Made by a program: the position numbers and the translations under genes | The notes under the pieces: model-generated | The model's input: the letters and a program-made list of their open reading frames with translations, nothing else | What the model was told of the DNA's origin: nothing | Databases searched by the model: none | Shown here: one piece after another, positions 1 to 64,000 of the stretch | How positions within the stretch are numbered: the first letter of the stretch is position 1 | How the letters are laid out: the number at the start of each line of letters is the position of its first letter | Assembly: GCF_015689175.1 (NCBI RefSeq) | Contig: NZ_CP065047.1 | Span: 3,286,001-3,350,000 of the forward strand | Direction of reading: 5' to 3' | From: Mycobacterium kubicae | Lineage (GTDB): Bacteria; Actinomycetota; Actinomycetes; Mycobacteriales; Mycobacteriaceae | DNA: 64,000 nucleotides

Positions 1-1378
1 CACCGGCCGGCGCCAGCAGCACCGTGTCACCGGGGTGGGCGAGTTGCCGGGCCGCGGCCACCGCCGCGGTCATCACGCGAGAGCCGATGGACTCACCGAG
101 AGCGGTGTCGACTTGTGTCACAGAATTAACAGGAGCCTCAGCTGTCGCATTCATCTCATCATCCTCGCCTGTAACAACGTGGACGACGGGAACTTGGCGC
201 GCGTGTCGTGATAACGCCTCGGCAAACTCGGCTCGATCCCGGCCGATCAGCACCGCGCCGGCCAGCCGCGGCGCCATGCGGGCGACTTCGGCGTCGATGG
301 ATGCGCCCTTGAGCAGGCCACCGGCCACCCAGACCACCCGGGGATACGCCAGCACCGAGGCGAGGGCGGCGTGCGGATTGGTGGCTTTGGAGTCGTCAAC
401 GTAGGTAACGCCGTCGACGACGGCGACGACTTCGGAGCGATGCCGGCCTACTTGGAAGGAGCCGACCGCGGCCGCGATCGCCTCGGCAGGCACCCCGACG
501 CAGCGGGCCAGCGCTGCTGCGGCCAGGGTGTCGAGCACTCCGACCGGGCCCGGCACCGGTATGGACGCGGCCGGCAGCAACGTCAGGTCGTCGGCGAAGG
601 CGCGGTCGACCAGCTGGCCCGCGCGCACGCCGAGCTCGCCGGCGGCAGGTTCGCCGAGCCGGAAACCCACCCGCACCGGCGCCGGCGCGGTGCCCAGCAG
701 CGCGGCCGCGCGGTCGTCGTCCAGTCCGGCCACCGCGACCCGGCCGGTCAGCGCCCGCGCTTTGGCCGCGGTGTAGGCGGCCATCGTGCCGTGCCAATCC
801 AGGTGGTCTTCGGCGATGTTGAGCACCACCCCGCCCTCGGGCCGCAATGACGGCGCCCAGAACAGCTGGAAGCTGGACAACTCCACCGCCAGCAGTTCGG
901 CGGGCTGGTCCAGCACGTCGAGCACCGGGCTGCCGATGTTGCCGCACAGCACGCTGCTGCGCCCACCGGCCACCAACATGGCATGCAGCATCGAGGTCGT
1001 CGTGGTCTTGCCGTTGGTGCCGGTGACCACCAACCAGCGCCGCGGCGGGCCGTAGCAACCGGCAACGTCCAGGCGCCAGGCCAGCTCGACGTCACCCCAG
1101 ATCGGCACGCCGGCCTCAGCGGCGGCGGCCAGCACCGGGGTGGTGGGCTGAAAGCCCGGACTGGTCACCACCAGCGCATAGTCGGCGATCTGCTGCACCG
1201 CCTGCGCCGGGCTCAGCGTCGTCACCCCGCTCTCGGCGTAGGGACTGAGCATGGCCGGGTCGTCGTCGCAGACGGTGGGGACGGCACCGAAGCGGGTCAG
1301 CGCCGCCAGGACCGCCCGGCCGGTCACCCGGCCGCCGGCGATCAGCACGGGCGCACCGGGCGCCAGCGGGTCGAGCAC
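1..1378 (-). CDS. murD: UDP-N-acetylmuramoylalanine--D-glutamate ligase MurD (3' end outside window)
   Basis: Cytoplasmic Mur ligase that adds D-glutamate to UDP-MurNAc-L-Ala using ATP, the second amino-acid step of the peptidoglycan precursor pathway. Read from a GTG start, the frame stays open for 459 codons and runs off the left edge, lacking roughly the last 20-30 residues expected for a mycobacterial MurD. An N-terminal Rossmann-like segment ([10 protein letters not shown]) is followed by the ATP-binding loop [13 protein letters not shown] near residue 120, then [11 protein letters not shown] and [10 protein letters not shown], all typical of the family. The GTG lies one base after the TGA of mraY, so translation is probably coupled. 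An in-frame read of the whole visible part shows no frameshift. Confidence 0.96.
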
Positions 1379-1379
1379 G

Positions 1380-2459
1380 TCAGGCCCCGAGGGTGGCGAG
1401 CCACTCGCCGTAGAACAAGGCCACCCCGAGCCCGCAGCTGATCGCGGTGAGCAGCCAGAAGCGGATGATGACGGTCGTTTCGGCCCAGCCACTCAACTCG
1501 AAGTGATGGTGAAACGGCGCCATCCGGAACACGCGGCGCCCGGTGGTGCGGAAGGCCAGGATCTGCAGCACCACCGAGGTGATCTCGGCGACGAACAGCG
1601 AGCCCAGCACGACGGCCAGGACTTCGGTGCGGCTGGTGACCGACAATCCCGCGATGATGCCGCCCAGCGCCAGCGACCCGGTGTCGCCCATGAAGATCTT
1701 CGCCGGTGCGGCATTCCACCACAGAAAGCCGATGCAAGCGCCGGCGGTGGCCGCGGCGATCAGCGCCAAATCCAGCGGGTCCCGCACGTTGTAGCAACCC
1801 AGACCCGGGGCGGTGACGCACGCGTTGCGGTATTGCCAGAAGGTGATCAGCACGTAGGCGGCGGTGACCATGGCCATGCAGCCCGCGGCCAGCCCGTCCA
1901 GGCCGTCGGTGAAGTTGACCGCGTTGGACCAGGCGCTGACGACCAGCACGCAGAACAGCACGAACAGCCCCGGCGCCAGGGTGACCGTGGCGATCTCCCG
2001 GACGTAGGACAGGTCCGGGCTGCCCGGGGTCAGGCCGGCGTAGTTGCGGAACTGCAATACCAGCACCGCGAACAGCACCGCCGCGGTGATCTGTCCGACC
2101 GTCTTGGCCGTCTTGTTCAGCCCCAGGTTGCGCGAGCGGCGGATCTTAATCAGGTCGTCGATGAACCCGACCCCGCCCAAGGCGGTGGCCAGGCCCAGCA
2201 CCAGCAGACCGGACGCGGAGATGCCTTCGCCGTCGAAGGCCAGTCCGGCCAGGTGCGTGCCCAGGTAACCCGCCCAGATCCCGGCCAAGATCGCCACGCC
2301 ACCCATCGACGGCGTGCCGCGCTTGCCGTGGTGGGTGGGCGGCCCGTCCTCGCGGATCTCGTGGCCGAATCCCTGCTTGGTGAACAGCCGGATCAGCGCC
2401 GGGGTCAGCAGGATCGACACGGTCACCGCGATCGCGACGGCGATCAGGATCTGTCTCAT
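1380..2459 (-). CDS. mraY: Phospho-N-acetylmuramoyl-pentapeptide transferase MraY (MurX)
   Basis: Integral membrane enzyme that transfers phospho-MurNAc-pentapeptide from UDP to decaprenyl phosphate, making lipid I at the inner face of the membrane. The 359-residue length and about ten hydrophobic segments fit the family, and the first is at the very N-terminus ([18 protein letters not shown]). The catalytic Asp-rich loop [12 protein letters not shown] is present, as are KRGTPSMGG and the C-terminal [13 protein letters not shown] histidine motif. The ATG overlaps the murF stop and the stop nearly abuts the murD start, so it is embedded in the mur operon. The mycobacterial name is murX. Confidence 0.97.
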
Positions 2460-3964
2460 GGCCGCGCGGCTCCCTCGTCGGCGACCAGCGCGTCGGCCAG
2501 CGCGCCCAATCCGGCGGCGTTGGACGCCTTGACCAGCACGACGTCGCCTGGGTGCAGCTCGGAGCGCAGCAGGGTCAGGGCGGCGTCGGCGTCGGGCACG
2601 GTGACGGTCTCAGCTCCCCACGAGCCTTCCATGACCGCGCCGTGGTGCATGGCGCTCATCGACCTCCCAGTTCCCACGACAACGAGTCGTGACACATCTA
2701 AGCGCACCGCGAGCCGGCCGATGCGATCGTGCTCGGTTATCGCGTCGTCGCCCAGCTCGGCCATTTCCCCCAGCACCGCCCAACTGCGCCGCTGCTCGGG
2801 GCCGTCGTGGGCGATCCAGGCCAACGCCTGCAGCCCGGCCCGCATGGAATCGGGGTTGGCGTTGTAAGCGTCGTCGATCACCGTCACCCCGTCGGCGCGG
2901 GTGGTCACCTGCATCCGGTGCCGCGATACCGGACCGGCGGTGGCCAACGCGTCGGCCACCTGTTGCATGGTGGCTCCGCATTCCAAGGCGACCGCGGCCG
3001 CGCACATGGCATTGGTGACTTGGTGATCGCCGTAGACGCCGAGCTGGATGTCGGCTGCGGCGTTGGTGGTGTGCAGCGTGAAGCGGGGGCGGGCCAGTGC
3101 GTCCAGGCTGACCGGCCCGGCCCAGACGTCGCTGGGACCGCTGCCGGTCGCCTCGCCCCGGCTGACTCTGAGCACCCGCGCCCGCGTCACCTCGGCCATC
3201 GCGGCCACCGCCGGGTCGTCGGCGTTGAGAATGACCACGCCCGAGGGCGGAACCGATTGCGGCAGTTCGGATTTCGTCTTGGCGATGGCCTCGCGGGAAC
3301 CGAACTCGCCCAGGTGCGCGGTGCCGACGTTGAGCACCACTCCGATGGCCGGCTGCGCGATGTCGGCCAGCGCGGCGATGTTGCCGGGGTGACGTGCCGA
3401 CATCTCCAGGATGAGGTAGTCGGTGTCGCGGGTGGCCCGCAGCACCGTCCAGGGATGGCCCAGCTCGTTGTTGAACGATCCTGGTGGGGCCACCACCTGG
3501 CCCAGCGGTTGGAGCACGGCGGCGACCAGGTCTTTGGTCGAGGTCTTGCCGGAGGATCCGGTGATGCCGATGATGGTCAGCCCGCCGGCCACCAGGTCAG
3601 CGGCGACCGCCTTGGCCAGTTTGGCCAGCGCGGCCAGCACCGCCGCCCCCGATCCGTCGGTGTCGTGTTCGAGCACTCCGGCCCGCCCGTCCTGGGCCGT
3701 TCGCGGCCGGACCACGATCGCCGGAACCCCGACCGGTCGGGCCGCCAGCACCGCAACGGCACCGGCCGCGACCGCCGCCGCGGCGTGGTCATGCCCATCG
3801 GAGCGGGCACCGGGCAGCGCCAGGAACAGGCCGCCCGGGCCGACGGCGCGCGAGTCGAATTCGACCGTGCCGGTGACGTGGCGCTGCGCGGCCTCTGCGG
3901 CGGAGATGTCGGCCAATTCCCCACCCACGATGTCGGCGATCTCGGCGACCGTCAGGTCGATCAC
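2456..3964 (-). CDS. murF: UDP-MurNAc-tripeptide--D-alanyl-D-alanine ligase MurF
   Basis: Cytoplasmic ATP-dependent ligase adding the D-Ala-D-Ala dipeptide to UDP-MurNAc-tripeptide, completing the soluble pentapeptide precursor. The 502-residue protein carries the Mur ATP loop [13 protein letters not shown] around residue 135, followed by [17 protein letters not shown] and [11 protein letters not shown], all MurF signatures. It starts at a GTG whose TG is shared with the murE TGA stop, and its own stop overlaps the mraY ATG, so murE-murF-mraY are translationally linked. Confidence 0.97.
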
Positions 3965-5550
3965 GCGCGTTCCTCCAGCGCCTTGGCCAGCTCGACCCGG
4001 TCGTCAAACGGCCGCACTTCCTGCGCGCTGCGCTGGCCGGTCTCGTGGCCTTTGCCGGCGATCAGCACCACGTCACCCGGTCCGGCCCAGGCGACGGCGT
4101 GCCGGATCGCCGCCGCGCGATCGGCGATCTCGACCACCTGCGCGGCACCGCCGACCTCGCGCGCCCCGGTGAGGATCTCGCGCCGGATGGCGGCCGGATC
4201 CTCGCCGCGCGGGTTGTCGTCGGTGACGACGACGAGGTCGGCCAGTTCGGCGGCGACGGCCCCCATCGGGGCGCGCTTGCCCGGGTCGCGTTCGCCGCCG
4301 GCGCCGAACACCACCGCCAGCCGGCGTCCCGGCTGCGCCAAGGCGGTCAGCACCGCCCGCAGCGCGCCCGGTTTGTGCGCGTAATCGACCAGCGCCAGAA
4401 AGTCCTGACCGCGGTCGACGTCTTCCATCCGCCCGGGGACGCGGGTCTCGCGCAGGCCCGGCGACGCCTGCTCCGCGGTGACCCCGACGGCATCCAGGAT
4501 GGCCAGCGCGACCAGGCAGTTCGCCACGTTGTAGCGGCCCGGGAGCCGGATGCCCACCCGGTGCCGGTCGCCGGCGGGGTCCACGACGGTGAATTCGTGC
4601 CCGCCGGCTCCCACCGGCGCCAGGTCCATGGCGCGCCAGTGCGCGGGCTGGTCGGTGGTGCTGACGGTGATGGCGTCACCGGCCCGGGCGGCCATGGCGC
4701 GGCCCCACTCGTCGTCGATGCACACCACCGCGGTTCGAGCGCGCAACGGCGACCGCGGATCGAAGAGCAGCGCCTTCGCCTCGAAGTAGTCGTCCATGGT
4801 CGGGTGGAAGTCGAGGTGGTCGCGCGAGAGGTTGGTGAAGCCGCCGACCGCGAATTCGGTGCCGTCCACGCGGCCCAGGGCGAGCGCGTGACTGGACACT
4901 TCCATGACCACGGTGTCCACGCCGCGCTCGGCCATGGCGGCGAGCATGGCCTGCAGCGCGGGCGCCTCGGGGGTGGTCAGGGCGCTGGGGATGTCGGCGC
5001 CGTCGATGCGGATGCCGATGGTGCCGGCCAGGCCGGCGACCCGCCCGCCCGCCCGTAGCCCGGCCTCGACCAGGTATGTCGTCGTGGTTTTGCCAGAGGT
5101 GCCGGTGATGCCGACGACCGCGAGGCGCTGCGACGGGTTCCCGTAGACGGTGGCGGCCAGGCCGCCGAGCACCCGGCGCGGCGTCGGGTGGACCAGCACC
5201 GGAACGGCGTGGCGGTGCGCCGCCATCGCGGCCACGCCGGCGGCGTCGGTGAGCACGGCGACCGCACCGCGTCGAATCGCCTCGCCGACATGCCGGGCGC
5301 CGTGGGTGGTGGAGCCGGGCAGCGCCGCGAACAGGTCTCCGGTTTGCACGTCCTGACCGCGCAGCGTGACGCCGGTGACCCGCACGTCCGGGTGATCAGG
5401 ACCGTCGGCCGGTACCGCGCCGACCTGAGCGGCCAGTGCGGCCAGCGGCACGCCCGCCCCGACGGTAGGGCGCAATCCCATGGACACCGACGCCACTTCT
5501 GCCACCACCTCCGTCCGACGCTGAGCTGCCGCCATGATCAGCCATGACAC
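3961..5550 (-). CDS. murE: UDP-MurNAc-L-Ala-D-Glu--meso-diaminopimelate ligase MurE
   Basis: Adds meso-diaminopimelate to UDP-MurNAc-L-Ala-D-Glu. The 529-residue sequence contains the ATP-binding loop [13 protein letters not shown] and [14 protein letters not shown]. It also has [12 protein letters not shown], whose DNPR tetrapeptide is the established meso-DAP recognition motif (L-Lys enzymes differ here). The assigned start is GTG; an in-frame ATG five codons later ([10 protein letters not shown]) is an alternative, and the N-terminal 30 residues are poorly conserved in the family. Only about 60 bp separate it from pbpB; in M. tuberculosis this junction holds Rv2159c to PE_PGRS38, absent here. 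Confidence 0.96.
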
Positions 5551-5611
5551 CCTACCCAGACGGAGGAGGCTCGGGTGTTTCCCGCGCCTGGTGCCGGTTG
5601 CGCCCCAGGGC

Positions 5612-7585
5612 CTACATCGCCTGCAAAGTCAGCGGCGGCCCGGGATCGGGTGAGAGCGGCACGTTCTCACGTTGCATCAGCCAGCCCGCGATGTTGTGGA
5701 ACAGCGGGGCGGCGGAGTGGCCGGGGGTGCCGTCAGCGTTGCGCTCGGGGTTGTCCAGCATCAGCCCGATCACGTAGCGGGGATTGTCGACGGTGGCCAT
5801 GCCGGCGAAGGTGATCCAGTAGACGTCGTCGAAGTAGCAGCCGCAGCCGGGGTTGATCTGCTGAGCGGTGCCGGTTTTGCCGGCCATCTGGTAGCCGGGC
5901 ACCGAGGCGGCCGGCCCGGTGCCCTGCTGGTAGCCCATCGGGTCGTTCTGCACGACGGCGCGCAGCATTTGGCGCACGGTCTGGGCGGTCTGCGCCGACA
6001 CCACGCGCACCCCGTCGGGACGCGGTTCTTCGGTCCGGGTGCCGTCGGGGGCGACGGTGGCCTTGATGATGCGCGGCGGAATGCGCACCCCGTCATTGGC
6101 GATGGCTTGGTACATGCCGGCCATCTGCAGCAGGGTCATCGAAAGGCCCTGCCCGATGGGCAGGTTGGAGAAGGTGCTGCCCGACCACTGGTCGATCGGC
6201 GGGACCAGGCCGGAGCTTTCACCAGGCAGCCCGACGCCTGTGCGCTGACCCAATCCGAACTTGCGGACCATGTCGTAGAAGCGTTCCGGGCCGACGCGCT
6301 GGGCCAGCATCAGCGTGCCGACGTTGGACGACTTCCCGAACACGCCGGTGGTGGTGTAGGGCATCACGCCGTGGTTCCAGGCGTCGTGCACGGTGACCCC
6401 GCCCATCTGCAGCGTGCCCGGCACCTGCAGCACTTCGTCGGGGTTGGACAGGCCGTACTCGATGACCGAGGACGCGGTGATGACCTTGTTGACCGAACCC
6501 GGTTCGAACGGCGAGGACACCGGCAGGTTCCCCAGCTGCTTGTCCGACTGGCGGCCGATGTCCTGCGACGGATCGAAGGTGTTGTCGTTGGCCATCGCCA
6601 GCACTTCACCGGTCTTGGCGTCCAGCACGACGGCTGAGACGTTGTGCGCCCCGGACAGGTTCCTGGCCTGCTGCACCTGCTGCTGCACGTAGAACTGGAT
6701 GTCGTTGTCCAAAGTGAGCTGGACGGTGGAGCCGTCCACCGCCCGGTGCCGGTTGCGGTAGCTGCCGGGGATGACGACGCCGTCCGAGCCGCGGTCGTAG
6801 GTCACCGAGCCGTCGGTGCCGGCCAGCATCGCGTCCATCGAGTCCTCGAGGCCGAGCAGTCCGTGGCCGTCCCAGTCGATGCCGCCGATGATGTTGGCCG
6901 CCAGCGCGCCGCCCGGATACTGACGCAGGTCCTGCCGCTCGGAACCGACTTCGGGGTACTTGTCGGAAATGGCGTTGGCGACGGCTGGGTCGACGGAGCG
7001 GGCCAGGTAGACGAACGTCTCGTTGCTGTCGAGCTTTTTATACAGCGTCGCCGCGTCGGGCTTGTTGTTCAGCCGGGCGGCGACCTCCTTCGCGATGTCC
7101 TTGAGCCGCTGCTGCGGGTCCGGCGCCCGCGACGACTTCTTCCTGGCCTCTTCCAGCTGCTGGCGCACCCGCTTGGGCTGGAAGGTCAGGGCGCGGGCTT
7201 CGATGGTGAAGGCCAGGCGGTCGTTGTGGCGGTCGACGATGGCGCCGCGAACCGCCCGTTGGACGTCGGTGACCTTGAGCTGACCGGCCGCCTGGGCACG
7301 CAGCTCGGCGGCGTTGGACACCTGCAGGAAGAACAGCTGGACCGCGGCCACCAGGATCAGCGCGAAGATCACCGCGTTGCCGGCGCGGTGCCGGAAGACG
7401 AACGACGCGCCGCGCGAGGCCGCCACTTCCACCGCCTGGCGGGTGCGCCGCTCGCGCGCCGAGTGGCCCGAGGGGGCGGGTTCGGACTTACGTGTCCGCT
7501 TGGCCTTGCGAACGTCCTTGGCCGGTGCCGGCGCGCCGCGCCGCGATCGCGTCGGGCGGGGCTGGCGCGAGTCGCCCCGGCTCAC
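5612..7585 (-). CDS. pbpB: Penicillin-binding protein PbpB (FtsI/PBP3-type transpeptidase)
   Basis: Septal class B penicillin-binding protein that cross-links peptidoglycan with FtsW during division. A basic, disordered N-terminus of about 90 residues precedes one membrane anchor ([19 protein letters not shown]). The dimerisation module follows, then the transpeptidase domain with FEPGSVNKV (SxxK serine), SSNVGTL (SxN) and AGKTGTAQ (KTG). The 657-residue length is slightly below the M. tuberculosis orthologue. The GTG start overlaps the stop of the ftsL-like gene. Known mycobacterial partners are FtsW and Wag31; that interaction is family knowledge and cannot be seen here. Confidence 0.96.
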
Positions 7586-8673
7586 CGCTGCGCTCCCGGG
7601 ACCACCGGCACGGTGACCGGCCCGAACTGCTCGCCGGTCGGCGGCACCGGCGCGGGAGCCAGCGCGGGCACCGGCGGCATGACCAGGCCCGGCGGCATGG
7701 CGCCCGCTTGCAGCGGCAGGGGCACCTCAGCCGGTCCCGGAACGGGCTGTCCCGGCACCGGCGGCACCACCTGCGGCACCGTCAGCTGGCCGGGCTGCTG
7801 TCCCGGGAGTTGACCGGGGAAGGGTTGGGCGCCGCCCAGCGTCGTGGAGCCGTCCGGGTTACGCGGTAACAGCTGCGGCCCGGCACGGCCCGGCGGGGGC
7901 GGGTCGTTGGGGCCCGGCATGACGCGGACCGGCACTTCGGGGGGTGCCACGGGCGGCTTGGGCGGTGGCGGCGGACCTTCTTCGGGCAGCTTGGTGTTCA
8001 GCGGCGGCGGGGGCACGCCGTCGGCCGGCTTGGGCGTCCCCACCACCACCCAGTTGCCGTCCGGAGCCTGCACCAGGTGGGCGGTGTCCCGGGTCGGGAT
8101 CATGCCCTGCTTGCGGGCGGCCTCCGCCAGTGCCGGCGCCGATTCGGCTTGGCGCACGTCGCGTTCCAGGGATTCCTTCTGCTGCTGCAGCATCCGGGTC
8201 CGCTCCCGGGCATCGCTGAGGTGGTAGGAGCGTTCGGCGGCGGCGGTGGACAACCACAGCGTCAGACCGAGTCCGACGCCCAGCGATCCGATCACCAGCA
8301 CGACGAACGGGACCTTGCTGATCAGGGTCCGCGGCCGCAGGTCGATGGTGGCCAGGCGAGTGGCCAGCCGTTCGCTCAGCTTGGGCCGAACGACCTTCGG
8401 AGCCTTGGCTTTCCGGGCCTTGGCGCGCGCCTTGGCCTGGCTGGTGTTCTTGGGCCGGGCCGGCCGGTCGACGGGCCGGGAGATCGGGTTGGTCTGTGGC
8501 CCCGAACTCGGTACCCGCGCTTCCCGGTTAGGCGCGGCGGTCCCGCGACCGCGGCGTGCGCCCCCCACCTCAGTCGTCGTACCGGGCCGGGGACGCCTAC
8601 CGGTCCGGGCGGCACCGTCGCGTGCGCTGCGCCGACCGCTGGTGCGGCGCGCCTCTTCGCGCTTGGTTTTCAT
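7582..8673 (-). CDS. FtsL-like septal membrane protein with proline-rich C-terminus (Rv2164c-like)
   Basis: Small bitopic membrane protein in the position of ftsL. Residues 1-115 are basic and rich in Arg, Ala and Lys. One membrane segment ([20 protein letters not shown]) follows, then a short coiled-coil-like stretch ([18 protein letters not shown]) typical of FtsL/FtsB. About 150 residues dominated by Pro, Gly and Gln complete the protein. The C-terminal proline-rich extension is far longer than in E. coli FtsL (121 residues) but expected in mycobacteria. The ATG overlaps the rsmH TGA and the stop overlaps the pbpB GTG. Septal function is inferred from context and topology. Confidence 0.88.
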
Positions 8674-9701
8674 GCGTCGCCCTTCCGGGATCGGGTGTCC
8701 TGACCGTCCTGCTCGATACGTTCCAAGGCCCGTAACCGGACCGGGGCGCTGCGTGGGTTGCGTTCGATTTCGGCCGCATCGGCTCGCTCCGCACCATGGG
8801 TCAGCGACCGGAATCGCGGCCCGTGGCCAGGCAGTTCGACCGGCAAATCGGCCGGTGTCCGGGACGCGACCGCCTCGGCGAAGAATCGCTTGACCATCCG
8901 GTCCTCCAGCGACTGATAGGCCATGACGACGATGCGCCCATGCAGGGCAACGGCTTTCAGGGCGGCGGGGATGGCGCTGCCCAACGCGTCCAGCTCGCCG
9001 TTGACCGCGACGCGCAACGCCTGAAAAGTCCGTTTCGCCGGGTGACCGCCGGTCCGCCGGGCCGGGGCCGGAATCGCTTCGTAGAGCAGCGCGACCAACT
9101 CGGCCGTGGTGTGCAGCGGGGTGCGGGCGCGGCGCCGCACGATGTGCTGGGCGATGCGGCGGGCGAACCGCTCCTCGCCGTAGCGGCGCAGGATGTCGGT
9201 CAGCGCGGCTTCGTCATAGGTGTTGACGATGTCGGCGGCGGTCAGCGGTTCCGACGGATCCATCCGCATGTCCAGCGGCGCGTCCTTGGCGTAGGCAAAG
9301 CCGCGTTCGGCACGGTCGAGCTGCATCGAGGAAACCCCGAGATCGAACAGCACCCCGTCCACCGATTGCACTGCGCCGTGGCCGGACTCGGCCAGCGCGT
9401 CGGGCAGGCCGTCAAACCGGTTGTGCACCAACGTGACTCGATCACCGAAGCGGGCCAGCCGTGAGCCGGCGATGTCCAGGGCAGTGGGGTCGCGATCCAG
9501 CCCGATCAGCCGCAGACCGGGCAACTCGGTCAAGAACCGCTCCGCGTGTCCCCCGGCCCCGAGTGTGGCGTCGACCAGGACCGCACCGGTGCCGTCGGAT
9601 TCGTGCCGGGTCAGCGCCGGAGTCAGCAGCTCCACGCACCGCTGGGCCAGGACCGGCACATGCCCGAAATCGGTTGCGCCGGAATCAGGTTCGTCCACCA
9701 A
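8670..9701 (-). CDS. rsmH: 16S rRNA (cytosine1402-N4)-methyltransferase RsmH (MraW)
   Basis: SAM-dependent methyltransferase acting on C1402 in the 16S rRNA P-site. The conserved body starts at [11 protein letters not shown] and includes [14 protein letters not shown] (SAM site), [27 protein letters not shown] and [15 protein letters not shown]. The start is set here at TTG 9701 (GTG 9698 next), 7 nt after a GGGGAGG Shine-Dalgarno, giving 343 residues, close to the usual 310-345. The frame continues upstream to GTG 9854, the start usually annotated in mycobacteria (about 394 residues). That extension translates across a strong RNA hairpin between mraZ and rsmH, so the shorter form is preferred. 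Confidence is high for identity, moderate for the start. Confidence 0.93.
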
Positions 9702-9708
9702 CGCGACA

Positions 9709-9715
9709 CCTCCCC
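9709..9715 (-). promoter_or_regulatory. Shine-Dalgarno supporting the short rsmH start
   Basis: The minus strand reads GGGGAGG, then 7 nt, then TTG (followed directly by GTG) in the rsmH frame. It is the best ribosome binding site in the mraZ-rsmH junction and lies downstream of the leader hairpin, which supports initiation after the hairpin. The upstream GTG at 9854 has no comparable site, because the mraZ coding sequence ends directly before it. Confidence 0.65.
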
Positions 9716-9760
9716 GGCTCTGGCCGCAAGCTTCCCAGGTCGCCGTCAGCTGAGGTGTCC

Positions 9761-9844
9761 GTGCACCCTGGTCTCTGCCCGAAGGCGCGAACCTGGCGTT
9801 GGGGAAGTACGCCAGGGTCGGTTCGGGCAGAGACCACGATGCAC
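9761..9844 (-). promoter_or_regulatory. mraW RNA motif-like structured leader of rsmH
   Basis: The mRNA between the mraZ stop and the proposed rsmH start folds into one long hairpin. The outer arms are GUGCA/UGCAC. A perfect 15-bp stem follows (UGGUCUCUGCCCGAA with its complement, positions 9769-9783 and 9822-9836). An inner perfect 8-bp stem CCUGGCGU/ACGCCAGG closes a CUUCCCCA-containing loop. The published mraW RNA motif (a candidate cis-regulatory RNA in actinomycetes) sits in the same place, upstream of mraW/rsmH. The identification rests on position and structure recalled from that description; a covariance-model match would confirm it. Confidence 0.7.
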
Positions 9845-9855
9845 AGGCATGCACC

Positions 9856-10287
9856 TCAGAAAATGTCGCCGAGTGCTTCATCGCTGGCCGCGGAGAAGTT
9901 CTCTTCATGGATTTGCTGGTAGTTCTGCCAGGCTTGGGCGTCCCAGATCTCGAGGTAGTCGACGGCACCGATCACCACACAGTCCTTGGACAAGCCCGCG
10001 TAACGCCGATGGTCAGCCGAAAGAGTGATTCGGCCCTGGCTGTCGGGGTGCTGCTCGTCGGTGCCGGCAGCGAGATTGCGCAGGAAGGCCCGGGCTTCGG
10101 GATTGCTGCGCGGCGCTTTGCTCGCCCGGCGCGCCAGTTGCTCGAACTCCGCGCGCGGGTAGACGGCGAGGCTGTGATCTTGGCTCTTGGTGACCATCAA
10201 CCCTCCCGCCAGTGCGTCGCGAAACTTGGCCGGCAGCGTCAGCCGCCCCTTGTCGTCGAGCTTGGGCGTGTAGGTGCCCAAAAACAT
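9856..10287 (-). CDS. mraZ: Transcriptional regulator MraZ
   Basis: First gene of the division and cell wall cluster; a SpoVT/AbrB-like DNA-binding protein that in other bacteria forms a ring and represses its own dcw promoter. The 143 residues begin [21 protein letters not shown], the first of two AbrB-like repeats; the second is the [18 protein letters not shown] segment. The ATG is chosen because GGAGG lies exactly 7 nt upstream and the family starts MFLG; an upstream in-frame ATG would only add ten unrelated residues. The stop precedes the structured rsmH leader. Autoregulation is inferred from the repeats in its own promoter. Confidence 0.96.
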
Positions 10288-10332
10288 TGGGGCACCTCCA
10301 ACCTCGAGCGTTTCCACTCACCCAAACACTTC

Positions 10333-10367
10333 GGCCACCATACCCCACACTCCCCCACTTCACCCCA
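10333..10367 (-). promoter_or_regulatory. MraZ-box operator in the mraZ promoter
   Basis: On the minus strand three copies of TGGGG occur at an exact 10-bp period (10363-10367, 10353-10357, 10343-10347), with a degenerate fourth in register (TGGCC, 10333-10337). TGGGN repeats separated by 5 nt are the established MraZ-binding site in E. coli. A -10-like hexamer TATGGT (10342-10337) overlaps the last copies about 50 nt before the mraZ ATG, so bound MraZ could block RNA polymerase. The repeats are seen directly; repression is inferred. Confidence 0.75.
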
Positions 10368-10627
10368 TAATCGGCCCCTGCGCGCGTCTCGGTGTGGCGT
10401 TTCGCCACTTCGCCGTTATCAACCCGGAGGCGGGTGTCGACGTCGACTTCCGGGCGAGGGCGGCTGCCCGCGGCAAAAGAGCACGTCAGACGTGCCGCCG
10501 TGGCGCACGAGGACCGGTGTGGGGCGCAGTGGGGCGCATTTTCAACGAAACGGACACGAGTGGGCCTCAAGTGGGGAACGGCGCGCGAGTACGACCCGCC
10601 CCGGACCGAGCAGGCAGCTATAAAAAC

Positions 10628-10650
10628 GGGGCAGCCAAATTGGCTGCCCC
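10628..10650 (-). terminator. Rho-independent terminator after the DUF3040 gene
   Basis: A perfect 10-bp inverted repeat (GGGGCAGCCA / TGGCTGCCCC, 3-nt loop) is followed on the minus strand by GTTTTTA, 17 bp after the stop codon of the DUF3040 gene. This is one of few classical hairpin-plus-U-tract terminators in the window. It insulates the DUF3040 gene from the mraZ promoter. Confidence 0.85.
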
Positions 10651-10667
10651 GCTACGAGTTGATGCGC

Positions 10668-11069
10668 TCAGTCTTCGAAGCGCCGCCGGAACCGATCCTC
10701 CATGCGGCTGGTGAACGAGCCGCCCGCCTTGTTGCGACGGGGGCGCACCGGACCCGAGGCGGGCCGGCCGTGATCAACCCGGCCGGGAACCCGCTGACCG
10801 GTGACCGCGTACACCACGCCGCCAAACATCACGACGAATCCGATGACGCTGAGGATCGGGAAGCTGCCGATCATCGTGGCCTTGAAGGCCACGCCGGAAA
10901 CCAGCATGGCCAGACCGACGACGAACAACGCCGCGCCCTGCACGCGTCGCCGTGCGGTGGGCGCCCGGAAGCCGCCGCCACGAACGCTCGACGCGAACTT
11001 CGGGTCCTCGGCATAGAGAGCGCTCTCGATCTGATCGAGCATTCTCTGCTCATGATCGGAGAGTGGCAT
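10668..11069 (-). CDS. DUF3040 family membrane protein (Rv2169c-like)
   Basis: A 133-residue protein beginning MPLSDHEQRMLDQIESALYA, the start typical of actinobacterial DUF3040 proteins, with two adjacent membrane segments (ALFVVGLAMLVSGVAFKA and FPILSVIGFVVMFGGVVYAV) and a basic C-terminal tail. A clear GGAGGG ribosome binding site precedes the ATG. It is a single-gene unit with its own terminator, placed just upstream of the dcw cluster, a conserved actinobacterial arrangement. The function is unknown; an envelope or division role is suggested only by location. Confidence 0.9.
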   Translation of the reverse strand: MPLSDHEQRMLDQIESALYAEDPKFASSVRGGGFRAPTARRRVQGAALFVVGLAMLVSGVAFKATMIGSFPILSVIGFVVMFGGVVYAVTGQRVPGRVDHGRPASGPVRPRRNKAGGSFTSRMEDRFRRRFED

Positions 11070-11083
11070 TCGTCCCTCCTTGC

Positions 11084-11096
11084 CGACAGACTGTCG
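11084..11096. promoter_or_regulatory. 13-bp palindrome upstream of the DUF3040 gene
   Basis: CGACAG-A-CTGTCG is a perfect palindrome about 15 bp upstream of the DUF3040 start, next to its ribosome binding site, in the divergent interval shared with the GNAT gene. It could be an operator or a small hairpin in the 5' leader. No known regulator consensus is recognised. Confidence 0.35.
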
Positions 11097-11313
11097 TTAC
11101 CGATAGCGCGAGGATGCCCGCTCTCGGGGCATCTAATTCAGATGATACGAGGTCAATCTACGCCGTACCACTGATTCGCAGGCGATTCTATCCTTGCTGC
11201 AGCACAGCGGGCAGGCGGACCGGATGGCAGTGTGGTGCAAGCTGTCACATCGACCGTTCAATACTGGTGCACAGGCAGCGCGTTGGATCACCACATGAGG
11301 AGGGCACCGCGAA

Positions 11314-11949
11314 TTGGCGACTTTCCTCATCGATCTGCCGCCGACCGATATGGAGCGCCGCCTCGGTGACGCCCTCAAGGTCTATGTCGATGCAATGCGC
11401 TATCCCAGGGGCACCGAGAATCAGCGCGCCGCGATGTGGCTGGAACACACCCGCAGGCCCGGCTGGCGCGCCGTGGGGGCCGTCGAAGTCGAGGCAAGCG
11501 CCGGGGCTGCCGATCCTGGCGGCGGCGCGGCGGTGCCGTCGGCCGCCGAGATGAGCAGTGCGCCGTTGGTCGGGGTGGCGTACGGCTACCCGGGAGCACC
11601 GGGCCAGTGGTGGCAGCAGCAGGTGATTCTGGGCTTGCAGCGCAGCGGGTTTCCGCCGCCCGCCATCGACCGGCTGATGAGCAGCTACTTCGAACTGACC
11701 GAACTGCACATCCACCCGCGCGCCCAGGGCCGCGGCCTGGGCGAGGCATTGGCGCGGCGACTGCTGGCCGGGCGCGACGAGGCCCACGTCTTGCTCTCCA
11801 CGCCCGAGACCAACGGCGAGGCCAACCGGGCGTGGCGGTTGTACCGGCGGCTGGGCTTCACCGACGTCATCCGCGGCTACCACTTCGCCGGCGACCCGCG
11901 CGCGTTCGCGATTCTGGGCCGCAAGCTGCCGCTGTCGAACTCGGGATGA
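11314..11949 (+). CDS. GNAT family N-acetyltransferase (Rv2170-like)
   Basis: A 211-residue GCN5-related acetyltransferase. The acetyl-CoA site is in the C-terminal half: LTELHIHPRAQGRGLGEALAR carries the R/QxxGxG/A-type loop, followed by WRLYRRLGF near the end. The N-terminal half is less conserved. The start is TTG, with AGGAGG about 11 nt upstream; no better start is near. The M. tuberculosis orthologue has been reported to act on isocitrate dehydrogenase; that is recalled and cannot be judged here. The ATG of the upstream lppM option overlaps its stop, so the two genes may be cotranscribed. Confidence 0.9.
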   Translation: MATFLIDLPPTDMERRLGDALKVYVDAMRYPRGTENQRAAMWLEHTRRPGWRAVGAVEVEASAGAADPGGGAAVPSAAEMSSAPLVGVAYGYPGAPGQWWQQQVILGLQRSGFPPPAIDRLMSSYFELTELHIHPRAQGRGLGEALARRLLAGRDEAHVLLSTPETNGEANRAWRLYRRLGFTDVIRGYHFAGDPRAFAILGRKLPLSNSG

Positions 11950-11999
11950 AACCCGGGCGGCTCGCCGGTGCGACACACTGGATCTGGCACGATGACCTC

Positions 12000-12739
12000 G
12001 TGTCCGCCAGCTCTCCCCCGCGCCCGGCCCGCGTCGTGCGGGCGTCCGCTGCCAGCGCCAGCACGCGTCGGCGTCGCCGCTTGGTGGCCATCGCCATGCT
12101 GCTGATGCTGGTACCGCTGGCCACCGGATGCCTGCGGGTGCGAGCCTCGCTCACCATCTCACCCGACGACCTGGTGTCCGGGGAGATCATCGCCGCGGCC
12201 AAACCCAAGACCAACAAAGACACCGGCCCGCAGCTGGACAGCAACAATCTGGCGTTCAACCAGAAAGTGGCGGTGTCCAACTACGACAGCGACGGCTACG
12301 TGGGGTCGCAGGCGGTGTTCTCCGATCTCACCTTCGCCGAGCTGCCGCAGCTGGCCAACATGAACTCCGATGCCACCGGCGTCAACCTGTCGCTGCGACG
12401 CAACGGCAACCTGGTCATCCTCGAGGGCCGGGCGGATCTGACCTCGGTGACCGACACCGACGCCGACGTGGAATTGACCGTCGCGTTCCCCGGCACGGTC
12501 ACCTCCACCAACGGCGACCGCATCGAGCCCGAGGTGGTGCAGTGGAAGCTCAAGCCGGGCGTGGTGAGCACCATGACCGCGCAGGCGCGCTACACCGATC
12601 CCAATACGCGTTCGTTCACCGGCGCCGGGATCTGGCTGGGCATCGCCTCATTCGCCGCCGCCGGTGTGGTGGCGGCGGCGGCCTGGCTCAGCCGGGACCG
12701 CTCGCCACGGTTCACCACCCCAGGCGAGCCGCCGCCGAG

Positions 12740-12743
<4 letters not shown>
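12000..12743 (+). CDS. lppM: Lipoprotein LppM
   Basis: Secreted lipoprotein with an additional C-terminal membrane segment. An Arg-rich n-region leads to the hydrophobic run LVAIAMLLMLVPLATGC, whose LATGC is a lipobox with the acylated Cys near residue 44. A beta-rich domain follows (VRASLTISPDDLVSGEI onward), then a C-terminal helix (GIWLGIASFAAAGVVAAAAW) and a short basic tail. GTG 12000 is preferred: a CACGAT hexamer ends 6 nt before it, resembling the leaderless promoter of pknL. An ATG at 11946 overlapping the previous stop would add 18 residues. The stop codon overlaps the next, convergent gene at a shared CTAG. Confidence 0.9.
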
Positions 12744-14921
<2,178 letters not shown>

Positions 14922-14925
14922 CCCG

Positions 14926-16449
14926 ATGACCGCCGCGACGCCCACGCCGCAAGCCCAGCCGGCAACCAAAGACTCGATAAGACAACGGCTTTCACACCTG
15001 CGGGCGTTCGCCACCACCCCGGCAGCCGGCCCGGCCCGACTCGGGTTCCTCGGCGCGGTCCTGATCACCGTGGGCGCATTGGGCGCCGGCAGCACCCGCC
15101 AGCACGACCCGCTGCTGGAGTCGCTGCACATGTCGTGGCTGCGCTTCGGCCACGGGCTGGTGCTGTCCTCCATCCTGCTGTGGGTGGGTGTGGGGCTCAT
15201 GCTGATCGCGTGGCTGCGGCTGGGCCGACACGTGGTCGGCGGCGGCGTCAGCGAGTTCACCATGCGGGCCACCACCGTGATCTGGTTGGCGCCGTTGCTG
15301 CTGTCGGTGCCGGTGTTCAGCCGCGACACCTACTCCTACCTGGCCCAGGGCGCGCTGCTGCGAGACGGCATGGATCCCTATGCCGTCGGTCCGGTGGCAA
15401 ACCCGAACCCGTTGCTGGACAACGTGAGTCCGATCTGGACCATCACCACCGCGCCCTACGGTCCGGCCTTCATCCTGGTCGCCAAGCTGGTCACCATGCT
15501 GGTGGGCAACCACGTCATCGCCGGAACCATGCTGTTGCGGTTGTGCATGCTGCCGGGCCTGGCGCTGCTGGTCTGGGCGACCCCGCGGCTGGCCCACCAG
15601 GTCGGCGCCGACGGCGCCAAGGCGCTGTGGATCTGTGTGCTCAACCCGCTGGTGCTCATCCACCTGATGGGCGGGGTGCACAACGAGATGCTGATGGTCG
15701 GACTGATGGCCGCCGGCATCGCACTGACGCTGCAACGCCGTCACGTCGCCGGCATCGCCCTGCTCACCGTGGGCATCGCGGTCAAAGCGACCGCGGGCCT
15801 GGCGCTGCCGTTCCTGTTCTGGGTGTGGATGCGCCATCTGCGCGAGGACCGGGGATACCGCCCGGTTGCGGCGCTGTTGGCGGCCGTCGCCGCGTCGCTG
15901 GGCATTGTCGCGGTGCTGTTCGGGGCGTTGTCCCTGGTCGCCGGCGTGGGACTGGGTTGGCTGTCCGCGCTGGCCGGTTCGGTGAAGATCATCAATTGGC
16001 TGACCGTGCCGACCGCGGCCGCGAACCTGATCCACGCGTTGAGCAGCGCCTTCGTCCCGGTCAACTTCTACGGCATCCTGCGGGTGAACCGGCTGATCGG
16101 AATCGCGATCATCGTGCTGGCACTGCCGTTGCTGTGGTGGCGGTTTCGCCGCGACGACCGGGCCGTGCTGACCGGGATTTTCGGCGCGATGCTGGTGGTG
16201 GTGTTGTTCGTGCCCGCCGCGCTGCCGTGGTACTACTCCTGGCCGCTGGCCGTGCTGGCGCCGCTGGCGCAGTCCCGCCCGGCCATGGCGCTGATCGCCG
16301 GGTTCTCCACCTGGATCATGGTGATCTTCAAGCCCGACGGCGCCCACGGCATGTATTCCTGGCTGCATGTCGCGCTGGCGACGGCGTTCGCCGTGGTGGC
16401 GTGGTATTCGCTGTACCGGGCGCCCGAGCCGGCGGCTAGTACGCCATAG
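14926..16449 (+). CDS. mptA: Alpha-1,6-mannosyltransferase MptA
   Basis: GT-C type polytopic membrane enzyme that uses decaprenyl-phosphomannose to extend the alpha-1,6-mannan backbone of lipomannan and lipoarabinomannan on the periplasmic side. The 507-residue protein has a cytoplasmic N-terminus and about 12-13 hydrophobic segments. The first external loop carries PVFSRDTYSYLAQGALLRDG, with the acidic residue typical of GT-C catalysis. It lies directly after idsA2. The last 14 bp overlap the convergent Rv2175c-like gene. Confidence 0.93.
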   Translation: MTAATPTPQAQPATKDSIRQRLSHLRAFATTPAAGPARLGFLGAVLITVGALGAGSTRQHDPLLESLHMSWLRFGHGLVLSSILLWVGVGLMLIAWLRLGRHVVGGGVSEFTMRATTVIWLAPLLLSVPVFSRDTYSYLAQGALLRDGMDPYAVGPVANPNPLLDNVSPIWTITTAPYGPAFILVAKLVTMLVGNHVIAGTMLLRLCMLPGLALLVWATPRLAHQVGADGAKALWICVLNPLVLIHLMGGVHNEMLMVGLMAAGIALTLQRRHVAGIALLTVGIAVKATAGLALPFLFWVWMRHLREDRGYRPVAALLAAVAASLGIVAVLFGALSLVAGVGLGWLSALAGSVKIINWLTVPTAAANLIHALSSAFVPVNFYGILRVNRLIGIAIIVLALPLLWWRFRRDDRAVLTGIFGAMLVVVLFVPAALPWYYSWPLAVLAPLAQSRPAMALIAGFSTWIMVIFKPDGAHGMYSWLHVALATAFAVVAWYSLYRAPEPAASTP

Positions 16450-16888
16450 CCTGGGCGCGACGCAGGACCTCCCGGGCTTGGTGCGCGTGCAGCGCGTCGA
16501 CCGGACGCGCGTTGTTCAGCGCATCGCGCGAGCCGTCGCGGGTGACGGTCAGCGACGGGTCCGGCGTGAACAGCCACCGCACGATCTCCGTCTCGTGATA
16601 ACCGCCGTCGTGCAGGATCGTCAGCAGACCGGGCAGGCTCTTGACCACCTGGCCGGTGTTGGTGAAGAACACCTGCGGCACCACCACGCCACCGTCGCGT
16701 CGCACCGCCACCAGATGGCCTTCCCGTATCTGCTGATGCACCTTGCTCACCGGTACGCGGAGCAACTCCGCGACCCGGTGCAGGTCATAGGTGGGTTCGT
16801 CGGGGTCTAGTACGTCGTCGCCGGCCGGAATGCTGCCCACTGCGCCAGTGTAAGACCTGGTGGGCAGCCGGGTATGCACGTTGCGCAC
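16436..16888 (-). CDS. Winged-helix DNA-binding protein, PknL substrate (Rv2175c-like)
   Basis: A 150-residue protein with a helix-turn-helix near the N-terminus (TYDLHRVAELLRVPVSKVHQ) and a conserved C-terminal domain (VFFTNTGQVVKSLPGLLTIL). The M. tuberculosis orthologue binds DNA and is phosphorylated by PknL, whose gene is also the divergent neighbour here, 44 bp away. The ATG gives an N-terminus of about 20 variable residues before VGSIPAGDDVLDPDEPT; a shorter GTG start is possible. The 3' end overlaps mptA on the other strand. Confidence 0.9.
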   Translation of the reverse strand: MRNVHTRLPTRSYTGAVGSIPAGDDVLDPDEPTYDLHRVAELLRVPVSKVHQQIREGHLVAVRRDGGVVVPQVFFTNTGQVVKSLPGLLTILHDGGYHETEIVRWLFTPDPSLTVTRDGSRDALNNARPVDALHAHQAREVLRRAQAMAY

Positions 16889-16920
16889 ACGAGGTCCGAT
16901 CCGTATCCCCGGCCGCCACC

Positions 16921-16926
16921 TACGAT
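16921..16926 (+). promoter_or_regulatory. -10 element of a leaderless pknL promoter
   Basis: TACGAT fits the mycobacterial SigA -10 pattern TANNNT and ends 6 nt before the pknL GTG, so transcription would start at or next to the start codon. No Shine-Dalgarno is present upstream of the GTG, consistent with a leaderless mRNA. A -35 element is not obvious. Confidence 0.5.
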
Positions 16927-16932
16927 GGCCCC

Positions 16933-18141
16933 GTGGCCGGACCTGGCGCGGGAGACCCGTTGCACAACGCGTTGCTCGATGGCCGCTACCTGGTTCAAGC
17001 GCCCATTGCCAGCGGCGGCACGTCCACGGTGTACCGCGGGCTCGACACCCGACTGGACCGGCCGGTCGCGCTGAAGGTGATGGACTCCCGGTACGCCGGC
17101 GACCCGCAATTCATGACCCGCTTCCAGCTCGAGGCCCGCACCGTGGCGCGGCTGAAAAGCCCTGGGCTGGTTGCGGTCTACGACCAGGGCCTCGATGCCC
17201 GCCACCCGTTCCTGGTGATGGAGCTGATCGAAGGCGGCACCCTGCGCGAGTTGCTGACCGAACGGGGGCCGATGCCCCCGCACGCGGTCGCGGCGGTGCT
17301 GCGCCCGGTGTTGGGTGGGCTGGCCGCCGCGCACCGGGCCGGGCTGGTGCACCGCGACGTCAAACCGGAGAACGTGTTGATCTCCGACGACGGCGAGGTC
17401 AAGATCGCCGACTTCGGGTTGGTCCGTGCCGTGGCGGCCGCGAAAATCACGTCCACCAGTGTGATTCTGGGTACGGCCGCCTACCTGTCGCCTGAACAGG
17501 TGCGCGATGGGAACGCCGGCCCGCGCAGCGATGTCTACTCCGCCGGCATCCTCACCTACGAGCTGCTCACCGGACGCACCCCGTTCACCGGTGACACGGC
17601 GTTGTCGATCGCCTACCAGCGGCTGGACACCGACGTGCCGGCGCCCAGCAGCGTGATCGACGGAGTACCAACGCAATTCGACGAATTCGTGGCGTGCGCG
17701 ACGGCGCGCGACCCCGCCGAGCGCTACGCCGACGCCATCGAGATGGCCGCCGACCTGGAGGCCGTCGCCGAGGAACTCCGGCTGCCGGACTTCCGGGTGC
17801 CCGCGCCGCGCAATTCCGCCCAGCACCGGTCGGCGGCGCTGCAGCGCAGCCGCGTGAGCCAGCCGGTGCGCCAACCCACCCGGGAATTGCCCCGCGATCC
17901 GGCCGAGTGGCCGCAGCCCGTGGCGGCCCAGCCGGACCCCGAACTCGACGAGTACGAGAACGAATACGAATACCAGTCGCCCACAGGCGAATTCGCCGGT
18001 ATCCCGATCGACGAATTCATCTGGGCGCGCCAGCACGCCCGCCGCATGGTGCTGCTGTGGGTGGCGGTGATCTTGGCGATCACCGGATTGGCCGCCACCG
18101 CGGGCTGGACGCTGGGCAGCAACCTCAGCGGACTGCTGTGA
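16933..18141 (+). CDS. pknL: Serine/threonine protein kinase PknL
   Basis: Transmembrane Hanks-type kinase. The kinase domain covers residues 18-280: glycine loop ASGGTSTVYRG, ATP lysine in VALKVMD, catalytic HRDVKPENVLI, IADFGLVRA, then SPEQVRDG (APE-like motif). A juxtamembrane region rich in Pro and acidic residues follows. One membrane helix lies at the extreme C-terminus (MVLLWVAVILAITGLAATAG), with almost no extracellular part, so no sensor domain is present. The GTG start appears leaderless. Its divergent neighbour encodes its known substrate. The TGA abuts the aroG TAG on the opposite strand with no spacer. Confidence 0.96.
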   Translation: MAGPGAGDPLHNALLDGRYLVQAPIASGGTSTVYRGLDTRLDRPVALKVMDSRYAGDPQFMTRFQLEARTVARLKSPGLVAVYDQGLDARHPFLVMELIEGGTLRELLTERGPMPPHAVAAVLRPVLGGLAAAHRAGLVHRDVKPENVLISDDGEVKIADFGLVRAVAAAKITSTSVILGTAAYLSPEQVRDGNAGPRSDVYSAGILTYELLTGRTPFTGDTALSIAYQRLDTDVPAPSSVIDGVPTQFDEFVACATARDPAERYADAIEMAADLEAVAEELRLPDFRVPAPRNSAQHRSAALQRSRVSQPVRQPTRELPRDPAEWPQPVAAQPDPELDEYENEYEYQSPTGEFAGIPIDEFIWARQHARRMVLLWVAVILAITGLAATAGWTLGSNLSGLL

Positions 18142-20072
<1,931 letters not shown>

Positions 20073-20073
20073 G

Positions 20074-20940
20074 CTAGCCGGCGACCAGGATGGGCTCGGT
20101 GGAGTCGGGTGGCGGCGCGGGATGAACGACCAGGTCCAGCTGGGCGTCCACCGTCTGGTCGTCGGGCAGGCTGGGCGTCCCGGCGACGATGCCCTGCACC
20201 CAGAGCTTGGCTTGCACCACCGGGCGGCGCAGCGTGCGTTCGCGCTGCAGTGCGCGGCGCATCTTGACCGGCCGGGCGGTGTAGCGCCACCGCGCCCAGG
20301 GCGCGTGCGGGCGCGAGAGCCGGACGGCACCCACGATCAGCAGCACGAAAATGAACATGCCGAGCAGACCGGTCCACACCTTGCCCTTGAGCAGGACCAC
20401 CACCGCCAGCGGCAACGTGAGCACGAGCCCGCCGACCACCGTGGTTTGCAGCAGCACCCAGTCCGGGCCGTGGCGCACGGGCAGGAAGAACATCAGCGGG
20501 TGCAGGCCCAGTATCAGCAGTCCCGCCACGGCCACCGCGGCGAAGACCGCGTCGACCGAACTGCGGCCGTCTTCGGACCAGTACACGTCCGAAAGATGCA
20601 GAATCAGCGCGTACTCGTCCAGAACCAGCGCCGCGCCTATCCCGAACAGTGTTGCGGCGACGGTGTATTCGGGTTCCTGTCCGTTGACCGACAGGGTCAC
20701 CAGCATCAGCCCGGACACCATCACCAGCACGACCCCGAAGGTCACGTGGTGGATGTGCACCGTTCCGACGTGGATGTTGCGCGGTTGCCACCACCTCGGG
20801 GTCCGGCCCCGGTCAGCGCAGTGCCGGATGAAGCGCACGAAGCTGCGGGTGACGAAGAAGGTGAGGATGAAGGCGACCAGACAGCACAACAAGGGCAGGC
20901 GGCCACGATCGATGATGTCGTGGTGCAGCCAGCGGAGCAC
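20074..20940 (-). CDS. Conserved multi-pass membrane protein (Rv2180c-like)
   Basis: A 288-residue protein with about seven hydrophobic segments. The first begins at RLPLLCCLVAFILTFFVTRS; a His-rich loop NIHVGTVHIHHVTFG follows and could bind metal, then LDEYALILHLSDVYW. The C-terminal 70 residues are soluble and basic, then acidic. No enzyme family is recognised. The stop precedes the exoribonuclease GTG by one base. It is divergent from the mannosyltransferase gene and shares an 85-bp intergenic region with it. Confidence 0.88.
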   Translation of the reverse strand: MLRWLHHDIIDRGRLPLLCCLVAFILTFFVTRSFVRFIRHCADRGRTPRWWQPRNIHVGTVHIHHVTFGVVLVMVSGLMLVTLSVNGQEPEYTVAATLFGIGAALVLDEYALILHLSDVYWSEDGRSSVDAVFAAVAVAGLLILGLHPLMFFLPVRHGPDWVLLQTTVVGGLVLTLPLAVVVLLKGKVWTGLLGMFIFVLLIVGAVRLSRPHAPWARWRYTARPVKMRRALQRERTLRRPVVQAKLWVQGIVAGTPSLPDDQTVDAQLDLVVHPAPPPDSTEPILVAG

Positions 20941-21009
20941 TCTAAAAACCTACGCCGTATCGGGGTGAGAAGCCGGGAGCCGCGCCCCTGTTGACGCACC
21001 CGATCCCGT

Positions 21010-21015
21010 TAGGCT
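21010..21015 (+). promoter_or_regulatory. Possible -10 element of the Rv2181-like mannosyltransferase gene
   Basis: TAGGCT ends 10 nt before the ATG, implying a transcript that starts only a few bases from the start codon. TTGACG at 20991-20996 is -35-like but only 13 bp away, shorter than the usual 16-18, so the pairing is doubtful. Confidence 0.35.
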
Positions 21016-21025
21016 GTCCTGCGAC

Positions 21026-22309
21026 ATGAATGAAACGCGGTCGCCCGAGGTGGGCAGTCGGCTCGGGCGGGTCCTGTTGTGGTGCCTGCTGTGGCTGGTC
21101 GCGGCCGCGATCTTGACCTATGCGTGCTGGCGGCTGTTCGCGCATGTGCCCTACCGCATCGACATCGACATCTACCGGATGGGCGCCCAAGCGTGGCTGG
21201 ACGGCCGCCCGCTCTACCACGGCGACGTGAAGTTCCACACACCCATCGGCCTGGACCTGCCGTTCACCTATCCACCGCTGGCGGCCGTGGTGTTCATTCC
21301 GTTCGCCTGGATGAAAATGCCGGCGGCCAGTGTGGTGATCACCCTGCTGACGCTCGTGTTGCTGGCCGTGTCGACGTTTCTGGTGGTGACGGGCCTCGAC
21401 GTGTGGGCGAGGTCCGCGAGGGTGCCCGGCCCCTCGTGGCTGCGCCGGGTCTGGTTGACCGTCGTGGTGGTAGCTGCCGCGTCGGTCTGGTTGGAACCGA
21501 TCACGTCCAATTTCGCCTTCGGCCAGATCAACGTGGTGCTGATGACACTGGTCATCGCCGACTGCACGCCGCGGCGCACCCCCTGGCCCCGGGGACTGCT
21601 GCTGGGCCTGGGCATTGCCCTCAAGCTGACGCCGGCGGTCTTTCTGCTGTACTTCGCGCTGCGCCGAGACCACCGGGCGGCGCTGACCGCGCTGGCTTCG
21701 TTCGCCGGCGCGACGCTGATCGGTTTCGCGGTGGCCTGGAACGACTCGTGGGAGTACTGGACCCACACGGTGCACCACACCGATCGCATCGGCGGGGCTG
21801 CCTTGAACACCGACCAGAACATCGCCGGGGCGTTGGCCCGGCTGGGTCTTGCCGAGCACGAACGCTTCCTGCTCTGGGTGCTCGCCTGCCTGCTGGTGTT
21901 GGCCGCGACGGTCTGGGCGATGCGGCGGGTGCTACGCGCGGGCGAACCGATTCTGGCGGTGATCTGCGTCGCGCTGTTCGGGCTGGTGGTCTCGCCGGTG
22001 TCGTGGTCACACCACTGGGTGTGGATGCTGCCGGCCGTCCTGGTGACCGGGGTGCTGGCATGGCGGCGGCGCAACGTCGCGCTCGCGCTGATCAGCGTGG
22101 TCGGACTGGCCCTGATGCGGTGGACGCCGATCGACTTGCTGCCCAAGCACCGGGAGACCACGGCGGCGTGGTGGCGCCAGTTGCTCGGCATGTCTTACGT
22201 GTGGTGGGCGCTGGCGTTGATCGTCGTAGCCGGAGCCACGGTGGCCACCCGGATTGCCGCGGAACGCAGGTCTCAGCCGGGGCTTACGCCGGTACCGGCG
22301 GCAAGCTGA
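21026..22309 (+). CDS. mptC: Alpha-1,2-mannosyltransferase of LM/LAM branching (Rv2181-like)
   Basis: GT-C/GT87 (DUF2029-type) membrane glycosyltransferase. The 427-residue protein has about 11 hydrophobic segments, with [20 protein letters not shown] in the first external loop (acidic catalytic residues of the family) and [11 protein letters not shown] after it. The M. tuberculosis orthologue adds the single alpha-1,2-mannose branches on the lipomannan backbone, complementing MptA. The TGA is immediately followed by the TAA (opposite strand) of the acyltransferase gene. Confidence 0.92.
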
Positions 22310-23029
22310 TTAACCGGCTGCCGTCTCCGGAATGCGGTCGGCGTCCGCGTCTTTGGCCGTGCCGTCCTTGATGCTGGCGGCGTAGATGTCGACGTACTCC
22401 TGACCGGATAGCCCCATCAGCTCGTACATCACCTCGTCGGTGACCGCGCGCTCGATGAAATGGTTGCCGGCCAGCCCCTCGAAGCGGGAGAAGTCCATCG
22501 GCTCGCCGAACCGGACGGAGACCCGACCGAACCGCAACATCTTCTTTCCCGGCGGGTTGACCACGTTGGTACCGATCATCGCCACCGGAATCACCGGCAC
22601 CCCGGACTGCAGCGCCAGCCGGGCCAACCCGGTCTTGCCCTTGTACAACCGGCCGTCCGGCGAGCGGGTGCCCTCCGGGTACATGCCCAACAACTTGCCC
22701 TCGCCCAACAAACGCTCTGCGGTCGTCAACGCGGCGTTGGCAGCATCGGCGTTGGCCCGGTCGATGGGCACTTGGCCGACGACGGTGAAGAACCACCGCT
22801 TGAACCAGCCCTTCAGGCCGGTGCCGGTGAAGTATTCCGACTTCGCCAGGAAAGTGATCCGGCGGCGCACCACCAAGGGCAGGAAGAAGCTGTCCATCAC
22901 CGCCAGGTGATTACTGGCCAAAATGGCCGGCCCGGAGCTCGGAACATGTTCCAGCCCTTCAACTTTCGGGCGACCAAGCACCGACAGCAGCGGGCCCAGG
23001 AGAACGTACTTGAAAAACCAGTACCACAT
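22310..23029 (-). CDS. 1-acylglycerol-3-phosphate O-acyltransferase family (PlsC-like)
   Basis: Glycerophospholipid acyltransferase of 239 residues. The catalytic HX4D box is NHLAVMDSFFLP, and the substrate-binding motif is YPEGTRSPDGRLYKGKTG. A hydrophobic N-terminus (MWYWFFKYVLLGPLL) suggests membrane association. Its likely role is phosphatidic acid synthesis for membrane phospholipids or PIM acylation; the acceptor cannot be told from sequence. It heads away from the ArsA/SRPBCC genes on the same strand with an 85-bp gap. Confidence 0.92.
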   Translation of the reverse strand: MWYWFFKYVLLGPLLSVLGRPKVEGLEHVPSSGPAILASNHLAVMDSFFLPLVVRRRITFLAKSEYFTGTGLKGWFKRWFFTVVGQVPIDRANADAANAALTTAERLLGEGKLLGMYPEGTRSPDGRLYKGKTGLARLALQSGVPVIPVAMIGTNVVNPPGKKMLRFGRVSVRFGEPMDFSRFEGLAGNHFIERAVTDEVMYELMGLSGQEYVDIYAASIKDGTAKDADADRIPETAAG

Positions 23030-23113
23030 GGCTCCCTTTCACCCCCACCGAATGGTGTCTGGGCCAACTGTACCCATCGACAGTGACCGCGACTACCTCT
23101 CGAAGCCGGCGGC

Positions 23114-23524
23114 TCAGTCCTGCACGGTAATCGGAATAGCTTCGTAACGAGCTTTTGCCGCACCGTTACCGGTGATGGGCTCGGCGGCCGATTCGTCGGC
23201 CAAGCCGGCGGCCGGCGCATCGTCCGGCGGCGACGGCACGCTGCGGCCGGCGTCGTTGACCAAGCCGCGTAGCACGTCGAGCAGCGCGACTCCCTGGTCG
23301 GCGACCACCGTCAGCAACGGATGCTGCTCGCCGTTGAGCAGCGCGGCCAGGGCGCACACCGGACACCACACCTGTTGGCATTTGCCGCTCTCGCCGGTCA
23401 GGCCGGCGCTGGACGCCACCGCTGCCGCCGCGCGCACCGCGGGGTCGATACTGTCCAGCGCTGCCTGCGCGAGCCGCCGCAGCTCCGGGCCAATGTCGGT
23501 ATGCGCCTTACTCACTTCGGCCAC
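23114..23524 (-). CDS. Small conserved protein with CPVCA motif (Rv2183c-like)
   Basis: A 136-residue protein of unknown function. The middle contains KCQQVWCPVCALAALLNGEQ; the three Cys residues could form a metal or redox site. The C-terminal 60 residues are Pro, Ala and Asp rich and probably disordered. The ATG overlaps the end of the ATPase gene; a GTG three codons later (VSKAHTDIG) is equally possible. The overlap suggests a functional link with the ArsA-like ATPase. Confidence 0.82.
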   Translation of the reverse strand: MAEVSKAHTDIGPELRRLAQAALDSIDPAVRAAAAVASSAGLTGESGKCQQVWCPVCALAALLNGEQHPLLTVVADQGVALLDVLRGLVNDAGRSVPSPPDDAPAAGLADESAAEPITGNGAAKARYEAIPITVQD

Positions 23525-24768
23525 ACCTCCGGATTCGGTCGAAAACGAACTGTCAGCTCACTACCCCGCAATTGGGCATCCAACACTGTGCATCTGCGTA
23601 AGACTGACGCCAATTTGACTCTGCGGCGCATTCCGCCGGCGCTGATGATCAGATCGTCGTCGGCCCGGCCCAGGGTCAGGTTTCCGGGATCGAGTTGGGG
23701 CAACGCTAGTCGCAGTCGGTACACAGAATCCAGTCCCGATCCGGATTCGAGGTCCACGGTCGGCCGCAACGGGCCGGGCGGCGCCCCGCCGCGCCGCCGC
23801 CGGGCACTGTCGAGCAGTTCGCCCAGCGCCTTCGGGCCGATCGGCTCACCGGCCAGATGCGGCACCAGCACCAGCGCGATTTCGCCGATGGTGTGGTCGA
23901 GTTCGTCGAGCACCGACCGCTGCTCGGCGATGCGTTCGGCATACCAGTAGAAGGCCGGGTGGTCGGGCAGGCTGTGGTACTCGTAGGTCTCGTCTTGCAG
24001 CAGCACCTGGTTGACCACCAGCTCCTCGACGCGAACACCCATCAGCGCCAAGGAGCCCAGAGTCCGCGCCGCCTCGGCCGCGACCACCCGCTCCGGGGTG
24101 AGCACCAAGTGCGCACTGACCAAGTCCGGGTCGGTGAGCAGGGAGCTGAGCCGATCGACGGCGGCGTCGGTGCGCTCCAACAGCTCCACCACCGCGGCCG
24201 ACCGCCCGTCGTCGGCGCCGGTACTGAGCCGGCGATGACGCGGCCAGGCGCGTTCGACGTACAAGCCGAACGTCGCCGGCAGGGTCAACATCCGCAGCGC
24301 GTCGGCGGTCGAGGCGCAGTCGACCACAATGCGGTCCCATCGCCCCGCCGTGGCGAGCTGCCCGACAGCGTGCAGTCCCAACACTTCCTGGATGCCGGGC
24401 AGCGCCGAAATTTCTTCGGGCGCAATGCTGCTCAGCTCCGATTCGGGAAACCGCCGGTCCAGCGCGTCGACGACGTCGCGCCAGCGTTCCTCGAGCAGCG
24501 CGAGCGTGTCCAGGGCCAGCGCGTCCAACAGGCCGTCACCGGCGTCGTCGGCCAACACTCGAACGGGATCCCCGCTACCGGTCGGCGGGACCGCAACACC
24601 CAGCACATCACCGAGCGAGTGCGCCTGGTCGGTGGACACCACCAGCACGCGTTGACCGGCACCGGCGTCACCAACCGCGGTGGCGCACGCCAGGGTGGAC
24701 TTTCCTACCCCGCCTTTACCGACAAACAGACTGATCCGCGCCGGGGTGGGCGAACCGGACTCACTCAG
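23512..24768 (-). CDS. ArsA/GET3-like ATPase (Rv2184c-like), apparent CTG start
   Basis: P-loop ATPase of the ArsA/Get3 (SIMIBI) class. The deviant Walker A LFVGKGGVGKST lies near residues 14-25, followed by VLVVSTDQAHSLGDVLG (A'/switch I). A later segment, VVNQVLLQDETYEY, and a beta-rich C-terminal domain complete about 418 residues. In frame with the P-loop the only upstream codons before a TGA are non-start codons and one CTG (24768), which overlaps the end of the SRPBCC gene. The first ATG/GTG/TTG in frame lies after the P-loop and would remove it. CTG initiation with translational coupling is therefore proposed. Cargo is unknown; tail-anchored protein or lipid handling is speculative. 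Confidence 0.82.
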   Translation of the reverse strand: MSESGSPTPARISLFVGKGGVGKSTLACATAVGDAGAGQRVLVVSTDQAHSLGDVLGVAVPPTGSGDPVRVLADDAGDGLLDALALDTLALLEERWRDVVDALDRRFPESELSSIAPEEISALPGIQEVLGLHAVGQLATAGRWDRIVVDCASTADALRMLTLPATFGLYVERAWPRHRRLSTGADDGRSAAVVELLERTDAAVDRLSSLLTDPDLVSAHLVLTPERVVAAEAARTLGSLALMGVRVEELVVNQVLLQDETYEYHSLPDHPAFYWYAERIAEQRSVLDELDHTIGEIALVLVPHLAGEPIGPKALGELLDSARRRRGGAPPGPLRPTVDLESGSGLDSVYRLRLALPQLDPGNLTLGRADDDLIISAGGMRRRVKLASVLRRCTVLDAQLRGSELTVRFRPNPEVWPK

Positions 24769-25198
24769 CCTCGACTCGTTTCTTCAGATCCTTCAACGCG
24801 GTGTCGGTCAACCTGCGCTCGGCTTTGCGCTTGAGCAGCCCTATCATCGGAACGGCCAGATCGACCGTGAGCTGGTAGGTGACCTCGGTGCCAGAATTCT
24901 TGGCCGCCAACGAATACGTGCCATCGAGGGACTTCAACAGCGAACTGGAGACCAGCGTCCAGCTCAGCGATTTGCGATCGGCGGGCCACTGGTAGGACAT
25001 CACCATCGTGTCTTTGATGACGCCGGCGTCCATCACGAAGCGAACGGTCTTGGGATAGCCGTCGGCGTCTCGCTCCTGCACTTCGGCTTCCTTGTATTCC
25101 GAGATCCAATCCGGGTAGGACTCGATGTCGGCGATGACCTCCAACACGGTGTCTGGATCCGCTTCGATGTAGATGGTCTGCGTCGTCTTCTCCGCCAC
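24761..25198 (-). CDS. SRPBCC/polyketide cyclase-like lipid-binding protein (TB16.3-like)
   Basis: A 145-residue START-domain-like (SRPBCC) protein: MAEKTTQTIYIEADPDTVLE at the N-terminus, DIESYPDWISEYKEAEV, then an amphipathic C-terminal helix (LLKRKAERRLTDTALKDLKK). The fold encloses a hydrophobic cavity and usually binds lipids or aromatic polyketides. It corresponds to the M. tuberculosis Rv2185c product, TB16.3. The stop overlaps the presumed CTG start of the ATPase gene, so expression is coupled. The ligand is unknown. Confidence 0.9.
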   Translation of the reverse strand: MAEKTTQTIYIEADPDTVLEVIADIESYPDWISEYKEAEVQERDADGYPKTVRFVMDAGVIKDTMVMSYQWPADRKSLSWTLVSSSLLKSLDGTYSLAAKNSGTEVTYQLTVDLAVPMIGLLKRKAERRLTDTALKDLKKRVEAE

Positions 25199-25273
25199 CT
25201 GGCTACTTCCCTCTCCCCGTGCGGGTGTTGATTGCCGGAGAGAAACGGTCCTCTCCCAGCCCAGCTGATCCGG

Positions 25274-25666
25274 CTAAACTACCGGAGAAACACCGACCGG
25301 ACGTGACTCTTCCAGCGTCGTTTTCACCTCGAATGCCATATTCTTGCCCGCCACTCGTCGGCGGTGCGTCATCTTGGCCAGGTTCATCCGGGCCAATTGC
25401 CATGCCGCTACACCGGTCGGTTCGGCGTGCAAGAAATAATGCAGGATGACCCCGCCCAGCGAGGGTTCCAGCCACACTTCCATGGTGCCGGTCAGGGCGC
25501 CGGTGACGGCCCACCTGATGCCCTTTTCGCCGCGGTCCTCGGTGACCTGCAGCCGCAGATCGGGCCACCACCGGTTCCACTTGGACGGATCCGCGATCGC
25601 CGCGCCGACCCGCGCGCCGTCGGCGGCGACGTACGTCTCGTCGGCGATCTGGATGCTGTTCACCAT
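25274..25666 (-). CDS. SRPBCC-like conserved protein (Rv2186c-like)
   Basis: A 130-residue protein related to the SRPBCC superfamily. The sequence includes SIQIADETYVAADGARVGAA, then WNRWWPDLRLQVTEDRGEKG and GTMEVWLEPSLGGVILHYFL, a pattern of beta strands with Trp pairs. It is the second such protein in this cluster and is separated from the first by 75 bp on the same strand. The ATG-GTG pair at the start follows a weak purine-rich site; upstream in-frame codons would add 13 unrelated residues. A role in lipid metabolism is inferred from neighbours only. Confidence 0.86.
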   Translation of the reverse strand: MVNSIQIADETYVAADGARVGAAIADPSKWNRWWPDLRLQVTEDRGEKGIRWAVTGALTGTMEVWLEPSLGGVILHYFLHAEPTGVAAWQLARMNLAKMTHRRRVAGKNMAFEVKTTLEESRPVGVSPVV

Positions 25667-25718
25667 CTCAGCTTCACATATGAACGGGCGACTCCTCCGG
25701 GCCACCCTGCAGCCCAGT

Positions 25719-25724
25719 TAGGCT
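25719..25724 (+). promoter_or_regulatory. Possible -10 element of fadD15
   Basis: TAGGCT fits TANNNT and lies 36 nt before the fadD15 GTG, giving a leader of about 30 nt. That leader contains GCGAGG near the start codon as ribosome binding site. No clear -35 element is seen. Confidence 0.35.
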
Positions 25725-25760
25725 GGGCAGCAATAGCCAGCCCTTTAGCGAGGTCATCCA

Positions 25761-27563
25761 GTGCGTCAGTACAGCGTCCCTGCCCGCTTTTCCGTCGACG
25801 AGCACGACAGCGTCGCCGCCGTGGTGTTCGAGCACGAGCGAGACGATCCCGACTACGTCATCTACCAGCGCTTGATCGACGGCGAGTGGACCGACGTCAC
25901 GTGCGCCGAGGCCGCCGAGCAAATCCGCGCCGCCGCACTGGGTTTGATAGCGCTGGGCGTGCAGGCCGGTGACCGGGTGTCCATCTTCTCGGCCACCCGC
26001 TACGAGTGGGCGATCCTGGACATGGCGATTTTGGCGGTGGGCGGGGTCACCGTGCCGATCTATGAGACGTCGTCGGCCGAGCAGGTGCGCTGGGTGCTGC
26101 AGGACTCCGAGGCGGTGCTGGCGTTCGCCGAGACCGACGCCCACGCGGCAATGGTCACCGAGCTCGCCGGTGACCTGCCCGCCCTCCGACGGGTGCTGCA
26201 CATCGACGGGTCGGGCCCCAAGGCGCTCGACCAGCTGGTCGAGGCGGGCGCCGAGGTCGATGCGGGTGAGGTGACCGCCCGCCTGAAGGAGCTGCGGTCG
26301 GAAGACCCGGCCACGCTGATCTACACCTCGGGTACCACCGGGCGCCCCAAGGGCTGCCAGCTCACCCACTCCAACCTGCTCTACGAGATCCGCGGCACCC
26401 AAGAGTGCCTGCCGACGCTGTTGACCACCGGTCAGCGGCTGCTGGTGTTCTTGCCCCTGGCCCACGTGCTGGCGCGGGCGCTGACCTTGTCGGCCTACAC
26501 CAGCAAGGTGACCGTCGGCTTCACCAGCGACATCAAAAACCTGCTGCCGATCTTCGCGGTGTTCAAGCCGACGGTCGTGGTGTCGGTGCCGCGTGTGTTC
26601 GAGAAGGTGTACAACACCGCCGAGCAGAATGCCGCCAACGACGGCAAGGGGCCCATTTTCAAGGCCGCCGCGCAAACCGCGGTGGACTGGAGCCGTGCCC
26701 ACGACGAGGGCAAGCCCGGTCTGGTGCTGCGCGCCAAGCACGCGGTGTTCGACCGGCTGGTCTACAGCAAGCTGCGCGCGGCGCTGGGCGGTGACTGCCA
26801 CGCAGCCGTCTCGGGTGGGGCACCGCTAGGCGCCCGCCTCGGCCACTTCTACCGCGGCGCCGGGGTCACGGTCTACGAGGGCTACGGCCTGACCGAGACC
26901 AGCGCGGCGGTGACCGTCAACCAGGTCAACGGCCTCAAGATCGGGACCGTCGGCAAGCTGGTGCCCGGCAACAGCCTGCGCATCGCCGAGGACAAAGAGT
27001 TGCTGGTGCGCGGCGGCGTGGTGTTCGGCGGCTACTGGCGCAACGAGCAGGCCACCGCGGACGCGTTCACCGATGGCTGGTTCCGCACCGGTGACCTGGG
27101 TGCGGTCGACGAAGACGGCTTCGTGACCATCACCGGCCGCAAGAAGGAACTCATCGTCACCGCGGGCGGAAAGAATGTGGCCCCCGCCGTGCTCGAGGAC
27201 CAGTTGCGCTCGCATCCGCTGATCAGCCAGGCCATGGTGGTCGGCGACAACAAGCCGTTCATCGGCGCGCTGATCACCATCGACCCCGAAGCGTTCGACG
27301 GCTGGAAGGAACGCAACAGCAAATCCGCCGGCGCGACGGTGGGCGACCTGACCAGCGACCCCGACCTCGTCGCCGAGGTGGACGCGGCCGTCAAGCAGGC
27401 CAACCTGCAGGTGTCCAACGCGGAGTCGATCCGCAAGTTCCGGATTTTGCCGGTCGACTTCACCGAGGACACCGGCGAGCTGACGCCGACGATGAAGGTC
27501 AAGCGCAACGTGGTGGCCGAGAAGTTCGCCTCCGACATCGAGGCGATCTACGACAAGGGCTAG
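25761..27563 (+). CDS. fadD15: Long-chain fatty acyl-CoA ligase FadD15
   Basis: ANL-superfamily adenylate-forming enzyme that activates long-chain fatty acids as acyl-CoA. The 600-residue length matches the orthologue. The AMP-binding signature is [20 protein letters not shown], followed by [12 protein letters not shown] and the hinge region [15 protein letters not shown]. The lysine-bearing C-terminal motif is [12 protein letters not shown]. The GTG start has a GAGG site 7 nt upstream. The stop shares CTAG with the stop of the convergent pimB gene. Neighbouring acyltransferase and PIM synthesis genes suggest a supply of acyl-CoA to envelope lipids. Confidence 0.96.
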
Positions 27564-28705
27564 CGGCTGGCCAGCAGGCCCGCCAGGCGGGTGGCCAGCG
27601 TGTCCCAGCGCCACTGGGACCGCACCCAGTCCCGGCCGGCGGCGCCCATCGCGGCCGCCCGGTCGGCGTCGGTCAGCAGTTCGGTGATCGCTTCGGCGAC
27701 CTCGGCTGTCGAGTTGCCGTCGATGACCAGCCCGGTCTTGTTGTGCTGCACCGCTTCTGGCGCGCCACCGGAATCGCCGGCGACCACCGGCACCCCGGTG
27801 GCCGAGGCTTCCAGGAACACGATGCCCAATCCTTCGACGTCCATGCCGCCGCCCCGGGTACGGCATGGCATCGCGAAGACGTCGGCCATGGCATGGTGGG
27901 CGGGCAGTTCGGCGCCCGGCACGCCGCCGGTGAAGGTGACGTGTTCGGCCACCCCGCAGTCGTGCGCCAGCTTGCGCAACGTGTCGAGGTAGGGGCCGCC
28001 GCCGACGATGACCAGCGCGGCGCCGTCGACCCGGCGCCGGACGGCACTGAGCGCCTTGATCAGCATGTCCTGGCCTTTGCGCGGCACCAGCCGGGACACG
28101 CACACGATGGTCGGCCGCTCGCCCAGGCCGTAACGCTGCCGCAACTCGGCCCGGGCGGACGCATCCGGGTGGAACCGGTCGCTGTCCACGCCGGGCGGCA
28201 GGTATTCCAGGGAGGCGGCGGGCCCGAACGCGGGCGCGAAGCGCGAGCGCGTGTAGCGGCTGACGAAGGTCACCACGTCGGTGCCCTCGCCGATACGCCG
28301 CAGCACCGACCGCGCGACCGGAAGCATCGACCAGCCGACCTCGTGGCCGTGGGTGCTGGCCAGCACCCGGGTCGCTCCGGCTTGCCGGGCCCGCGGCGCC
28401 AGCAGCGCCAGCGGCGCGGCGGCGCCGAACCAGACGGTGTCGATGCCGTGCTCGGCGATGAGCCGCCGCATCCGGCCCTCGACCGTCGGAACGGGCAGCA
28501 TCAGCGTGCCCGGATGACGCACCACGCGGTAGCCGCGCGCCGCGGCCACCTCGTCGAAGTCCTTGTCGCCCTTCCACTTCGGCGCATAGACCGTGACATC
28601 GTGCAGTCCGGCGTCGACCAGCAGACCGACGAACTCACCCAGGTAGGACTGGATGCCGCCGCGTCGGGGCGGAAAGTCGTTGGTTACCAGCAGCACCCGG
28701 CTCAC
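27560..28705 (-). CDS. pimB: GDP-mannose-dependent phosphatidyl-myo-inositol monomannoside alpha-1,6-mannosyltransferase PimB'
   Basis: GT4 (GT-B fold) cytoplasmic glycosyltransferase that adds the second mannose to PIM1, giving PIM2, the root of PIMs, LM and LAM. The 381-residue sequence starts [20 protein letters not shown] (donor loop GGIQ), with [22 protein letters not shown] and the acidic E-x7-E type motif [20 protein letters not shown]. The GTG start aligns with the family N-terminus; the frame extends upstream through the next gene but that part is not homologous. It is convergent with fadD15. Confidence 0.96.
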
Positions 28706-28715
28706 TGGCGAAAGG

Positions 28716-29600
28716 TTACCGGTCCAGCCATCGCTGCCAGCCCACCAGCAAGCCCGCGGGGTCGGTGCCCAGTACGTCGCGGATGGCGGTCGGGACGTCG
28801 GTATGCCCGATGCCGCAGGCGGCCAGATACAGCGCACGCAGCTTCGCCGCGCCGTAGGCGTCGGCGACGAACCGGGTGAACCACCACGCCCGGTCGTAGG
28901 CCAGCGAGCGCTGCGGTCCGGGGGTGTCCAGGTCGCTGTCCGAGGGCAATTTTGCCGCCGCGGACGCCGCATCCGGGGGCAGCGCTGCGCGGGGCCGGGC
29001 GACGAAGTCGGCGACTCCCTCGGTGAGCCACCGCGGGGCATCGGTCGCGGTGTCCACCCGCGCCGCGTAGTGGAAAAGCTCGTGCGACAACACAATTCGC
29101 AGTGCAGCGGCCGTCATGTTCGCCGCCCCGGGCGCGAATACGATCCGCTGATCGACCGCCGTGCGACTGGCGATGTCGACACGTTCGACGACCGTCACGG
29201 CCGCGATGTCAGTCCACTGCGACGCCGGTCCCCCGCCGGCGGCGGCGCGGAATTGCTCGTCGGTGCCGGCGGCGACGACCGAGATTTCGCGCGACCAGTC
29301 CGCGCCCCAGAACGTGACGACGTCGTCGATGGCGGGGCCCATGTCGGCCGCCACCCGCAACAGCAGCGAGCCGGTGCTCGGGCCGCCGAGGTTCTCGAGG
29401 CGGATGGTGCGGCCTGCGACGACCAACGGTTGGGGCCCTGGTTGCCGCGTGGCTGGGAGGAGGGCCGCGCCGGCGATCAGCTCACCAGCGAAGACGCACG
29501 CCAGCAGCAGCGGCAGCCAGCGCCGGACTCGCAGTCCGGCGGGCCGGTCAGTAGCGGCGGGCGTCGTAGATCGGGCCGCCGGCGCCCATCGGCACCACAC
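28716..29600 (-). CDS. Predicted membrane-anchored zinc metallopeptidase (Rv2189c-like)
   Basis: A protein of about 294 residues with an N-terminal signal anchor (RRWLPLLLACVFAGELIAGA) and an external domain. That domain contains SHELFHYAARVD (an HExxH zinc motif) followed about 20 residues later by WLTEGVADFVA, whose Glu is the expected third ligand of a gluzincin (peptidase MA-like). The role is unknown; proximity to ripC and pimB suggests the cell envelope. The start is unclear: GTG 29600 overlaps the ripC end by 53 bp, and no other ATG, GTG or TTG occurs before the signal anchor. Confidence 0.82.
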   Translation of the reverse strand: MWCRWAPAARSTTPAATDRPAGLRVRRWLPLLLACVFAGELIAGAALLPATRQPGPQPLVVAGRTIRLENLGGPSTGSLLLRVAADMGPAIDDVVTFWGADWSREISVVAAGTDEQFRAAAGGGPASQWTDIAAVTVVERVDIASRTAVDQRIVFAPGAANMTAAALRIVLSHELFHYAARVDTATDAPRWLTEGVADFVARPRAALPPDAASAAAKLPSDSDLDTPGPQRSLAYDRAWWFTRFVADAYGAAKLRALYLAACGIGHTDVPTAIRDVLGTDPAGLLVGWQRWLDR

Positions 29601-30702
29601 GCACCGGTTGGCCGAAGGTGGACGAGTGAACCATCATGCCGTCGCCCACGTAGATGCCGGTGTGGGAGGCGTCGGAGTAGAAGGTCAGCACGTCACCGGG
29701 CTGCAAGTCGGACAGGTTGACCGGCTGACCACCATGGGCCAGCGCCTGGCTGGAGTGCGGCAACGCGATGCCGGCCTGCTGGAACGCCCACATCACCAGC
29801 CCGGAGCAGTCGAACCCGCCCGGTGCGGCGCCACCCCACACGTACGGCGAGCCGACCTGGGTCAACGCGGCCTGCACCACCGTGGCGCGGTCACCGCCGC
29901 CACCTTCACCGGGCACCGTGAACCCGGGCGCCCCGCCCGGTTGCGGACCTTCACCGGGTGGCTGCCCCTCGGCCGGCGGCGCACCCGGGGGTGCCGCCTC
30001 GGGCGCGGGAGCGGGGCCGCCGGCAAGCCCGGCCGGGACCTGGCCGGGGTCGGCGAGCGCGGTGCGCTGCTCGGGGGTCAGGGCCTGGTACTGGGACTTC
30101 ACCACGGCGATCTGTACCTGCAACTGGCTTTGCTTGTGCTGCAAGCTGGCCCGTACTGCTGCGGCCTGCTCGGCGGCGGCTTTGGCGTCGGCGGCGGACT
30201 TGGCCGACTCCTGCTCAGCCTTCGCGGCCTGCTCGCCCGCAGCCTTGAATTCGGCCATCTGCGTTGACATTTGACGCGCCATCACGCGCTGCACCGACAT
30301 CCGGTCGATCAGCAGCTGCGGTGACTCCGCGGTCAGAATGGCGGCCATGCCGTCGGTGCGGCCACCCATGTAGGTGGCGGCGGCCAGCTTGTTGACCGCG
30401 GTCTGGAACGTCGCCAGGCGCGCTTTGGCGGCATCGGCGGCGGCCAGATCCTCCACGTGCTTCTTGTCGGCCGCCTGCTGGGCTGCCAGCTTGGCGCCCA
30501 AGTCGAGCTCGGCGCTGTGCATGGCCTCGGTGGTCTGCTCGGCCTGCCGGGACAGCTCGTTGAGCTTCGCCAGCGCGTCCTGGGCAGGATCGGCAAGCGC
30601 ATTCGCAGCCAAAATCCCGGACAACGCGGTGAAGCTCGCTAACGAACCGATGGCGGACCGCTTGATTGCGCGCGCGATCGAATGCCTACAGTCGAGCCTC
30701 AA
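29548..30702 (-). CDS. ripC: NlpC/P60 peptidoglycan endopeptidase RipC
   Basis: Secreted D,L-endopeptidase that cleaves the peptide stem of peptidoglycan. An N-terminal signal (SLASFTALSGILAANALA) is followed by a long Ala/Gln/Glu-rich coiled coil (about residues 40-220), then a Pro/Gly/Glu linker. The C-terminal NlpC/P60 domain has the catalytic Cys in GGFDCSGLVMWAF and the His in SHTGIYVGDG, with a further His in MMVHSSTFG. The 384 residues match M. tuberculosis Rv2190c. The start is TTG, supported by AAGGAAG 6 nt upstream. In mycobacteria FtsX has been shown to activate RipC through its coiled coil. Confidence 0.94.
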   Translation of the reverse strand: MRLDCRHSIARAIKRSAIGSLASFTALSGILAANALADPAQDALAKLNELSRQAEQTTEAMHSAELDLGAKLAAQQAADKKHVEDLAAADAAKARLATFQTAVNKLAAATYMGGRTDGMAAILTAESPQLLIDRMSVQRVMARQMSTQMAEFKAAGEQAAKAEQESAKSAADAKAAAEQAAAVRASLQHKQSQLQVQIAVVKSQYQALTPEQRTALADPGQVPAGLAGGPAPAPEAAPPGAPPAEGQPPGEGPQPGGAPGFTVPGEGGGGDRATVVQAALTQVGSPYVWGGAAPGGFDCSGLVMWAFQQAGIALPHSSQALAHGGQPVNLSDLQPGDVLTFYSDASHTGIYVGDGMMVHSSTFGQPVRVVPMGAGGPIYDARRY

Positions 30703-30724
30703 GATTTGCTTCCTTAAACGGCCG

Positions 30725-30742
30725 TCGACGTTTAGTCGTCGA
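30725..30742. promoter_or_regulatory. Inverted repeat in the ripC leader
   Basis: TCGACG-TTTAGT-CGTCGA is a perfect 6-bp inverted repeat 22 bp upstream of the ripC start, in a 183-bp region that is noticeably AT-richer than its surroundings. It may form a small leader hairpin or be an operator. A CGTAACC heptamer just upstream resembles half of the published MtrA site, but the second half is missing, so regulation by MtrA is only a possibility. Confidence 0.35.
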
Positions 30743-30885
30743 TCTGGGTTTAGGTCTCAAACAGGTTACGAAACGATATCGACGTTTGTCCAAAGCAGGG
30801 AGTTAAGAAAATGGGTAGAATTCTGTCATTTCTCTGTGGAACGGTTTAGTGCTTTTCGCCTGGCGCTCAACACCATACATGTTCG

Positions 30886-31140
30886 CTAGGCCACCCCTGG
30901 CGCACGGTCGCGGCGGATCGGCACCAGCCGCAGTCGCGGCGCCAACCCCGCATCGGCGAGCGCTTCCAACGCGACTTGCTCATCGTACGAAAGGGTTTCG
31001 GGCACACCGAGCAACACACTGACGACGCAGTCGCGGCACCCAGGCCCCCGCACCGCGCAATCGTCGCAGTCGATCACCACCGGCTCACCCGGCTTGCCCC
31101 TGGCGCCTCCCGCGCATTCGGGGCCGCTGGCATGTGACAT
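30886..31140 (-). CDS. Small Cys-rich conserved actinobacterial protein
   Basis: An 84-residue protein containing [20 protein letters not shown]: two CxxC pairs flanking a ten-residue loop, with another Cys near the N-terminus (PECAGG). This suggests a zinc or Fe-S site. The C-terminal half ([19 protein letters not shown]) looks helical. The ATG has only a weak purine-rich site upstream. It sits alone between ripC and the divergent nuclease gene. I recognise the CDxCAVRGPxCxDC pattern as recurring in actinobacteria but know no function. Confidence 0.78.
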
Positions 31141-33093
31141 CTCCTGAGTCCTCTCATTCGGTTCGTCCGGTTTTCCTCGAGCAATTCCGAACGCTCGGTC
31201 GGGGCTGCGTGTCGAACGCTAACTGCGAGCACCGACAAGCCCGCCCGGCGTGGGAAACCGGGGCTGTCGGTGCGCATGCCTAACGTCACCGCCATGGGCG
31301 TGACCGGTGCGACTCAGCTGAGCTTCGCGCAGGTGGACGGCTGGGACGGCGCCGCGGAACAGTCGCTGCACGACACCACCTTCGTCGTGGTGGACCTGGA
31401 GACCACCGGCGGCCGCGCGAGCGGCACCGACGCCGCCGCGGCCGACGCCATCACCGAGATCGGCGCGGTCAAGGTGCGCGGCGGGGCGGTCCTGGGTGAA
31501 TTCGCCACCCTGGTCGACCCGCAACGCAGCATCCCGCCCCAGATCGTCCAACTGACCGGCATCACCACGGCAATGGTGTGTGACGCGCCCACGATCGATG
31601 CGGTCCTGCCGATGTTTCTCGAGTTCGCCGGTGACGCCATCCTGGTCGCGCACAACGCCGGCTTCGACATCGGATTCCTGCGCGCCGCGGCCCAACGGTG
31701 CAACATCGCCTGGCCCCGGCCACGGGTGTTGTGCACGGTTCGGCTGGCGCGGCGGGTGTTGAGCCGGGAAGAGGCGCCCAGCGTGCGGCTGGCGTCGCTG
31801 GCCAAGCTGTTCGCCGTCACTACCCAGCCCACCCACCGGGCACTGGACGACGCTCGCGCGACCGTCGACGTATTGCACGCACTCATCGAGCGAGTGGGCA
31901 ACCAGGGCGTGCACACCTATGCCGACCTGCGCGCCTACCTGCCCGACGTCACCCCGGCCCAGCGGCGCAAGCGGGTGCTCGCCGAGCGCCTGCCGCGGCG
32001 GCCGGGGGTGTATCTGTTCCGCGGACCGTCCGGTGAAGTGCTGTACGTCGGAACCGCGGTGGACCTGCGCCGGCGGGTGAACCAGTACTTCAACGGCAGC
32101 GATCCGCGGGGCCGGATGAAGGAGATGGTCGCCCTGGCCAGCGCCGTCGACCATGTCGAATGCGCCCATGCGCTGGAAGCAGGCGTGCGGGAGCTGCGGC
32201 TGCTGGCCGCCCACGCCCCGCCCTACAACCGCCGGTCGAAATTTCCGCACCGGTGGTGGTGGGTGGTGCTCAGCGACGAGGCGTTCCCGCGGCTGTCGGT
32301 GGTCCGCAATCCCCGCCACGACCGAGTCATCGGCCCGTTTCGCTCGCGCGCCGACGCCGCGGACACCGCGGCGCTGCTGGCCCGGTACACCGGCATCCGC
32401 ACCTGCACCAAGCGCCTGGGGCGTTCGGCGCTGCACGGACCGGACTGCCCGCGGGTCGAAGTGTCACCCTGCCCGGCGGCCCGCGATGTGACCCCCACCC
32501 AGTACGCCGCCGCGACGGTGCGGGCGCTGGCGTTGACCGACGGAGCCGACAACGCCGCGCTCGCGGCGGCCGTCGAGCAGGTCAATCAACTGGCCGAGCG
32601 CCGACACTACGAAAGCGCGGCACGGCTGCGCGACCACATCGCCACCGCCATCGAGATGCTGTGGCGCGGCCAGCGCCTGCGCGCGCTGGCGCGGCTGCCC
32701 GAGTTGATCGCCGCGGCCCCGGACGGTAGCGGCGGCTATCACCTCGCCGTCGTCCGCCACGGTCAACTCGCCGCGGCCGGCGCCGCCGGGCGCGGAGTAC
32801 CGCCGATGCCGGTGGTCGAGGCGATCACGGCGGGGGCGCAGACGGTGCTGCCGACCCCGGCACCACTGGGCGGCGCGCTGGTCGAGGAAACCGCGCTGGT
32901 CACCCGCTGGCTGACGACGCCGGGTGTGCGCATCGTGCGGGTCACCGGCGACGAGTCCGACGACGGTTGGTGTTCACCGCTGCGGTCGGCAGGCCCGTGG
33001 GCCGCGTGGGCGGCCTCGGCGCGATCGGCGCGGATCGCCGCCGAGCAGGCCGTTGATAGTCGAACTAGCCGAGTAGGCCGGGGCAGCGGGCAC

Positions 33094-34903
<1,810 letters not shown>

Positions 34904-34943
34904 GCTCGCGGCTCCGAATACAGCTATGAACAGGAGTGCTCGG

Positions 34944-35801
34944 TTGAAGAAGTTGGGGTCCACCCGATCCGGTAGGCAAAGCCGGCCAGAGGCCAGGCTC
35001 AGCGACCGCGCGCGGCGGCGGCTGCGGCGGCGCGTGTCGGGCGGGCTGTTGCTGCTGATAGCGCTGACCATCGCCGGCGGGCTGGCCGCGGTCCTGACCC
35101 CCAGCCCCCAGGTGGCCGTCGCCGACGAGTCCGGTGCAGCGCTGCTGCGGACCGGCAAGCAACTCTTCGACACCTCCTGCGTGTCCTGCCACGGCGCCAA
35201 CCTGCAAGGCGTGGCCGACCACGGGCCGAGCCTGATCGGCGTCGGTGAGGCGGCGGTGTACTTCCAGGTGTCCACCGGCCGGATGCCCGCCATGCGCGGG
35301 GAGGCGCAGGCGCCGCGCAAGGAGCCGATCTTCGACGCGGCGCAGATCGATGCGCTGGGGGCCTACGTGCAATCCATCGGCGGCGGCCCGACCGTGGTGC
35401 GCAATCCCGACGGCAGCCTGGCCATGCAGTCGCTGCGCGGTAGCGACCTGGGCCGCGGCGGCGATCTGTTCCGCCTCAACTGTGCGTCCTGCCACAACTT
35501 CACCGGGCAGGGCGGCGCGCTGTCCTCGGGTAAGTACGCGCCCAACATCGAGGCCAACGAGCAGCAGATCTTGACCGCGATGCTGACCGGCCCGCAGAAC
35601 ATGCCCAAGTTCGGCGACGGCCAGCTGTCCTTCGAAGCCAAGAAGGACATCATCGCCTACATCAAGAGCGTCAAGGAGGAGCGGCCGCCGGGTGGTTACG
35701 GCCTCGGCGGATTTGGACCCGCACCTGAGGGCATGGCGGCGTGGATCATCGGAATGGTGGCCGCCATCGGTTTGGCATTGTGGATTGGGGCTCGAGCATG
35801 A
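34944..35801 (+). CDS. qcrC: Ubiquinol-cytochrome c reductase diheme cytochrome c subunit QcrC
   Basis: Membrane-anchored diheme cytochrome c that replaces both cytochrome c1 and soluble cytochrome c, wiring the bc1 complex to oxidase. Two CxxCH heme sites are visible: [11 protein letters not shown] and [11 protein letters not shown]. An N-terminal membrane segment ([20 protein letters not shown]) and a C-terminal anchor ([20 protein letters not shown]) flank the heme domain. TTG 34944 is preferred over ATG 34926, because AGGAG lies 8 nt upstream of the TTG, nothing suitable precedes the ATG, and the resulting N-terminus ([10 protein letters not shown]) resembles the orthologue. The stop overlaps the qcrA ATG. 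Confidence 0.95.
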
Positions 35802-37033
35802 GCGACGACGCTGACATCAAGAACCGCGCCAAAGCCGACGTCGGCTCCGACACCGACACCGGCGCCAACGTCGGGACGCACGAGGAACCCGACGACGCCG
35901 CCTTGGCCGCCATGTCGACCAAGGAACTGGTCGAGCTCGGTGGCCGGATGGACGGCGTCAACACCGTCTACAAGGAGCTGCGCTGGCCGGTAGAGGGCAC
36001 CCGCGCCGAGAAGCGCGCCGAGCGCTCGGTCGCGGTGTGGCTGTTGCTGGGTGGGTTGTTCGGGCTGGCCCTGCTGCTGGTCTTCTTGTTCTGGCCGTGG
36101 GAGTACAAGTCGCGGGAAGACCCGGGCAACATCTGGTACTCGCTGGCCACTCCGCTCTACGGGCTGACGTTCGGTCTGTCCATTCTGGCGATCGCCATCG
36201 GCGCGGTGCAGTTCCAGAAAAAGTTCATCCCCGAAGAGATTTCGATCCAGGAACGCCACGACGGGGCCTCGCGGGACATCGACCGCAAGACCGTGGTCGC
36301 CAACCTCACCGACGCCCTGGACGGCTCCACGGTCCGCCGCCGCAAGCTGATCGGACTGTCCCTGGGCATGGGCCTGGGCGCGTTTGGCCTGAGCACCTTG
36401 GTTGCGTTTGCCGGCGGCTTGATCAAGAACCCGTGGAAGCCGGTCGTGTCCACCGCCGAGGGTAAGAAGGCGGTGCTGTGGACCTCGGGCTGGACCCCGC
36501 GCTACAAGGGCGAGACCATCTATCTGGCGCGCTCGACCGGGTCCTACTCGGGAGCGCCCTATGTCCGGATGCGTCCCGAAGACATCGAGGCCGGCGGCAT
36601 GGAAACCGTCTTCCCCTGGCGCGAGTCCGACGGCGACGGCACCACCGTCGAGTCGCGGGAGAAACTGCAGGCGATCGCGATGGGCATCCGCAACCCCGTG
36701 ATGCTCATCCGGATCAAGCCCACCGACGTCGGCCGCGTGGTCAAACGTCAGGGCCAGGAAAGCTTCAACTTCGGCGAGCTGTTCGCTTACACGAAGATCT
36801 GCTCGCACCTGGGCTGCCCGGCGTCGCTGTACGAGCAGCAGTCCTACCGCATCCTGTGCCCGTGCCACCAGTCGCAGTTCGACGCGCTGCACTTCGCCAA
36901 GCCGATCTTCGGTCCGGCGGCCCGCGCGTTGGCGCAACTACCCATCACAATTGACTCAAACGGGTATCTCGTCGCCAACGGCGATTTCCGCGAACCCGTG
37001 GGACCAGCATTCTGGGAGCGCACAACATCATGA
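35798..37033 (+). CDS. qcrA: Rieske iron-sulfur subunit QcrA
   Basis: Rieske [2Fe-2S] protein of the bc1 complex, 411 residues. An acidic, variable N-terminus of about 60 residues precedes two closely spaced membrane segments ([20 protein letters not shown], then [20 protein letters not shown]) and a third ([20 protein letters not shown]). The C-terminal cluster motifs are [10 protein letters not shown] and CPCHQSQFD. The extra N-terminal membrane segments are typical of actinobacterial QcrA. Its ATG overlaps the qcrC TGA and its stop overlaps the qcrB ATG. Confidence 0.97.
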
Positions 37034-38757
37034 GTCCAAAACTTCGTCCCCCCAAAATCGGCGACGTCCTGGCCCGCCAAGGCGAGGACATCGATACCCG
37101 CTATCACCCCTCGGCGGCGGTCCGGCGTCAGCTCAACAAGGTCTTCCCGACGCACTGGTCGTTCCTGCTCGGTGAGATCGCGCTGTACAGCTTCATCGTC
37201 CTGCTGCTCACCGGGGTTTACCTGACCCTGTTCTTCGACCCCTCCATGGCCGACGTCACCTACAACGGCGTCTACCAACCGCTGCGCGGCGTGGAGATGT
37301 CGAAGGCCTACGCCTCGGCACTGGACATCTCCTTCGAGGTGCGCGGCGGGCTGTTCGTCCGGCAGGTCCACCACTGGGCCGCACTGATTTTCGCCGCGTC
37401 GATCATGGTCCACCTGGCCCGGATCTTCTTCACCGGCGCTTTCCGCCGGCCGCGCGAAGCGAACTGGGTCATCGGTGCGCTGCTGCTGATCCTGGCGATG
37501 TTCGAGGGCTACTTCGGCTACTCGCTGCCTGACGACCTGTTGTCCGGCATCGGGCTGCGCGCCGCGCTGTCGTCGATCACCCTGGGCATGCCGGTCATCG
37601 GAACCTGGCTGCACTGGGCGCTGTTCGGTGGCGACTTCCCTTGTGGCGGAGTGGGATACGAATGCGCCCAAGCCGGTTACATCATCCCGCGCATGTACGC
37701 GTTGCACATCCTGCTGCTCCCGGGCATCATCTTGGCGCTGATCGGGCTGCACCTGGCGATGGTGTGGTTCCAGAAGCACACCCAGTTCCCCGGCCCGGGA
37801 CGCACCGAGCACAACGTCATCGGTGTTCGGGTCATGCCGGTGTTCGCGGTCAAGTCCGGCGCGTTCTTCGCCGCGATCGTCGGCGTCCTCGGCCTGATGG
37901 GCGGACTGTTGCAGATCAACCCGATCTGGAACCTGGGCCCCTACAAGCCATCTCAGGTATCGGCGGGCTCACAGCCGGACTTCTACATGATGTGGACCGA
38001 GGGCCTGGCCCGCATCTGGCCGCCCTGGGAGTTCTACTTCTTCCACCACACCATTCCGGCTGCGGTGTGGGTGGCGCTGCTGATGGGGCTGATCTTCGTC
38101 CTGCTGATCGTCTACCCCTTCCTGGAGAAGCGGTTCACCGGTGACTACGCGCACCACAACCTGCTGCAGCGGCCGCGTGATGCACCGGTACGCACCGCGG
38201 TCGGTTCCATGGCGATCGCCTTCTACATGGTGCTGACGCTGGCGGCGATGAACGACATCATCGCGTGGAAGTTCCACATCTCGCTCAACGCCACCACCTG
38301 GATCGGGCGCATCGGCATGGTGGTCCTGCCGCCGTTCGTCTACTTCATCGCCTACCGCTGGGCGGTCGGCCTGCAGCGCAGCGACCGCGGTGTGCTCGAG
38401 CACGGCATCGAGACCGGCATCATCAAGCGGCTGCCGCACGGTGCCTACATCGAGCTGCACCAGCCGTTGGGCCCCGTCGACGACCACGGCCACCCGCTTC
38501 CGCTGGAATACCAGGGTGGGGCGTTGCCGAAGCGGATGAACAAGCTGGGCTCGGGCGGCTCGCCCGGCATGGGCAGCTTCCTGCGCGCCGACCCGGCGTC
38601 GGAGGACGCGGCCTTGCGCGAAGCCCAGCACAGCGGGGAACGGCGTGCGCTGACCGCAATGCGCGAGTACCAGGAGGGCCTCAACGGCTCGAACGGCTCG
38701 CACAACGGCCACGGACGCAACGGCTCCAACGGCTCGCGCAACGGCGACCACAACTAG
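37030..38757 (+). CDS. qcrB: Cytochrome b subunit QcrB
   Basis: Menaquinol-oxidising cytochrome b of the bc1 complex; the orthologue is the target of telacebec (Q203). The 575-residue protein has eight or more membrane segments, with heme-ligand His residues in the second ([20 protein letters not shown]) and fourth hydrophobic regions, and [11 protein letters not shown] with the Qo-site PWE-type motif. The C-terminal cytoplasmic part is extended and ends in about 28 residues made mainly of Asn, Gly, Ser and His. A strong hairpin follows the stop. Confidence 0.97.
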
Positions 38758-38774
38758 CTGATCGCAGCTCCGGC

Positions 38775-38815
38775 GTGCGCCCAGGGCGGGACTCGGACTC
38801 CCGCCCTGGGCGCAC
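38775..38815. terminator. Bidirectional hairpin terminator after qcrB
   Basis: Perfect 17-bp arms (38775-38791 and 38799-38815) with a 7-nt loop lie between the convergent ends of qcrB and the Rv2197c-like gene. The stem is very GC-rich and has no U tract, typical of mycobacterial intrinsic terminators. It could serve both strands. Confidence 0.8.
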
Positions 38816-38829
38816 CGTCGATTGACGCC

Positions 38830-39477
38830 TCAGTGCCTGTCGTGCGCGGCGCGTAGCTGACGGACGTAGAGCCACTCGATGGCCGGCATGGCCACCGTGA
38901 TCAACCCGGACAGGCCGTAGACCACCCACGCCGCCCCGTCGTGACCGGTGGCCATCAAATAGGTCGCGGCCGCGACGCCGATCAACGCGGTGCCGATGGC
39001 GGCGGTCAGGGCGACCGTGCCACGCAGCCACATGCGGTCCACCGCCTCGCCCGACCAGTCGCCGTCGGCCGCGACCGCCTGGACTGTCCCCCGGCGGGCC
39101 GGCTCGGGGATCCCGCGGGCCGCGGGCCGCCCGGACTTCAGTGGCGCACGCCCCAGCGTGCGTCCCTGCAGCGCCGGTGAGCGCACGATCGGCTGCTCCG
39201 GTTGGGTCCGGCGGGCTCTCAGCAACACCGGGATCGCGCCGGCGATGATCAGCGCCGACACGATGATGACGGCGTACAACACCCATGTCGTGTGCGAGCC
39301 GCCGGACACTTTGTGGAACCCCTGGCCGAGGTCGGCCAGCGCGACGATGGCGGCCACCCCCACGCCGACCAGCACCAGCCAGATGGCCGCGCAGACACCG
39401 ATCATGATCCGGTCGATGAGGTTCGGCGGCACGACGGGGTCCGGCCCGCGCCGGTACGAGGAGTATCTACCCACCAT
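38830..39477 (-). CDS. Conserved membrane protein (Rv2197c-like)
   Basis: A 215-residue protein with four hydrophobic segments arranged as two pairs: IMIGVCAAIWLVLVGVGVAA and WVLYAVIIVSALIIAGAIPV, then a central basic, Pro/Arg-rich cytoplasmic stretch, then TVALTAAIGTALIGVAAATY and the final pair member ending at EWLYVRQLRAAHDRH. No enzyme motif is seen. The ATG overlaps the mmpS3 TGA (TGATG), so the two are coupled. Context with mmpS3 and cytochrome oxidase genes is conserved in mycobacteria. Confidence 0.88.
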   Translation of the reverse strand: MVGRYSSYRRGPDPVVPPNLIDRIMIGVCAAIWLVLVGVGVAAIVALADLGQGFHKVSGGSHTTWVLYAVIIVSALIIAGAIPVLLRARRTQPEQPIVRSPALQGRTLGRAPLKSGRPAARGIPEPARRGTVQAVAADGDWSGEAVDRMWLRGTVALTAAIGTALIGVAAATYLMATGHDGAAWVVYGLSGLITVAMPAIEWLYVRQLRAAHDRH

Positions 39478-40439
39478 CAGCAGCTCGTCTGCCAGGCGTC
39501 GTTGCTGTTGGAGGACAACACCGTTCCGTCGTTGGTGGTGATGGAGCAGTTGAGCCTGCTGACCCGGAAGAGGCTGGACGCCTCGACCGAGCCCACGTCC
39601 GAGTTCGAGATCGGCGTGACGGTGATCGACCACGGGATGTAGACGTTGTGCTGTGTCCGTCTGCGGCCGGAAGCATCTACATAGGTCACCGAGATGATGT
39701 CGCCCGGGGCCTTGGTGCCGGTCACAGTGTAGGTGACCTGCCGCGGCCCGGCCGGCGTGGTCGGGGGCGGCGGCGCGGCCGCAGACGGGCTGGCCGGTGG
39801 CGGTGCCGGGGGCGACGGCGAAGGCGCCGGCGCCGGGGGCGGTGGCGGTGCTGGGGTCACGGTCACTGTCTGGGTCTCCGTGGCTGTCGGTGGCTCGGTC
39901 GTGGGCGGTGGGGGTGGGGGTGGCGGTGGCGGCGGCGGTGTGGTGGTGGTGATTTCGTCCTGCACCGGCGGCGTCGACGACGTGGTGGTGGTGGCCGGGT
40001 TGGCCAGATTGCTGCTGCTGCCGGTCCGCGTCACCAGCAGCGACACCGAGACGACCAGCGCGATTGCCGCCACGATCGCGGCCACGCCGACCACCCAGGG
40101 CCACCGCGGCGCGGCGTGCTCGTCGTCGTCGAACTCCTCGTAGTCGTCGTAGTCGTAGAGCCGCAGATCGGCCGGCACGTATTGGCCGCTGACGAATTGC
40201 TCGGACTCCGGCGCCGAGTAGGCCCGGGAGTAGATGTCGGTGGCGCCGGTGATCTCCGGCACGTCGTGGCCGGCATCGAACGGCTCCAGCTCGCCACCGT
40301 ACCCAGCACCCAAGTCCAGGTCCGGGCCGAAGTCGCTGCCGGCGTCGTCGCCGTCTGCCGCCGGCTCCGGTTCGGCGCTGGGCTCGCCGGCGAAGTCGGG
40401 TTCGTCAGGTTCCCGCCCCGGCGGATTCGGCCCGCTCAT
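39477..40439 (-). CDS. mmpS3: MmpS3 family membrane protein
   Basis: MmpS-type protein of 320 residues. A long acidic cytoplasmic N-terminus (about 105 residues, with [13 protein letters not shown] before the membrane) leads to one membrane helix ([20 protein letters not shown]). A Thr/Pro linker with twelve consecutive Pro follows, then a C-terminal MmpS-like beta domain ([20 protein letters not shown] onward) ending in Cys. No mmpL partner gene is adjacent. MmpS3 is an orphan MmpS with a proposed role in the cell wall or division, a family inference. Two Cys in the external domain may pair. Confidence 0.93.
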
Positions 40440-40567
40440 GATTGCCTACCCTGTCCAACTGCCTCACCTGCGCGCCGAAGCCGCCCTACCTGCGCGCTCG
40501 GGAGATTCTGCTTATGCCCCGAAAACCCTACCGAACGGGGAGGGGCAGCGAAGTAACGGCAAACTGG

Positions 40568-40618
40568 CCACTGATCAACTGATGCCCGGATTGTGACCTT
40601 CCTCGATCCGATCAGTGG
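40568..40618. repeat. Inverted repeat spanning the ctaF stop
   Basis: CCACTGATC (40568-40576) and GATCAGTGG (40610-40618) are perfect 9-bp inverted copies 33 nt apart; the right copy includes the ctaF stop codon. In the minus-strand transcript it could fold just after ctaF and reduce read-through into mmpS3. No U tract is seen. Confidence 0.4.
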
Positions 40619-41031
40619 TTCTCCGGGCCGGTGTAGTACTCGAAGACCAGTCCGGCCGCCGAAGCCAGGATGAACACCACGCCCGCGGTGATCAGCCAGG
40701 GCAGCCACAATGCGATACCGACCGCCGCGACCGAGCCGGCCAGGGCGATCATGATCGGCCACCAGCTGTGCGGGCTGAAGAAGCCCAATTCGCCTGCGCC
40801 GTCGCTGATCTCGGCGCCTTCATAGTCCTCGGGCCGGGTGTCGAGACGACGGGCGACGAACCGGAAGAAGGTGGCCACGATCAACGCCAGTCCGCCGGTC
40901 AGCACCAGGGCGGTGGCGCCTGCCCACTCGACACCACCCGGGGAAAAGATTGCGGTCAGTACCGCATACAGGATCGCGACCACGACGAAGAAGGCGGCGA
41001 TGAATTCGAACAGCCTGGCTTCGATATGCAT
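40612..41031 (-). CDS. ctaF: Cytochrome c oxidase subunit IV CtaF
   Basis: Actinobacterial subunit IV of the aa3 oxidase. The 139-residue length equals the orthologue. Four hydrophobic segments are seen: [20 protein letters not shown], a second around [19 protein letters not shown], and a C-terminal pair including [29 protein letters not shown] before the third segment is characteristic of the family. It lies 8 bp after ctaC on the same strand; the two are surely cotranscribed. Confidence 0.95.
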
Positions 41032-41039
41032 TGCGTGTC

Positions 41040-42149
41040 CTAACCGGCGCTGGGCGCCAATTGACCCCGGCGAACGTCGAATGGATGGGTGGTGACCGCC
41101 AGCGGAGGCTGGTTGATCGCCTGCAACGCCTCGGCGTTGGTCTTACCGCCGACTCGCTGCTGCAAGTACGCCTTGAAGTCGTTCGGGTTCACCACGCGGA
41201 CCTCGAAGTTCATCATCGAGTGATAAGTGCCACAGAACTCGGCGCAGTGCCCGACGAACGCGCCGGTCTGGGTGATCTCCCCGACCTGGAACACGTTGAC
41301 CGAGTTGTTGGCTTTCGCGTTGGGAATCACGTCGCGCTTGAACAAGAACTCCGGCACCCAGAAGGTGTGCACCACGTCTGCAGAGTTCAGCTGGAATTCG
41401 ATGCGCTTGCCGGTGGGCAGCACCAGGATCGGGATCTCGGTTTGGGTGCCCAGAATCTCGACCTTGTCGTAGTTGAGGTATTCCCGGTCGGCGGTGTTGC
41501 GCCCGTGCACCGGACCCACCAACTCCTCGCCGTGGGCGTCCTTACCCTCCGGCTTGGACTCCACGGCCCGTTTGCGCTCGGGGTCGGCACCCTCGTAGGT
41601 CATGGTGCCGTCCTTGAAGTTGACCCGCTGATATCCGAACTTCCAGTTCCACTGGAACGCCGTGACGTCGATGACGACCTCGGGGTCCTTCTCCAGGTGC
41701 AACATCTTCTCCTGCACCACGACGGTGAAATAGAACAGCACCGAGATGATCAGGAATGGTGTGACGGTCAACACCAGCTCCAGCGGCATGTTGTAGCCGA
41801 ACTGGCGAGGGAAGTCTTCGTCGCTGCGCTTCTTGCGGTGGAAAGCCGACGACCAGAACATCAGCCCCCACACCGCGATGCCCACCACCAGCGCGGCGAT
41901 CACCGATCCGATCCACAGTTCCCGGTTCAGGCGGCCCTCGGGGGTGATCCCGTACGGCCAGCCCATCCCCAGCACCTGAGACCAGCTGCAGCCGCTCAGG
42001 GTGACCGCTAGCACCCCCAGCGTGCCCGCCAGCCCCAACGGGCGGAGACGACGAGTCAGGCCTCGGGCGCTGCGTCCGGTGCTGCCTGGACGGCGCTGAG
42101 ACCTACTCTGCGACAAGCTTTGCGAACGACCTGGCTCGCGACGTGTCAC
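41040..42149 (-). CDS. ctaC: Cytochrome c oxidase subunit II CtaC
   Basis: Subunit II of the aa3 oxidase, carrying the CuA centre that accepts electrons from QcrC. An N-terminal signal ends in a lipobox-like LSGCSW, so it is probably a lipoprotein. Two membrane helices follow ([17 protein letters not shown] and [20 protein letters not shown]). The cupredoxin domain has CuA ligands in [14 protein letters not shown] and the His in [13 protein letters not shown]. The 369-residue length is normal. The gene is divergent from asnB. Confidence 0.97.
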
Positions 42150-42269
42150 GGTGGCGCCTCCTGCTCGGATGTCGAATACTACGCAGCGTAGACCACGGGG
42201 TGGGACCCGGCGACTGCCTGGTCACCGCGACGCGCCCGCCGCGGCATCCCCCAGCACCGCCACGTGCGG

Positions 42270-42275
42270 CATACT
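42270..42275 (+). promoter_or_regulatory. -10-like element of a leaderless asnB promoter
   Basis: CATACT, identical to the hexamer before ctaE, ends 8 nt upstream of the asnB GTG. No Shine-Dalgarno lies between it and the start codon, so the transcript probably begins at or within a base or two of the GTG. Confidence 0.4.
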
Positions 42276-42283
42276 GGGGCGCC

Positions 42284-44251
42284 GTGTGTGGACTGCTGGC
42301 CCTCGTCGCGGCTCCGACCGGGGCGGACGGCCCCGCTGGAGCCGATGACCAAGTCGACGGCGCGATAGCCCGCTCGTCCCACTTGATGCGCCACCGGGGT
42401 CCCGACGAGCCGGGCACCTGGACCGAGCCGCACGCCGACGGGTCCGTCCCCGGCGTGGTGTTCGGGTTCAACCGGCTGTCCATCATCGACATCGCCCATT
42501 CCCATCAGCCGCTGCGCTGGGGCCCGCCGGAAACCCCCGACCGCTACGTGCTGGTGTTCAACGGCGAGATCTACAACTACTTGGAGCTGCGCGACGAGCT
42601 GACCACCAGGCACGGCGCCGTCTTCGCCACCGACGGCGACGGAGAGGCGATCGTAGCCGGCTACCACCACTGGGGCGCCGAGGTCTTGGGCCGGCTGCGC
42701 GGCATGTTCGCCTTCGCGCTGTGGGACACCGTGACCCGGGAATTGTTCTGCGCCCGCGACCCCTTCGGCATCAAGCCGCTGTTCATGGCCACCGGCCCCG
42801 GCGGCACGGCTGTGGCCAGCGAAAAGAAGTGCCTGCTCGATCTGGCGGATCTGGTGGGCTTCGACACCGCTCTCGACGAGCGTGCGGTGCAGCACTACAC
42901 CGTGCTGCAGTACGTGCCCGAGCCCGAAACGCTGCACCGTGGGGTGCGGCGGCTGGAGTCCGGCTGCTACGCGCGCATCCGTCCCGGTGCCCAACCGCAG
43001 GTCACCCGCTACTTCCAGCCGCGCTTTGCGGCCACCCCCATCGCCGCCGGCAGCGAACAGGCTCGCTATGACGAGATCACCGCGGTGCTCGAGGACTCGG
43101 TTGCCAAGCACATGCGCGCCGACGTCACCGTCGGGGCGTTCCTGTCCGGCGGTATCGACTCGACGGCCATCGCGGCGCTGGCCATCCGGCACAACCCGCG
43201 GCTGATCACCTTCACCACCGGGTTCGAGCGCGAGGGATTCTCCGAGATCGACGTCGCGGTGGCCTCCGCCGAGGCCATCGGCGCCCGCCACATCGCCAAA
43301 GTGGTCAGCCCCGAGGAGTTCGTCGCCGCGCTGCCCGAAATCGTGTGGTACCTCGACGAGCCGGTCGCCGATCCCGCGCTGGTGCCGTTGTTCTTCGTGG
43401 CCCGCGAAGCTCGCAAACACGTCAAGGTGGTGCTCTCCGGCGAAGGCGCCGACGAGTTGTTCGGCGGCTACACCATCTACCGGGAGCCGCTGTCGCTCAA
43501 GCCGTTCGACTACCTGCCGCGGCCGCTGCGCCGGTCGATGGGCAAGGTGTCCAAGCCGCTGCCCGAAGGCATGCGCGGCAAGAGCCTGCTGCACCGCGGC
43601 TCGCTGACGCTCGAGGAGCGCTACTACGGCAACGCCCGCAGCTTCTCCGACGCGCAGTTGCGCGACGTCCTGCCCGGGTTCCGGGCGGACTGGACGCACA
43701 CCGACGTGACCGCGCAGGTGTACGCCGAGTCGGTCGGGTGGGATCCGGTGGCCCGCATGCAACACATCGACCTGTTCACCTGGCTGCGCGGGGACATCCT
43801 GGTCAAGGCCGACAAGATGACGATGGCCAACTCGCTGGAGCTGCGGGTGCCGTTCCTGGACCCCGAGGTGTTCGCCGTGGCGTCGCGGTTGCCTTATCAG
43901 GCCAAGATCACCCGCACCACGACCAAGTACGCGCTGCGGCGCGCACTGGAGCCCATCGTGCCCGCGCACGTGCTGAACCGGCCCAAGCTGGGCTTCCCGG
44001 TGCCCATCCGCCATTGGCTGCGCACCGGCGAACTACTGGAGTGGGCCACCGACTTGGTGGCCTCGTCGCAGGCCGGGCACCTCGTCGACCTCGCCGCGGT
44101 GCGCCGCATGCTCGACGAGCACCGGCTGGGCGCCAGCGATCACAGCCGGCGGCTGTGGACCGTGCTCATCTTCATGCTCTGGCACGCGATTTTCGTCGAG
44201 CACAGCGTGGTGCCGCAGATCAGCGAACCGCACTACCCGGTGCAGTTGTAG
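42284..44251 (+). CDS. asnB: Glutamine-dependent asparagine synthetase AsnB
   Basis: Class II glutamine amidotransferase/asparagine synthetase, 655 residues. GTG is directly followed by the Cys codon (MCGLLALVAAP), so after Met removal Cys becomes the N-terminal nucleophile; this fixes the start. The amidotransferase half has RHRGPDEPG and FNGEIYNY; the synthetase half has the PP-loop AFLSGGIDSTAIAAL, then LSGEGADELFGGYT and RVPFLDPEV. In mycobacteria AsnB-type enzymes also include LtsA-like proteins that amidate cell-wall DAP, so the substrate could be peptidoglycan. It is divergent from ctaC. Confidence 0.95.
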   Translation: MCGLLALVAAPTGADGPAGADDQVDGAIARSSHLMRHRGPDEPGTWTEPHADGSVPGVVFGFNRLSIIDIAHSHQPLRWGPPETPDRYVLVFNGEIYNYLELRDELTTRHGAVFATDGDGEAIVAGYHHWGAEVLGRLRGMFAFALWDTVTRELFCARDPFGIKPLFMATGPGGTAVASEKKCLLDLADLVGFDTALDERAVQHYTVLQYVPEPETLHRGVRRLESGCYARIRPGAQPQVTRYFQPRFAATPIAAGSEQARYDEITAVLEDSVAKHMRADVTVGAFLSGGIDSTAIAALAIRHNPRLITFTTGFEREGFSEIDVAVASAEAIGARHIAKVVSPEEFVAALPEIVWYLDEPVADPALVPLFFVAREARKHVKVVLSGEGADELFGGYTIYREPLSLKPFDYLPRPLRRSMGKVSKPLPEGMRGKSLLHRGSLTLEERYYGNARSFSDAQLRDVLPGFRADWTHTDVTAQVYAESVGWDPVARMQHIDLFTWLRGDILVKADKMTMANSLELRVPFLDPEVFAVASRLPYQAKITRTTTKYALRRALEPIVPAHVLNRPKLGFPVPIRHWLRTGELLEWATDLVASSQAGHLVDLAAVRRMLDEHRLGASDHSRRLWTVLIFMLWHAIFVEHSVVPQISEPHYPVQL

Positions 44252-44264
44252 GCGCTCGCGGCGG

Positions 44265-45269
<1,005 letters not shown>

Positions 45270-45442
45270 CTAGCCTCTCATGGGGATCGGCCGGGCGACC
45301 AACGCCGTCGCCAGGTGCCGACATCCGGGGGCCGGTGACAGCCGTTGCGCTAGCCTGCTCGATGAGCTCACCAGGTTGCCGGAATCCCCCTGCTCGGGCG
45401 ACAACCGCTCGCCGCCTCACCACCCAGCGTAGGAGAACAACG

Positions 45443-46099
45443 ATGGCCGGTCCGCATCCGCCGAACCATGGTGTCGGCAGCGACGGACCTCAGTCGGCGC
45501 ACCCCTACCCCGAGCCCGGACACCAGCAACCGCCCACCTTCGACTTCCCCGCTGACCCGAGCGAAGCACCGCCCGGCTTCTCCCCCGGCCCACCAGCACC
45601 GGCCTACCCCAAGCGACGGCCCAAACGGCTGCTGATCGGGGTGCTGTTGGCCGTGGCGCTGGTCGCCGCGCTGACCGCCGCGATCGTCTACGGCGTGCGC
45701 ACCAACGGCGCCAGCACCGGCGCTTCCTTCACCGAAGGATCGGCCAAGACGGCGATCCAGGGGTATCTGGACGCGCTGGTGCACAAGGACACCGAGACCA
45801 TCGTCCGCAATTCGCTGTGCGGGATCTACGACGCGGTCAAGGACAAGCGCTCCGATCAGGCCTTGGCCAAGCTGAGCAGCGACGCGTTCCGCAAGCAATT
45901 CTCCGAGGTCACCGTCACCTCGGTGGACAAGATCGTCTACTGGTCGCAATACCAGGCCCAGGTGCTGTTCACCATGCAGGTGGTGCCGGCCACCGGCGGT
46001 CCGCCGCGTGGTCAGGTGCAAGGCCTGGCTCAGCTGCTGTTCCAGCGCGGGCAGGTGCTGGTGTGCTCCTACGTGCTGCGCACCGCAGGACAGTACTGA
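45443..46099 (+). CDS. Membrane-anchored conserved protein with Pro-rich N-terminus (Rv2203-like)
   Basis: A 218-residue bitopic protein. Residues 1-55 are Pro, His and Gly rich and cytoplasmic. A basic patch KRRPKRLLIG leads into the membrane helix (LLAVALVAALTAAIVYGV). The external domain of about 130 residues starts SAKTAIQGYLDALVHKDTET and resembles small NTF2-like/DUF4878-type domains of mycobacterial secreted proteins, a fold guess only. AGGAGAAC precedes the ATG at good spacing; an in-frame ATG 36 codons upstream lacks support. It ends at a terminator hairpin. Confidence 0.87.
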   Translation: MAGPHPPNHGVGSDGPQSAHPYPEPGHQQPPTFDFPADPSEAPPGFSPGPPAPAYPKRRPKRLLIGVLLAVALVAALTAAIVYGVRTNGASTGASFTEGSAKTAIQGYLDALVHKDTETIVRNSLCGIYDAVKDKRSDQALAKLSSDAFRKQFSEVTVTSVDKIVYWSQYQAQVLFTMQVVPATGGPPRGQVQGLAQLLFQRGQVLVCSYVLRTAGQY

Positions 46100-46128
46100 C
46101 CGGGCCGGGGCACACGCCCGACCCGGTC
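46098..46128. terminator. Hairpin terminator between Rv2203-like and erpA-like genes
   Basis: GACCGGG and CCCGGTC form outer arms, with inner GGGC/GCCC pairing around an ACAC loop; TT follows on the plus strand. It lies in the 40-bp gap of two convergent genes and can serve both directions. Confidence 0.65.
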
Positions 46129-46139
46129 TTACCGATTGA

Positions 46140-46496
46140 TCAGTTGAACGAGTCCCCGCACGCGCACGAGCCCGTGGCGTTGGGGTTGTCGATGGTGAAG
46201 CCCTGCTTCTCGATGGTGTCGACGAAGTCGATCGACGCGCCTTCGACATACGGCGCGCTCATCCGGTCCACCGTCAAGGTCACGCCGCCGAATTCGGCGG
46301 TCAGGTCGCCGTCCAGCGTCCGGTCGTCGAAGAAGAGGTTGTAGCGCAGTCCCGCGCAGCCGCCGGGCTGAACGGCGATCCGCAGCGAAAGATCGTCCCG
46401 CCCCTCCTGGTCGAGCAGCGACTTCGCCTTGGCGGCAGCGGCCTCGGTCAGGATCACGCCGTGGGTCTTGGCGGTCGACTCGTTCTGCACCGTCAT
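46140..46496 (-). CDS. erpA: A-type iron-sulfur cluster carrier (ErpA/IscA family, Rv2204c-like)
   Basis: A 118-residue HesB/IscA-type scaffold or carrier that delivers Fe-S clusters to target enzymes. The three conserved cysteines are in VQPGGCAGLRY and GSCACGDSF near the C-terminus. AGGAG precedes the ATG by 6 nt. Likely clients include respiratory and lipoyl synthase proteins; QcrA and LipA are encoded in this window, though that link is inference. It forms a single-gene unit with terminator downstream. Confidence 0.93.
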   Translation of the reverse strand: MTVQNESTAKTHGVILTEAAAAKAKSLLDQEGRDDLSLRIAVQPGGCAGLRYNLFFDDRTLDGDLTAEFGGVTLTVDRMSAPYVEGASIDFVDTIEKQGFTIDNPNATGSCACGDSFN

Positions 46497-46577
46497 TGCT
46501 TCTCCTACATGCTCATTGTCGGGTGGGCGCCCAGCGCGATCCGGTCTGGGATGTGCTCTTGGGGAAAACCCACTAAC

Positions 46578-47723
46578 TCAACGGTACCCCGGCGGGCCGC
46601 TATTCCCGAGTCGCGCAGCCACCTCCGAGGCCAATCCCATCAGTTGATTGGCCGCGTCGGCCAACGCCAGCCCCACCGATCCTGCATATTCGGCCATGGA
46701 CAGCGCCGACATGATGCCGGACAGGCGGGTCGCGGATTTGTCCAACGACACCTGCCCGGCCAGCACGATCACCGGGATACCCAGCGGCTGGGCCGCCGCG
46801 GCGATCTCGCCCACTACCTTGCCGTGCAGGGACTGCTCGTCGAATTTCCCCTCGCCGGTGACGATCAACTCGGCGTCCGCCAGGTCGTCCTCCAAGTGCG
46901 TCAGTTCGGCGATGATCGCGGCACCGTATTCGCAGCGGCCACCCAGGGCAAGCAGCCCCGCCCCGATTCCCCCGGCCGCGCCGGCGCCGGGCTCCGCGCT
47001 CACATCGCGGCCCGCAGCGGCATCCAGTTCCATCGCCCACGCCTCCAGACGCACCTCCAACTGAGCGACGGTGGCGGTGTCCGCTCCCTTTTGCGGTGCG
47101 AAGACCCGGGATGCGCCCCACGGCCCGAGCAGCGGATATTCGGTGTCCGAGGCGGCGATCAGCTCGACTTCGGCCAACCGCTTGCGGGCGTCGTCCAGGC
47201 CGCCGAGTTCGGTGATCATTCCGCGCCCGCCGTCGGTGCAGGCGCTGCCGCCCAGGCCGACCACGATCCGCTTCGCGCCGGCCTGCAGCGCGGCGGCGAT
47301 CAGCTGGCCCACGCCCTTACTGTGCGCGGTCATCGCGGTCTCCGGCGTCGGCGGCCCGCCCAGCAAAGCCAGTCCGCAGGCCTGCGCGCATTCCAGATAG
47401 GCGGTCGCCGAGCCGGGATCGAAGACCCACGCCGCGTCCACCGGGTCATCCAACGGCCCGGACACCCGCAGCCGTCGCTTGCGCCCCAGCCGGCTGGCCA
47501 GCACCTCGACGAAACCGGGGCCCCCGTCGGACTGCGGCGCCACGATGAACGAGTCACCCGGCCGCGACCTGGTCCAGCCCGTGGCGATGGCGGCGGCGGC
47601 TTCCACCGCGGACAGGCTGTCGCCGTAGCAGTCGGGCGCCACCAGCACCCGCATGGCAGGCAGTTGCAACCTGCCGGGCCCGAAGCCACCGGCAGGATCA
47701 TCCGAGGCCTGCGAGCCGTTCAT
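46578..47723 (-). CDS. Glycerate kinase, type 1 (GarK/GlxK family; Rv2205c-like)
   Basis: ATP-dependent glycerate kinase family protein. Conserved blocks are [20 protein letters not shown] (family N-terminus APDxxKxSLSA-like), [44 protein letters not shown] and [15 protein letters not shown]. The family phosphorylates D-glycerate to 2- or 3-phosphoglycerate. Two starts are possible: ATG 47723 (381 residues, used here) and ATG 47654, which begins exactly at [11 protein letters not shown]. The 5' end is divergent from the DUF3043 gene with a gap under 100 bp. Confidence 0.92.
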
Positions 47724-47803
47724 TACCCGCCAGCGTATGTCGGATTTGCTTACTGGCGCATGCGTAACAGCGGCGCAATTCCGGCGCGCGGCCAGCCGCG
47801 AAG

Positions 47804-47809
47804 TAACCT
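47804..47809 (+). promoter_or_regulatory. -10 element of a leaderless DUF3043 gene promoter
   Basis: TAACCT fits TANNNT and ends 7 nt before the GTG start of the DUF3043 gene. No Shine-Dalgarno lies in between, so the mRNA is probably leaderless. The promoter would also serve cobU-cobT-cobS. Confidence 0.45.
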
Positions 47810-47816
47810 GTCGACT

Positions 47817-48485
47817 GTGAAGCTGCTGGGCCGTAAGAAGGGCAATCAACCGGGTGCTGACGCGCCCGCCACCCCCGTCGAGATCGTGGACGTGCCTACC
47901 GCGCCGCGCAGCACGAGCGGCAAGGGCCGGCCGACTCCGAAGCGCAGCGAGGCCCGCAAGAACAAGAAGGGCCCGGTGGTACCGGCTCCGATGACCGCCG
48001 CCGAGGCGCGGGCCCGGCGCAAGTCGTTGGCCGGTCCCAAACTCAGCCGCGAGGAGCGCCGGGCCGAGCGGACCGCCAGCCGGGCACGGATGACCGAACG
48101 CCGGGAACGGATGATGGCCGGCGACGAGGCTTACCTGCTGCCGCGCGACCAGGGGCCGGTACGTCGGTACGTGCGCGACATCGTCGACGCCCGGCGCAAC
48201 GTGCTGGGCCTGTTCATGCCGTCGGCGCTGGCGTTGCTGTTCGCCATGTTCGCCGTGCCGCAGGTGCAGTTCTACATGTCGCCGGCGATGCTGGTGCTGA
48301 TGGCTTTCATGACGATCGACGGGGTCATCCTGGGTCGCAAGGTCGGCCGGCTGGTCGACGCGAAATTCCCGAAGAACACCGAAAGCCACTGGAAATTGGG
48401 CCTTTACGCCGCGGGCCGGGCCTCCCAGATGCGTCGCATGCGCTCCCCCAAGCCGCAAGTTGAGCGCGGCGCCGATGTCGGCTAG
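47817..48485 (+). CDS. DUF3043 membrane protein (Rv2206-like)
   Basis: A 222-residue actinobacterial protein. The first 100 residues are highly basic and include [17 protein letters not shown] and [20 protein letters not shown], a likely nucleic acid or ribosome-contacting or simply membrane-proximal charged tail. Two membrane helices follow ([20 protein letters not shown] and [19 protein letters not shown]), then a short basic C-terminus. The GTG start ([13 protein letters not shown]) fits a leaderless mRNA. The frame is open far upstream on the antisense of the glycerate kinase, but that part is a shadow. cobU starts within its last codons. Confidence 0.89.
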
Positions 48486-49023
48486 CGCTGCGCGCACCCT
48501 CGTGCTCGGCGGCATCAGATCGGGTAAGTCCCGTTGGGCCGAGGGCGTGATCGCCGAGTCGGTGCCGGCCGGCCAACCGGTCCGCTACCTGGCATCCGGC
48601 CCGGCCGGCCACGGCGATACCGACTGGGCCCGACGGGTGGCCACGCACCGCAGCCGTCGTCCCGGCCACTGGTCAACGGTCGAGACCGGTGACATCACCA
48701 CCGAGTTGCTCGAGTCACCGGACACGCCGACCCTGGTTGACGACCTGGGCGCCTGGCTGACCGGCACGCTGGATCGCCACCACTGGGAGGACGGGTCGGT
48801 GGCCCAGCCCGTCGACGACATGCTCGCCGCGGTCCGCGCGTTCGAGTCCACGCTGGTTCTGGTCAGCCCGGAAGTGGGGTTGACCGTGGTACCGGCCACG
48901 GCTTCGGGACGCCGTTTCGCCGACGAGCTGGGTGACCTCAACCAGCAGGTGGCTGCGCTGTGCGAGCGGGTGGTGCTGGTCGTGGCCGGGCAGCCGGTGC
49001 CGATCAAGCCGCAGGCGACATGA
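48475..49023 (+). CDS. cobU: Adenosylcobinamide kinase / guanylyltransferase CobU
   Basis: Bifunctional enzyme that phosphorylates adenosylcobinamide and adds GMP, activating it for nucleotide-loop assembly of B12. The P-loop [16 protein letters not shown] is at the N-terminus, followed by [14 protein letters not shown] with the guanylylated His candidate and [11 protein letters not shown]. The 182-residue length is normal. ATG 48475 is chosen; a TTG five codons upstream is possible. It overlaps the DUF3043 gene by 11 bp and the cobT ATG by 4 bp. In M. tuberculosis cobU (Rv0254c) is elsewhere, so this arrangement differs. Confidence 0.93.
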
Positions 49024-50069
49024 TCGGGTTCGCGCCCGTCTTGCCGCCCGACCCGGACGTCGCAGCGGCCGCCCGCGTCCGGCAAGACACCCTCACCAAA
49101 CCGCGCGGGGCGTTGGGACGCCTCGAGGAGTTGTCGGTGTGGGCGGCCGCCTGCCAGGGCCAGTGCCCGCCGCGGCAGTTCGCGCGGGCCCGGGTGGTGG
49201 TGTTCGCCGGCGATCACGGCGTCGCCCGGTCCGGAGTGTCGGCCTATCCACCCGAGGTGACCGCGCAGATGGTCGCCAACATCGACGCCGGTGGCGCGGC
49301 GATCAACGCGCTGGCCGGCGTTGCCGACGCCACGGTTCGCGTGGTCGACGTGGCCGTCGACGCCGAACCTCTCTCCGAACGCATCGGGGCGCACAAGGTG
49401 CGGCGCGGCAGCGGCGATATCGCCCGTGACGACGCGTTGACCGACGAAGAGGCCGCCGCCGCGATCGCCGCCGGCCAGCGCGTCGCCGACGAGGAGGTCG
49501 ACGCCGGCGCCGATCTGCTGATCGCCGGCGACATGGGTATCGGCAACACCACCCCGGCCGCGGTGCTGGTGGCCGCACTGACCAACGAGGAACCGGTCGC
49601 AGTGGTCGGCTTCGGGACCGGTGTCGACGACGCGGGCTGGTCGCGCAAGACCGCGGCGGTGCGCGACGCCCTGTTCCGGGCGCGGCCGTTACTGGGTGAT
49701 CCGGTCGGGTTGTTGCGGTGCTGCGGGGGTGCGGACCTGGCAGCGATGGCGGGTTTCTGCGCGCAGGCCGCCGTGCGGCGCACTCCCCTGCTGCTCGACG
49801 GCATGGCGGTGACGGCGGCGGCGCTGGTTGCCGAGCGCCTGGCGCCGGGTGCCCGGCAGTGGTGGCAGGCCGGTCACCGGTCCACCGAACCCGGCCATCG
49901 GCTGGCGCTGAGCGCGTTGCAGTTGGACCCGATCCTCGATCTGGGCATGCGACTGGGCGAGGGTACCGGCGCGACGGTCGCGTTGCCGGTGCTGCGCGCC
50001 GCCGTCGCGGCGCTGTCCGCTATGGCGACCTTCTCCGACGCCGGGGTCTCTACCCGATCCTCGTCGTAA
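49020..50069 (+). CDS. cobT: Nicotinate-nucleotide--dimethylbenzimidazole phosphoribosyltransferase CobT
   Basis: Makes alpha-ribazole phosphate from nicotinate mononucleotide and dimethylbenzimidazole for the lower ligand of B12. The 349-residue protein contains [50 protein letters not shown] and [12 protein letters not shown], the family blocks; the general base Glu lies in the C-terminal part ([11 protein letters not shown]). The ATG overlaps the cobU TGA and the TAA overlaps the cobS ATG, so cobU-cobT-cobS form a tightly coupled unit. Confidence 0.96.
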
Positions 50070-50806
50070 TGCGCTGGCTGGCAACCTCTTTCGCGTTTGG
50101 AACGGTGCTGCCGGTGCCCAATTCCTGGGTGACGGGGATGGGTCGCGGCGCGATGACTGCGCTGCCGGTGGTCGGTGCCGCGCTGGGCGCACTGGCCGCG
50201 GTCATCACGTGGGCCGGCGGGCAGGCGTTCGGGCCGTCGAGCGCACTGTCGGGGCTGTTGGCGGTGGCCGTACTGCTGTTGGCGACGCGCGGCCTGCACA
50301 TCGACGGCGTCGCCGATACCGCCGACGGGCTGGGGGGCTACGGACCGCCGCAACGGGCGCTTGCCGTGATGCGCGACGGATCGAGCGGCCCGTTCGGGGT
50401 GGCGGCCGTCGTCTTGGTCATCACCGTGCAGGGGTTGGCTTTCGCGTCGCTGCACGCCGCCGGCATCGTCGTGGCCGTCTTCGCCGGACGGGTGAGCGCG
50501 GTGTTGGCTTGTCGCCGGTCAATACCGGCGGCTGAGGGCAGCACGCTGGGTGCGCGGGTCGCCGGTACGCAACCGAGCGCGGTGGTGGCGGCGTGGCTGG
50601 CGGTGTTGCTCGGGGTTTCCCTGTGGGCGGGGACGCGGCCGTGGCAGGGGCCGGTCGCCGTGGTGGTGGCGGTGTCATGCGCGGTGGTCCTGGTGGCCCA
50701 TTGCGTGCGCAGGTTCGGCGGCATCACCGGCGATGTGCTGGGCGCGGCCATCGAGTTGACGACGACGGTGTGCGCGGTGACGCTGGCGGCGCTCGCGCAC
50801 CTGTAA
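50069..50806 (+). CDS. cobS: Adenosylcobinamide-GDP ribazoletransferase CobS
   Basis: Membrane cobalamin synthase that joins adenosylcobinamide-GDP and alpha-ribazole. The 245-residue protein has about six hydrophobic segments and the CobS signature [19 protein letters not shown] in the first third, followed by [14 protein letters not shown]. The TAATG overlap with cobT means coupling. The C-terminal [17 protein letters not shown] motif is also typical. Two hairpins lie directly after the stop. Confidence 0.96.
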
Positions 50807-50821
50807 CTTGCGGGTGCCCGC

Positions 50822-50877
50822 GCTCGAGCGTGAACCTGCGCTCACGTTCGAGCCCCGGCGTGAAGCTGGCTTCACGC
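50822..50877. terminator. Tandem hairpins between cobS and ilvE
   Basis: Hairpin A has 12-bp arms with one mismatch (GCTCGAGCGTGA / TCACGTTCGAGC, 50822-50853). Hairpin B is a perfect 9-bp palindrome GCGTGAAGC-TG-GCTTCACGC (50858-50877). Both share a GCGTGAA core and lie in the 96-bp gap of convergent genes, so they probably end transcription in both directions. Similar GCGTGAA...TTCACGC palindromes are, as I recall, dispersed between mycobacterial genes, so this may also be a repeat family. Confidence 0.65.
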
Positions 50878-50902
50878 TCGGGCGGTAGGGCTGGCGCCCT
50901 GC

Positions 50903-52009
50903 CTAGCCCAGCCGCGACATCCAACCGTGCGTGTCGGCGAACTTGCCGCGCTGGATCCCGGTCAAGGTGTCGCGTAGCGCCATCGTCACTTCTCCCGGTT
51001 GGCCATCGGCAATGGTGAACTCCGCGTCACCGTACTTGACCTGCGCGACCGGGGTGATCACCGCCGCGGTACCGCAGGCGAACACCTCGGTGATCTCACC
51101 CGAGGCGGCCTTCTTCTGCCATTCGGTAATGTCGATCTTGCGTTCCTCGACTGCGAATCCGGCGTCAATAGCCAACTGCAGCAATGAATCTCGCGTGATG
51201 CCCGGCAACAGCGAACCTGACAACTCCGGGGTGACCAGGCGGGCCGAACCGCCGCTGCCGAGCACGAAGAACAGATTCATGCCGCCCATCTCTTCGACGT
51301 AGCGACGCTCGACACCGTCCAGCCAAACGACTTGGTCGCAACCGTTTTCGGCGGCTTGGGCCTGGGCCAGCAGGGAGGCCGCGTAATTGCCGCCGAACTT
51401 GGCCGCACCAGTGCCGCCCGGACTGGCCCGCACGAATTCCGTTGAGATCCAGACGGAAACAGGATTGATCCCGCCCTTGAAGTACGCGCCGGCCGGCGAG
51501 GCGATCAGCAGGTACCGGTATTCCTTGGCCGGCCGCACGCCCAGCCCCGGCTCGGTCGCGATGATGAACGGGCGCAGATACAGCGCCTCTTCGCCGCCGG
51601 CCTTGGGCACCCACTCCTTGTCGATGGCGACCAGTTGGCGCAGGGATTCCAGGAACACTTCGTCAGGCAATTCGGGGATCGCCAGCCGCCGCGCCGAGGA
51701 GCGCAACCGGGCGGCGTTGGCGTCGGCGCGAAACGACACGATCGATCCGTCCGCCCAGCGGTAAGCCTTGAGCCCCTCGAACACTTCCTGGGCGTAGTGC
51801 AGCACGATCGCCGACGGGTCCAATTCGATCGGGCCGTAGGCGATGACTTGGGCATTGTGCCAACCCTTCCCGTCGACGTAGTCGATCGAGACCATGTGGT
51901 CGGTGTGGTATTTGCCGAATCCCGGGTCAGCCAGGATGGCTACCCGCTGCGCCTCGGTGGCGGGATGATCCGACGCCGAAACCGAGAACTCGAGGGAGCC
52001 GCTGGTCAT
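50903..52009 (-). CDS. ilvE: Branched-chain amino acid aminotransferase IlvE
   Basis: PLP-dependent class IV transaminase for Leu, Ile and Val; in mycobacteria also linked to methionine regeneration. The 368-residue length equals the orthologue. PLP Lys lies in [34 protein letters not shown] and [15 protein letters not shown] are typical. ATG 52009 (MTSGSLEF) is chosen over an ATG three codons upstream because of the matching orthologue start. gcvT lies 53 bp upstream on the same strand, so both may be cotranscribed. Confidence 0.96.
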
Positions 52010-52062
52010 AGGGGTCAAGTCTATATCGGTGCAGCAACGGGTTTTCCCCGCGCAGCAATCGG

Positions 52063-53166
52063 TCAGCGGGTCTTCAGCGTGACGAAAGGCGGCCGCACCA
52101 CTTCACACGGCGCCGCACGACCGCGCACATCGACGGTGATTTGCTGGCCATCCTCGACACCGGCCGCGGTATCGATCAGTGCCAACGCGATGCCGACTTG
52201 CAGCGTCGGGGAAAACGTTCCCGACGTGGTGACCCCGATCGCCTTGTCGCCGTCGAGCACCGTCATCCCCGGCCGCAGCACCCCTCGACCCACCATGCGC
52301 AGTCCCCGCAGCAGCCGCGGCGGCCCGGCCTGTTTCTCGGCCAGCAAGGCGTCGCGGCCGAAGAACGCGGCCTTCTTCCAGCCGATGGCCCAGCCACAGC
52401 GGGCTTGCAACGGTGAAATGTCCAGGGACAGTTCGTGCCCGTGCAGCGGGTAGCCCATCTCGGTGCGCAACGTGTCGCGCGCGCCCAGGCCCGCCGGTTG
52501 GCCGCCGGCCTCGGAGACCGCCGCGGCCAGCGCATCGAACACCACACCAGCAGAGTCCCACGGCGGCAACAGCTCATAGCCGTGCTCACCGGTGTAGCCG
52601 GTCCGGCACACCCGCACCGGCACGCCGGCATAGTCAGCGTCGGCGAAACCCATGTAATCCATCTCGCTCGGCAGCCCCAAGGCGGCCAGCACGTCGGGCG
52701 AGCGGGGTCCCTGCACGGCCAGCACCGCGTACGAGCGGTGCAGGTTGGTGATCGTCAGGTCGGCCGGCGCGGCACTGCCCAGCGCGTCGACCACCGCGGC
52801 GGTGTTGGCGGCATTGGGCACCAGGAAGATCTCGTCGTCGGCGACGTAGTAGGCGATCAGGTCATCGATGACGCCGCCGGATTCGGTGCAGCACAAGGTG
52901 TATTGCGCCTTGCCCGGCCCGATGCGGTTGAGGTCGTTGGTCAGTGCTGAGTTGACGAACTGCGCGGCCCCCGGGCCACGGACCAGCGCCTTGCCGAGGT
53001 GGCTGACGTCGAACAAGCCGACGGCGGTACGGGTGGCGTTGTGTTCGCTGACCGTGCCCGCATACGAGACCGGCATCAGCCAGCCGCCGAACTCGGCGAA
53101 ATTTGCGCCCAACTCGCGGTGGCGGTCTTCCAACGGTCCTTGCTGCAGCTGCGGCGCATCGCTCAC
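52063..53166 (-). CDS. gcvT: Glycine cleavage system aminomethyltransferase GcvT
   Basis: T-protein of the glycine cleavage complex, transferring the methylene group from lipoyl-bound H-protein to tetrahydrofolate. The 367-residue sequence has [20 protein letters not shown] near the N-terminus, [17 protein letters not shown] with the catalytic Asp, and [12 protein letters not shown]. The GTG start ([11 protein letters not shown]) fits the family; the frame is open far upstream only as antisense of the cyclase gene. Other gcv genes are not nearby, as usual in mycobacteria. It depends on lipoylated H-protein, made by the LipB/LipA genes at the right end. Confidence 0.95.
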
Positions 53167-53211
53167 GGCGTCCCACCCTAATCGAGCGCTGATGCTGGCA
53201 CACTTAGGCAG

Positions 53212-54306
53212 GTGTCCGGCTCCGCGGAGGACTTCGATGCGCTGGAAGCCGCCGGGATCGCCAACCCGCGCGAGCGCGCCGACCTGATCAAGTACCTCGA
53301 CGAGCTGGGGTTCACGGTCGAGGAGATGGCCGACGCCGAGCGACGAGGCCGGCTCTTCGGGCTGGCCGGCGATGTCTTGCAATGGTCGGGACGCCCCACC
53401 TACACCCTGCAGGACGCGGCACAGATCCTCGGCCAGTCCGCCGAGGAGCTGGCGCACGCCTGGGGTCTGCTCGGCCTGACCATTGCCGGTCTCGACGTAC
53501 CCGCGCTCAGCCAGGCCGACGTCGACGCCCTCACGACGTGGGTTCAGCTCAAGGCGGTGATGGGCGAAGACGGCGCCTCGGGTTTGTTGCGTGTGCTGGG
53601 CGCCGCGATGGCCCGCCTCGCCGAGGCGGAGTCGACGATCATCCGCTCGGCCATGCCCGACATCCAGATGACCCACACGCACGACGAACTCGCCACGGCG
53701 CAGGCCTACCGCGCAGCCGCGGAGTTCGTCCCGAAAATCGGGGCGCTGATCGATATCGTGCATCGCCACCACTTGACCAGTGCCCGTACCTATTTCGAAG
53801 GGGTACTGCGCGACACGTCGGCAAGTGTGGTGTGCGGCGTCGGATTCGCCGATCTCTCCGGCTTCACCGCGCTGACGCAGATGCTCACCCCGGCCCAACT
53901 GTCGGACCTGCTCACCGAATTCGGCGGCACGGTCGCCGACGTGGTGCATGCCGACGGGGGCCGGGTGGTCAAGTTCATCGGTGACGCGGTGATGTGGGTG
54001 AGTCCAACGCCGGAGCGGCTGGTGCGGGTGGCGGTGGACCTCGTCGACCATCCCAAGGCCCGCGCCGAAGGATTGCAGGTGCGGGCGGGGCTTTCCTACG
54101 GCACCGTTCTGGCCATCAACGGCGACTACTTCGGTAACCCGGTCAACTTGGCGGCCCGGCTGGTGGCCGCGGCGGCGCCCGGTCAGATCCTGGCCGCGAC
54201 GCAGCTTCGCGACGAACTGCCGGACTGGCCCGCGATCGCTTATGGCCCGATGACGCTCAAGGGTTTTGACACGCCTATCGACGTGTTCGACCTGCACGGC
54301 GGCTAG
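53212..54306 (+). CDS. Class III adenylate cyclase (Rv2212-like)
   Basis: Soluble cyclase of 364 residues. An N-terminal regulatory region of about 180 residues (pH-sensing/autoinhibitory type, [20 protein letters not shown]) is followed by the class IIIb-like catalytic domain: [14 protein letters not shown] (first metal Asp), [12 protein letters not shown] (second Asp), [19 protein letters not shown] and the NLAARLVAA segment with Asn/Arg. The M. tuberculosis orthologue makes cAMP and is stimulated by fatty acids. The GTG start has a CACACT hexamer 7 nt upstream, so a leaderless mRNA is possible. It is divergent from gcvT. Confidence 0.93.
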
Positions 54307-54311
54307 GGTCA

Positions 54312-55865
54312 ATGCACGTGACCGCCGAACCGCTGTACCAGAGCCCTTCCGTCAACGTCGCCACATCGCTACCCAAACGGGGTGCAGGTTCTGCGGTATT
54401 GCTGGTGCCGGTGGTCTCCACCGGCGACGACGACCGGCCGGGTGCCGCCGTCGCGACGGCAGAACCGTTGCTGCCCGCCGACGCCGTCGCCGAGATCGAG
54501 GCCGGCCTGCGCGCACTGGACGCCTCCGGCGGCACCGAGCAGGTCCATCGGCTGGTCGTGCCGTCGCTGCCGGTGGCCAGCGTGCTCACCGTCGGCCTGG
54601 GCAGGCCGCGCCCGGAGTGGTCGCCGGACACCATCCGCCGCGCCGCCGGTGCGGCGGCGCGCTCGCTGGGTCGAGCCGAAGCGGTGATCACCACCCTCGC
54701 CGAACTGCCCGGGGACGGCGTCGCGTCGGCCGCCGTCGAGGGCCTCATCCTGGGCAGCTACCGGTTCACCGCATTCCGCAGCGGCAAGACCGCACCCAAA
54801 GACGCTGGGCTGCGCAAGATCACCGTGCTGAGCACCGCGAAGGACGCCAAGAAGCAGGTGGCGCACGGTGCGGCGGTCGCTACCGCGGTCGCCACCGCCC
54901 GCGACTTCGTCAACACTCCGCCGAGCCACCTCTTTCCCGCCGAGTTCGCGCGCCGGGCAAAGGCTTTGGGTGAATCGGTAGGGCTGCAGGTCGAGGTGCT
55001 CGACGAGAAGGCGTTGGCCAAGGGCGGTTACGGCGGGGTGATCGGCGTCGGGCAGGGGTCTTCACGGCCGCCGCGGCTGATCCGGCTGACCCACCGCGGT
55101 TCGCGGCTGGCCAAGAGGGGCACGCCAACCAAGAAGGTGGCTCTGGTGGGCAAGGGCATCACCTTCGACACCGGCGGCATCTCGATAAAGCCCGCGGCGG
55201 GTATGCACCATATGACCTCCGACATGGGCGGGGCGGCTGCGGTGATCGCGACGGTCACGCTGGCCGCGCAACTGGAGTTGCCCATCGACGTGATCGCCAC
55301 CGTGCCGATGGCCGAGAACATGCCCTCGGCGACGGCGCAGCGCCCCGGCGATGTGTTGACCCAGTACGGCGGAATCACGGTCGAGGTGCAGAACACCGAC
55401 GCCGAGGGCCGGCTCATCCTGGCCGACGCCATCGTTCGGGCGTGTGAGGACAACCCGGACTACCTGATCGAGACGTCGACTCTGACCGGCGCGCAGACGG
55501 TCGCGCTGGGCGCCCGAATTCCCGGGGTGATGGGCAGCGACGCGTTCCGCGACCGGGTCGCCGCCATCTCGCAGCAGGTCGGCGAAAACGGTTGGCCCAT
55601 GCCGCTGCCCGAGGAGCTCAAAGACGACCTGAAGTCCACCGTGGCCGACCTGTCCAACATCAGCGGACAGCGCTTCGCCGGCATGCTGGTCGCCGGGGTG
55701 TTCCTGCGGGAATTCGTCGCCGACGGCGTGGCTTGGGCGCACATCGACGTCGCCGGCCCGGCCTACAACACCGGCAGCCCGTGGGGTTACACGCCCAAGG
55801 GCGCCACCGGCGTGCCGACTCGCACCATGTTCGCGGTGCTGGAAGATATCGCCGCGAACGGCTGA
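54312..55865 (+). CDS. pepB: Cytosol (leucyl) aminopeptidase PepB, family M17
   Basis: Two-metal leucine aminopeptidase that releases N-terminal residues from peptides. The 517-residue protein has the M17 signature [13 protein letters not shown], the metal and substrate loop [16 protein letters not shown], and [13 protein letters not shown]. Residues 1-170 form the variable N-terminal domain. It starts 5 nt after the cyclase stop, so both genes are probably in one transcript. The stop is 8 bp from the convergent oxidoreductase gene. Confidence 0.95.
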
Positions 55866-55873
55866 GCGTCGAG

Positions 55874-57460
55874 TCAGCGAGTCAGCAGCGACAACACCGC
55901 TTTGCGCAGTTTGCGCCGCGGCCAGCCGGTCACCCCGCCGGCACGCAGCGCGGCGTTGGCGGCGTTGCGCCCGCACGCCCCATGCACCGAGCCGCCCGGC
56001 GTGGCCGATGCGCTGGCCAGATACAGCCCTTCGACCGGGGTTTCGGGTCGGCCCATGCCCGGAGCGGGTCGAAAGATCAGCATCTGCTGCAGCTGAGCGG
56101 TGCCGCCGTTGAGGGAACCGCGGTACAGGTTGGCGTCGCTGGCCTCTAGGTCCGACGGGCGTTGCAGAAACCGGCCGACCACCCGCGAGCCGAACCCGGG
56201 CGCGTGCGCTTCGATGACGTCGTCCATCGATTGCGAGAGCTGCTCGGCCGACGCGTCGTCGTCGATGCTGCGCGGCAAATGCGTGTAGGCCCAGACACTT
56301 TCGGTGCCGTCGGGGGATCTGCTGGGATCCGCGGTGGTGGTCTGACCCAGCAGCATGAACGGGCTTTTCGGTATCACCTTGGTGTTCACGTCGGCCATCC
56401 ATCGGATCAACCCGTCACCGTCGGCCCCCAGGTGGACGGTGCCCACGCTGTGCAAGCTCTTGGCCCGCCACGGGACGGGGCCGTCGAGCGCATAGTTGAC
56501 CTTCACCACCGGCGGATCCCACAGATAGTGCTCGAGGTCATGCCGCAGCCCCTTGGGCAGCGCATCCGCCGGCAGCATCTCGCAGAACAGGCGCGGCGCC
56601 GTCACATCGGCGATGATCGCCCGGCGCGCGTGGACCGTTCGACCCGCGGCCGTGCTCACCCCGACCGCCCGACCGCCGCTGACCTGAATGCGCGCGACGG
56701 TCTGATTGCATTCGATCTGCGCGCCCACCGACTCCGCGCGCTTGACCAGCGCAGCGGTCAATTGCCCGGCCCCCCCGACCGGCACCGGCCAGCCCCGGTC
56801 CTGGGCCATCATGGACATCAGCAGGCCCATCACGCCGCTGCCCGGCGCGTCGGGCGGTATGTCGGCGTGCATGGCGTTGCCCAGCAACATGACTCGTGGC
56901 GCCTCGCCGGCGAACAACCGCTCGGCCATCGAATTTGCCGGCTGCACAAGCAGATTGGCAAGCCGCAGCGCCTCAGCGGTACCGAGTTTGGTCAGCAGCT
57001 GCGTCAGCGGTCCGACCGGTGGGAACGGCGCCAAAATCGCGTGCAGCAGTGGCTCTTTGACCTTGTCCCAGAGCGCCACCAGCCGCCACCAGTTCTCCCC
57101 GTCGCCGGGCTGGCGCCGTTCGAACTCCGCCGCGGTGCGGGCGGGGTCGTGGTAGATGACCGGCGGGTCGTCGTCGGTGGGGCTGCGCGGATGACCCACC
57201 ACCGCCGGCGCGTGCGACCAGCGCAACCCGTGATCTTCCAGCCCCAGCGCGGCGATGGCCGGCGACGCAATCGTCATGGGATAGAACGAGCTGAACAGGT
57301 CGGTGATGTAACCGGGTGCCAGTTCGGCGCTGCGCACCGCGCCGCCGGGTTCGGGTTGAGCCTCGAGCACCACGACATCCCAGCCAGCGTCGGCCAGCAT
57401 GGCGGCGGCCACCAGGCCGTTGTGTCCAGCACCTATGACGACCGCGTCGGCCGATTCCAC
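55874..57460 (-). CDS. FAD-dependent phytoene dehydrogenase-like oxidoreductase
   Basis: A 528-residue flavoprotein of the phytoene desaturase/NAD(P)-binding amine oxidase superfamily. The dinucleotide-binding fold starts VESADAVVIGAGHNGLVAAA with the LEAQPEPGGAVRS continuation, and the C-terminal flavin motif is EGLYLASASATPGGSVHGAC. The middle (MAQDRGWPVPVGGAGQLTAA) is conserved in this family. Substrate is unknown; M. tuberculosis has a related protein (Rv0897c) at another locus. The GTG overlaps by one base the stop of the SRPBCC gene, so the pair is coupled. Neither gene lies between pepB and ephD in M. tuberculosis. Confidence 0.88.
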   Translation of the reverse strand: MESADAVVIGAGHNGLVAAAMLADAGWDVVVLEAQPEPGGAVRSAELAPGYITDLFSSFYPMTIASPAIAALGLEDHGLRWSHAPAVVGHPRSPTDDDPPVIYHDPARTAAEFERRQPGDGENWWRLVALWDKVKEPLLHAILAPFPPVGPLTQLLTKLGTAEALRLANLLVQPANSMAERLFAGEAPRVMLLGNAMHADIPPDAPGSGVMGLLMSMMAQDRGWPVPVGGAGQLTAALVKRAESVGAQIECNQTVARIQVSGGRAVGVSTAAGRTVHARRAIIADVTAPRLFCEMLPADALPKGLRHDLEHYLWDPPVVKVNYALDGPVPWRAKSLHSVGTVHLGADGDGLIRWMADVNTKVIPKSPFMLLGQTTTADPSRSPDGTESVWAYTHLPRSIDDDASAEQLSQSMDDVIEAHAPGFGSRVVGRFLQRPSDLEASDANLYRGSLNGGTAQLQQMLIFRPAPGMGRPETPVEGLYLASASATPGGSVHGACGRNAANAALRAGGVTGWPRRKLRKAVLSLLTR

Positions 57461-57924
57461 TATTTGACCTGACTGGGATCGAGGCGTTCGGCCAGCGCCG
57501 CCAGCCGCCACAGGCATTCCCGATTGCGCGGATACACCGCCGCCAGCGCCACTCGATCGGGCATCAGGGCACCGGGCCCCGAGACGGGCACCTCGATCAT
57601 CTCGACGTGGCACCCCTCCGGAGTGTCGCTGAGCCGCAGCGTAATTCGCGCGGCGCCCATCAGCCCGCCACGTGCATGCAGAACAAGTTCCTCACCCGGC
57701 GTACATTTTTCGACCACGGTCTTGTCGTCGATGAGCAGCGGCCACACTCCGATGGAGTGCCTGATCGACGATCCGGGTTCGGGCCAGTTCGGGTCGACTG
57801 CGCGCGTGCGGCTGTTGCCGACCACCCACTGCGAGTACGTCCATCCGTTGGCCATGACATCCCACACTTTTTGACGGGATGTCGCCACGTCACGAGTAAC
57901 TTTCAGTGCTTCGGTCACCGACAT
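57460..57924 (-). CDS. SRPBCC (polyketide cyclase/START-like) family protein
   Basis: A 154-residue protein with the SRPBCC pattern: TRDVATSRQKVWDVMANGWT, YSQWVVGNSRTRAVDPNWPE, then GSSIRHSIGVWPLLIDDKT and a C-terminal amphipathic helix (ECLWRLAALAERLDPSQ). Such proteins bind hydrophobic ligands. Overlap with the downstream oxidoreductase (TAGTG) suggests that it presents or releases that enzyme's substrate; this is inference. The ATG has AGGGTCC-type weak purines before it on the minus strand. Confidence 0.87.
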   Translation of the reverse strand: MSVTEALKVTRDVATSRQKVWDVMANGWTYSQWVVGNSRTRAVDPNWPEPGSSIRHSIGVWPLLIDDKTVVEKCTPGEELVLHARGGLMGAARITLRLSDTPEGCHVEMIEVPVSGPGALMPDRVALAAVYPRNRECLWRLAALAERLDPSQVK

Positions 57925-58089
57925 GAGGGTCCTTTCGCGCGAAGATTCTCCCCGCGGGATACCCCCACCAGACGAAAGTAGTACCGCAACCCTGTCGTTA
58001 ACTGGCCGGCCAACCGGGTGCGTTTAACCCGGGACCGCCGCGGCTACTAATTGCACGGTCGGAATGTGCACGCACCGAAAGGCCGAATT

Positions 58090-58446
58090 GTGACTGTGCG
58101 ACGGTTGATCCTTGCTGTGAGCGCCGTGCTTTTGCTGGCCGGCGTGATCGGGCTGCTGGTTCCGGTGACGGTGGACAACAGCAACGGTGGGAAGGTTTCC
58201 TGCGGGAACGGAATCGCGGCGGACATGTCGTCGGCGCGCAACGCCAACGACAAGACCGGCGCTAACATCCCGATCCTCAATCAGGTCCTTCCGCACACCG
58301 ATTACGTGGCGCAATGCCAGTCCGCGGTGTCGGGCCGGCGGACGTGGACCATCCCGCTGGCCGTCATCGGGCTCGCCGGGATCGGAGCGGCGCTGCTGCT
58401 GCGGCGAAACGACGGGATCGGTACCCGAGCGCCGAGAGGCGTGTGA
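58090..58446 (+). CDS. Small conserved membrane protein with two helices and paired cysteines
   Basis: A 118-residue protein. The N-terminal helix (LILAVSAVLLLAGVIGLLVP) may be a signal anchor; an external loop of about 60 residues contains KVSCGNGIAADMSSARNAND and YVAQCQSAVSGRR, whose two Cys may form a disulfide; a second helix (IPLAVIGLAGIGAALLL) ends with a basic tail RRNDGIGTRAPRG. The GTG start (VTVRRLILAV) is favoured over an upstream ATG that would place 13 polar residues before it. Related small proteins occur in several mycobacteria; function unknown. It ends 3 bp before the convergent ephD gene. Confidence 0.78.
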   Translation: MTVRRLILAVSAVLLLAGVIGLLVPVTVDNSNGGKVSCGNGIAADMSSARNANDKTGANIPILNQVLPHTDYVAQCQSAVSGRRTWTIPLAVIGLAGIGAALLLRRNDGIGTRAPRGV

Positions 58447-58449
58447 ACT

Positions 58450-60231
58450 TCAGATGACCCGCATGCGCGCGGTGCTGCGCAGCGCCTGCGGCAACACGCG
58501 GGAGATGCCGTACAGCGCGTAGGCCTCAAAGGTCACCGGCCGGATCGGCTTGTTGGTCTGGACCGCCGACAAGATGGCGTTGGCTACCTTGTCCGGCCCG
58601 TAGCGGCGCACCGCGAACATCTTCTGCAGCTGCCCCTGGCGCCCTTCAACGGTGTCGTCGTTGCCGCCGCGGGCGTGGAACTGCGTGGTCTGGATGATGT
58701 TGGTGTTGATGACGCCGGGGCAGATGGTGGTCAGCCCCACGCCTGCGGCGTCGAGTTCGGCGCGTAAGCAGTCGGAGAACATGAACGTCGCCGCCTTGGA
58801 CGTGCAGTAGGCGTTCAGCGACTGCAGCGGCGCATAGGCGGCCATCGACGACACGTTGACGATGTGTCCGCCGGTGCCGCGCTCGACCATCCGCCGCCCG
58901 AACGAGCGGCAGCCGTTGACCACGCCACCGAGGTTGATGTCCAACACCCGGTCGAACTGTTCGGGTGGGGTGTCCAGGAAGCCGCCCGCCTGGCCGATGC
59001 CCGCGTTGTTCACCACAATGTCGGGAACCCCGTGTGCGGCGCTGACCCGCTCGGCGAACGCCTCGACCGCGTCGGCGTCGGAAACGTCGAGGACATAGGG
59101 GTGCGCTACGCCGCCGCGGACGGCGATCTCGGCGGCGGTCTCCTTGACGGTGGCCTCGTCGATGTCGCTGACGACGACCTCGGCACCCTCCCGGGCGAAC
59201 GCCAGGGCGGTCTCCCGACCGATTCCGCTGCCGGCCCCGGTCACCGACACCAAGGTGTCCCCGAACTGCCCGCGGGGGCGCCCGACCTGCGCCCGCAGCA
59301 GCCCGCGGCTCGGCCGTTTGCCTTCGGCCAGGTCGGCGAAGTCGTGCACAGCCGCCGCCATCACTTGCGGGTGCGACATCGGCGAGAAGTGTCCGGCTTT
59401 GATGTCGCGTCGCCACAGCCGCGGCACCCAGCGGGCCGTCTCGTCATAGCCGTAGGGCCGCACATAGGGGTCTTGGGTGTTGACGATGAGTTGCACCGGC
59501 ACGTCGACGACCGCGACGCCCTGGCGCCGCCAGCTCGCTGAGAAGGTCCGAAAATAGTTGGCGGGGTAAGTCTTTACGGACTGAGCGGCGTCGCGGGCCA
59601 GTTTGTCGGAGTGATGGATCTGCTCGACGGGGATGTTGTCCACCATGTTGCGCCGCACGGCCGGGACCGAAAGCGCCAGCCGTAGTACCAGCGGCGCCAG
59701 CACCGGGATGGAGAACAGCGCCATGTAGCTCAGCCGCAGCGCCTGGGCGAGCGCGCGTGCGAACCGGCGTGGCCGCCAAGGTTGCCGCAGACCGCTGAAG
59801 ACATAGTTGACCAACTGATCCTGACTCGGACCGGACACCGAGGTGAACGATGCGACCCGGTCGCCAGCCCCGGGCCGGCTCAGGTACTCCCATACGCCCA
59901 CCGAGCCCCAGTCGTGGGCCAGCACATGCACCGCCTGGCCCTGACTCAGCTCGCCGATGACCGCGGCGAAATCGTCAGCAAAGCGCGCCATCGAGTAGGC
60001 AGACACCGGTTTGGGCACCGACGAGAAGCCGACGCCGCGGTTGTCGTAGCGAATGATGCGGAAACGCTCCGCCAGCAGCGGAACAACACCGTCCCACAAC
60101 ACATGCGAGTCGGGAAAACCGTGTACCAACACGACCGTCGGCCCCTCGGGGTTCCCTTCCTCATAGACGGCGATGCGGACTCCGTCGGCGCTGTCTATGA
60201 ACCGCTCGGGTGCCTGTGTTGCTGCCGACAT
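58450..60231 (-). CDS. ephD: Epoxide hydrolase / short-chain dehydrogenase fusion EphD
   Basis: Two-domain protein of 593 residues. Residues 10-300 form an alpha/beta hydrolase of the epoxide hydrolase type: LVHGFPDSHVLWDG (oxyanion HGFP), LAHDWGSVGVWEY (nucleophile Asp) and KAGHFSPMSHP (His). Residues 320-593 form a classical SDR: VTGAGSGIGRETALAF, NNAGIGQAGG, and NAYCTSKAATFMFS with the YxxxK pair. In M. tuberculosis EphD has been linked to mycolic acid modification and can hydrolyse epoxy fatty acids. ATG 60231 follows GGAGG closely and aligns with the orthologue. Confidence 0.94.
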   Translation of the reverse strand: MSAATQAPERFIDSADGVRIAVYEEGNPEGPTVVLVHGFPDSHVLWDGVVPLLAERFRIIRYDNRGVGFSSVPKPVSAYSMARFADDFAAVIGELSQGQAVHVLAHDWGSVGVWEYLSRPGAGDRVASFTSVSGPSQDQLVNYVFSGLRQPWRPRRFARALAQALRLSYMALFSIPVLAPLVLRLALSVPAVRRNMVDNIPVEQIHHSDKLARDAAQSVKTYPANYFRTFSASWRRQGVAVVDVPVQLIVNTQDPYVRPYGYDETARWVPRLWRRDIKAGHFSPMSHPQVMAAAVHDFADLAEGKRPSRGLLRAQVGRPRGQFGDTLVSVTGAGSGIGRETALAFAREGAEVVVSDIDEATVKETAAEIAVRGGVAHPYVLDVSDADAVEAFAERVSAAHGVPDIVVNNAGIGQAGGFLDTPPEQFDRVLDINLGGVVNGCRSFGRRMVERGTGGHIVNVSSMAAYAPLQSLNAYCTSKAATFMFSDCLRAELDAAGVGLTTICPGVINTNIIQTTQFHARGGNDDTVEGRQGQLQKMFAVRRYGPDKVANAILSAVQTNKPIRPVTFEAYALYGISRVLPQALRSTARMRVI

Positions 60232-60444
60232 GGAACCTCCGACCACCGCCGCTTTGCTGCTGCCTATCAGTGGCCACACCGTAGCAAGGGGGTGCGCCGG
60301 TCAGCTGGCCCTGGCTGTGGGCCGACAAAAATGCGGTGACAGGATAGTTTCGACATCAAATGGGTTTCCCGCCAGCTTCACCGTGGTGTGGTAAGCCAGA
60401 GATCGACGTGTGCCGACCGACGACCGATCCAGGAGTCAATAACG

Positions 60445-62286
60445 ATGGCCTTCTCAGTCCAGATGCCGGCACTTGGTGAGAGCGTTACCGAGGGAACGGT
60501 CACCCGCTGGCTCAAGCAAGAAGGCGACACGGTCCAGGTCGATGAGCCGCTGGTGGAAGTGTCGACGGACAAGGTGGACACCGAAATCCCGTCGCCGGCC
60601 GCGGGCGTGCTGACCAAGATCATCGCCCAAGAGGACGACACGGTAGAGGTGGGCGGCGAATTGGCCGTCATCGGCGATTCCGAGGACAGCGACGGCGGCG
60701 GTGACGAGGCGGGCGACTCGGCCCAGCAGGACAGTGGCGACCAGGCGCCGGCCGAGCAAGAAGCCGAGCCGGAACCGGAACCCGAACCCGAGCCGAAATC
60801 CGAGCCCGAACCGTCGTCACCAGCCAAGTCCGGCGGTGGGTCTGATGGGGACTCGACGCCGGTGTTGATGCCGGAGTTGGGCGAGTCGGTGACCGAAGGC
60901 ACGGTGACCCGCTGGCTGAAGAAGGTGGGCGATTCGGTCGAGGTGGACGACGCGCTGGTGGAAGTGTCCACCGACAAGGTGGACACCGAGATCCCGTCAC
61001 CGGTGGCCGGCGTGCTGGAAAGCATTACCGCCGAAGAGGATGACGTCGTCCAGGTGGGCGGGGAACTGGCACGGATCGGCTCGGGCGCCAAAGCCGGCGG
61101 TGATGCCAAGCCGGAGCCCAAACCGGAACCGGAGGCGAAAGCCGAGCCCGAACCGGAACGGGAACCCGAGCCCGAACCGGAACCGGAACCCGAACCCGAA
61201 CCGGAACCGAAGGCCGAGAAGAAGCCAGAGCCAAAACCCGAACCCAAGCCGGAACCCAAGCCGCAGGCCGAGGAAAAGCCCGCGCCGAAGGCCGAACCGG
61301 ATCAGCAGGCGGCCGCCCAAAGTGACGGCGCGCCGTATGTCACTCCATTGGTGCGAAAGCTGGCCGCCGAGAACGACATCGACCTCGCCGAGGTCACCGG
61401 CACCGGCGTCGGTGGACGCATCCGCAAGCAGGACGTCTTGGCCGCTGCCGAGGAGAAGAAGCAGAAGAAGGACAGCGAGAAGGCGCCCGCCCCGGCCGCC
61501 AAATCCGAGCCCGCCGCGCCCGCCGCCAAGGCCCCCGCTGCGCCCTCGCCATCCTTGGCACATCTGCGGGGCACCACGCAGAAAGCCAGCCGGATTCGGC
61601 AGATCACCGCCGCCAAGACGAGGGAATCGCTGCAAGCCACCGCGCAGCTCACCCAGACTCACGAGGTCGACATGACCAAGATCGTGGCGTTGCGGGCCAA
61701 GGCCAAGAACGCGTTCGCCGAGCGCGAAGGCGTGAATCTGACCTTCCTGCCGTTCATCGCCAGGGCCGTGATCGACGCGCTGAAGGTTCATCCCAACATC
61801 AACGCCAGCTACAACGAGGATTCCAAGGAAATCACCTATTACGACGCCGAACACCTCGGGTTCGCCGTCGACACCGAGCAGGGGCTGCTCTCTCCGGTGA
61901 TCCACAATGCCGGCGACTTGTCGTTGGCCGGATTGGCCCGGGCCATCGCCGATATCGCCGCGCGTGCCCGGTCCAACAAGCTCAAGCCCGACGAGTTGTC
62001 CGGCGGCACGTTCACCATCACCAACATCGGCAGCCAGGGCGCGTTGTTCGACACCCCGATTTTGGTGCCGCCGCAGGCCGCGATGTTGGGCACCGGGGCT
62101 ATCGTGCGCCGGCCTCGGGTGATCGTCGATGAATTCGGCAACGAGTCGATCGGCGTGCGCTCAGTTTGCTACCTGCCTTTGACTTACGACCACCGCCTGA
62201 TCGACGGCGCCGATGCCGGACGTTTCCTCACCACCATCAAGCATCGCCTTGAAGAGGGATCTTTCGAGGCCGATCTAGGGCTTTAG
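60445..62286 (+). CDS. dlaT: Dihydrolipoamide acyltransferase (E2) DlaT/SucB
   Basis: E2 core of pyruvate dehydrogenase and of the peroxynitrite reductase system in mycobacteria. Two N-terminal lipoyl domains each carry [14 protein letters not shown] with the lipoyl-lysine (about residues 43 and 178). They are separated by a PE-rich linker; a second, longer PE/KP linker follows. The E3-binding domain is [20 protein letters not shown], and the catalytic domain ends with the active-site [14 protein letters not shown]. The 613 residues are about 60 more than I recall for the M. tuberculosis protein, owing to the linkers. AGGAG precedes the ATG by 9 nt. Confidence 0.95.
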
Positions 62287-62302
62287 GAGAGGCTTCCCCA
62301 TT

Positions 62303-63214
62303 GTGGACAACGCCGTTATCGCGATAGCGGGTTCGTCTGGCTTGATCGGCTCGGCTCTGACCGCAGCGTTGCGCGCCGCCGACCACACCGTGCTGCGCAT
62401 CGTGCGCCGGACCCCAGCCAATTCCGAAGAGCTGCACTGGAATCCAGAAAGCGGCGAATTCGATCCGGACGCGCTGCTGGATGTCGACGTGGTGGTCAAC
62501 CTGTGCGGCGTCAACATCGGCAAGCGCCGGTGGTCCGGGGCGTTCAAGCAGAGCTTGCGCGACAGCCGCATCGCCCCGACCGAGGTGCTGGCGGCGGCCG
62601 TCGCCGACGCCGGTGTCAGCACCCTGATCAACGCCAGCGCGGTCGGCTACTACGGCGATACCAAGAACCGCGTCGTCGACGAAAACGATTCTGCCGGAAA
62701 GGGTTTCCTGGCCCAGTTGTGCGTCGACTGGGAAGCCGCCACACTGCCGGCCCAATACAGCGGCACGCGGGTGGTGTTGGCTCGCACCGGAATTGTGCTG
62801 GCACCATCGGGCGGTGCGCTGCGCATGATGCGACCGGTGTTTTCGGTGGGCCTGGGCGCTCGGCTGGGCAGCGGCCGTCAGTACATGTCGTGGATCAGCC
62901 TCGAAGACGAGGTACGGGCGCTGCTGTTCGCGATCTCGAATCCCTCGTTGTCCGGTCCGGTGAACCTGACCGGTCCCGCGCCCGTCACCAATGCCGAGTT
63001 CACCACCGCGTTCGGCCGCGCGGTCAACCGTCCGACGCCGCTGGCGGTGCCTGGATTTGCGGTGCGGGCGGCGCTGGGTGAATTCGCCGACGAGGGCTTG
63101 CTCACCGGTCAGCGCGCCATTCCGTCGGCCTTGGAGCGCGCCGGTTTCCAGTTCCACCACAACACAATTGGCGAGGCGCTGGAATACGCGACGCTGCGGC
63201 TGCACGAGCCGTAG
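62303..63214 (+). CDS. SDR39U1-like NAD(P)-binding epimerase family protein (Rv2216-like)
   Basis: Atypical short-chain dehydrogenase of the TIGR01777/SDR39U1 family, 303 residues. The N-terminal [20 protein letters not shown] is the dinucleotide-binding loop; [15 protein letters not shown] contains the family Tyr motif; the C-terminal [20 protein letters not shown] is the DUF1731 part. E. coli YfcH and human SDR39U1 belong here; physiological substrates are not known. It lies 16 bp after dlaT with GGAGAGG before the GTG, and lipB follows, a conserved mycobacterial arrangement. Confidence 0.92.
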
Positions 63215-63236
63215 GAATTGGGCACCCGAGTCCAGG

Positions 63237-63242
63237 TAGCCT
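63237..63242 (+). promoter_or_regulatory. -10 element of a possible leaderless lipB promoter
   Basis: TAGCCT fits TANNNT and ends 7 nt before the lipB GTG, with no Shine-Dalgarno between. lipB may thus have its own leaderless start in addition to read-through from dlaT. Confidence 0.45.
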
Positions 63243-63249
63243 CGCCTGT

Positions 63250-63951
63250 GTGACCGAGTCCATCCGATCCAGCGCGGACGCGATCGATGTGCGCCAGCTG
63301 GGATCGATCGACTACCTGGAGGCCTGGCAGCTGCAACGGGAGCTGGCCGACGCCCGGGTCGTTGGTGGCCCCGATACGTTGCTGCTGTTGGAACATCCCG
63401 CGGTCTACACCGCGGGCCGGCGCACCCAGCCGCACGAACGGCCCGTTGATGGGACTCCGGTCGTCGACACCGATCGCGGCGGCAAGATCACCTGGCATGG
63501 CCCCGGACAGTTGGTCGGATACCCGATCATCGGTCTGGCCGAGCCCCTGGACGTGGTCAACTACGTGCGTCGTCTCGAGGAGGCGTTGATCAAGGTCTGC
63601 GCCCAACTGGGCCTGGACGCCGGCCGGGTGGACGGCCGATCCGGGGTGTGGTTGCCGGCCAGCGATCGACGGCCGGCTCGCAAGATCGCCGCCATCGGGG
63701 TCCGGGTGTCACGTGCCACCACACTGCATGGCTTCGCAATCAACTGCGACTGCGACCTCGGTGCGTTCACCACCATCGTGCCGTGCGGCATCAGCGACGC
63801 CGGAGTTACGTCGCTGTCGACCGAACTGGGCCGCAGGGTCACCGTTGCGGACGTCCGCACCCGAGTCGCCGACGCCGTGTGCGACGCCTTGGACGGTGCA
63901 CTGCCGGTGCAAGAGCACATCCCGGGCGTCCGCGTAGCATCGACGTTGTGA
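63250..63951 (+). CDS. lipB: Octanoyl-[acyl-carrier-protein]--protein N-octanoyltransferase LipB
   Basis: Transfers octanoate from acyl carrier protein to lipoyl domains, the first committed step of lipoate cofactor assembly. The 233-residue protein contains [33 protein letters not shown] and the Lys/Cys catalytic dyad in [13 protein letters not shown] and [16 protein letters not shown]. The M. tuberculosis enzyme has a solved structure with the same dyad. The GTG start is likely leaderless. The lipA GTG overlaps its TGA. Confidence 0.97.
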
Positions 63952-64000
63952 CTGTCGCACCGGAAGGCCGCAAACTCCTGCGCCTCGAGGTACGCAATGC
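63948..64000 (+). CDS. lipA: Lipoyl synthase LipA (5' end only)
   Basis: Only the first 17 codons plus two bases are inside the window: [17 protein letters not shown], which matches the start of mycobacterial lipoyl synthase. LipA is a radical-SAM Fe-S enzyme that inserts sulfur into octanoylated domains, following LipB. Identification rests on the short peptide and on the conserved lipB-lipA order; the GTG overlaps the lipB TGA by 3 bases. Confidence 0.85.

Follow-up and report, generated by a model that had tools for sequence, protein, structure and literature searches.

The mraW RNA motif (RF01746; Weinberg et al. 2010, PMC2864571) is located between mraZ and mraW/rsmH, and the available parts of the literature examined state no function for it. 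For Rv2165c of Mycobacterium tuberculosis a later start behind GGGGAGG was put forward in 2012 (PMC3526491), and the idea of a later start is thus already in print for that species; the accessible part of the same paper reports 60- and 30-nt RNAs detected from the region (sRNA candidate 1359). The GTG coordinate printed there is not downstream of the sRNA on the minus strand, and the wording of the paper has been followed instead. Dual-start "isoform" ORFs have also been described in M. tuberculosis (PMC9094748), and the main text of that paper, as far as it was accessible, does not name Rv2165. Other literature drawn on, likewise in accessible part, comprises PMC3890552, PMC5784534, PMC9386245 and PMC4046766. 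The open-access literature text contained no mention of the RsmH tail peptide LAYFPNAR and, as judged by title and abstract, no paper on an N-terminal extension of mycobacterial RsmH; in-frame capture of mraW RNA was not found in print within one open-access library.

The window analysed here is a stretch of 64,000 nucleotides of Mycobacterium kubicae (contig NZ_CP065047.1, positions 3,286,001 to 3,350,000), in which mraZ, a hairpin and rsmH follow one another on the minus strand. From comparison of sequences we consider it likely that the rsmH frame of mycobacteria has come to include the mraW leader RNA and would be read from two in-frame starts to give a long and a short RsmH.

The mraW RNA between mraZ and rsmH

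The features of the locus are as follows.

9859..10317, minus strand: mraZ coding sequence without its stop (PF02381 MraZ, E 1.4e-46)
9856..10317, minus strand: mraZ as the longest ORF (ORF list)
9858-9856, minus strand: mraZ stop codon (sequence)
9877..9906, minus strand: 3' stretch of mraZ with nearly invariant synonymous sites in mycobacteria (codon table)
9879..9881, minus strand: nested ATG in the RsmH frame, 26 nt counted from its A through the mraZ stop
8670..9881, minus strand: long rsmH reading frame, 403 aa plus stop (PF01795 over residues 72-388; TIGR00006 RsmH equivalog)
9852..9854, minus strand: in-frame GTG directly behind the mraZ stop, a start matching the length of database entry P0001
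9749..9852, minus strand: mraW RNA (RF01746; cmscan 76.7 bits, gathering cut-off 50)
9750..9859, minus strand: whole hairpin including the 8-bp outer stem (fold)
9822..9836, minus strand: 5' arm of the 15-bp main stem (sequence and fold)
9769..9783, minus strand: 3' arm of the 15-bp main stem (sequence and fold)
9792..9816, minus strand: apical 8-bp stem with the ACUUCCCCA loop (sequence; loop kept across mycobacteria)
9709..9715, minus strand: Shine-Dalgarno (SD) sequence GGGGAGG of the later start (sequence)
9696..9701, minus strand: later in-frame start codons TTG (9701-9699) and GTG (9698-9696), their position conserved across mycobacteria

The true start of mraZ is probably a later ATG (MFLGTY) than that of the longest ORF. 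The closest database entry to RsmH among the matches listed, P0001 (394 aa, 99% identity), has a length that fits a start at the GTG directly behind the mraZ stop.

A sequence-only reading of this DNA had described a hairpin of perfect 15-bp and 8-bp stems, flanked by the mraZ stop and a GGGGAGG-TTG start, and had ascribed it to the published mraW RNA motif; both statements are borne out by the sequence, the fold and the Rfam covariance model. The main stem has 15 perfect pairs (9836-9822 with 9783-9769), the apical stem has eight (9816-9809 with 9799-9792) and closes a 9-nt loop (9808-9800), and a further 8 bp form the outer stem (9859-9852 with 9757-9750), inside which lies the mraZ stop codon. 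In the fold this amounts to a nearly continuous helix of about 30 bp, which beats 200 of 200 dinucleotide shuffles (z = -5.32). The hairpin is the Rfam mraW RNA, matched over 9852-9749, on the same strand as the MraZ- and RsmH-domain genes between which it is located. A plus-strand reading of the hairpin (9752-9857) was set aside, as it gives RF01746 only 44.3 bits, under the cut-off, which is expected for a long hairpin; such opposite-strand matches are a trap for strand calls on long hairpins.

The RNA scored over the cut-off in all 198 sampled genomes of the genus. In an order-wide sample it did so in 94 of 199 genomes, 27 of which belong to the genus of the window, and 147 of 199 had a match at E <= 0.001. 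The apical stem-loop sequence ACTTCCCC is present in 106 of 107 mycobacterial loci, and CTTCCCC in all 46 RNAs examined from the outgroup. Two small mycobacterial genomes (3.3 Mb; G118 and G079, loci L101 and L102) outscore all others of the sample for the mraW RNA (97.6 and 94.8 bits) and retain both the nested ATG and the frame; the stretch of L102 is identical to that of M. lepromatosis (L023).

Reading frame and nested ATG in mycobacteria

To test the idea that the stretch is not coding, 118 mycobacterial loci were gathered (the window, 12 others, 25 named and 80 from genome samples), of which 116 could be parsed, two contigs ending before mraZ, and 108 remained as distinct after removal of eight identical copies. 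Part of these loci are the best RNA matches of their sample, and 30 low-scoring genomes were added on purpose. Measured from the mraZ stop to the His in the HVPVL of RsmH, the spacing ranges over 112 to 295 nt in 35 different lengths, and it equals 1 modulo 3 in 107 of the 108 distinct loci; the sole exception (L022) has Ns within the stretch. Between the mraZ stop and the RsmH core no locus of 107 has a stop in the RsmH frame, whereas the other two frames are interrupted in 72 and 70 of the 107. Parsimony on a tree of 105 loci with 34 lengths requires at least 74 length changes, every one a multiple of three, and the same holds for the 26 changes counted ahead of the loop, the 8 within the RNA and the 67 in the linker; tree errors inflate such counts, and the 34 distinct lengths by themselves require 33 changes. 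Within the RNA the arm-to-loop distances take only the values 27 or 30 and 36 or 39 (four mycobacterial sequences skipped). Across the genus the frame through the RNA is under selection.

Three loci deserve mention in their own right. The linker of L011 holds five in-frame tandem copies, counted by eye, of a 24-nt unit that expand the RsmH tail. In locus L183 (G152, C1:2162200-2168200) mraZ-rsmH occurs twice: the copies have diverged, their loops (1580 and 3759) lie 2,179 bp from one another and their linkers differ, but each copy retains an mraW RNA, the nested ATG and the in-phase frame. L037 (CAMDFY010000046.1), titled as a Bifidobacterium breve MAG, is a mycobacterial mraZ-RNA-rsmH locus, and its bin is probably mislabelled or contaminated.

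The frame begins inside mraZ. All 108 distinct loci have, at the homologous site in the mraZ end, an ATG that is in frame with RsmH. From its A through the stop codon there are 26 nt in 107 of them, and in L172 the ATG is shifted by an in-frame loss of 3 nt. In 39 loci inspected, no shared start codon was seen in the stretch that separates the mraZ stop from the RNA. The Asp codon under the nested ATG is GAT in 106 of 106 loci; at six other Asp sites of mraZ GAC is used in 74 of 96, 54 of 65, 68 of 90, 62 of 106, 53 of 54 and 98 of 98. GAA encodes the Glu following that Asp in 94 of 94 and the Glu heading the stretch in 107 of 107, as compared with GAG in 87 of 106 for a Glu elsewhere in mraZ. 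The synonymous rate pS is 0.089 in the mraZ codons around the nested ATG versus 0.231 upstream in mraZ, and in the 12 alignable outgroup sequences the Asp at this site, where present, is GAC in 6 of 6. Judged on these codons, the ATG is a putative start codon that is nested in the upstream gene and kept by synonymous-site selection, and 9877..9906 is presumed to be its initiation region. The stretch 9877-9906 on the minus strand, roughly 30 nt with nearly invariant synonymous sites, includes the palindrome GAGAACTTCTC and exceeds the length that a start codon alone needs. The nested ATG is nearly devoid of an SD sequence (median duplex -1.7 kcal/mol), which suggests that it would be fed by ribosomes coming from mraZ. 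Two other routes into the frame were considered: leaderless initiation at the nested ATG was set aside, as by eye there is no -10-like element at the right distance, and a +1 frameshift from mraZ into RsmH was dropped by reasoning only, being unnecessary and having no evident slippery codon.

The sequence-only reading had gone from the RNA structure to the conclusion that the stretch is not coding, and this step is contradicted by the phase, the missing stops, the length changes in threes and the invariant ATG; an open in-phase frame with an invariant nested start is not required of an untranslated leader. With an in-phase frame running through it, as judged by comparison of the loci, the mycobacterial RNA would not be an untranslated 5' leader of mraW. 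Probably the mycobacterial mraW RNA is both a regulatory RNA and a translated protein tail.

Outside the genus these constraints are absent. The RNA was found at the gathering cut-off in 47 of 60 scanned outgroup loci, to which one locus from the order sample (L151) was added. The mraZ stop-RsmH distances of these 48 loci fall in the three classes modulo 3 as 17, 13 and 18, the lengths of 46 RNAs as 12, 13 and 21, and the arm-to-loop distances take all values modulo 3 (one outgroup sequence skipped). In 29 of the 48 the RsmH frame is interrupted by a stop within the RNA or beyond its beginning. Only one of the 48 (L063, Nocardia) has an ATG at the nested position, out of phase with the rsmH of that locus, and 47 have none. 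Since phase, RNA length and arm distance are free modulo 3 outside the genus and constrained in mycobacteria, the mraW RNA is the older element, and its capture into the rsmH frame looks like a mycobacterial novelty.

Selection on the RNA, the tail and the later start

RsmH was recognized in the TIGR00006 / PF01795 test with 279.4 bits against a curated cut-off of 154.3 and 378.6 against 27. PF01795 starts at residue 72 of the 403-residue long form, and the alignments to the seven relatives of solved structure that were found begin at residue 68 or later. AlphaFold2 gives residues 1-70 a mean pLDDT of 22-31 (37-row alignment), and the tail of about 70 residues is predicted to be unstructured. 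As far as the listed database relatives show, mycobacterial RsmH is, as claimed, usually annotated as starting ahead of the hairpin: 119 of 120 have at least 377 residues, in a list that leans to long forms, as it holds 120 from the best 7998 candidates scored with the long form as query.

Which level of selection preserves the stretch can be seen from the substitutions. The variant types in 74 distinct RNA cores, all equally long, number 35 nonsynonymous and 12 synonymous, where 149 and 52 would be possible. Among close pairs, the RNA core has a pN/pS of 0.81 (0.48-1.74), the linker, for which only 12 pairs could be aligned, one of 0.92 (0.67-1.37), the nine codons that precede the RsmH core one of 0.56, and the RsmH core itself one of 0.17 (0.15-0.19). 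In the mraZ overlap the ratio is 2.03 (0.69-5.13), and from the mraZ stop to the RNA 1.94 (1.22-4.82). The G+C content of the linker is flat over the three codon positions (0.72/0.70/0.70), showing no coding pattern, versus 0.74/0.49/0.85 in the RsmH core. On these measures the tail peptide is not conserved as protein, and the view that the self-complementarity reflects selection on RNA and not on protein is upheld. The letters would thus be held by the RNA and the phase by translation.

Compensatory changes had been proposed as a further sign of RNA selection, and within the genus they gave no signal. Counted on located arms, pairing among 79 distinct mycobacterial sequences was 0.9162 versus 0.9147 when shuffled, with 109 of 500 shuffles as good, and the helix pairs hardly vary. 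Covariation is seen only outside the genus, where pairing was 0.813 versus 0.772 and none of 500 shuffles was as good (39 distinct sequences, relatedness ignored). RNAalifold on a mixed MAFFT alignment performed poorly, the inner region being misaligned.

The later start is also conserved. The SD duplex ahead of the GTG at 9698 (GGGGAGG) has an energy of -16.1 kcal/mol. In 105 of 106 loci the last 60 nt ahead of the RsmH core contain an in-frame ATG, GTG or TTG, the start of L142 being slightly further upstream, and at this later site the codons interchange (ATG 34, GTG 68 and TTG 3 of 105 loci). An in-frame start with an SD duplex of -6 kcal/mol or stronger is present in 96 of 106 loci versus 33 +- 4.6 in codon shuffles, the counts in the other two frames being 55 and 8; in 10 of 106 the later start has no good SD. 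The GGGGAGG-TTG start of the sequence-only reading therefore stands in part: it is conserved with its SD, but the frame upstream of it is also kept open and in phase. Probably the later start is used too.

Candidate mechanisms and comparison with known systems

According to the reading that we prefer, the ancestral mraW leader RNA would have been taken into the rsmH frame in mycobacteria. Ribosomes would initiate at the ATG nested in the last mraZ codons (9881), cross the RNA and go on into RsmH without a change of frame; the product would be a long form whose N-terminus is extended by about 70 unstructured residues. The second, SD-led start behind the RNA (9701/9698) would yield a short form resembling the RsmH of other organisms. 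Since nested-start ribosomes would contribute RsmH, the frame would have to remain uninterrupted; the RNA would be retained for its fold and loop, as in relatives with untranslated RNA, and the peptide would be a passenger. We infer that both starts are used in cells, the long form being coupled to mraZ translation and the short form independent of it. Points against this reading are the near absence of an SD at the nested ATG, the linker codons without a coding G+C pattern, the high pN/pS in the mraZ overlap and from the mraZ stop to the RNA, the argument of PMC3526491 for the later start alone, and the 10 of 106 loci in which that start has no good SD; the missing signature of selection on protein might equally come from a frame that is translated poorly.

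Two simpler schemes keep one start each. If RsmH came from the SD-led TTG/GTG alone, with the RNA as an untranslated leader and the longer annotation as an error, as the accessible part of PMC3526491 argues, the conserved SD and start codon, the solved-structure relatives aligning from residue 68 or later, the tail free of protein-type selection and the 60- and 30-nt RNAs of M. tuberculosis would all be accommodated. This scheme leaves unexplained the 107 of 107 in-phase distances over 35 lengths, the missing stops and the invariant nested ATG, and it gives no reason why relatives with untranslated RNA show no fixed phase; we regard it as highly improbable. Initiation at the nested ATG alone, with the SD-like stretch behind the RNA as a relic, agrees with the conservation of frame and nested ATG and with the SD being weak or missing in 10 of 106 loci, but the interchange of ATG, GTG and TTG at the later site and an SD frequency far above that of codon shuffles, in a stretch with little protein-type selection, make it unlikely.

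As regards the RNA itself, our inclination is towards processing or a local control of translation. A site processed by an RNase III-type enzyme could split mraZ from the rsmH-fts message, so that uncut RNA would yield the long form and cut RNA the short form only. The nearly continuous helix of about 30 bp and the small fragments of M. tuberculosis (PMC3526491) are consistent with this, as are, in the accessible corynebacterial data, a C. glutamicum mraW 5' end at 2,266,932 inside the motif (2,267,021-2,266,916, by our own reading of the table row), a C. diphtheriae mraW transcription start downstream of the motif, and cleavage of mraZ mRNA by RNase III in C. glutamicum (Maeda 2016 as cited in PMC8247434). 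However, the title of Maeda 2016 puts the cut in the mraZ coding region, outside the motif, and the corynebacterial 5' ends were published as transcription starts; a processing site is possible but rather unlikely. The C-rich apical loop could instead pair with the later SD (ACUUCCCC with GGGGAGGU) and close the later start until opened. Eight consecutive pairs are possible, one of them G-U (loop 9808-9800 with 9715-9708), the loop is invariant, and after correction for SD strength the median residual against 39 control genes of the window is -1.4 kcal/mol (nominal p 0.004). However, any strong SD pairs in this way, that of mraZ giving -9.0 (56 loci) versus -9.85 kcal/mol (106 loci), and outgroups with the RNA (-10.4, n=46) do not differ clearly from those without it (-9.0, n=11; six without a start dropped, relatedness ignored). 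As a mechanism the loop-SD pairing is suggestive only, and we hold it to be very doubtful.

A further view, which we also consider doubtful, makes the RNA a switch between the two RsmH forms: mraZ ribosomes would melt and translate the RNA to give the long form, and when the RNA is folded or cut the later start would give the short one, so that a 16S rRNA methyltransferase would be tied to mraZ translation at the head of the division cluster. If true, an open reading frame would have taken over a regulatory RNA, with selection acting on the frame and not on the amino acids.

Two aspects are highlighted with respect to meaning. On the one hand, the genus-wide test corrects the natural inference that a structured RNA is untranslated; on the other hand, one stretch appears to have its letters held by RNA selection while translation holds the frame only. 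Start usage, processing and MraZ-RsmH coupling offer direct tests of where RsmH begins, a point queried in the literature since 2012, and of what the mraW RNA does; corynebacteria may serve as comparison outside the genus.

The locus can be set against four known systems. With the mraW motif, in the accessible description of Weinberg et al. (2010), it shares score, structure, loop and the site between the two genes, but the mycobacterial copy lies inside a frame kept in phase with rsmH, which sampled relatives outside the genus do not show; the in-frame RNA is taken as a variant setting of the motif, with no ground for its removal from the RNA family. The catalytic part from residue 72 onward is that of the RsmH/MraW methyltransferases (PF01795, TIGR00006), from which the long form differs by its predicted unstructured tail. 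The region, the later start behind GGGGAGG and the small RNAs are those of PMC3526491, the accessible part of which treats the upstream part as intergenic, whereas the comparison made here shows an upstream frame under selection in the genus. Two in-frame starts giving a long and a short form are shared with the isoform ORFs of PMC9094748, as described in its accessible part; in contrast to these, a conserved structured RNA is located here between the two starts, and the first of them is nested in the upstream gene.
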